Assembly: GCA_944350365.1 (NCBI GenBank)
Contig: CALVOU010000012.1
Location: 1 to 33,870 of the forward strand
DNA length: 33,870 nucleotides
Source: an uncultured Bacilli bacterium
GTDB lineage: Bacteria; Bacillota_I; Bacilli_A; RF39; UBA660
Reading direction: 5' to 3'
Made by a program: the position numbers and the translations under genes. Below the pieces are notes generated by a model, which was not told the DNA's origin, did no database searches, and saw only the letters and a program-made list of their open reading frames with translations. Shown piece by piece: positions 1 to 33,870 of this stretch; the stretch's first letter is position 1, and each line of letters begins with the position of its first letter.

Positions 1-208
1 ATTTGTTATCAACATTAAATCATATATAAGATTGCATTTAACTTTTCAAAGTTGCGTTTACTTTTTCATCTCAGCTTAAAATTCATGGAAAAATGTTAAC
101 ATTTTTTAAAAGAATCGTTCTTTTTCATAAGAATTTTGTGAAATTGTGGAAAATTATCTATTTAAAAAAGAAAATATGATAATATAAAAATGAGGAGATG
201 AATGACTG

Positions 209-1352
209 ATGCGTGATCATATTTTTTTAACATTATGGAGACAAATATTATCTAAATATACAAATATTCCACAAGAAAGACAAGATAGTCGTACTGAATA
301 ACTCGAATATAGGGATAAACAATACTCTTCTGTTGTTTTAGATGATAAAGTAGATAGCTTTATTGAATGGTACGATCAAAATGAAGTAAAAGGAAAACAA
401 ACCGCTATTGGAAAATATCGTTCGCCGATTGAGATGCGTAATTTTATCGAAACGCTAGCTGTCTGGTATGAACTTAGATATCCGGATATCTTTATCGATT
501 CGATGATTTTTGCCCCTGATGCGGAAGATTATCAAAGTACGGTGATGTTTAAAAAAAAATTCGTATATGATGGCTCTATTTGGGAACAGTAATCCAGTAG
601 AAGATTTAGATTGGACGGAATTTTATAATTTTCAGGTTCTTCTTCCATTCTTAGGTCCTGAGAAGATTTACTTACAAGATATTCCTTACCCTAGAACTGT
701 CGATATCAAAGTTGAAGGATGTTGGTTTCGAATTTGGTTGAGTGAGGATGGCATTATCCAAATGATTGAAAATTTTGGCGGATTAGAACATAACAAGTCT
801 ATCGTTCTTCAACGATTAGATCAATTCGCTGTTGGTAAATCTGCCAAAGAATTTGTTCAATTTATGGCGGATAATCACGTGCCTCTATCTGATGATAATC
901 CATTAACAAGTGCGATATTAGATCAAGAAAAATACCAATACTTAAAAAAAGAATTATTTAATTGTGTGATGTATCGAATCATTGAACGAGGTAAAGAAAG
1001 AATTGGGCCAAGGAGAGATTATCTTTTTGCCAATGAATTCGGCTGTGATAAAAGTATTCCTATTACTTATGGGATTGACTTATCGGATCCTAATCTAGAG
1101 CAACTACTTCGCATCTATCTGTCAGATGGTGGTTCATTAGATTTAGTTTGCTATTTAAATTATTTCCGTAGAACGAGTAAGCACCAAGTGTTAGAGTCGA
1201 CAACAGTTAGGAAATTACTTCATTTCTTTCCTGATCTTGAAAGTTATATAAAAGCAGAAGATGAAAAAAAATCTAGAATAGAATCAGGAGAAAGTCCAGA
1301 GCAAGCAGAAATTAAACTACAAAAAGTAATTTCTTATTTTCGTAAGTCGTAA
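209..1352 (+). pseudogene. decayed gene for an unknown ~380-aa protein
   Basis: Read from ATG 209 (GAGGAG lies 11 bases upstream), the frame runs 30 codons to a TAA at 299-301, continues open as coding-like sequence to a run of nine A at 551-559, and then needs a one-base shift to enter the 261-codon frame that starts at ATG 567 and ends at 1352. With one A removed the protein reads smoothly across the junction (FKKNSYMMALFGNSNPVED). I see no signal peptide, membrane segment or family motif; the C-terminal 35 residues are charged and probably helical. The 567-1352 part could still be translated alone, but ATG 567 has no ribosome binding site, so it is probably the tail of a broken gene. Transcriptional slippage on the A9 run could repair the shift but not the TAA. 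Function not recognised. Confidence 0.6.
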
Positions 1353-1392
1353 CTCTTTTTCGCTAAATATTAGGAAGTTTTAATAAGAAGAA

Positions 1393-1425
1393 AAAAGCCA
1401 CTTTTCAATAGAAAGGTTGGCTTTT
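1393..1425. terminator. bidirectional terminator
   Basis: A hairpin with arms AAAGCCA and TGGCTTT, extended by CTTTTC/GAAAGG, is flanked by A and T runs. It separates the plus-strand decayed gene from the minus-strand trmD operon and could end both. Confidence 0.75.
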
Positions 1426-1446
1426 ATTATTTGATTATCTAGTTAA

Positions 1447-1914
1447 TTACCTAGATTTTCCTTCAGTACGTTCGTTCTCATAATAATTAAGATAATTCTG
1501 TTCTAGATAATAGAGGCGTAATTTCAGTTCTTGTTCAAGAATATCTAATTTTTTCATCACGAGGCTAAATTCTTCTTCTTCCATATATTTCCGATACTTC
1601 GTATAAGCTTCTAGACGTAATTTACTGATTTCATTTAGCCCCTCTCGATAAGCGGTTCCAGCACTATCATCATCAGTTTCAAAAATCACATTCAATAATT
1701 TAAGTAGTCGTTCGAATTTTAAATTTACTTTTTTAGTTGCGACTTTATTCATTAAACTTGGGTTAATGATGACTACTTTATTTACATTGATGGCATCTTT
1801 TATTTTGATATTCTTTTTTGGAGAAAGGTCGTAACCATGCATTTTATCGTATTCAAAATACGTAATGGCTGGATCGTTTTTTTCTTTGACAATTAAATAT
1901 TTCTTATCTAGCAT
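1447..1914 (-). CDS. unknown 155-aa protein at the end of the trmD operon
   Basis: I do not recognise the family. The protein is charged and has no membrane segment. The N-terminal 60 residues look like a small beta-rich region; residues about 65-150 are rich in Leu, Glu and Lys and probably form long helices, possibly a coiled coil. The start is well supported by AGAGGTGG eight bases before the ATG. It follows trmD by 12 bases in the same direction and a terminator lies just beyond, so it is probably the last gene of the rimM-trmD transcript. That placement hints at a link with translation but is no proof. Confidence 0.75.
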   Translation of the reverse strand: MLDKKYLIVKEKNDPAITYFEYDKMHGYDLSPKKNIKIKDAINVNKVVIINPSLMNKVATKKVNLKFERLLKLLNVIFETDDDSAGTAYREGLNEISKLRLEAYTKYRKYMEEEEFSLVMKKLDILEQELKLRLYYLEQNYLNYYENERTEGKSR

Positions 1915-1926
1915 CGCTAACCACCT

Positions 1927-2601
1927 CTATTTTTTTATATTTTCTAACAAGTCTGGTCTTCTCTCTACAGTTCTATTATACCGCATTTCTCTACGAAATT
2001 GTTCAATTTTTTTATGATCTCCAGAAAGTAACACGTCAGGAACTTTCATTCCTCGATAAATACTGGGTTTAGTATAGGTTGGGTAATCTAATAGATGATC
2101 GTTAAAGCTATCTTGGAGATGACTTTCTTCCGCAATTACACCTGGTAATAATCGAATGACTGAGTCGATAATCGCCATTGCGGGAATTTCCCCACCTGTT
2201 AATACATAATCACCAATGGATATTTCTTGATCGCAAATCGTTCTAATTCTTTCATCGAAGCCCTCATAGTGGCCACATATTAGAATCAAATGTTGGGCTT
2301 TAGAAAATTCATAAGCTTTTTCTGAACGATACGGAGTACCATCTGGTGTAAGTAATATGACAATACTCTCCTTTGTTCTTAGCGCGTCAATGCAATCGAA
2401 GATTGGTTGACAAGTAAGTACCATGCCATTTCCACCTCCATAAGGAGTATCGTCAACTTTACCATGCGGATCTAGTGAATAATCACGGAAATTGACCAAA
2501 TGAATTTCGACTTTTCCTTTATCGATAGCCCGTTTGATGATGGAATTACTTAGAATTCCAGTAAACATTTCTGGAAAAAGAGTAACTACATCGATTTTCA
2601 T
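1927..2601 (-). CDS. trmD: tRNA (guanine37-N1)-methyltransferase
   Basis: TrmD puts a methyl group from S-adenosylmethionine on N1 of G37 next to the anticodon of some tRNAs, which prevents +1 frameshifting. The 224-aa product carries the signature stretches of the trefoil-knot SPOUT fold: LLTPDGTPY near residue 84, ICGHYEGFDERI near 108-119 and SIGDYVLTGGEIPAM near 128-142. It begins MKIDVVTLFPEMF, as family members do. It is shorter than the Escherichia coli enzyme mainly at the C-terminus. The ATG overlaps the rimM stop by 4 bases (ATGA), so the two genes are probably translationally coupled. The rimM-trmD pairing is conserved across bacteria. Confidence 0.97.
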   Translation of the reverse strand: MKIDVVTLFPEMFTGILSNSIIKRAIDKGKVEIHLVNFRDYSLDPHGKVDDTPYGGGNGMVLTCQPIFDCIDALRTKESIVILLTPDGTPYRSEKAYEFSKAQHLILICGHYEGFDERIRTICDQEISIGDYVLTGGEIPAMAIIDSVIRLLPGVIAEESHLQDSFNDHLLDYPTYTKPSIYRGMKVPDVLLSGDHKKIEQFRREMRYNRTVERRPDLLENIKK

Positions 2602-3101
2602 TCGAATAACCCCGCAATAGGCACTAACTCTAACTTTTTCTCTGCCCAGTCTAGCTTCGAAATTAGTTCTTTTTCAAACGGTACTAGAATTTTCTTCGTT
2701 AACGTCTCAACCACAAATAGTTTTTTTCCTAACGCACCAGATCGAATATCGATAATTGTTCCTCGAAGTTCTCGATTATAATAAACGCCTAACCCAATAT
2801 AGTCTTGATCTAGATATTCATCTTCTGCAAGAGATAAATCTACTCGTTTTACATAGACATATAAACCTTTAAACCGTAAAACTTGATTGATATCCGTATA
2901 TCCTTCCATTGTGATCATCTCAAAATTTTTATGGTGGCGATAAGTTTTAATGACTACTTCTTCTTTTTTTCTACCGATATATAATTTCATCTTAGGGACA
3001 AATACTTTATCTTTATACTCAAAATCAGAAAGAATTCTAATTTCCCCTTTGATTCCGTGGGTATTGACGATTTTTCCTACATAGATAAATTCTTCTTCCA
3101 T
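2598..3101 (-). CDS. rimM: 16S rRNA processing factor RimM
   Basis: RimM is a maturation factor for the 30S subunit head that binds ribosomal protein S19. The 167-aa product has the N-terminal RimM barrel (YVGKIVNTHGIKGEIRI, residues 6-22) and a C-terminal PRC-barrel domain starting near residue 95 (DQDYIGLGVYYN, ending KILVPFEKELI...KKLELVPIAGLFE). AGGAGA lies eight bases before the ATG. The start lies inside the 3' end of the upstream methyltransferase gene (25-base overlap) and the end overlaps trmD by 4 bases, so the three genes are packed as one unit. The stop codon is TGA, evidence that TGA is not read as Trp here. Confidence 0.96.
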   Translation of the reverse strand: MEEEFIYVGKIVNTHGIKGEIRILSDFEYKDKVFVPKMKLYIGRKKEEVVIKTYRHHKNFEMITMEGYTDINQVLRFKGLYVYVKRVDLSLAEDEYLDQDYIGLGVYYNRELRGTIIDIRSGALGKKLFVVETLTKKILVPFEKELISKLDWAEKKLELVPIAGLFE

Positions 3102-3847
3102 CCACTTTCTCTCCTATCTAATTCATATAATAAAATACTGGTCGCAACCGCAACATTCAAGCTTTCTACTGCCTTATCCATCTGGATATAAAGGTAATGG
3201 TCACATAGAGAAAGAACCTCTTCGGATACCCCATTTCCTTCATTACCAACAACTAAAGCATATTGACTTTTCGCTGTTGTTTCTAAATTTCTGACATCTT
3301 CTCCCCCTTCTACTCTTGTTCCATAGATGGGAATTTGTTTTTGTTTTAATTCAGGAATAAGTTTAATTAAATCTGCTTCTAAAACATGAAGATGAAACAC
3401 CATTCCTTGAGTCGCCCGAAGAACTTTGGCATTATATAAGTCCACTGTCTTTGTCCCTAATATCACGGTATCGACGTGAAACGCTTTCGCACTACGTAAA
3501 ATGGTACCTAAATTCCCAGGATCTTGAATACCATCTAACATCAAAATTCTTTTACCCATTTCTGGATAAGAATTTTTCATTTTATGACAGAGTGCTAAAA
3601 TAGGAACTGGAGTATCAACTTCTGTGATTTTTTTGATGATTTCTTTAGTGACATAGACTTTAGGAACAACTAATTCACAACTTACATTTTCTGTCAAGAT
3701 CACTTCTTCGATAATTCCTGCTTGATAAGCTTCTAATACTAGGTGCCATCCCTCAACTAAAAATAGATTTAATCGATCACGATATTTTTTATCATGAAGT
3801 TTTCGATATTTTTTAATCCGTTCATTATCCAAACTAGTAATGAGCAT
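3077..3847 (-). CDS. SpoU/TrmH-family RNA 2'-O-methyltransferase
   Basis: The enzyme methylates a ribose 2'-OH in rRNA or tRNA with S-adenosylmethionine. All three SpoU motifs are present: DPGNLGTILRSA near residue 110, VVGNEGNGVS near 194 and the IQMDKAVESLNVAVA stretch near 220. An N-terminal substrate-binding domain (residues 1-95) precedes the knotted catalytic domain, as in B. subtilis YsgA and RlmB-like proteins; the exact target nucleotide cannot be read. I place the start at ATG 3847 because AGGTGA lies 6 bases before it; a GTG nine bases further up is itself part of that ribosome binding site. The 3' end overlaps rimM by 25 bases. Confidence 0.9.
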   Translation of the reverse strand: MLITSLDNERIKKYRKLHDKKYRDRLNLFLVEGWHLVLEAYQAGIIEEVILTENVSCELVVPKVYVTKEIIKKITEVDTPVPILALCHKMKNSYPEMGKRILMLDGIQDPGNLGTILRSAKAFHVDTVILGTKTVDLYNAKVLRATQGMVFHLHVLEADLIKLIPELKQKQIPIYGTRVEGGEDVRNLETTAKSQYALVVGNEGNGVSEEVLSLCDHYLYIQMDKAVESLNVAVATSILLYELDRRESGWKKNLSM

Positions 3848-3856
3848 CCCTATCAC

Positions 3857-4279
3857 CTCGTTTTTTAGATAATTTATTTTCTTTTTTCGAACAAAATAGC
3901 CTTGTTCAACTGAAAAACTATGAATAATTTTTAGATTTTCTAAATCGGAAGAGTAAGTTGCCTAAAGTAATTGATAGGTTTTTAACTCTTCTAGAATAAA
4001 ATGATAATAGAAACAATTTTCATCAAAAGAAGTCCTATTACTGTGGCTTACTTCTAAATAATTATTTTCTTCACCTTGGATAACAGAAATCAATATATTT
4101 TCTTGATTTGATTCTTTTAAAAGAATGAGAAGGTAGGAAAGAGAAAACATTAACGATTATCATTTGAAAAATGGAATATCTTGTTCAGAGTGAAAAATAT
4201 AATGTTTATTTTCTGATTGGACAATCTTTTTTTCATTATATAAGTTACTTTTTTCACTATACGCCTCAATAATACACGT
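3857..4279 (-). pseudogene. coding-like remnant interrupted by stops
   Basis: This 433-base gap between the metalloprotease and the methyltransferase has one reading frame whose composition looks coding from end to end, in frame with the methyltransferase gene: 39 codons from 4279, then TGA TAA, two codons, a 62-codon stretch from ATG 4150 to TAG 3962, then 35 open codons up to the methyltransferase start region. No piece has a convincing ribosome binding site, and the first has no start codon. The translation is hydrophilic with one Leu-rich patch (SLSYLLILL) and matches no family I know. It is probably the remains of a ~140-codon gene, but chance openness in AT-rich DNA is possible. Confidence 0.3.
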
Positions 4280-4289
4280 CTAATACTAA

Positions 4290-4937
4290 TTAATAATTTT
4301 TCATTAGCTTTCTTACTTCTCGGTAATTAGGATAGTTACTTTCTACCACTTTCCAAAATCTAGCTGAGTGGTTTAACTCAATAAAATGGCTTAGTTCATG
4401 AACGATAACATAATCCAAACAAATCGGATTTTTCTTAATCAATTCTAGATTTAAAGTTACTCGTTTTAATTTCGCATTACAAACACCCCAACGGGAAGTC
4501 ATTTTTCGAATGGTAAGTGCGGGATACGGAATTTTTCGATTAAACCTTTGAACCCAGTAATCTAAACGTTCAGGAAATATCTCTTGAGCTTGTTTTTTGT
4601 ACCATTTATCTAATTCTGTTTCCCCTACTTCACGGCCAATAAATACTTTTTCCTTGCCTAAAGAAATATCTTTACCACTTGTGTAAACAGGATCATATTT
4701 TTTTCCTAAAAAAGAAAAACCGTTATTTTCTTCTTGTTTACGTAATTGTTTTTCATACATTTTGATAATAGAAGGCATATTTTCTTCGATTGTCTGTTTA
4801 ATCTTACGATCAGATACTAAAATATTGGTTGAAACATAAAGATTTAAATCTTTTTTTACTCGTAAATATGTATTTTTTACTCCTCTTTTCTTTTCAATAA
4901 TTACTTCGTAATTATTATTTCCAATTTTGATTTGCAT
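4290..4937 (-). CDS. YgjP/DUF45-type zinc metallopeptidase
   Basis: The C-terminal half carries the zinc signature HELSHFIELNHSARFW (HExxH with a downstream His in NHSARFW), preceded by MTSRWGVCN, which is typical of the YgjP/WLM (M48-like) family. These are small soluble proteins of about 220-240 residues, often called UTP pyrophosphatase or SprT-like; the physiological substrate is poorly known. The 215-aa length fits. I choose ATG 4937 rather than the upstream ATG 4961 because AGGTGG lies five bases before it. No signal peptide or membrane segment is seen, so the protein is probably cytoplasmic. It reads toward the methyltransferase-rimM-trmD genes but is separated from them by a 433-base gap. 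Confidence 0.88.
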   Translation of the reverse strand: MQIKIGNNNYEVIIEKKRGVKNTYLRVKKDLNLYVSTNILVSDRKIKQTIEENMPSIIKMYEKQLRKQEENNGFSFLGKKYDPVYTSGKDISLGKEKVFIGREVGETELDKWYKKQAQEIFPERLDYWVQRFNRKIPYPALTIRKMTSRWGVCNAKLKRVTLNLELIKKNPICLDYVIVHELSHFIELNHSARFWKVVESNYPNYREVRKLMKNY

Positions 4938-5016
4938 GTTACCACCTAATTTCTTACTCATTATAACATAATTTAACTCATCTACGCAATTCTAATCGAG
5001 TCTCTTATAAATTCCT

Positions 5017-5046
5017 GTATAAAAAGGAAAGGAAACTATCAAAATA
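5017..5046 (+). promoter_or_regulatory. possible sigma-G promoter of sspI
   Basis: GTATA (5017-5021) and CAAAATA (5040-5046), 18 bases apart, resemble the forespore sigma-G elements GnATR and CATnnTA, with one mismatch in the -10. Forespore transcription is expected for a small acid-soluble spore protein. The predicted leader is only about 15 bases, which weakens the call. Confidence 0.35.
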
Positions 5047-5067
5047 TAAGTAGAAAGGATTGATTAT

Positions 5068-5280
5068 ATGAATTTAGATATTAGAAGTCACATTATTAAT
5101 AATTTTAAGGGGGATAATATTCAAGTCTTAAGAGAAGCTATCGAGGAAAGTATTAAAAATAACGATGAAATCACTTTGCCAGGCATGGGTGTATTCTTCG
5201 AATTGGTATGGCAAAAAGCAGATGATGAGATGAAAGATAAGATGTTAAAGATTTTAGAAGATTGTGTAAAACAAAATTAA
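5068..5280 (+). CDS. sspI: small acid-soluble spore protein I
   Basis: The 70-aa product lines up with B. subtilis SspI along its length: it opens with a LDIRxxII stretch, has a central LPGMGVFFELVWQ segment (LPGLGVLFEVIWQ in B. subtilis, recalled) and ends with a KMLKILE-type helix. SspI is a minor protein made in the developing forespore and packed into the spore core; its exact role is not settled, and it is unrelated to the DNA-coating alpha/beta SASPs. AAAGGA lies eight bases before the ATG. The gene stands alone on the plus strand, with its own terminator directly after it. It is direct evidence that the organism can form endospores. Confidence 0.9.
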   Translation: MNLDIRSHIINNFKGDNIQVLREAIEESIKNNDEITLPGMGVFFELVWQKADDEMKDKMLKILEDCVKQN

Positions 5281-5294
5281 CAATAAATGAAAAG

Positions 5295-5317
5295 GCTACC
5301 CGTTTGGGTAGCTATTT
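5295..5317 (+). terminator. sspI terminator
   Basis: A perfect GCTACCC/GGGTAGC stem with a GTTT loop followed by TATTTT starts 15 bases after the sspI stop codon. Confidence 0.85.
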
Positions 5318-5330
5318 TGGTTCTATAATA

Positions 5331-5364
5331 AATAGTGTTGGGAGGTATTTCACTAACACTATTT
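5331..5364 (-). terminator. terminator of the SleB-like gene
   Basis: AATAGTGTT and AACACTATT form a nine-pair stem ending one base from the stop codon of the minus-strand hydrolase gene. The short T-rich tail (ATTTATT) on that strand makes it a moderate terminator. Confidence 0.55.
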
Positions 5365-7815
5365 TTATGCAGATAAGGAACGACTATTTTCTTCTTCGTC
5401 TAGTTGATAAGTATCATAAATTGAATTTAAGTCGTCAGTTGATGAGATACTACTATATTGATTTTGGGTTACTCGATTTAATTTTTCTGCCAAGTGATGA
5501 TATTTGTTTCCTCCAGATACGATTTGATACTTCTTTTCTCCGGAAGATGAATAAGTAGAACTTCCTGAACTTTTAAATTCCACGTAATCGTTGTTTCTGA
5601 TTCCTCCAAAGAAACAATCCCTAGTGGCTTTTACTACTTCAGCATTATCAAAGGATTGTGTACTTGCGGCAGTAGAGGCAGCAGAACGGACAGAAGAATT
5701 TTGCCAGACAACAAATTGTCCTTGCGCAGTTGCTATTTCGAGAGGCATACTTCCGCCCCAGCCACCATCTTCGATACGATTTGCGATGACAGATGCGACA
5801 CCAAGAGCATCTTCGTAGGTTTTGTTGGATTCCGCATTAATAATGACAACCAGTTTGTAAAAATCTTCTTCACTCATCGGATAAGTTGTATTCCCTGTTG
5901 TATAATGATAGCCACTCTTTATCGTATTTTGATCATCGACGGTTACTTGTTCCTGATAAGCAATAGTCATAGGTGTTGCACTATCCTCTGTTGAAGTTGT
6001 GAGTTCTGATATTTCGTTTGATGGAGTTGAGGTAGCTAGCTTGTCCTTTCCTTCGCTTGAGTTTGAAGGGATTTGAGTTTCTTGGTGAAGGTAAACCTCA
6101 TTAACGGTGTTCTCTGATATTGCTTGGTTGACATCATCCGTTGTAGTTATGCTACCTTGAGCAGTTTTGATGATACTGTCAGTCGCTGTGGTGGATTCTT
6201 CGTTTTGATTTGGTGTTATTTCCTTTTCTGATATCACCGAATCAGTTGATGTAGCTGAAGTTACCGTTGTTGTTGAGGTGGTTGTGTCAATCATCGTATT
6301 AGTTTGACTACTAGAAGAGGTGACAGGAACTTGATCGATGTTATTATTCTCGGTTGTCGAAGAAGAGGATGAGATAGTTTCTTTTTCTTCTGAAATGGAT
6401 TCTTCCTCTTTCGGATTTTCTGAAGAAAGTGTTGTTGATTGTTCTGAAGTAAGAAAAACTGACTCATTAGATGATTGACTTTCTTCTACTTTATCCTCAC
6501 TAGTAGGCGAAGAAGAAGTATCTGAGTTGCTAGTATTTTCTGCTTTTTCATTTAGAGAAAACGGTTCAGAAACAAGAGGAGTCTCTGGATTTTCTTCGAT
6601 TGGTGTAGAATTTTCTTCAGTTGTTTTATTAGGCACTACTTTTTCTGATTGATCAGTTTGATTTGATGCTTCATTGTTTTTCGTGTTTGATTTCTGAGTA
6701 GTAGCCTCTTCGGTTGGTGACTTTTCTGCTTCTGTTGAAGATTTGTCAGCTTGAATTTCTGTCTCAGCACTACTTTCTGTCATCTTTGTATCTTGTTGAG
6801 TTTGGCTTGGAAACTGATTGCTAGTTTCGGTTTCTACCGATAAAGATTCTGAATTTATAGTGGAATCTTCTGTTTTGCTTTCGGTGCTTTCATTCACAGA
6901 AGTTGTATTCGAATTGTCTTCTTTCTTTTCGTTCTTAGACATTAGTCCCATAGCTTCTGACATCATATTTTTAGCAGACTCTAACTGTGTACTAAGCCAA
7001 TTGGTAGTTTTTTCTTCTTCGTTGGATTGACTAGTATGACTAGTAAATTGTGCGTTGCTTTCCTCCGTTACTTTGTTAACTTCTTCTTGTATTGTTTCTT
7101 GTGTTTGAGAATTTTCTGGTGTTTCTTTTATATTGTCGGTTAATGATGGGACAATATCTTGTTTTTTGTTGGCTATTCCTTCGATTTTTTCACTTTCTGA
7201 ATTTTGCTTAGAAAACAATACTTTTACTTTCTGCTCTTCCTGTTGAGCTAAAGTGATTGTGGCGTTTTCTATATCTGTTAAGAATGTGGTTTCGTTCGTC
7301 CCTTCAGCTTCAATTTTAGACTTATCCTGATGAAAAGGAATAAATCGTTCTAAAGCGCTTAATCCACCTACTAAAGAAGCACCGATTAAAACTGCTGCAC
7401 CTACTTGAGTAACTTTTTTCTTTACTTTGGTCCAGAAGGGGTATTTATGATTCACTTTTAAGTTTTTTACTCCTGCTGGAATTTTTTTCTTTTCCTCTTT
7501 TTTTAACTTTCTTTGAACAATATTTTCGTCGAACTCTCTAAATAACGATTCGCTTTTTAGCATCGAATAATCATTTATTTCCATACTACCAATATCACGA
7601 TAGTTCAATTTTACTTTATCTGCTCCGATTTTTACCTCTTTTAAATTAGCTTCATCGATGGTAGTCCTTATAAACTTTTGAATATGCTCTTTTTCAACAG
7701 TAAATTTTGTTTGAACCAGTTTTCCTTGGTAATAATAGTGAACATGTAAAATAGGCTGAAAATTTGCCATTTGTTTAATGACAATTTTTACTTGATCATA
7801 CTGTATAACACTCAA
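5365..7815 (-). CDS. giant membrane-anchored SleB/CwlJ-family cell-wall hydrolase
   Basis: This 816-aa protein has three parts. Residues 1-135 form a Lys/Glu-rich, probably cytoplasmic domain of unknown family. Residues 136-156 are a transmembrane helix (VGAAVLIGASLVGG). Residues 165-635 are an extracellular stalk made almost wholly of Ser, Thr, Glu, Asn and Gln. Residues 640-775 are a Hydrolase_2 (SleB/CwlJ) domain with IINAESNKTYEDALGVASVI, where Glu662 is the likely catalytic acid, then GQFVVW and GGNKYHH. SleB and CwlJ are lytic enzymes for spore cortex peptidoglycan but are usually only 140-310 aa, and none I know has this stalk. The start is TTG, with AGGAG ten bases upstream. A role in sporulation or in vegetative wall growth is possible; the neighbours favour sporulation. 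Confidence 0.85.
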   Translation of the reverse strand: MSVIQYDQVKIVIKQMANFQPILHVHYYYQGKLVQTKFTVEKEHIQKFIRTTIDEANLKEVKIGADKVKLNYRDIGSMEINDYSMLKSESLFREFDENIVQRKLKKEEKKKIPAGVKNLKVNHKYPFWTKVKKKVTQVGAAVLIGASLVGGLSALERFIPFHQDKSKIEAEGTNETTFLTDIENATITLAQQEEQKVKVLFSKQNSESEKIEGIANKKQDIVPSLTDNIKETPENSQTQETIQEEVNKVTEESNAQFTSHTSQSNEEEKTTNWLSTQLESAKNMMSEAMGLMSKNEKKEDNSNTTSVNESTESKTEDSTINSESLSVETETSNQFPSQTQQDTKMTESSAETEIQADKSSTEAEKSPTEEATTQKSNTKNNEASNQTDQSEKVVPNKTTEENSTPIEENPETPLVSEPFSLNEKAENTSNSDTSSSPTSEDKVEESQSSNESVFLTSEQSTTLSSENPKEEESISEEKETISSSSSTTENNNIDQVPVTSSSSQTNTMIDTTTSTTTVTSATSTDSVISEKEITPNQNEESTTATDSIIKTAQGSITTTDDVNQAISENTVNEVYLHQETQIPSNSSEGKDKLATSTPSNEISELTTSTEDSATPMTIAYQEQVTVDDQNTIKSGYHYTTGNTTYPMSEEDFYKLVVIINAESNKTYEDALGVASVIANRIEDGGWGGSMPLEIATAQGQFVVWQNSSVRSAASTAASTQSFDNAEVVKATRDCFFGGIRNNDYVEFKSSGSSTYSSSGEKKYQIVSGGNKYHHLAEKLNRVTQNQYSSISSTDDLNSIYDTYQLDEEENSRSLSA

Positions 7816-7846
7816 CGTTCATCACTCCTACTATTATCTTGATTTT

Positions 7847-7855
7847 ATTATAGCA
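7847..7855 (-). promoter_or_regulatory. extended -10 element of the SleB-like gene
   Basis: TGCTATAAT on the minus strand, about 32 bases before the TTG start, is a full extended -10 match. No good -35 is visible, which extended -10 promoters can tolerate. It lies back to back with the tRNA promoter. Confidence 0.5.
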
Positions 7856-7873
7856 TAACTATACAATTTATGC

Positions 7874-7902
7874 TTGACTTTTTTTATTAGTCATTGTACA
7901 AT
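7874..7902 (+). promoter_or_regulatory. sigma-A promoter of tRNA-Arg
   Basis: TTGACT (7874-7879) and TACAAT (7897-7902) are separated by exactly 17 bases and sit 21 bases upstream of the tRNA, as expected for a vegetative stable-RNA promoter. Confidence 0.85.
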
Positions 7903-7923
7903 TTATATGTTCCATGAAAAAAT

Positions 7924-8000
<77 letters not shown>

Positions 8001-8010
8001 TTAAGAAACA

Positions 8011-8040
8011 AAATACTGATATTATATCAGTATTTTTTTA
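8011..8040 (+). terminator. tRNA-Arg terminator
   Basis: ATACTGATA and TATCAGTAT pair perfectly around a three-base loop and are followed by seven T, ten bases after the tRNA CCA end. Confidence 0.9.
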
Positions 8041-8061
8041 TTTTCACAAGAAAAAATAGTG

Positions 8062-8127
8062 AAAAAAGATCGGTTTAGACCGATTCTTTTAAATTAGACA
8101 AATCTCTGGAAAAAACCTAGAGGTTTT
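8062..8127 (-). terminator. two hairpins downstream of gerM
   Basis: Two small hairpins lie past the gerM stop: AAAACC/GGTTTT at 8112-8127 and ATCGGT/ACCGAT at 8069-8084, the second followed on the minus strand by CTTTTTTC. The second is the better terminator and its A/T flanks would let it work in both directions. Confidence 0.65.
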
Positions 8128-8184
8128 CTTATGGATAAATTGTAAGAAAAGTTCAAAGTAATCTTCGTCCTTTCGTTTTTGTCG

Positions 8185-9126
8185 TTACCTCCCTTTTTCA
8201 ATCTTTCCTACTTCTATTCCTTCTACTTCTAATAAAACGGTGTTGACATCATAATTATCAAAAACAGAATAAGCAATACTATAAGATACTTCTTCTAATA
8301 CTTTATCTTGGCTAAAAATACTGTGATTAAAATTTAGTAACATTAACTCATCCTCAATCTGGTAATCGATCAATTCTGTATCTTGATTTAAAAATGACAT
8401 CAAGTTACTTTCATAAATATAATCACTAGCCAGACTTTCTATAATAATATTGATTTTCTCTCGGTCATCATTCATATATCTAGTAACAGGAACATAATAA
8501 TTTTCATTATCAATCTGATCAATATAATATAAAGTTACTTTTTGGATTCCATTTCGATTATCGATGTCGTATACCTTATTGATTCCAAAAGATTTATCAA
8601 TTATTTCTGGAATTTTAATTTTACTAGCTGGCAATTCTTGAACTAAAGTACCATTTATCTTTAACGTTACACCATTTAATTCTTCTAAATTTAAAATACT
8701 ATAAACAATTCCTTCAACAATTCGTTCCTCTAAGGATTCCATTCCTTGAAATAATTCTTCAGAAAAATCTAAAATCGCAATATGATTCGTAACGCTTACT
8801 TGATTTAGTTTGGTATTTTCCGGAATAATTCCGCTTAGCCCAACTGGTAACTTTTCGCTTTTTTTAATGGTCAAATAATCGATAATACCTTTTATTTTCC
8901 CTTCTACTGTTTCTGACTCTAACAATACATTGGTTTTAACCAAATAGTTATTTGGTCCTAATAAATAGATCTCGTTAGTTCCTAAGGAAACGACATACTC
9001 TACATCCATATCGACGTCTAAATAGTTACGACCATTTAATTTTTCAGGTATGATATAGATAACAAATAACGTAAAAAGTGTAAAAGTAGTTATGAGAATT
9101 TTTCTTAGCGCCTTTTTACAAAGCAT
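8185..9126 (-). CDS. gerM: spore germination/sporulation protein GerM
   Basis: The 313-aa product has a short N-terminal membrane helix (residues 9-27) and then two repeated GerMN domains, roughly 75-165 and 205-305. Each has the pattern of a hydrophobic strand, a Leu/Glu helix and an L-N-F or L-D-F strand (IAILDFSEEL and LMLLNFNHSIF). In B. subtilis GerM is a mother-cell lipoprotein needed for the SpoIIIA-SpoIIQ channel during engulfment, and mutants also germinate badly. This protein has a plain anchor rather than an obvious lipobox. The start is ATG, five bases after GGTGATC. It follows gerE in the same direction; in B. subtilis gerE and gerM are also near neighbours in this order. Confidence 0.85.
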   Translation of the reverse strand: MLCKKALRKILITTFTLFTLFVIYIIPEKLNGRNYLDVDMDVEYVVSLGTNEIYLLGPNNYLVKTNVLLESETVEGKIKGIIDYLTIKKSEKLPVGLSGIIPENTKLNQVSVTNHIAILDFSEELFQGMESLEERIVEGIVYSILNLEELNGVTLKINGTLVQELPASKIKIPEIIDKSFGINKVYDIDNRNGIQKVTLYYIDQIDNENYYVPVTRYMNDDREKINIIIESLASDYIYESNLMSFLNQDTELIDYQIEDELMLLNFNHSIFSQDKVLEEVSYSIAYSVFDNYDVNTVLLEVEGIEVGKIEKGR

Positions 9127-9169
9127 ATGATCACCCTAATAAATACTATGAACGAAAGAAAAATTTATT

Positions 9170-9196
9170 AAAAAAAGATAAACAATTCTGCTTATC
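9170..9196 (-). terminator. gerE terminator
   Basis: GATAA (minus strand, overlapping the gerE stop codon) pairs with TTATC ten bases later, followed by seven T. It separates gerE from gerM, so gerM probably has its own promoter. Confidence 0.6.
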
Positions 9197-9404
9197 CTAA
9201 AAAATTAATTTCTTTTAATCTTAATAGTTCGACAAGTGCGCCACTTCTACCAACTACACCTAATTTTTGAATGACATTAGAAATATGGTTTCGCACGGTC
9301 TTTTCACTGATTTTTAATTCAATCGCAATTTCTTTCGTTGTCCTGTTTAAAAGCAATAAAGAGAAGACTTCCTGCTCTCTCTTGGTTAGTATCCTCGTAT
9401 TCAC
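9192..9404 (-). CDS. gerE: spore coat gene regulator GerE
   Basis: This 70-aa protein is a free-standing LuxR-type helix-turn-helix domain. The stretch LTKREQEVFSLLLLNRTTKE is followed by the recognition region ISEKTVRNHISNVIQKLG, nearly identical to B. subtilis GerE (74 aa), which acts last in the mother cell with sigma-K to switch coat genes on or off. There is no receiver domain, as in true GerE. The start is GTG, with GGAGTG about seven bases upstream. Small LuxR proteins could be other regulators, but the match together with sspI, gerM and spoIIIAH next door makes GerE very likely. Confidence 0.9.
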   Translation of the reverse strand: MNTRILTKREQEVFSLLLLNRTTKEIAIELKISEKTVRNHISNVIQKLGVVGRSGALVELLRLKEINFLG

Positions 9405-9484
9405 GCTTTCACTCCTTCTATTTAATACATATAATTACTCATAGTATTTTATGTAATTAATGACTAAATAGATAGTGAATACGC

Positions 9485-10006
9485 CTATTTTTCGAATTTT
9501 ACACTAACATAGACTTTCTCAGAAAATTCTTCTTGAACACTTTTCATGATTTGATTAGCTAAACTACTGTTGTGTTCCTTTTTAATAGCGACTACTTTTA
9601 CTTCGTTGTTATCGATTTTTACAAAATTATCTAAGGAGAATTGTTCCTTGATTTTTTCTTCGAGTGCCTCTTCTTTCCCCTTAATATCAGTCAAATATTT
9701 AATTTGTTCATAGGCATTGTTTTTTTCTTCAGCAGTTGCTTCTTCACTAGTTAATGTTCCTCGTAAATCAGCCATCATTTCTTCACGCTCTTCTTCTAGT
9801 GAAACGCGCATTGCTACTAAGGTTTCACTTTCTGTGATTGTCACTTCGGCATTAGTTTTTTCATCTTCTACCTCGCCATTTGTCTTTTCGGTATAATCAC
9901 TGTTGTTGGTTAGTAGTAATTCATTCGGCATAGTAATATAGTAGACACTAAGTACTAGAATTAAACTAAACAAGGTTAAAAACCATAAACTTTGTTTGTT
10001 GATCAT
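9485..10006 (-). CDS. spoIIIAH: stage III sporulation protein SpoIIIAH
   Basis: SpoIIIAH sits in the mother-cell membrane of the engulfing sporangium and binds SpoIIQ from the forespore, forming part of the channel that feeds the forespore. The 173-aa product shows the known layout: an N-terminal transmembrane helix (residues 7-26), a charged linker, then a helical stretch (EEREEMMADLRGTLTSEEAT) and a YscJ/FliF-like ring domain (about 95-173) ending VYVSVKFEK. AAGGAG lies six bases before the ATG. It has a good sigma-E promoter. In B. subtilis it is the last gene of spoIIIAA-AH, just downstream of efp; here it follows efp directly and AA-AG are not in this window. Confidence 0.85.
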   Translation of the reverse strand: MINKQSLWFLTLFSLILVLSVYYITMPNELLLTNNSDYTEKTNGEVEDEKTNAEVTITESETLVAMRVSLEEEREEMMADLRGTLTSEEATAEEKNNAYEQIKYLTDIKGKEEALEEKIKEQFSLDNFVKIDNNEVKVVAIKKEHNSSLANQIMKSVQEEFSEKVYVSVKFEK

Positions 10007-10028
10007 TATTCATTTCTCCTTTTGATAT

Positions 10029-10057
10029 ACTCTATGAAGAAATAAAAAAGAATATTC
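10029..10057 (-). promoter_or_regulatory. sigma-E-like promoter of spoIIIAH
   Basis: GAATATT (-35, 10051-10057) and CATAGAGT (-10, 10029-10036) are spaced by 14 bases. They match the sigma-E consensus KMATATT / CATACAnT at all but one fixed position. Mother-cell sigma-E control is what is known for spoIIIA in B. subtilis. The -35 lies inside the efp terminator stem. Confidence 0.65.
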
Positions 10058-10076
10058 TTTTTTAACGGAATATTCT
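10042..10076 (-). terminator. efp terminator
   Basis: AGAATATTC and GAATATTCT form a nine-pair stem around a ten-base loop, followed by TTTTTATTT, about 20 bases after the efp stop codon. Confidence 0.85.
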
Positions 10077-10096
10077 ATACTTGTTTACCTTTATTT

Positions 10097-10654
10097 TTAA
10101 GCGCGAGAAGAATATTTACCATCTTTAGTTGTTACTAAGATTTTTTCTCCTTCACCAATAAATAACGGAACTTTGATAACTAAATCGTTTTCTAGTGTAG
10201 CATCTTTCATCGCTCCAGTTGAAGTGTTCCCTTTTACAGCTGGTTCAGAATGCGTTACCGTATATTCGATCTTGTCTGGTAAAGTAATACCAATAATCTC
10301 TCCTTCGTATGACGTGATGCTTACAACCAAATTTTCTTTTAAGAATTTAGCATCGTCTCCTAAACTAGAACGATCTAATTCGATTTGATCATAAGTTTCC
10401 ATATTCATAAAATAATAAGTATTCCCCATCGAATATAAGAATTGCATATCACGACGTTCAATACGAGCGGTTTCTACCTTGATTCCAGAGTTAAATGTTT
10501 TTTCAATCGTCGCACCAGTTCTTAAGTTTTTTAATGTTGTACGAACGAAAGCTGCTCCTTTACCGGGCTTTACGTGTTGAAATTCGATTACTTGATAGAT
10601 ATCGTTATCTAATTTAATCGTGATTCCAGTTTTGAAATCATTAACATTGATCAA
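10097..10654 (-). CDS. efp: translation elongation factor P
   Basis: EF-P enters the ribosomal E site and relieves stalling at runs of proline. The 185-aa length is standard, with the KOW-like N-terminal domain (residues 1-62), the central OB domain (about 65-128) and the C-terminal OB domain with the signature region around VPLFIGEGEKILV near 164-176. The tip loop HVKPGKGAAFVR carries Lys32, the residue modified in many species (5-aminopentanol in B. subtilis). AAGGAGGAGC precedes the ATG. It is the third gene of an rpmG-(55 aa)-efp unit and ends at a strong terminator. Confidence 0.97.
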   Translation of the reverse strand: MINVNDFKTGITIKLDNDIYQVIEFQHVKPGKGAAFVRTTLKNLRTGATIEKTFNSGIKVETARIERRDMQFLYSMGNTYYFMNMETYDQIELDRSSLGDDAKFLKENLVVSITSYEGEIIGITLPDKIEYTVTHSEPAVKGNTSTGAMKDATLENDLVIKVPLFIGEGEKILVTTKDGKYSSRA

Positions 10655-10669
10655 AATAGCTCCTCCTTC

Positions 10670-10837
10670 CTATTTATGTTTATTTAGATGTTTTACCATC
10701 CTCTTGGATGAAGATTTCTTATCTGATCGAAGCATCATATTACTAGATTCTTTTTGATCAAGCCGATAAATTGTTCCTTTTGATTGATTTTCGATCAATT
10801 TTTTATAATCTATCCAAGGTTGAAAGTTTTCCAACAT
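10670..10837 (-). CDS. unknown basic 55-aa protein
   Basis: A small gene between rpmG and efp. It starts at ATG 10837, seven bases after GAGGTG, and ends at TAG 10670-10672, 15 bases before the efp start. The product begins MLENFQPWIDYKKLIENQSK and has a strongly basic tail of Lys, Arg, Ser and His (about 12 Lys/Arg/His in the last 18 residues), suggesting RNA or ribosome contact. It has no Cys and no membrane segment. The clear ribosome binding site and tight packing between two translation genes support it as real; I do not know the family. Confidence 0.7.
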   Translation of the reverse strand: MLENFQPWIDYKKLIENQSKGTIYRLDQKESSNMMLRSDKKSSSKRMVKHLNKHK

Positions 10838-10855
10838 TTACTTACACCTCTACCT

Positions 10856-11020
10856 TTATTTTTTTTCTTTGTGCGTAGTATGTTTACGGCAATGTGCACA
10901 ATATTTTTTGATTTCTAAACGGTCTGGTGTATTTTTAACATTTTTACTAATTCTATAATTTTCATGATTACACTCTGTACATACCAAAGTCTTATTTTGT
11001 CTGTTACCAACTTTTGCCAT
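10856..11020 (-). CDS. rpmG: 50S ribosomal protein L33
   Basis: The 54-aa product begins [20 protein letters not shown] and has two Cys pairs, CTEC (14-17) and CAHC (41-44), which form the zinc ribbon of the C+ type of L33. The Tyr-Arg-Ile-Ser-Lys-Asn-Val-Lys-Asn stretch and the basic C-terminus are typical. AGGAGG stands upstream of the ATG and a good sigma-A promoter lies 28 bases further up. It leads the transcript that continues into the 55-aa gene and efp. Confidence 0.95.
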
Positions 11021-11047
11021 TTCCTTCCCTCCTTGTTTCCTATATGT

Positions 11048-11076
11048 ATTCTATCAGAAAAGAAAAGAAAAAGCAA
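11048..11076 (-). promoter_or_regulatory. sigma-A promoter of rpmG-efp
   Basis: TTGCTT (11071-11076) and TAGAAT (11048-11053) on the minus strand are 17 bases apart, with the spacer made only of T and C until TGA. The leader to rpmG is about 20 bases. Confidence 0.75.
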
Positions 11077-11309
11077 AACTTTTCGTGCAAAGAAAATAAA
11101 AAGTTTATTTTCTTACTTTCCTCAATCACTGACTTATCACTTTCCTGCTTCTTAGAACAAATAACTTCTATTTCTCTACATCCTTAACTTCCGACAGTAG
11201 CTACCGTAGATTTTTTATTTGTCTTTTGTTGTTTTCATTTACTAACTTCTTATCTTTTTTTAGTAAAAATATTTGTTTTTTGCCCTCAATTTTTTATTTG
11301 TTCTAATAC

Positions 11310-11432
11310 TTATATAGACCAGAGTATAATAACGACAATTCTTACCACCTCCTTTTCATATTCCATTTTATCGAGGTGGTTTTTGTCTTGCAACTTGCCA
11401 AATTATATTTTTTTACGATTAAACTTAGTCAA
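11310..11432. other. possible small-RNA or small-peptide locus with opposed promoters
   Basis: This is the main content of the 512-base gap between rpmG and the penicillin-binding protein gene. On the minus strand, TTGACT (11427-11432) and TATAAT (11402-11407), 19 bases apart, precede a perfect hairpin ACCACCTC (11344-11351)/GAGGTGGT (11373-11380) that would pair a strong ribosome binding site with its complement. An ORF of 18 codons starts at ATG 11366 in the loop (MEYEKEVVRIVVIILWSI, stop 11310-11312). On the plus strand, TATAAT at 11325-11330 precedes the same hairpin, followed there by TTTTTG as in a terminator. It could be a type I toxin-antitoxin-like pair, an attenuator or chance. The rest of the gap holds nothing I can name. 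Confidence 0.3.
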
Positions 11433-11532
11433 CATTGAATTTATCGTTAATCCTTTGATAGTTTTCACACTATTATTTCTTACAAATAATATTTTTTATT
11501 TTTTTCATATATTTTTTATGTTAGAAATTTAT

Positions 11533-13548
11533 TTAGAGTTCTCCATAAAAGTAGTAATTAGAAATATATCGAGCTATTCTACGATTGACATAGCTATGAA
11601 AACTAATCCCCGTAGAAGGATCCTCGACATCGGGAGAAGTGACAGTAATACTCATCACAGGATGATCAAATGGGGCATAACCTACAAAAGCATTAGAAAC
11701 AGTGGCCGTATCGATTACCCCATCCTGATCAGTGTCTAAAAAGCTTTCACTAGTTCCTGTTTTTCCTGCTGGATCCGGTGCTTTACCCATGACATTTTTT
11801 CCTAATCCAATAGTCATTACTGCACGGAAGCCTTCTTGAATACGGTCTAGATATACTTCTTCAGTATCGACGAGATTTAAAACAATCGGTTCTACTTCGT
11901 AAGCGAGTTTCCCTAAGCCTTTATTATTCGTAGGTTCGTATACAGCTTTTAATAAATGTGGTTGTAACCTTTTCCCATCTGATGCGATTGTTGTGATATA
12001 TTGGGACAGTTGGATCGGTGTATAGGTATCATATTGACCGATGGCATAATTTAATAAGAATTCTGGTTTGATGCTTTTGCCAATATATCCTAAACTTTCT
12101 ACCGGTAAGTCAATACCTGTTTTTACCCCTAACCCAAAATCTGAAAACGTTTTTCGATAAATCTGAAATGCGATTGGATCGATGATTAGTGGCTCATTAT
12201 AGCGATAGTTTCCTTTTCCTACTCGCATGGCGATTTTAAATTGGTAAACATTAGAAGACTCCGCAAGAGCAATAATATCATTTAACGAACCGACACGATG
12301 AGAAGAACATTTAGCAGGAATGGATTTGATTTTAATACACTCATCCGTCATCACTTCGCCTATTTGTAATACTCCTGTATTGTAACCTACCAACATGGAT
12401 GCTCCTTTTACTACACTACCAGGTGCCATAGGATCGGTAAGCGCATAGGTAGAAATATCTGTTCCTTTATAACTATCGCCATCTTTAATTAACTGCCTTC
12501 CCGATAACGCTAGTACTTCTCCTGTCTGTGGTTCTTGAATAATTGCATAGGTTTTAGAAAGATAACGTGTATTAGCCTCTTTCTTTGCTCGAATTAATTC
12601 GCGGTCGATTAACTGATCTACGGCTTGCTGAAGTTCGATATCTATTGTCAGTACTATATCATTTCCTCGAATCGCATCACTTACTTTTTCTAACGAATGA
12701 TCATTGATTTTACGGTAGGTAGCTTTAGTACCCTTTAATAAATATTCATATTGTTTTTCTAAGTTGCTTACCCCTACTATATCATTTAATGCATAACCGG
12801 ATTCTAAATAAGCGTCTTTGTCTTCTTTAGGAACGGAATTAATGCTTCCTAAAATACTACGTAAAGTATCACCATACAGATATTCTCTTTCCCAAGTAAT
12901 TTTAGTATTAAAACCGGATAGGTTTTCGCTATTTTCTGAGAAATAGGAATACTCTTGATCAGTTACATTGTCTGCCTTGATTATTTTTTGTTCGTATGAA
13001 TATCCTCGATTCATCAGATAATATAAATAAGCTGCTTGTTTATCTTCCTCTTGATATACGGCTAGGTCTTCATCTGTTATTCGATCGATTTTCAAATTTT
13101 CAATATCATTATTATTTAGTTCTCTTCTTTTTTGCTTTTCATATTCTTCTGCCGTAATTCTAGATGCAGCGATATCTTTATTTTGAGCCAACCAAAATTC
13201 TTTTAAATTTCGAGTAGTTAGTTTGTCGTAAGGTAAAGAAACTTTTTTAATTACTTGATAAGCTAATTCAATTTCTTCTTCTACACTGATATCATCCTCT
13301 TTTTGATAATAAATTACCGGAACAGAAACATTATCGACTAGAAGTTTATAATTACGATCATAGATTCTGCCTCGAGGCGCGCTTTCCCCTTCGATGATTA
13401 CTTCGGTTAAAGAAGCTAGCTTTTCTTCATAAAAACTACGTTTAAAATAAATGGTTCTTGTTAATGTTATCGCTAAAATAAGAAATAAAGTGACAACAAA
13501 AACTTCTGTCCAAAAAATTCTTCGATCAACTATTTTATTTTTTTTCAT
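11533..13548 (-). CDS. class B penicillin-binding protein (PBP2-type transpeptidase)
   Basis: A 671-aa D,D-transpeptidase that cross-links peptidoglycan on the outer face of the membrane. It has one N-terminal transmembrane helix (residues 14-33), the class B dimerisation motif APRGRIYDR (58-66), a pedestal region to about 300, and a transpeptidase domain with all three active-site motifs: SVVK (Ser378 nucleophile), SSN (431-433) and KTG (596-598). There are no PASTA domains. Family relatives include PbpH/PbpA (elongation) and SpoVD (spore cortex); the sequence alone does not decide between them, although the sporulation neighbours make a cortex role thinkable. GGTGA lies six bases before the ATG. 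It is a single-gene unit. Confidence 0.9.
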   Translation of the reverse strand: MKKNKIVDRRIFWTEVFVVTLFLILAITLTRTIYFKRSFYEEKLASLTEVIIEGESAPRGRIYDRNYKLLVDNVSVPVIYYQKEDDISVEEEIELAYQVIKKVSLPYDKLTTRNLKEFWLAQNKDIAASRITAEEYEKQKRRELNNNDIENLKIDRITDEDLAVYQEEDKQAAYLYYLMNRGYSYEQKIIKADNVTDQEYSYFSENSENLSGFNTKITWEREYLYGDTLRSILGSINSVPKEDKDAYLESGYALNDIVGVSNLEKQYEYLLKGTKATYRKINDHSLEKVSDAIRGNDIVLTIDIELQQAVDQLIDRELIRAKKEANTRYLSKTYAIIQEPQTGEVLALSGRQLIKDGDSYKGTDISTYALTDPMAPGSVVKGASMLVGYNTGVLQIGEVMTDECIKIKSIPAKCSSHRVGSLNDIIALAESSNVYQFKIAMRVGKGNYRYNEPLIIDPIAFQIYRKTFSDFGLGVKTGIDLPVESLGYIGKSIKPEFLLNYAIGQYDTYTPIQLSQYITTIASDGKRLQPHLLKAVYEPTNNKGLGKLAYEVEPIVLNLVDTEEVYLDRIQEGFRAVMTIGLGKNVMGKAPDPAGKTGTSESFLDTDQDGVIDTATVSNAFVGYAPFDHPVMSITVTSPDVEDPSTGISFHSYVNRRIARYISNYYFYGEL

Positions 13549-13616
13549 TTTACTTCACCATTTATAGTTTGTGTCTATTTAGATAAAAATTACATAAAAT
13601 TTATTAGGTGATGAAA

Positions 13617-13871
13617 ATGTATAAAGCAATCATTAAACAGTGGATCCCTAAGATTAATAAGCAGGATTTAATCACTTATTTAGAAAATAATCATATTATT
13701 GCTTCTTTTCAAGAAATAGAGATTCTTTATCTTTATTTAAAAACCAGATGGGAAGATGTCTACGATGGAAAAAACGAGATATTTCAAGAATTACAAGAAA
13801 AACTAAGTCCTGAACTTTATCGAAGTTTATATACTTTATATCTAGAGATGAAGAAGAAATTTGGCATTTAA
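13617..13871 (+). CDS. small protein resembling DUF2624 (YqfT)
   Basis: The 84-aa product is all-helical and soluble. Its pattern KINKQDLITYLENNHIIASFQE, then an (I)LYLYLKTRWEDVYDGK stretch, then a helix with a Pro-Glu-Leu cap resembles, at a distance, the DUF2624 proteins such as B. subtilis YqfT, whose gene lies next to nfo as here. That family assignment is inference. I start it at ATG 13617, five bases after AGGTGA, rather than at the upstream GTG or ATG. It is divergent from the PBP gene and convergent with nfo, sharing the terminator between them. Confidence 0.65.
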   Translation: MYKAIIKQWIPKINKQDLITYLENNHIIASFQEIEILYLYLKTRWEDVYDGKNEIFQELQEKLSPELYRSLYTLYLEMKKKFGI

Positions 13872-13890
13872 AAAGGCACCTATTGGTGTC
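13870..13890. terminator. terminator between the small gene and nfo
   Basis: GGCACC/GGTGTC with a TATT loop. On the minus strand it is followed by TTTTT and ends nfo right at its stop codon; on the plus strand TAGTTTT follows. Confidence 0.8.
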
Positions 13891-14780
13891 TAGTTTTCTG
13901 ATTTTGCCATTCTGATTTTATCTAATAGTTCGTTATCAAATTTGCCTTCTTTAATCATGGCGATTTCTTCGCGATATGGGGCAAATTCTCTATCGACATA
14001 AGGAGTCTCTAGAATTTTAGGAATATTTTCTAGTTTTGGGTGGTTAACGACATGTAGTAAATTGTCGAAGCCAATTGTTCCAAAGCCAATATTATCATGG
14101 CGATCTTTATGGGAACCGATCGGATTTTTACTGTCGTTGATATGGATGCATTCAATTTTTTCTAAGCCGATGATTTGGTCAAATTCCACTAGAACTTGAT
14201 CAAATTCATCAATTCTATATCCAGCATCATTTAAATGACAAGTATCTAAGCAAATGCTAAGACGCTCGTTATCTTTAACGCCATCTAGGATTGTTTTTAA
14301 TTCTTGAAAGTTTTTCCCTAGTTCACTTCCTTTACCCGCCATTGTTTCCAAAAGAATTTTTACTTGATGATGATCATTTAAAAATACCGTGTTTAATCCG
14401 TCTATAATATTTTGTAAACCTTGTTCTATCCCTTGACCAACGTGACTTCCAGGATGAAGAACTAAATATTTTATTCCTAATTGACTACAGCGATTTAGTT
14501 CTTCGGTCAAAAAACGAATGCCAAAGTCTAAATTATCTCGATTAGCCAAGTTGATAATGTATGGAGCGTGTACAATTACAGTATTGGGGTCAATGTGATG
14601 TTCTTGCATCAATTTTCTTGCTTCTTCGGTCTTTTCTGGTGAGATTTTTGAACGATTTGTATTTTGGGGAGCTCCGGTATAAAACATAAAGGTATTTGCC
14701 CCATAAGAAATTGCTTCTTCTACTGATTTTAATAGCTGTTTGTTTTTGTCAAAAGACACATGACTACCAAGTAATAACAA
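13890..14780 (-). CDS. nfo: endonuclease IV (apurinic/apyrimidinic endonuclease)
   Basis: Nfo cuts the backbone 5' of abasic sites and trims blocked 3' ends in base excision repair; B. subtilis Nfo works in spores. The 296-aa product has the TIM-barrel family signatures: LGSHVSF at the start (His7), HAPY and HPGSHVGQG (zinc ligands), LLETMAGKG, CLDTCHLNDAG and HINDSKNPIGSHKDRHDNIG. The start is a TTG, ten bases after AGGAG. That AGGAG overlaps the stop of the upstream prepilin gene, only 13 bases away, so nfo appears to be co-transcribed with it. The terminator follows the stop directly. Confidence 0.95.
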   Translation of the reverse strand: MLLLGSHVSFDKNKQLLKSVEEAISYGANTFMFYTGAPQNTNRSKISPEKTEEARKLMQEHHIDPNTVIVHAPYIINLANRDNLDFGIRFLTEELNRCSQLGIKYLVLHPGSHVGQGIEQGLQNIIDGLNTVFLNDHHQVKILLETMAGKGSELGKNFQELKTILDGVKDNERLSICLDTCHLNDAGYRIDEFDQVLVEFDQIIGLEKIECIHINDSKNPIGSHKDRHDNIGFGTIGFDNLLHVVNHPKLENIPKILETPYVDREFAPYREEIAMIKEGKFDNELLDKIRMAKSEN

Positions 14781-14793
14781 TTCACTTCAACTC

Positions 14794-15393
14794 CTATCCG
14801 CCGCAACGATTTCCACTATAAATGGTCACATCCCAGTCTTCATATTCGCCCGAATCTTGAAGATTCTGGACCTTTTCTAATCCTTTTATCGTCGCTAATG
14901 TAGCTTGACTGCCATTTCTTGCCCCACATAGAGATTGAACAGTAACTTCCATTTTATTTTTAGCATTTTTAATGATATCGTCACGATCGAAGGATCCTTC
15001 TTCTTCCATTGGCAAAGCATAACCACCTTGATCCTGAGACGTTATGTAATAAGTATAATGTGGATCTTCTCCCGTTCCGGTATTAATGATGGCGACGTAA
15101 CTTTTACTATCTATCCATTCACTACCAAATGGAGATGTAGTCGATCCTTTTTCTAAAGGTATCATGTCGAAAGAAAGAATAGTTACATCGTTTTTGTCAA
15201 GAGGAGCCTGAACTTGTTCAGAGAGAATAAGATTTCTAGCAGCAGCTAGGTATTCTTCCATGACCACTATATACGATTCTTTTTTGGTATTCATAATATA
15301 GTTAGAAACAGCAGGAACAGCAATCGTAAGAATTACCGCTAATATTACAATTACTGCAAGTAGTTCGATCAAAGTAAAGGCGTTTCTTTTCAT
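14794..15393 (-). CDS. type IV prepilin-like protein 1
   Basis: A 199-aa protein with a class III signal: a short basic leader (MKRNA), then FTLIELLAVIVILAVILTIA, where Glu5 of the mature protein and the following hydrophobic helix drive pilin assembly. The residue before the cut is Ala rather than the usual Gly. The globular part is novel to me and has two Cys near the C-terminus (SLCGARN and NRCGG) that could form a disulfide. I start it at ATG 15393 (AGGAGA six bases upstream) because an upstream in-frame start would add a 24-residue extension before the signal. Related proteins include ComGC and other pseudopilins. No pilus ATPase or peptidase gene is near. Confidence 0.85.
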   Translation of the reverse strand: MKRNAFTLIELLAVIVILAVILTIAVPAVSNYIMNTKKESYIVVMEEYLAAARNLILSEQVQAPLDKNDVTILSFDMIPLEKGSTTSPFGSEWIDSKSYVAIINTGTGEDPHYTYYITSQDQGGYALPMEEEGSFDRDDIIKNAKNKMEVTVQSLCGARNGSQATLATIKGLEKVQNLQDSGEYEDWDVTIYSGNRCGG

Positions 15394-15418
15394 TTTATCT
15401 CTCCTATTCCTATCATTT

Positions 15419-15427
15419 ACTATAGCA
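15419..15427 (-). promoter_or_regulatory. extended -10 of prepilin 1
   Basis: TGCTATAGT on the minus strand, 26 bases upstream of the prepilin 1 ATG, with a weak -35 (TTCCTT) 17 bases further up. Confidence 0.5.
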
Positions 15428-15596
15428 TAAACGGATAAAAAAAGGAAGTGAAATATAGTAATCATTTAAAATTCTAATTAAGTAGCACGTGGTTTTATTT
15501 TAAATATCATTTTTTATGTCTCTAAAATCGTGTATAAAAGTTAGCATGGAATTTTTGGAATCAATTATTAATAATTTTTCTCGTGATCAATTATTT

Positions 15597-15612
15597 ATTA
15601 GTAATTACTAAT
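15597..15612. repeat. 16-bp perfect palindrome
   Basis: ATTAGTAATTACTAAT reads the same on both strands. It lies about 200 bases upstream of prepilin 1 and next to the terminator of prepilin 2. It may be a protein-binding site; no role can be read from sequence. Confidence 0.5.
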
Positions 15613-15617
15613 AGAAA

Positions 15618-15642
15618 GAAAAAAGCTACCGATTTGGTAGTT
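15618..15642 (-). terminator. terminator of prepilin 2
   Basis: CTACC/GGTAG stem with a five-base loop, followed on the minus strand by CTTTTTTC, about 14 bases after the stop codon. Confidence 0.75.
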
Positions 15643-15653
15643 TGTCTTATTTC

Positions 15654-16262
15654 TTATTTTTTATATACCTCATCAATAGTTATTGTTCCACCTGAACTAA
15701 CCGTAGTAACAAATGAAGCCTCACCTTCTTTAGGAGTTCCCTTATTCATCTTGCCTTCTCCTTTTTCAGGAAGACTTAGTCCTGCTGTCACTCTGACTAC
15801 ATGCTTGTTTTCTAATTCATCTGCATTAACAATACGAGCAGTACTATTATTATTTACTACTTCACCAATAGCATATTTTCCATCGTAGGCTGCTACGTAA
15901 TAAACATATCTTGGATTTTCGTTAGAAGCACCTTCATTTACGATAACAACATAAGAATTATCCGCTTCCCACTCATTTCCGTATGAACTAGTAGCGCCAC
16001 CTTTTTCAAGCAAGTCTCTCAATTCACTAAAACTGATAGCTGTAGCGTGGTTCATATCTGATGGAAAATCAAAATTTTCACTAATCGATGCGTTTCTAGC
16101 GGCATCAACATACATCTTAACGGTATCAACAAAACCACTCTTTTTGGAAGTATTAATATAATTACTTACTGCAGGAACTGCAATTGCTAATAGTACAGCT
16201 AAAATAACAATAACTGCCAATAACTCAATTAGAGTGAAGCCTTTTTTATTTAACTTCTTCAT
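15654..16262 (-). CDS. type IV prepilin-like protein 2
   Basis: A 202-aa protein with the prepilin signal KKLNKKG|FTLIELLAVIVILAVLLAIA, Gly before the cut and Glu5 in place. The segment just after the helix (VPAVSNYINTSKKSGFVDTV) closely resembles prepilin 1, as does the middle part (SSYGNEWEADNSYVVIVNEG against SPFGSEWIDSKSYVAIINTG), so the two are paralogues. This copy has no Cys and ends with a Gly/Lys/Glu-rich tail. It has its own strong promoter and terminator, unlike the single operon of com or tad pilin clusters. Secretion-type pseudopilin or surface pilus are both possible. Confidence 0.88.
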   Translation of the reverse strand: MKKLNKKGFTLIELLAVIVILAVLLAIAVPAVSNYINTSKKSGFVDTVKMYVDAARNASISENFDFPSDMNHATAISFSELRDLLEKGGATSSYGNEWEADNSYVVIVNEGASNENPRYVYYVAAYDGKYAIGEVVNNNSTARIVNADELENKHVVRVTAGLSLPEKGEGKMNKGTPKEGEASFVTTVSSGGTITIDEVYKK

Positions 16263-16300
16263 TTTATAATTTTCTCCTCTCCTATTTTACTTACAATATA

Positions 16301-16330
16301 ATCATAGCACACCGTAAAATAAAACGTCAA
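16301..16330 (-). promoter_or_regulatory. strong sigma-A promoter of prepilin 2
   Basis: TTGACG (16325-16330), an 18-base spacer ending in TGC, and TATGAT (16301-16306) form a near-consensus promoter with an extended -10. It sits directly downstream of the tandem repeat. Confidence 0.8.
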
Positions 16331-16335
16331 TATTA

Positions 16336-16385
16336 TTTATTCATATTTCGAATATTTACATTTATTCATATTTCGAATATTTACA
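16336..16385. repeat. 25-bp unit repeated twice in tandem
   Basis: Two identical 25-base units lie head to tail (16336-16360 and 16361-16385), each containing CATATTTCGAATATTTA with a TTCGAA core. They abut the -35 box of the prepilin 2 promoter, the usual place for an activator or UP-type site. The remainder of the 334-base gap between prepilins 2 and 3 has no gene I can support. Confidence 0.85.
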
Positions 16386-16563
16386 ATTTTTCGTCAATGA
16401 CTAACTAGCTATAATAAGTTTTCTTTGCATAAACGTGTAAACAAAAAGCACTACTGCTAAGAAGGCTCGATGTTCAAAACGCATGTTCTAAAAGAATTAA
16501 TATTAATTGGATCTAAGTATGTTTAGAAATTATTGTACTGAACTTTTTAAAGATACCAACGAG

Positions 16564-16590
16564 ATAAAAATAAGGCTAACTTATTTTTTA
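16564..16590 (-). terminator. terminator of prepilin 3
   Basis: AATAAG/CTTATT with a five-base loop, followed on the minus strand by TTTTTATC, begins six bases after the stop codon. Confidence 0.7.
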
Positions 16591-16596
16591 TTTAGA

Positions 16597-17097
16597 TTAT
16601 TGACATACTCGAATATTACCGCTTACCCCAGTAACTTCTTTAATTTCGGCATCCGTAAGGGATTGAACATTATTTTTTACATAGGTGATACGTTCATCCT
16701 TATCTAAATTTTCTTTCTGGGTCAAGTAAACTCCTCGCTTACCGCCTGTTGACATTAAATGAACATAGTAAACTAACTCATCGTCTTTTCTTACTACTGC
16801 AACAAATGAATTTTCTTCATCATAGGGATTTCCATCAGGGTCACTTACTAAATCTTCGTTATCTACGCAAGCTAAGTTAATACGGACGATTTCTCCGCTA
16901 GCTGGTTTTGAAATTTTATTTCCAATTTCATATCTTGCGAGTGACAAAAATTTTTTCGCATCGGCAACGAAAGTATCTCTTCTACTCTTATCCAAAGAAG
17001 AGATTACATTAGGAATCGCAATTGTTAGAATAACAGCCAAAATAACGATAACTGCTAGGAGTTCGACTAAAGTAAATCCACTTTTCTTATTTTTCAT
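16597..17097 (-). CDS. type IV prepilin-like protein 3
   Basis: A 166-aa protein starting MKNKKSG|FTLVELLAVIVILAVILTIA, a canonical prepilin signal with Gly before the cut and Glu5. The rest differs from prepilins 1 and 2 except for the shared helix and a short middle motif (NPYDEENSFVAVVRKDDELVYYVHL). Two Cys (ACVD near residue 76 and the penultimate VCQ) could form a C-terminal disulfide loop as in many type IV pilins. AGGAGG precedes the ATG by seven bases. It has its own promoter and terminator. Confidence 0.87.
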   Translation of the reverse strand: MKNKKSGFTLVELLAVIVILAVILTIAIPNVISSLDKSRRDTFVADAKKFLSLARYEIGNKISKPASGEIVRINLACVDNEDLVSDPDGNPYDEENSFVAVVRKDDELVYYVHLMSTGGKRGVYLTQKENLDKDERITYVKNNVQSLTDAEIKEVTGVSGNIRVCQ

Positions 17098-17119
17098 TTA
17101 AATCCTCCTTACTATATAA

Positions 17120-17148
17120 ATTATATTATAAAGATTACCGTATTTCAA
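17120..17148 (-). promoter_or_regulatory. sigma-A promoter of prepilin 3
   Basis: TTGAAA (17143-17148) and TATAAT (17120-17125) are 17 bases apart; a second overlapping TATAAT lies five bases closer to the -35 box. Confidence 0.75.
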
Positions 17149-17149
17149 T

Positions 17150-17188
17150 ATAAAAACTCGTCTCTTTACATTACAAGACGAGTTTTAT
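17150..17188 (-). terminator. terminator of the ABC exporter operon
   Basis: An 11-pair stem, AAAACTCGTCT/AGACGAGTTTT, with a 12-base loop and flanking T and A runs, begins right after the stop of the last exporter gene. Confidence 0.9.
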
Positions 17189-17189
17189 T

Positions 17190-19052
17190 TTAACCAACAT
17201 CTTCAAATTGAGAATTATATAGCGAAGCATAAAAACCATTTTTCTTTAATAGTTCGTCGTGGTTACCTTGTTCGATGATGTCACCATCCTTCATCACTAA
17301 AATCATGTCAGCATTACGAATTGTCGATAGACGATGTGCAATAATAAAGCTTGTTCTTCCTTCCATCAAATGATCCATTGCTTTTTGAATTAAAATTTCT
17401 GTTCTCGTATCTACGGAAGAAGTTGCTTCATCAAGAATTAGAATCTGAGGATCATTTAAGATTACTCTAGCAATAGTAAGTAATTGTTTTTGACCACCAG
17501 AAATGTTATCAGATTCCTCGTTAACAATCATATCATAACCATCCGGAAGAGTTCGAATAAAGTGATCGACATGGGCAGCGATTGCGGCATCTTCTACCTG
17601 TTCATCCGTTGCATCTAGTTTACCGTAACGAATGTTTTCACGAACCGTATCAGAATATAACCAAGTATCTTGTAGAACCATGCCGAACATACTGCGTAAA
17701 TCATTACGATCAAAGTCTTTAATATTGTGTCCATCTACTTTGATAGCACCACTGTTAACATCATAGAAACGCATTAATAATTTAACAATCGTAGTTTTCC
17801 CTGCACCTGTTGGGCCGACGATAGCTACTTTCATACCAGGCTTAATATTAGCGTTAAAATCATGAATAATTACTTGATCAGGACGATAACCAAATTTAAC
17901 ATGTTCGAAAGTAATATTGCTTTTCAATCCTCTAGAAGTGACAGGATGACTAACACTAGGCGTTTCTTCTTCTTCTTCTAAAAATTCAAACACTCTTTCT
18001 GCTGCTGCAGCCATCGCTTGAAGTAGATTCATAATCTGTGCAGCTTGGGATAATGGTTGGGTAAAGCTTCTTACATATTGAGTGAACGATAAAATATCTC
18101 CAACTTGAATTCTATTTTGGATAACAAGCCAACCGCCTAAAATAGAAACAGTAACGTAACCTAAGTTACCAATGAATGTCATGATTGGATGCATCATCAT
18201 GGATAAGAATTGACTCTTCCAAGCTGAGTTGTATAATGTTTTATTCATCTCTTTAAACTTGGCCAATTCTTTTTCTTCACCGTTAAATAATTTGACAACG
18301 TCATGCCCGGAATAGATCTCTTCTATTTGTCCATTTACATGTCCTAAGTACTCTTGTTGTTCAGCAAAGTATTTTTGACTTTTCTTCACAATAAGCATGA
18401 CAAAAATAAAAGAAAATGGAATAATCAATAAAGTAACTAAAGTCATTAAAGGGCTGATGGTAAACATCATAACAATGACTCCGACTGCCAAAGTAAATGA
18501 AGATATAACTTGTGTTAAACTCTGGTCTAAGTTTTGACTAACTGTATCGACATCGTTAGTGATACGAGATAATACTTCACCGGTTGTCTTTGATTCAAAA
18601 TACTTAAGTGGCATGCGATGAATTTTTTCTGAAATTTGTTTCCTTAAACCATAGGTAATATTCTGACTAACCCCAGCCATGATCCAACCTTGGATATAAG
18701 AAAATATCATACTGATTCCGTATAAACCAAGTAGTGTTAGTAATATCCCGGCAATCTTATCAAATTGAATTCCTGCTGAGGTACCCGTTACTCTACCGAT
18801 TAGGCCATTATAAATTTCTGTTGTTGCATTTCCTAAAATTTTAGGACCAATAATGGAGAATATCGCACTTCCTACTGAAAATAAAATGACTAAAAGAATA
18901 AGAATTTTGTATTGGGATAAATGTTTAAGTAATTTTTTCATTGTTCCGCCAAAATCTTTAGCTTTTTCATAAGGGGCATTAGCGCCACCACCTGGACCAT
19001 GTCCTGGACCACGACGAGGAGATTTTAGTGTTTTTTCCGTATCTTTACTCAT
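17190..19052 (-). CDS. ABC exporter subunit with intact ATPase site
   Basis: A 620-aa half-transporter of the MsbA/multidrug type. Six membrane helices (about residues 48-345) are followed by a nucleotide-binding domain with Walker A GPTGAGKTT (413-421), Q-loop near 461, signature ISGGQ (517-521), Walker B ILILDE with catalytic Glu542, and switch His573. An unusual Gly/Pro-rich N-terminus (residues 11-25) precedes the first helix. It pairs with the upstream 748-aa subunit, whose gene it overlaps by 8 bases; in such heterodimers (BmrCD, TM287/288) this subunit supplies the working catalytic residues. Substrate unknown; a drug, lipid or peptide is likely. Expression should follow the TetR gene at the head of the operon. 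Confidence 0.92.
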   Translation of the reverse strand: MSKDTEKTLKSPRRGPGHGPGGGANAPYEKAKDFGGTMKKLLKHLSQYKILILLVILFSVGSAIFSIIGPKILGNATTEIYNGLIGRVTGTSAGIQFDKIAGILLTLLGLYGISMIFSYIQGWIMAGVSQNITYGLRKQISEKIHRMPLKYFESKTTGEVLSRITNDVDTVSQNLDQSLTQVISSFTLAVGVIVMMFTISPLMTLVTLLIIPFSFIFVMLIVKKSQKYFAEQQEYLGHVNGQIEEIYSGHDVVKLFNGEEKELAKFKEMNKTLYNSAWKSQFLSMMMHPIMTFIGNLGYVTVSILGGWLVIQNRIQVGDILSFTQYVRSFTQPLSQAAQIMNLLQAMAAAAERVFEFLEEEEETPSVSHPVTSRGLKSNITFEHVKFGYRPDQVIIHDFNANIKPGMKVAIVGPTGAGKTTIVKLLMRFYDVNSGAIKVDGHNIKDFDRNDLRSMFGMVLQDTWLYSDTVRENIRYGKLDATDEQVEDAAIAAHVDHFIRTLPDGYDMIVNEESDNISGGQKQLLTIARVILNDPQILILDEATSSVDTRTEILIQKAMDHLMEGRTSFIIAHRLSTIRNADMILVMKDGDIIEQGNHDELLKKNGFYASLYNSQFEDVG

Positions 19053-21291
19053 TCTCTAATTCCTCCTTTGATAATTGACTAGCTGCGATTTCTTTGTAGA
19101 TATCGCATGATTTCAATAATTGTTTATGTGTTCCTTTTCCGACAATTTTACCTTCGTGTAGGACGATAATTTGATCGGCATGAAGGATAGTACTGATTCG
19201 TTGAGCAACAATCAAAACAGTAGAACCTTTAGTTTCCTTATTTAATGCTTTTCTAAGTTCAGCATCCGTCTTAAAGTCTAAAGCAGAGAAACTATCATCG
19301 AAAATATAAATTTCTGGATCAGTCGCTACCGCACGTGCAATCGATAAACGTTGTTTTTGCCCACCAGATACGTTGGTTCCCCCTTGTGAAATTGGAGATG
19401 AGTACTTTTTACTCTTTTCTAAAATGAAACTTTCTGCTTGAGCAATTCGTGCTGCGCGTTCAACTTCTTCATTCGTGATGTTTTCTTTTCCATAACCGAT
19501 ATTTGAACGGATAGTTCCAGAGAATAAGATTCCTTTTTGTGGAACAAAACCGATTTTAGTGTGTAAATCATGTAACTTAACATCTTTAATATTTACGCCA
19601 TCTACTAAGATTTCTCCATCGGTAACATCGAAGAAACGAGGAATCAAGTTAACTAAGGTACTCTTACCACTGCCAGTCGAACCGATAAAAGCTGTTGTCT
19701 TACCTGGCTCTGCAGTAAATGTAATATCTGTTAAGACATCTTCATCAGAATCTGGATACTTAAAGCTAACATCTTTAAATTCTACTAAACCACCGATTCG
19801 TTTGCTAAATGATTTAGGGTGTTCTGGATCCTGAACAGCGGGTTCGGTATTTAAAATGTCAGCAATACGTCCTGCCGATACATTAGCACGTGGGAACATA
19901 ATAGAGAACATCGCAACCATTAAAAAGGCCATAACAATCTGCATTGTGTATTGAATGAATGCAAGCATATCTCCGACTTGCATGATTCCTTGATCGATGC
20001 CATGAGCACCTTTCCATACGATTAAGATGCTAATTGAATTCATAACAAACATCATCGTTGGCATAAGCATAGCCATTGCTCGATCGACGAAAAGTGTAGT
20101 CTTTCGTAAGTTGCGGTTGGCTTCGTCGAATCTTTTTTCTTCCTTTTTTTGGTTACTAAAGGCACGAATAACTGGAATACCATTTAAAATTTCACGTGTA
20201 ACTTGATTCAAGCGGTCGATTAATTTTTGTACTTTTTTGAACTTTGGCATAACAAGAGCAAACATCACTACCATTAATGACATCACTGCAACTACAGCTA
20301 CAGCGATAATCCATGCCATCGATGAATTTGCATTTAGTGCTTTAATGACACCTCCAAACCCAATGATTGGTGCATAAAATAAGATACGTAAGGTAAATAC
20401 CATTACCATTTGTACTTGTTGAATATCGTTTGTCGTACGAGTAATCAATGAAGATACACCAAATTGTTTAAACTCTGTTGTACCGAAGCTCATCGTTTTC
20501 TTGAATACATCGTTTCTTAAATCTTGAGCGAGTCTTGCAGCCGTTCTAGCACCGATAAATCCGACACTAATCGTTGTTACCATACTAAGTAAAGCAATCC
20601 CTAGCATCTTAGCCCCAGCAACAAAGATATATTTTGTTTGTATATTATCTGTGTTCATACCGATTGCTTGGTACTCTGCTTTTATAGAGGCAATCGCACT
20701 TTGTGAAGCAATCGATTCAGGAAGCGAGGCAAACTGTTCGCTTGCTGAATCCCTCATTTTCTCAATTTCTTCTTCTGGCATTACTTTTAAAATTTCCATC
20801 AAAGACATTTCTTGTATTTCAGCAGGTAAATTTTCTTTAATTTTAGTCTCAATTTGTTTCCCTTCCACACTATCTGTTGTCAACATATAGTGAATAAGTA
20901 AGGGTTCTGTTAAAATATTTTCTAACTCTTCTTTTTCACTAGAACTAATATCTTCTAGTAGGTATAACGCTTCTTCTTCTAAAGTTGGATACTTCTTTAC
21001 TAACTTTTCATATTCTTCTTCATCTAAAGTCTCCTTATCAACCAAACGATACTGTCCTAGGACTTCATCCTTAGTCTTGTCATCCACAAAAAGTAAAGTA
21101 TCTTCAAATTCTTCTTGTCTTATTGCCTCAGGGACTGCGCTTTCAATTCCACCTTGTTGAACACCGACATTGATGATTCGAGAGGTATAATCCGGCAGTG
21201 TCAAATCGCAAATTGCCTGTACGACTAAAAGGGCAATAATTAGTAAAATAGACAAAGCCGATTTTTTCAAATAACTAAATACTTTTAACAC
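19045..21291 (-). CDS. ABC exporter subunit with degenerate ATPase site
   Basis: A 748-aa half-transporter. Its first helix (residues 10-30) is followed by an extra acidic domain of about 185 residues (35-220), predicted to lie outside the cell, before helix 2; such an insert is uncommon in bacterial exporters. The nucleotide-binding domain has Walker A GSTGSGKST (537-545) and signature VSGGQ (641-645), but Walker B reads IYIFDD, with Asp666 in place of the catalytic Glu, and the switch His is Gln697 (VAQRIST). These changes are the mark of the non-catalytic partner in heterodimeric exporters. The gene lies one base after the TetR gene and overlaps its partner. Confidence 0.92.
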   Translation of the reverse strand: MLKVFSYLKKSALSILLIIALLVVQAICDLTLPDYTSRIINVGVQQGGIESAVPEAIRQEEFEDTLLFVDDKTKDEVLGQYRLVDKETLDEEEYEKLVKKYPTLEEEALYLLEDISSSEKEELENILTEPLLIHYMLTTDSVEGKQIETKIKENLPAEIQEMSLMEILKVMPEEEIEKMRDSASEQFASLPESIASQSAIASIKAEYQAIGMNTDNIQTKYIFVAGAKMLGIALLSMVTTISVGFIGARTAARLAQDLRNDVFKKTMSFGTTEFKQFGVSSLITRTTNDIQQVQMVMVFTLRILFYAPIIGFGGVIKALNANSSMAWIIAVAVVAVMSLMVVMFALVMPKFKKVQKLIDRLNQVTREILNGIPVIRAFSNQKKEEKRFDEANRNLRKTTLFVDRAMAMLMPTMMFVMNSISILIVWKGAHGIDQGIMQVGDMLAFIQYTMQIVMAFLMVAMFSIMFPRANVSAGRIADILNTEPAVQDPEHPKSFSKRIGGLVEFKDVSFKYPDSDEDVLTDITFTAEPGKTTAFIGSTGSGKSTLVNLIPRFFDVTDGEILVDGVNIKDVKLHDLHTKIGFVPQKGILFSGTIRSNIGYGKENITNEEVERAARIAQAESFILEKSKKYSSPISQGGTNVSGGQKQRLSIARAVATDPEIYIFDDSFSALDFKTDAELRKALNKETKGSTVLIVAQRISTILHADQIIVLHEGKIVGKGTHKQLLKSCDIYKEIAASQLSKEELENE

Positions 21292-21292
21292 A

Positions 21293-21910
21293 CTATTTCT
21301 CCTTTCTCATTATTCCATATCGAATAATATCTAGTTTTTGATTATATATTTTATTTTCTTTTTCCTGTTCGTTAGGATTCATCAAGGTATAAGCAATAGA
21401 ACTCATACTAACTAACATCACCAATGAAAAAGCTTCTAATAATTCTTCAGCGGAAGAATAGCAATATTTATCTTTATCCATGTGGGCTAATAGTTCTTGA
21501 TGCTTTTCTCTAATGACTTCTTGAGATGGTTTTAGCGACATCTTTCTATCAGTAGTATAGCGCATGTTTAAAAACATATTCTTAAATAAAGAATTTTCTT
21601 TTTGTAAACAGGAAGTTAGAAGATAAGTATGTAGCTGAGACCAAGCATTTATAAAGTCTCCTAGGTTCTCATCTAAGTATTTTAGATAACGACAGTATAG
21701 TTTATAGATGTGTTTTTCTAAAATATAAAAATACAAATCTTCTTTATCTTCAAAATACATGTAGAAACTGCCTCTAGAAATACCAGCATCTTGAATAATT
21801 TGGTTAATCGAAGACGAGAAAAAGTCAACGCGAGAAAATTCTCGTTCAGCAGCTTCAACAAGCATTTTCTGTTTATCCTTAGATAAATTCAAAAAGGTCT
21901 TAGACGGCAT
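21293..21910 (-). CDS. TetR-family repressor of the ABC exporter
   Basis: The N-terminal 60 residues are a TetR DNA-binding domain: KDKQKMLVEAAEREF, then INQIIQDAGISRGSFYMYFEDKEDL, the classic recognition helix with the Tyr-x-Tyr-Phe turn. The remaining helices (about 65-205) would bind an inducer. The 205-aa length is normal. Two ATGs lie in a row; I use the second (21910), six bases after AGGAGG. It is the first gene of the operon with the two exporter genes. Two matching palindromes in its own promoter suggest it represses the whole operon and is released by a transported compound. Confidence 0.92.
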   Translation of the reverse strand: MPSKTFLNLSKDKQKMLVEAAEREFSRVDFFSSSINQIIQDAGISRGSFYMYFEDKEDLYFYILEKHIYKLYCRYLKYLDENLGDFINAWSQLHTYLLTSCLQKENSLFKNMFLNMRYTTDRKMSLKPSQEVIREKHQELLAHMDKDKYCYSSAEELLEAFSLVMLVSMSSIAYTLMNPNEQEKENKIYNQKLDIIRYGIMRKEK

Positions 21911-21922
21911 CATCCACCTCCT

Positions 21923-21976
21923 TATGACAATCTGTCATACTTATACAGTATATGCTGACAAGTTGTCATATGTCAA
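21923..21976 (-). promoter_or_regulatory. promoter with two TetR-type operators
   Basis: Minus strand: TTGACA (-35, 21971-21976), an 18-base spacer, TATACT (-10, 21947-21952). A perfect palindrome TGACAACTTGTCA fills the spacer (21956-21968), and a second, TATGACAGATTGTCATA, lies between the start of transcription and the ribosome binding site (21923-21939). The shared TGACAnnnTGTCA core suggests one dimeric protein binds both, most likely the TetR encoded directly downstream. Binding would block polymerase in two ways. Confidence 0.8.
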
Positions 21977-22102
21977 GAAAAAAATAAGAATTATTTCAAT
22001 TCTATTCTTATCTAAAGCAAAATCATCATTTTACTATCTTCAATTCTTTATCATAATCAATTAGCTTAATATACTATTAAAAAGCAAATTGGTAGATGGT
22101 AT

Positions 22103-22717
22103 CTATAATTTTTCAATAACCTGTTGATAATTCTTATTTACCTCACCATAATCGATCTTCTCTAATAACCCCTGTATGTAGGTTCTACGATTATTTCCAT
22201 AATCGACATAATAGGCATGTTCCCATACATCGATCGCTAAAATTGGAGTATAAAAGAAAGAATATGGGGAATCTTGATTAGACAAATTCATAAGTAATAG
22301 CTCTCCTATTGTATTTACCGCTAGAAATACATAGCCCGAGCCAGCTAAACCATCCGCATAGTTTAGTATTTGTGATTTAAATTGTTCGATACTACCAAAC
22401 TTTTGAATTAAAGCATTTTGTAAAGGTTCAGGGATTTCTTTTTGATTAGGGGTTAAAGAGTTAAAATACATTTCATGATTAACAGCGCCGCCAGCATTAT
22501 ATAGAATTTCATCTCTATCCTGTAATGGAAAGACATCAATATTTTGGAAAATACTCGTTATTGGATAATTATACGCAAAATTGTTTTTTTGAAGTATGAC
22601 ATTTAACTTTTTCAAATAGCGTAAGTAATGATCTTGGTAGTGTCTACGCATTGTCTGTTCAGAAATGATAGGCTCTATGTCTTGAAATTCATATTTCAAT
22701 GATATTGGTTGATACAT
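22103..22717 (-). CDS. sodA: superoxide dismutase, probably manganese type
   Basis: It converts superoxide to oxygen and hydrogen peroxide. The four metal ligands are visible in the 204-aa product: His26 (TMRRHYQDHY), His81 (GGAVNHEMYF), Asp163 and His167 (AIDVWEHAYY). The outer-sphere residues His30 and Tyr34 are also kept. Gly is found near position 77 and Gln148 lies in NQDSP, the arrangement typical of manganese rather than iron enzymes; metal use is still an inference. The N-terminal 24 residues (MYQPISLKYEFQDIEPIISE) are normal, with no signal peptide. A single-gene unit between the TetR operon and the rnhB group. Confidence 0.92.
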   Translation of the reverse strand: MYQPISLKYEFQDIEPIISEQTMRRHYQDHYLRYLKKLNVILQKNNFAYNYPITSIFQNIDVFPLQDRDEILYNAGGAVNHEMYFNSLTPNQKEIPEPLQNALIQKFGSIEQFKSQILNYADGLAGSGYVFLAVNTIGELLLMNLSNQDSPYSFFYTPILAIDVWEHAYYVDYGNNRRTYIQGLLEKIDYGEVNKNYQQVIEKL

Positions 22718-22755
22718 TTAATCACTCTCCAGTTTATTTTATGAAATAGGGGTGC

Positions 22756-22804
22756 AAAAAAAGAAAGAAAATCAACATTATACGTTCTTTTTCTTTCTTT
22801 TTAC
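22756..22804 (-). terminator. terminator overlapping the end of the 153-aa gene
   Basis: AAAAAGAAAGAAAA (from the final Lys codons of the gene) pairs with TTTTCTTTCTTTTT after the stop, giving a 14-pair stem followed by TTGC. The stem is AT-rich but long. Confidence 0.65.
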
Positions 22805-23239
22805 TTTATCTAACGACTCTATAGTTTGTTTTACCTCTGTATCTGCAAAACTACCATTTCCTAGATTCATTTTTAACCATTCAGCGAGCGTAACATTATA
22901 ATATGGTTTCTCACTTTCAATATCAATGATTTGTTTTAAGTGTTGATATGTCTTTATTTCATCTTCAGTCAATTTAAACTTAGAAACCGTTAAACTTTGG
23001 AGTCCATCTTGTGCTTTTTCTAACGATGAATAAAAATCTCCTAAAGATTGTTTTAGATTAATATCGTTAGAAGCAATAAAAACAGCTAATTGTTCTAAAT
23101 CTTTATTGCCATCAATCGCTTGAAAAACAGGATATCCTCCTATTTGTCTACATAAATGAAATTTTAGTAAAATTTTGCCTACTAGATTTCCAGCTTGTAG
23201 TTTTCTTAAATTTTCGGTTGTATTATCGATATCGTACAT
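22778..23239 (-). CDS. unknown 153-aa protein
   Basis: Not recognised. It is a soluble, mostly helical protein (NTTENLRKLQAGNLVGKILL, then several Leu-rich helices) with a Lys-rich end (KVKRKKKNV). GGGGGATG lies just before the ATG. It follows rnhB by 44 bases in the same direction and ends in a hairpin built from its own last codons, so it is probably the last gene of the rbgA-lytic transglycosylase-rnhB transcript. One Cys (residue 30) and no metal-binding pattern. Confidence 0.75.
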   Translation of the reverse strand: MYDIDNTTENLRKLQAGNLVGKILLKFHLCRQIGGYPVFQAIDGNKDLEQLAVFIASNDINLKQSLGDFYSSLEKAQDGLQSLTVSKFKLTEDEIKTYQHLKQIIDIESEKPYYNVTLAEWLKMNLGNGSFADTEVKQTIESLDKVKRKKKNV

Positions 23240-23283
23240 ATTTCATCCCCCATTACTAGATTTATCATATTCTAGTTAGCTTG

Positions 23284-23904
23284 TCAAACGTTATTTATAT
23301 ATTTCTTGACTGGGGCGAATGTTTTTCGGTGACAATCTAAAACTCCATGCTTTTCTAAAGCTTCTAAATGTTTTTTGGTTCCATAACCCTTATGAGTGGC
23401 AAATCCATATTCAGGATGCTTTTTATCTAATTCTCTCATCATTCTATCTCTAGTTACTTTGGCGATAACACTTGCAGCTGCAATCGAAATACTTTTAGCA
23501 TCTCCTTTAATAATTGAAGTATGAGGGATTTTTAAATCTTCTAATTTCATCGCATCAATTAGTACATGTTCTGGTTTGATTGGACTTTTCTCAATTGCTT
23601 CGTACATGGCAAGTTTAGTTGCTTCGTAAATATTTACTTCATCGATTACTTTTTCACTTTTTTCACTAATCGAAACACTTAATGCGTGTTCCATGATATA
23701 GTCATAGAAGTTTTCTCTTTTTTTCTCTGATAACTTTTTAGAATCAGTAAGCCCTTCTAAAACAAAATCTTTAGGTAAAATGACACAGGCTACAACGACA
23801 GGCCCAACTAAAGGTCCACGTCCTACTTCATCTACTCCAGCTATTAAATTTATTCCTTCCTTTTGGAGTCCTTTTTCATATTGATATAAATCTACTTTTT
23901 CCAT
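23284..23904 (-). CDS. rnhB: ribonuclease HII
   Basis: RNase HII cuts RNA in RNA:DNA hybrids and starts removal of single ribonucleotides from DNA. The 206-aa product has the acidic active site of the family: Asp and Glu in [16 protein letters not shown], Asp in VLIDAMKL, and Asp in the VTRDRMM helix following [17 protein letters not shown]. The GRG substrate-reading loop is intact. It overlaps the stop of the lytic transglycosylase gene by one base and sits two genes from rbgA; ylqF(rbgA)-rnhB is a conserved pair in B. subtilis. The stop codon is TGA. Confidence 0.96.
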
Positions 23905-24956
23905 TATTTATTAACCTTCATTTCTAGTTCTTCAGCATTAATCATATTCTCATCATTATATACAGTGTTCTGTAAATTTAATGCTTTTTGAACGTAATTT
24001 CTAGAAATTTCTTTTTCTCTCCAATCGAGCCATCCATTATAGCAACCATATACCTCTTCATCTGTAACGGTACCATACTTTTGCTTGCACAAATCAATAA
24101 TATCTTTTAATAAAGTAGCGCAAGCTTTAATATTAGTTTCATCATCGTAAAGAATGTTCTCTTGAGTTGTATTTAATCGTTCACAAACAGTAGGAATATT
24201 TACCTGATTAATCTGCATCATCCCATAATCATTACTATCGCTAATTACACCGTGATTATCAAAACTGCCACCTGATTCTACATCAGCAATTGTCATCAAA
24301 TAACGATAGGGGACTTGATATTCTTCTGCCACTCGTTTAATTACTCTTTGTGTATCTAAATCCAAATTGGGTTGATTATACACCATTTCTACCGGTTCAG
24401 TATGTTTATTGAACTCTCCCATAGCTGTCTCTACCGAAAAAGTTGGCGAAAAATCTACCATTTCTTCTTTTACAGATACAGGTTTAGAAGCTGGTTGCAT
24501 ACTGAAAACATTATCACGATCCCAAATAGAAAAAGATAAAGCGGTTATTGCTAAGCTCGTACATACACTGAGTACTGTTCCAATAACCACTTTACTTCTT
24601 CCCTTCGCAATTAATTCTTCAGATGCCTTAGAATAGTGATCCACTGCGATCGGTTCAGTAGCGCGAAGATAAACCCGTTTGAACACTTTAGAAAACAGCG
24701 GTAATTTTCTCAACTCAGAATATTGATCAAAACAAATTTTTCTATTTAAATGCTTTTCTGGTGGTAAGCAAAACGTTAAACAATCCTTCTTTAAATAGAC
24801 ATGTTCTATTTCTTTTTCACTTCCCTTTAACATCTGGCTTAATAATTCTTCGTTACGAATTATACTTTCTTCTAATACTTGATTATTTTTCTCGTGTCGA
24901 AGTAAAAAGCCATCTTCATGTTTTAATTTGGAAATATAGACAATTTCTTCACCCAT
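23904..24956 (-). CDS. membrane-anchored lytic transglycosylase
   Basis: A 350-aa protein inserted between rbgA and rnhB. Residues 1-120 are probably cytoplasmic and of no family I know; residues 122-144 are a transmembrane helix ([18 protein letters not shown]); residues 195-345 are an extracellular SLT domain, with catalytic Glu227 in IADVESGG, then DYGMMQIN and a later CYNGW stretch. Such enzymes cut the glycan chain of peptidoglycan and leave an anhydro end. Two Cys near 256 and 278 in the SLT domain could be linked. AAGGAGA lies nine bases before the ATG. Its layout (N-terminal cytosolic domain, one helix, outer lytic domain) matches the SleB-like protein at 5365-7815. Confidence 0.88.
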
Positions 24957-24978
24957 ATTTATTCTCTCCTTGTCTTGT

Positions 24979-25842
24979 TTATTCTTCTTTTAATCGATCT
25001 ACGGTAATTAATCCGAAATTATTTTCTTTCATATCCCGTAAAATAATTTGGTAAGTTTTATCATAATCCATTATACCACCTTTTTTTAAAGCTCCTCTAC
25101 GTTTGGCAATTTCTTCTAAAATATTTTCTTCATTATCTAAATTAACCAATTTATAGCGTTCTTTTAGTCGTTCTGGATATAATCTTTTTAATAGATCGAT
25201 GACAAACATAGCGAGCATCTCCGGATCGACTAATTCTTCTTTGATTGAAGATAGGCAAGCTAATATTTTGGCTTGATATTGATCATCTAATTTTGGCCAC
25301 AATATACCTGGTGAATCCAAAAGTTCTATTCCTTGTCCAATTCTTATCCAACTTAGGTTTCTAGTTACACCTGGACGATTTCCGGTACTAACCACTTTTT
25401 TATTTACTAGACTATTAATCAATGTACTCTTTCCTACATTAGGTGTTCCGATTACTAAAGCTCTAATACTTCTTGGTTTTAGTCCTTTTTTTATTCGTAG
25501 TTGTTGCATTGGTTCTAAAAGTCTATTACTTTCTTTGATGATTTTATCTGTTGTTCCTGATTGATTTAGCATAACTGGAATTACACTATAGCCTTGTTCT
25601 TCATAATTTTTCAAAATTTTGTCAGTTTCTTCCTTATCACAAAGATCGTATTTAGTAACCACTAATATTCTAGGCTTGTCCTTTAATAAAGAATCAATAT
25701 CTTTTACTTTAGAACTAAGTGGCATCCTAGCATCTATTACTTCGTAAACGATATCGATAAGATCAATTTTTTCTTTAATTTCCCGTCTTGCTTTTGCCAT
25801 ATGACCGGGGTATGAGTTAATATTTGTTTTATTTTCATTCAT
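24979..25842 (-). CDS. rbgA: ribosome biogenesis GTPase RbgA (YlqF)
   Basis: RbgA is needed for late assembly of the 50S subunit in Gram-positive bacteria. The 287-aa product is a circularly permuted GTPase: G4 (TKYD) comes first near residue 63, followed by the P-loop GTPNVGKST near 132, the switch region RPGVTR and G3 DSPG. A C-terminal helical domain (from about 190) binds rRNA. It opens NINSYPGHMAKARREI, as in YlqF. I start it at ATG 25842, six bases after AGGTGA; that site is inside the last codons of the upstream DUF1016 gene, so the genes overlap by 8 bases. Confidence 0.95.
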   Translation of the reverse strand: MNENKTNINSYPGHMAKARREIKEKIDLIDIVYEVIDARMPLSSKVKDIDSLLKDKPRILVVTKYDLCDKEETDKILKNYEEQGYSVIPVMLNQSGTTDKIIKESNRLLEPMQQLRIKKGLKPRSIRALVIGTPNVGKSTLINSLVNKKVVSTGNRPGVTRNLSWIRIGQGIELLDSPGILWPKLDDQYQAKILACLSSIKEELVDPEMLAMFVIDLLKRLYPERLKERYKLVNLDNEENILEEIAKRRGALKKGGIMDYDKTYQIILRDMKENNFGLITVDRLKEE

Positions 25843-26881
25843 TTTTATCACCTGTTTCATTTGCTAATTCGTATAATTCTTTTTCATCACGAATTATCTT
25901 AATCAGTTCTTCTTTAGTAGGCAAATATGTTAAATATTTTGAAGCATACACATTTTTTACACTATCTCCTAATGTCATCTCTACAACTGCATCATCTTTA
26001 TCTGCACATAGTAGTATGCCAATAGGGTCATTTTCTCCTTCAATCATTTGCGTCTTCTTATAATAATTTACATACATTTGCATTTGACCAATATCTTGAT
26101 GAGTCAATTTTCCGATTTTTAAATCAATTATTACAAAACACTTTGCTAATCTATTATAGAATATTAAATCAGGATAATAATATTCTGTTCCTATTTTTAT
26201 ACGCTGTTGGTTAGCCACAAACGAAAATCCTCTGCCTAATTCTAACAAAAATTCTGTTAAATGGGATAATAGCGCTGTTTCTAAATCTGTTTCTAAATAG
26301 TTTCTATTTTCTTTTAATCCTGCAAATTCAAATATATAGGGATTTTTCAAAAGTTCTTCTGGTTGTTTTTCAATTAATCCCTTTTTGGAATTTTCAATAA
26401 TTAGTTCTTTATCAGGGGATATTAAATATCTATCATACAATTTTGTATTGATTTGTCTGTTTAGCTCCCTATATCCCCAATTCGATTTAATCGCTTCTTG
26501 TTCATAAAATTTTCTTTCTTCTTTGCGATCTATTCTAATCAGTTCTTGAAAATGTGACCAAGATAATTCGGTCGGCACTGCCGACCATATTGGATACATT
26601 TCATAAAATCTTCGCATTCTTCTAATACTTACTGAAGAAAAACCACTTCCAAATTCTTTGGTTAATTTAGAAGATAAAGCATCAATTATCTTTTTTCCAT
26701 AACTTGCCTTTGTGCTATTCTCAGATAGCTCATAAGTTATTTTACCAACATACCAATACACTTCTGTCATGGTAGTATCAATATGTTTAAACATTTTTTC
26801 TCTAGCATTTATTATCTTACTTCGTATATCCTGATAAATATTTTCAACATCTATTAACTCATTATCATTATTTAATGTCAT
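25835..26881 (-). CDS. YhcG-like PDDEXK nuclease (DUF1016)
   Basis: A 348-aa protein with the two DUF1016 domains. The N-terminal helical domain (NAREKMFKHIDTTMTEVYWY, then SVSIRRMRRFYEMYP and LSWSHFQELIRI) is thought to bind DNA. The C-terminal PD-(D/E)xK nuclease domain runs from about residue 195, with LGRGFSFVANQQRI, YYPDLIF (Asp238) and VIIDLKIGKLTH (Asp253, Lys255). Relatives are spread by transfer and often sit in restriction or defence loci; activity is little studied. I start it at ATG 26881 (AAAGGA seven bases upstream); a GTG 27 bases further up is possible. It is oddly joined by overlap to the housekeeping gene rbgA. Confidence 0.9.
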   Translation of the reverse strand: MTLNNDNELIDVENIYQDIRSKIINAREKMFKHIDTTMTEVYWYVGKITYELSENSTKASYGKKIIDALSSKLTKEFGSGFSSVSIRRMRRFYEMYPIWSAVPTELSWSHFQELIRIDRKEERKFYEQEAIKSNWGYRELNRQINTKLYDRYLISPDKELIIENSKKGLIEKQPEELLKNPYIFEFAGLKENRNYLETDLETALLSHLTEFLLELGRGFSFVANQQRIKIGTEYYYPDLIFYNRLAKCFVIIDLKIGKLTHQDIGQMQMYVNYYKKTQMIEGENDPIGILLCADKDDAVVEMTLGDSVKNVYASKYLTYLPTKEELIKIIRDEKELYELANETGDKNE

Positions 26882-26933
26882 TTCATTTTCCTTTTTCAAT
26901 ATTATCACATCCTTTCGTTTTTACAAGAGGAGG

Positions 26934-26947
26934 TTACAACGTTGTAA
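26934..26947. repeat. 14-bp perfect palindrome upstream of the DUF1016 gene
   Basis: TTACAACGTTGTAA, about 50 bases upstream of the chosen start of the nuclease gene, has the size and place of an operator for a dimeric repressor. No matching second copy was seen. Confidence 0.5.
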
Positions 26948-27286
26948 TCGCCTTTCCAATTCTCATCATAAATATCATTAAAATCACTATATTTTTATCA
27001 AATTTTAATGATTTTTTCCCTTTTTTAAACGAAAAATCAATTAATTTCTTTATTTATAAGAGTTTGCGAAAAAGTTGCAATAAATCGTAGTCAATCAGTA
27101 GATTGGGTTCTCATTGTTCATTTTTATCACTACTTTCCATATTTATATGAAGATTAATTCATTCTACACTTAATTTTTTTCTTCTTTGTTTTTCCCAACC
27201 ATTTTTATTATTCCTTGTAAATAAACCTTTCTGATTTTTTTATCTTTTACTTTGTCCATTAAGACTACATTATGCCCCCGCGGAAC

Positions 27287-27309
27287 TTATGCAACAAGCT
27301 GTTGCATAA
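27287..27309. repeat. 10-bp inverted repeat with 3-bp centre
   Basis: TTATGCAACA-AGC-TGTTGCATAA is perfect. It lies 22 bases beyond the end of the GNAT pseudogene. No T run follows on either strand, so it is a poor terminator; it could be a binding site or recombination relic. Confidence 0.6.
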
Positions 27310-27330
27310 CTTTGTTATCTTTATATTTCG

Positions 27331-27885
27331 TTAGTTTATATTTACTTTTTTCTTATTCTTTATTTTTTTACTATAATATTCAACTCCGGAATACGTTCCA
27401 TCTTTATTCAATCTTCTATTAGCAATATAACCATCTTTTTCAAATCCCGCTTTTTCCATTACCCTAGATGATTGTTTATTCAATTCATTACAAGAACATT
27501 CTACTAAATAATATCCTCTATCGTTAAGTAAATAATCAGATACTGCTTTTAAAGCTTCTGCAGCGTACCCTTTTCCTCAATAATCATATATAATCACATA
27601 ACCAACATTACAATAATTATTTTTCTTGTTAATTTCATTTACCGAAATATTTCCGATTGCCCTTTTATTTTCTTTAAGTTCAATAACCCATTTCTCGTGT
27701 TTATCTATATCGGCATTAGCAATCCAATTTTTTATACATTCTAATTCTTCTTCTTTCGTTAAGCTTGGAAACTTAAAATATTTCGATAATCTTTCATCCG
27801 TAATTATTTCATATTGCACATCTATATCCGTTTCTTTATATCTTCTTAAAAATAATCGCTCGGTTTCTATTTTTGGACTAAGCAT
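27331..27885 (-). pseudogene. GNAT acetyltransferase gene stopped by one TGA
   Basis: The frame from ATG 27885 (AAAGGA ten bases upstream) gives 102 residues of a RimJ/RimL-type N-acetyltransferase (KIETERLFLRRYKETDID, then GNISVNEINKKNNYCNVGYV), then TGA at 27577-27579. Reading on in the same frame gives GKGYAAEALKAVSDYLL and a complete C-terminal half ending at 27331. The TGA falls exactly at the Trp of the conserved Tyr-Trp-Gly-Lys-Gly-Tyr acetyl-CoA-binding turn, so a TGG-to-TGA change explains it. There is no other lesion in the remaining ~80 codons, so the loss looks recent. The truncated protein lacks part of the acetyl-CoA site and is unlikely to work. Confidence 0.85.
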
Positions 27886-27971
27886 ATTTTTTCGTTCCTT
27901 TCTATCTTGATAAAACTATTTTAGTATAGTTAATTATGTAAGATCAATTATAAAATTAACCACTTTGTTCC

Positions 27972-27988
27972 AATAGGCCATGCCTATT
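27972..27988 (-). terminator. weak hairpin after the deoxyribosyltransferase-like gene
   Basis: AATAGGC/GCCTATT with a three-base loop, 10 bases past the stop codon. No T run follows on the minus strand (GGAACAAAG), so termination is uncertain. Confidence 0.4.
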
Positions 27989-27997
27989 CTTTGCTTT

Positions 27998-28537
27998 TTA
28001 TATGTCACTATCTTTACTTATTTTTTTCACTATCGCTCGCTCTTCTAAAGGTAATATTTCTTGGTTCTTTTCATCATCTAGAATATTTGCTAAATGGGTG
28101 GATGCTTTTAGAAGAGATTCTAAATCAGTATAAGGTTCCTGATGATAATCTGTTTGATATAACCAATCCAAATATTTTATTTTTGACGCATCATCTGGTC
28201 TTCCATAAATCACTTTGCCACTATGCAACCAATATCCAAATTCTACGTTTGTAGTAAAAGCTGCCATATCCGGTAATTTTCTTGGTACCCAAAATAAAAT
28301 TACAGTTGCCTTCGTTAGAGCCACCCTTTCCCATGTTGCTTGATCAACATAGTCTGTCTTAGGTTTCCAAGTAGAATATTCTGGTACGTATACAACGCCA
28401 TCAAAACCTAAATTTTCTAATAGTTGACAAGCTTCTGTTCGCCACGAGATAACGTTTTCTCCTCTTGGTGTCGGTCCTGCTAAAAAAATTGATTTCTTTC
28501 CTTCGATAATTTCTTGATCTGAGTAATTAATTATCAT
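27998..28537 (-). CDS. nucleoside 2-deoxyribosyltransferase-like protein
   Basis: A 179-aa protein whose start KSIFLAGPTPRGENVISWRTEACQLL matches the Rossmann-like fold of the nucleoside 2-deoxyribosyltransferase family (FLAGP is the nucleotide-binding strand and turn). VYVPEYS, QATWERVALTKATVILFWVPR and TTNVEFGYWLHSGKVIYGRP follow, where Glu in NVEFG is the likely nucleophile. Family members cleave or swap N-glycosidic bonds of nucleosides or nucleotides; the true substrate here is unknown. AGGTGA lies eight bases before the ATG. It follows the GNAT gene by 16 bases at the end of the accessory run. Related folds occur in some phage-defence proteins, so a defence role is possible but unproven. 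Confidence 0.82.
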   Translation of the reverse strand: MIINYSDQEIIEGKKSIFLAGPTPRGENVISWRTEACQLLENLGFDGVVYVPEYSTWKPKTDYVDQATWERVALTKATVILFWVPRKLPDMAAFTTNVEFGYWLHSGKVIYGRPDDASKIKYLDWLYQTDYHQEPYTDLESLLKASTHLANILDDEKNQEILPLEERAIVKKISKDSDI

Positions 28538-28553
28538 ATTTGTTCACCTTCTA

Positions 28554-29129
28554 TTATCTACTATTTTGATTAGTTTCTTTGTCATACATTTCTTTATCCA
28601 GATAATAATAATCTGAAATGTATTTCATTTTATCATATTCTCTTACGTGAGACTCACTTTTTAAATATTTGAATCCTTGGGATAAACAAACTTTTTTCGA
28701 TTTTTCGTTTGATTGAAAACAACCATAGATAAATTTTTCTCCTTTTAATTTGGAGAACACTAAATCTTTTAATGCGGATACTACTTCTTTTCCATATCCC
28801 CTACCTTGATACTTTGTCGCAATACAGATTCCACTTTCTTCATATATCCCTTTTTCTTGTTCATTCACTCCACAGAAGCCAATTGCTTTATCATTCGTTT
28901 TTAAACATACAAAATAGGCATAATGTTCACTCTGATATTTTATTGTTCTCTCCATTCTTTTTTTCGCTTCTTCTAGACTGGTGGTTACTTCCCATAACAT
29001 ATTTTCAGCGATACGTTTATCGGACCATATATTTTTCCAGATTGAATTTAAGTCTTCAAACTTAGCTTTTCTTAGAATTAAATGTTTGGTTTCTATTTCT
29101 AATTCTTTAATCATTTTTTTCTCTTCCAT
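28554..29129 (-). CDS. GNAT-family N-acetyltransferase
   Basis: The protein has the RimJ/RimL-type layout: ETKHLILRKAKFEDL at the start, a beta strand AIGFCGVNEQ, then GICIATKYQGRGYGKEVVSAL with the acetyl-CoA loop Q-G-R-G-Y-G, and NEKSKKVCLSQGFKYLKSE near the end. It may acetylate a protein N-terminus or a small molecule; the target cannot be read. The start is uncertain: ATG 29129 is used here, ATG 29165 and ATG 29114 are in frame, and none has a good ribosome binding site. It lies between the GmrSD-type nuclease (60 bases upstream) and the deoxyribosyltransferase-like gene. Confidence 0.85.
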   Translation of the reverse strand: MEEKKMIKELEIETKHLILRKAKFEDLNSIWKNIWSDKRIAENMLWEVTTSLEEAKKRMERTIKYQSEHYAYFVCLKTNDKAIGFCGVNEQEKGIYEESGICIATKYQGRGYGKEVVSALKDLVFSKLKGEKFIYGCFQSNEKSKKVCLSQGFKYLKSESHVREYDKMKYISDYYYLDKEMYDKETNQNSR

Positions 29130-29189
29130 ATTATTCACTTTTCTTTTAAAGATTTTCATTTTCAATATTTTTATATACTAAAAATCTTA

Positions 29190-31295
29190 TCATATAAGTT
29201 CGTTAGCTAGTACTTGATTATCTAATTTTTCTAAATCAAAATCATAATACTTTTTCATTAATTGGATAAATTTATTGGTATCATTTCGTAAACATATTGT
29301 TCTTACATAGACCGTTAAGTCATTACATTCTAGTTTTGTATAAGCATAATCTTCTTCTATTTCATTTTTTATTAATTCATGAGAATACATTTTAAAATTT
29401 CTAATTTCATCAGGTATAGAAAAATAATCATGGATATGATTTTCATTAATATAATGTTTCAATATACTTAATACCAACCCTTTATTCGTCAAATATTCAT
29501 TTTCATATTTCCATTTATGAAATGCATTTATTCTTGGTTCCTCTTCTACCACTTTATCTATATCTTCTTTAGAAATATCTAACATATCTTCAATCAACTC
29601 GAGTAAGTCCTTTTGACGATCCATAATATGTTGAACATCCCAAACAGTATCTCCTTTATTATACTTATCGATGATCCATTTAGTAGTATCAAAAGTGGTT
29701 ATTCCGTTCTTTTTGTTTCCTTCTCCTTGATAGATCTTAATTTTTCTATCTAAACCATGATTTAGTGCTTCTTCATTTTTACTTCCTTGTAACAAGGCCA
29801 TATTTCCTAATTTATTCAAGTAAGTCTTTGCGAGAGATATATCTTTAATATTTTCCCATTCATCAAGCCTTTTATCAAATCGCTGAGGTAAGATATGATC
29901 TAAATGAATCGTATTGTTTAACTTATAAAAATTAGTATTAATGTCCTCTCTTATCTCATATTCAATGGATAACATTAATGGTTTTAAAAAATTCTGATCA
30001 TAAACATCATCCTCTAATACTTGATAGACATCACGAATTAGTCTCTTTCCAAACATAAACTTATCTAACATTGTGCGAATTTCTTCTATCGATTTTCTAT
30101 CCACTATAGCTTCAATTAAATTAAATGAAGTTTGTTTAATCCCATTTAATGTTTTTCCGGATATCCAAGAAATATAGAAGAATCTTCTCATCACTTGAAA
30201 CAATTCTTCTTTATCAGGATAATCGACTTGATAAGCACTTGCTAAAGCAGTCATTACATAAGCTTTCCAAGGAATATATCTTAAACTATAAATGACGGGT
30301 AGAGTAGATTTATATATTGTTTTTAAATGATCAGCAAAAGCTCTCATTTCGTCAACTAAGAAAGTAACTTCTGACTTTTGAATGATTTTCTTTAATTCGT
30401 CAGTAACTTGTCTTTTAGGATTACTCTTTAATTTAAAATATTCATAATACACTAGAAAGTCATCCATAGTAAAATTATATTCACTAGCGATTTCTTCCAT
30501 AGCTGTCCAATTATTACTAAAAGCGATTTTATCGTCATTACTATATTTGTCGTTAGAGTCATACTTATCTAAAAGATAAGATTTCACAATATCAGAAATA
30601 CCGAGTTCTAAGCCTCGATCATTTAATACTAAAAATAATTTAATCGCAAATGATTGATTTGTACATACTGTTTTAATAATACATGTTTTAAATAATATGA
30701 AATTGACAAATTCATCTAAGGCAGTTTGTCCTTCTTTTTGATATAGTTCATTAAACTTATCATAGAAAAACTTAGCGGTATTGATAAATTTATATTTGGG
30801 TTCATTCTTTTTCAATTCTGCTTGTGTTGGGTAATGAATATTTTCATAATGTTCAGGATAAATAATAATCTGTTTAAATGAAGTATTATAATTTGGATCA
30901 AGCTGTAACTGTAGACGATCAATTCCTTCATCAAAATAGATTAATTGTTTAATCTTCTGTAAGTTTCCCTTCAATAATTCTTTTGAGTTTTCATTGAGAT
31001 TAGGAAATGTCTTAAAAAGGACATTTAACATAATCATCAAAGTAGTTATTCTTTGTTGACCATCAACGAGTTCATGATGTCCAACACCATCGTCAACGAC
31101 AACGATTGAACCTAAGAAATAACATTCATTTGGTGTATTTATATAGGATTCATATAAATCACTCCATAATTCTTCTAATTGTTCATTTCCCCAACTATAC
31201 TGTCTTTGATAATTTGGAATAACATATATAGCTGGGCAAGAAAATAATTGATAAATTGTTTGATTATCTGGTTTAAAGGTTTGATCGATATTCAT
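29190..31295 (-). CDS. DUF262/DUF1524 nuclease (GmrSD-type)
   Basis: A 701-aa fusion of the two GmrSD halves. The N-terminal DUF262 (ParB/sulfiredoxin-like) domain shows IPNYQRQYSW (26-35), FLGSIVVVDD, the nucleotide-binding DGQQR motif (78-82) and LNDRGLELGISDIVKSYLL (225-243). The DUF1524 His-Me finger nuclease follows, with HLDHILPQRF (464-473) and the YLNKLGNMALL helix with its Asn (494, 498). In known type IV enzymes the DUF262 part uses NTP and the DUF1524 part cuts modified phage DNA. Residues about 585-701 form an extra C-terminal domain I cannot assign. AAGGAG precedes the ATG. It follows the SWIM gene by 19 bases. The stop is TGA. Confidence 0.92.
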   Translation of the reverse strand: MNIDQTFKPDNQTIYQLFSCPAIYVIPNYQRQYSWGNEQLEELWSDLYESYINTPNECYFLGSIVVVDDGVGHHELVDGQQRITTLMIMLNVLFKTFPNLNENSKELLKGNLQKIKQLIYFDEGIDRLQLQLDPNYNTSFKQIIIYPEHYENIHYPTQAELKKNEPKYKFINTAKFFYDKFNELYQKEGQTALDEFVNFILFKTCIIKTVCTNQSFAIKLFLVLNDRGLELGISDIVKSYLLDKYDSNDKYSNDDKIAFSNNWTAMEEIASEYNFTMDDFLVYYEYFKLKSNPKRQVTDELKKIIQKSEVTFLVDEMRAFADHLKTIYKSTLPVIYSLRYIPWKAYVMTALASAYQVDYPDKEELFQVMRRFFYISWISGKTLNGIKQTSFNLIEAIVDRKSIEEIRTMLDKFMFGKRLIRDVYQVLEDDVYDQNFLKPLMLSIEYEIREDINTNFYKLNNTIHLDHILPQRFDKRLDEWENIKDISLAKTYLNKLGNMALLQGSKNEEALNHGLDRKIKIYQGEGNKKNGITTFDTTKWIIDKYNKGDTVWDVQHIMDRQKDLLELIEDMLDISKEDIDKVVEEEPRINAFHKWKYENEYLTNKGLVLSILKHYINENHIHDYFSIPDEIRNFKMYSHELIKNEIEEDYAYTKLECNDLTVYVRTICLRNDTNKFIQLMKKYYDFDLEKLDNQVLANELI

Positions 31296-31314
31296 TATAT
31301 TTTTCTCCTTTCGC

Positions 31315-32349
31315 TCATGAATTATCCTCTAGAAAAGCGCTAATCATCTTAGTGAGTTCTTCATCATCTGTATCTTCTAATACCTCCCAATTAAATTTAT
31401 GGTTAATATCAAGAATCGGAACAAGTTCTAATTCACCATAGTGATTAATTATTTCAAAATTTTGTTCAATAATACCTAAACATAAAAAATAATCAAAATC
31501 TGTAATTCTCTCTAATAAATTTTTATTAGGATTTTTATACATGATTTTATAAAAACGATTAAATTGATTATTTCGTATTGCCAAAATAACTGCATATATA
31601 TGTTTACAATAAAATTCACATGGACAAGTGCAATATACTTGCATTCTTTTTTCCTGTTCATTATATTTAATGATTACCACATATTTTTCTGTACCTTCTA
31701 CTATCGCAAAATATCTATTTTCTATTTTTTCTAGGAATTTAATCTTTCCTTCTTCATAATATTGTTTTCCTCTTTGGATAATCGGGTATTTAAAAATCTT
31801 ATTTATCTCTTCATTAAATAAATCAAAAGAAAATTCTTCTTTATATTCATACCTTTCTGTACTGTCTGTTAATTTGGCCAATAATTTGTAGAGAAATGGC
31901 TCATATCTTCTGGGCATATTTTGAAAAACAAGCAGAAAAATATCGGTTAAATTCGCTAAAGACTTAGGAATATACTTTTTAAACTGGATATTTATATCAT
32001 TAAAACTGGCTGTTTTGATATTTCCCTTTAAGATAACAATATCTTTATCTGTCAAAGCTTCATCTATATAATGGGCATTAACCTCAAAATTAGAATAAAT
32101 ATTTTCTATCGCATCTATTACTTTATTGTCAATATAACTACAAGAAAGATATTTATCTATGTTTTTCTCTTTTGTTTCATCTAAATCAAACCAACTAAGT
32201 CTATAGTTTTTACGTTTTTTCGATTGGGTTAATAATATATATAAATTGTATCCACTATAATTTAGCAGTGCTAATTCTAAGAAAATGTTCGAGTGTTTAT
32301 AATATTTCTTTATCGTAGAAATTTTATTATTATTTTTTATGTAATTCAA
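31315..32349 (-). CDS. SWIM zinc-finger protein paired with the nuclease
   Basis: A 344-aa protein with a SWIM motif, C240-x-C242 followed by C248-x-H250 (VYCTCPCEFYCKHIYAVILAI), which binds zinc and usually contacts DNA or protein partners. Just before it, YPIIQRGKQYYEEGKI is the normal lead-in of bacterial SWIM domains. The 180-residue N-terminal region (helical, Tyr/Lys-rich) and the acidic C-terminus (EDTDDEELTKMISAFLEDNS) match nothing I know. No helicase domain is attached, although SWIM proteins often partner SNF2 helicases. The start is TTG, with GGTGA six bases upstream. Only 19 bases separate it from the GmrSD-type gene, so the two are almost surely co-expressed. Confidence 0.85.
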   Translation of the reverse strand: MNYIKNNNKISTIKKYYKHSNIFLELALLNYSGYNLYILLTQSKKRKNYRLSWFDLDETKEKNIDKYLSCSYIDNKVIDAIENIYSNFEVNAHYIDEALTDKDIVILKGNIKTASFNDINIQFKKYIPKSLANLTDIFLLVFQNMPRRYEPFLYKLLAKLTDSTERYEYKEEFSFDLFNEEINKIFKYPIIQRGKQYYEEGKIKFLEKIENRYFAIVEGTEKYVVIIKYNEQEKRMQVYCTCPCEFYCKHIYAVILAIRNNQFNRFYKIMYKNPNKNLLERITDFDYFLCLGIIEQNFEIINHYGELELVPILDINHKFNWEVLEDTDDEELTKMISAFLEDNS

Positions 32350-32388
32350 TCTTTATCACCACATATCTTCTCTATTAGAAAAACTATT

Positions 32389-32814
32389 CTATTTAAAGTT
32401 GTCTTTTTCTTTTAAAATTTCTACTATTCTGCAACAATCTTGGTACACTTTTGGATACTTCTTATACCTATTTTTGATATCTTCTAATCGTCCTTCGTAA
32501 CCAACGTCATTTCCTAGTCCATCTATTTGCATATCTGCCATATTTAAAATATCCAAATAGATAGATTGGTAATTCGGATTTACTTCTCCATGATAGTAAA
32601 CTTCCCTCCAGAATTTAAATCCACTTTTCTTTAACCATTCCCCGCCTACTTTATTGTGATTTCTTCCATCTGGTGCTAGTTCATAGCCAACATCATGCAG
32701 ATAACCAATCAAAAAACAATTAGAAAGTTCTTCATCAGATAGATTATATTCTTTCGCAATCTCGACCATTTTCCTAGCTACAGCGATACTATGCTTTAAT
32801 TTATTTTCGTTCAT
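32389..32814 (-). CDS. HD-domain phosphohydrolase
   Basis: A 141-aa protein with the full HD signature: His8 (KHSIAVARKM), His40-Asp41 (GYLHDVGYE), His75 (YYHGE) and Asp94 (NMADMQIDG), which hold one or two metal ions. Small stand-alone HD proteins hydrolyse nucleotides or other phosphate esters; the substrate is not evident. The gene starts three bases after the stop of the pseudo-IrrE gene, so the two are likely coupled, and it lies 39 bases before the SWIM gene. Confidence 0.9.
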   Translation of the reverse strand: MNENKLKHSIAVARKMVEIAKEYNLSDEELSNCFLIGYLHDVGYELAPDGRNHNKVGGEWLKKSGFKFWREVYYHGEVNPNYQSIYLDILNMADMQIDGLGNDVGYEGRLEDIKNRYKKYPKVYQDCCRIVEILKEKDNFK

Positions 32815-32817
32815 CTT

Positions 32818-33189
32818 CTATAGTTCCTTTATTTTCTTTTTTTCTTTCTGTTTACTTCTATCATATAGTTGTTGAGCCAAATGATAAGTTGCTTGGTTTA
32901 TACTATCTATTCTAAAAACTGAATAGAATTCTGGTTCTTCGTCACCATCCAGTAAATATTCCGCAAGCTGATAAGCTAAGATAAATTTCTTATCTTCGAT
33001 AGGAATAGCGGAATATAAGAAAATTCGCTTGCTTTCTCCAATAAAACTTGCGCCTAAACATGAACATGGGCGTGGTTCTATATAGTTACATACTTCTATT
33101 CCTAAACTTTTCGCAAAAATCACTAAATCTCTCGGTTGATCATCTTGGGCTAAATAATTGTTTACTAACTTCGTGTTTTGTTGATTCAT
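32818..33189 (-). CDS. IrrE/ImmA-like protein lacking the HExxH site
   Basis: The 123-aa layout follows the IrrE N-terminal-like (ImmA) metallopeptidase fold: a helix, LVIFAKSLGIEVCNYI, a beta hairpin with CLGASFIGESKRIFLYS, then a helix KKFILAYQLAEYLLDG. In active members the last helix reads like FTLAHELGHYLL; here His, Glu and His are replaced by Tyr73, Gln74 and Glu77/Tyr78, so zinc peptidase activity should be lost. A helix and a Lys-rich tail follow. ImmA proteins cleave phage-type repressors; a dead version might act as a sensor or binding partner. Family assignment is from pattern only. AAAGGAG lies eight bases before the ATG; the HD gene follows after three bases. Confidence 0.65.
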   Translation of the reverse strand: MNQQNTKLVNNYLAQDDQPRDLVIFAKSLGIEVCNYIEPRPCSCLGASFIGESKRIFLYSAIPIEDKKFILAYQLAEYLLDGDEEPEFYSVFRIDSINQATYHLAQQLYDRSKQKEKKKIKEL

Positions 33190-33204
33190 ATTTATTCTCC
33201 TTTG

Positions 33205-33840
33205 TTAAAAATTCATGTAAGAAAAGCCTAAAGATTTATAAATATCGGATGCCCTAGGTAAAGATAAAAGTCTTGCGAATATTAGATTATAAAATTCATC
33301 AAATAGAAAAATTGCACATAGACTATAGCTTAGAATTAGAAACTTCTTACGATTCATTTTCTTTGCTAAAGAAAAGCAAAAGGGAACAATCACGTAAATT
33401 AATAATAGACTAGATATTCCAAAGATTAAAACACTCCGTAAACAGACAAAGCCATTGATATTACCAAAGTTTAAAATCTCATTATTATAGTCCCAACAAC
33501 GAAAACCATTTCCAAAGTGAAACATGCCCCAACCGGCAATGTATTCTAATATACCAGTTGAAATCATACTAACCAAGAAGACAAAGAGTGGATTTTTTCG
33601 CTTACGATAAGTAAGGAAAAAGATTAGAATAGCACCAATTGCGTAGATATTAATCCACGGTAAGAAATTACCTCCTCGCCAATAAAATTTTGTCATTCCA
33701 CTATTAAAATAATAAAAGATAAATTCATAGACAAAACCAAATATTCCCGCAATGACGATAATTAGACAAAATATGCCTAACATGGTTGCTTTATCAAATG
33801 AATGATCTTGATTGATATATTGTTTATACTTCTCTTTCAT
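33205..33840 (-). CDS. CmpB-family (DUF1113) multi-spanning membrane protein
   Basis: A 211-aa membrane protein with five or six helices (about residues 19-41, 60-77, 85-105, 133-158 and 170-185). The family pattern of ABC_trans_CmpB is visible: GFVYEFIFYYF near the first helix, NFLPWINIYAIGAI, STGILEYIAGW, the aromatic FRCWDYNNEILNFGNINGFV and CLRSVLIFGI. Database entries call these putative ABC transporter permeases, but no ATPase partner is present and the function is unknown. No clear ribosome binding site precedes the ATG at the window edge. It is followed after 15 bases by the pseudo-IrrE gene. Confidence 0.82.
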   Translation of the reverse strand: MKEKYKQYINQDHSFDKATMLGIFCLIIVIAGIFGFVYEFIFYYFNSGMTKFYWRGGNFLPWINIYAIGAILIFFLTYRKRKNPLFVFLVSMISTGILEYIAGWGMFHFGNGFRCWDYNNEILNFGNINGFVCLRSVLIFGISSLLLIYVIVPFCFSLAKKMNRKKFLILSYSLCAIFLFDEFYNLIFARLLSLPRASDIYKSLGFSYMNF

Positions 33841-33870
33841 ACTACTTACTACTACTTTCTATTTATTTTT

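What the first reader, a model, noticed from the sequence alone, without database searches (positions are those of the whole stretch)
29190..32349. SWIM zinc-finger protein in a tight pair with a GmrSD-type nuclease: possible new defence module
A TTG-started SWIM protein with an unassigned 180-residue N-terminal region lies 19 bases upstream of a DUF262-DUF1524 fusion. GmrSD-type enzymes are known type IV restriction systems that act alone on modified phage DNA; a dedicated SWIM partner is not part of any such system I know. SWIM domains bind DNA or proteins, so the partner could supply target recognition or control the nuclease. The pairing and motifs are seen; the joint function is inference.
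Basis: partly seen in the sequence, partly recalled or inferred. Interest (0 to 1): 0.7.

Follow-up and report, generated by a model that had tools for sequence, protein, structure and literature searches.

The report
Restriction nuclease with a hitchhiking SWIM protein
Two neighbouring genes in a small gut bacterium are real, an intact GmrSD-type DNA-cutting defence enzyme and a zinc-finger (SWIM) protein, but relatives of each mostly live without the other, so they look like mobile cargo travelling together rather than a new two-part defence machine.

Summary
Both genes are real and correctly placed: a fused GmrSD enzyme (29190-31295, minus) and a 344-residue SWIM protein (31315-32349, minus, TTG start), 19 bp apart. 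The pairing is not a general module. Of 40 SWIM-domain matches in 185 genomes of the phylum sample, only the window's lies within 10 kb of a DUF262 gene. Six GmrSD relatives (44-62% identical) have no SWIM neighbour; four of them follow a type I hsdR-like gene by 10-16 bp. Fourteen divergent full-length SWIM relatives have no DUF262 gene in the flanks read; eight have lost zinc ligands. The 19-bp gap is not special: its whole gene run has gaps of 3-39 bp. What remains is narrow but real. In one supported SWIM clade (95/88), three distinct loci carry a DUF262-DUF1524 gene downstream, of two very different types, and a sister genome lacks both genes at this site. One mobile element backbone (98% identical) carries two different SWIM alleles, each with different restriction cargo. 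Best reading: a stand-alone HEC-06-like GmrSD restriction enzyme, with a SWIM protein travelling in the same mobile restriction cassettes. Nothing shows that the SWIM protein acts on the nuclease.

The parts
29190..31295 (-). Fused GmrSD-type (DUF262-DUF1524) restriction endonuclease, 701 aa, nearest known model HEC-06
   Evidence: Pfam PF03235 1.7e-32 and PF07510 4.2e-12; PADLOC HEC-06 6.3e-51; DndI (9jfl) 3.4e-16 in PDB; catalytic motifs intact
31315..32349 (-). SWIM zinc-finger protein, 344 aa, TTG start; N-terminal alpha/beta domain about 1-160, SWIM about 176-268, C-terminal tail of low model confidence
   Evidence: Pfam PF04434 4.8e-6; VIA-align Z 10.3, rmsd 2.6 A over 91 residues to the SWIM region of ZSWIM8 9rwz; AF2 models
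29096..32401 (.). Segment not alignable to the sister genome G001; there the same place is 719 bp, the HAD part of an HD-HAD gene and the start of GNAT
   Evidence: blastn of window against L146
32389..32814 (-). HD-domain protein, conserved flank of the insert (fused to a HAD phosphatase in G001)
   Evidence: PF01966 4.3e-8; 88% to L146; HAD_2 1.2e-27 in L146
28554..29165 (-). GNAT acetyltransferase, conserved flank of the insert on the other side
   Evidence: PF13302 1.6e-21; 90% to L146

Best explanation
The GmrSD gene encodes a self-contained type IV restriction enzyme of the fused DUF262-DUF1524 kind. Its DUF262 (ParB/Srx-fold) domain binds and hydrolyses nucleotide and senses modified DNA, and its HNH (DUF1524) domain then cuts the invading DNA. 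The SWIM gene is a lineage-specific nucleic-acid- or protein-binding protein that travels in the same mobile restriction cassettes and was co-inserted here between HD and GNAT; it is not needed by the enzyme. Shown: domains, motifs, a sister genome with neither gene at this site, relatives of each gene without the other, exchange of SWIM together with cargo on one element. Inferred: enzyme activity, target, cotranscription, independence in function, direction of the insertion.
For: Intact GmrSD motifs and HEC-06 match; HEC-06 GmrSD-like proteins are reported to work independently (PMC11411939). Six GmrSD relatives at 44-62% identity lack SWIM, four of them 10-16 bp after a ~1,000-aa hsdR-like gene. 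In 185 genomes, 1 of 40 SWIM matches is near a DUF262 gene. Fourteen divergent full-length SWIM relatives lie by htpG, EF-Tu, EF-P, peptidase U32/SIR2 and others with no DGQQR gene in the flanks read. G001 has HD(-HAD) and GNAT adjacent with no SWIM or GmrSD. Host genes are 85-93% identical to G007 but SWIM is 71% and GmrSD 78%, so these are not vertically shared copies. L003 and L005 share a 98.25% identical conjugative backbone up to the cargo, then SWIM is 77.8% at DNA level and the rest differs. Both genes are poorer in G+C (24.7 and 27.4%) than the rest of the window (32.6% for 1-27000).
Against: Within one supported clade SWIM is followed by a DUF262-DUF1524 gene in three distinct loci with two different nuclease types, and in the window's genus the only two SWIM carriers are two of only three DUF262 carriers. 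That is more than random scatter would give. Several flanks of relatives are short, so some absences are not complete. Independence of the enzyme was not tested.
Confidence: 0.65

Rival explanations
1. A dedicated two-part module in a narrow clade: the SWIM protein binds DNA or the nuclease and targets or restrains whatever DUF262-DUF1524 enzyme is encoded downstream.
For: Same order and orientation with two DUF262 enzymes only about 27% identical: window (19 bp), L005/L009 (24 bp), and L003/L010 with a macrodomain gene between. These SWIM proteins form one clade, 95/88. No terminator-like site was found on the minus strand between the two genes.
Against: SWIM sisters L004, L006 and L007 have no DUF262 gene downstream. 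GmrSD relatives, and an 811-aa relative (42% identical) of the second type in G011, have no SWIM neighbour. L003 and L005 share one element backbone, so they are not independent.
Confidence: 0.15
2. The SWIM protein serves the mobile element or cassette rather than the nuclease, for example as a DNA-binding regulator or anti-restriction factor at the head of exchangeable restriction cargo.
For: SWIM lies at the junction of conjugation genes (TraG/VirB4-like) and restriction cargo in L003, L005 and L007, next to an integrase in L004, and its allele changes with the cargo on one backbone.
Against: The same family in other genomes sits in ordinary housekeeping neighbourhoods, and the window genome shows no close copy of the element's VirB4-like gene, best hit 24%.
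Confidence: 0.18

Closest known systems
GmrSD type IV restriction enzymes (Eco94GmrSD, BrxU)
   Same: Fused DUF262 and DUF1524 in one chain, DGQQR, FxxxN and HNH-type motifs, found in defence islands and near type I R-M genes (PMC4619093, PMC11411939)
   Different: Window protein matches only remotely by sequence; modified-DNA target not known
HEC-06 (PADLOC)
   Same: Best model over 564 residues, E 6.3e-51
   Different: C-terminal ~135 residues lie outside the model; neighbours differ
DndI (9jfl) and SspE, phosphorothioate-sensing nucleases
   Same: Same two-domain plan; DndI is the best PDB sequence match, 3.4e-16
   Different: No phosphorothioation genes seen among the window's neighbours; not searched in the whole genome
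PDC-S62 (PADLOC candidate, single SWIM protein of about 566 aa)
   Same: Shares the SWIM region, residues 181-263, E 9.6e-10
   Different: The model starts with SWIM and runs on for 470 residues that the window protein lacks; L095 is a true full-length match

Membership tests
GmrSD type IV restriction enzyme (fused form) | DUF262 and DUF1524 in one chain above curated cut-offs | tested here: met
   113.6 vs 33.2 bits and 46.6 vs 23 bits
GmrSD type IV restriction enzyme (fused form) | QR, DGQQR, FxxxN and His-Me finger motifs intact | tested here: met
   Residues 30-31, 78-82, 221-225, 464-470 and 496-498
GmrSD type IV restriction enzyme (fused form) | Cleaves modified but not unmodified DNA | not testable with these tools
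   Needs biochemistry or phage assay
TgvAB | Two adjacent DUF262 proteins, both required | tested here: not met
   Only one DUF262 gene found in the whole assembly
HEC-06 | Match along the whole model | tested here: met
   Residues 1-564 to model 1-556 of 569
DndI/SspE | Phosphorothioation genes in the same genome | not tested
   Genome-wide search not run; none annotated near the gene
SWIM zinc-finger proteins | CxCx(n)CxH ligands and SWIM fold | tested here: met
   C240, C242, C248, H250; Z 10.3 to ZSWIM8
PDC-S62 | N-terminal SWIM followed by long C-terminal region, match along the model | tested here: not met
   Only model positions 13-95 of 566 match
   1 of 40 SWIM matches in 185 genomes; confined to one narrow clade

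The most novel reading that the evidence does not exclude
In one clade of small gut Bacilli, a SWIM protein with an unassigned N-terminal domain is the fixed head of mobile restriction cassettes and works with interchangeable DUF262-DUF1524 nucleases (or other restriction genes) as a shared DNA-binding control or targeting part.
Probability: 0.13. Interest if true: 0.6.

Novelty: new member of a known kind. Interest (0 to 1): 0.27.

Why it matters
It keeps a recurring neighbour from being taken for a partner: the pairing is traced to shared mobile cargo, with a sister genome that lacks both genes at the site and counts in unrelated genomes. It also leaves a concrete small puzzle: why one SWIM clade repeatedly leads restriction cargo on conjugative elements, with its allele changing when the cargo changes.

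Tried and rejected
Phage proteins: no SWIM full-length relative in phage records or viral contigs; only short SWIM matches; an alignment-based viral scan could not be run. Plasmids: only SWIM-domain matches. Literature: no paper in the library names both SWIM and DUF262, nor SWIM zinc finger with phage defence system. N-terminal domain: no Pfam, NCBIfam or PHROG match and no significant PDB sequence match; Foldseek gave nothing at E below 0.001. Promoter-like sites were no more frequent than in shuffles, so no operon claim was built on them. Repeats flanking the pair were short and chance-like, so no insertion signature was claimed.

Full report
What is there. The window is one contig of a 1.47-Mb draft genome. 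The first in transcription order is a 344-residue protein starting at a TTG (32349); relatives align from the same start, one of them with GTG. It has a Pfam SWIM domain, E 4.8e-6, with ligands C240, C242, C248 and H250. Nineteen bases further starts a 701-residue protein with GmrSD_N (E 1.7e-32) and GmrSD_C (E 4.2e-12) and intact QR, DGQQR, FxxxN and HNH motifs. Its best defence model is HEC-06 (E 6.3e-51), its best solved relative DndI (9jfl, E 3.4e-16; structure reported in PMC11662687).

Is the spacing meaningful? Not by itself. The genes from CmpB to NDT lie in one same-strand run with gaps of 15, 3, 39, 19, 24 and 16 bp; 16 of 30 successive same-strand gaps in the window are 50 bp or less. 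Cotranscription is plausible but not shown.

General test of the pairing. In a sample of 185 genomes of the phylum, PF04434 gave 40 matches in 32 genomes and PF03235 was found in 95 genomes. Only one SWIM match lies within 10 kb of a DUF262 match on the same contig, the window itself; the next nearest is 10.8 kb away.

The SWIM family. A profile of the full-length family finds it in 20 of 385 genomes of the order (one of these, G338, matches only around the SWIM domain). In a class-wide sample the only match outside the family f1 covers the SWIM domain alone. Fourteen divergent full-length members sit by htpG, EF-Tu, EF-P, peptidase U32 and SIR2, a cation efflux gene or wall proteins, with no DGQQR-bearing gene in the stretches read, some of which are short. 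In the eight-member group made up of the htpG-linked proteins and L055 the zinc ligands are lost, so the domain's metal site is not essential to the family.

The close SWIM clade. At roughly 55-75% identity there are six distinct loci with readable downstream flanks. Three have a DUF262-DUF1524 gene: the window at 19 bp; L005/L009 at 24 bp with a different, 827-residue enzyme only 27% identical over the aligned part; and L003/L010 (also G007, G390) with a macrodomain gene between. The other three do not: L004 is next to an integrase, L006 next to a YggS-like gene, L007/L008 between a TraG-type coupling gene and, two small ORFs on, a type I hsdM. The DUF262-linked SWIM proteins form one supported clade, 95/88.

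The GmrSD side. Among its relatives in the order, six at 44-62% identity have no SWIM neighbour; four lie 10-16 bp downstream of an hsdR-like gene of about 1,000 residues (HsdR domains confirmed by Pfam in L090). That agrees with published neighbourhoods of GmrSD genes (PMC4619093; PMC11411939).

How it got here. In sister genome G001 the genes HD (fused to a HAD phosphatase) and GNAT are adjacent, with neither SWIM nor GmrSD; the window has 3.3 kb where G001 has 719 bp. The simplest reading is joint insertion, though loss and replacement in G001 is not excluded. In G007 the relatives of both genes ride on an element beside rbgA with two serine recombinases and conjugation genes. Host genes are 85-93% identical between the window genome and G007, but SWIM is 71% and GmrSD 78%, so the two genomes did not simply inherit one copy. 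L003 and L005 share 3.9 kb of element backbone at 98.25%, yet their SWIM genes are 77.8% identical and the cargo beyond differs. SWIM therefore belongs to the exchangeable cargo. The window genome itself has no close copy of that backbone.

Structure. AlphaFold2 gives the SWIM protein mean pLDDT 64, with the N-terminal domain well modelled and the tail after residue 263 poor. The SWIM part aligns to ZSWIM8 at Z 10.3. The N-terminal domain resembles Mago nashi at Z 7.6-7.9, a middling score without sequence support; it may be only a common arrangement.

Verdict. An ordinary, apparently intact HEC-06-like GmrSD enzyme beside a lineage-specific SWIM protein that shares its mobile cassette. A functional link in the narrow clade is open; nothing here demonstrates it.

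Noticed in passing
window 31858-32346 (SWIM N-terminal domain): Predicted fold resembles Mago nashi of the eukaryotic exon junction complex, VIA-align Z 7.9, 3.6 A over 117 residues, 13% identity, with the next unrelated rows near Z 4.4. Middling score, no sequence support.
   Followed up: partly
L047-L053, L055: A group of the SWIM family, seven of its eight members next to htpG, has lost most zinc ligands (CNSY and similar), so the SWIM site has decayed while the protein is kept.
   Followed up: partly
L003 and L005: One conjugative element backbone, 98.25% identical, carries two different SWIM alleles with different restriction cargo.
   Followed up: yes
L095 7756-12706 versus L096: Two relatives share a DUF262 gene and large downstream genes, but one has an ATPase (DUF4143) and a 549-aa PDC-S62-like SWIM protein inserted between.
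   Followed up: partly
window 32389-32814 and L146 6183-7271: The HD protein is fused to a HAD phosphatase in sister genome G001 but stands alone in the window and in G007.
   Followed up: partly
window 32818-33189: Short protein with a weak metalloprotease-family match (phrog_87, E 0.0044) that reads QLAEY where an ImmA/IrrE peptidase would have HExxH, so probably inactive.
   Followed up: no
window 25835-26908: 357-aa protein (phrog_22762, E 2e-79; looks YhcG-like) next to rbgA; only short fragments of it remain in sister G001.
   Followed up: no
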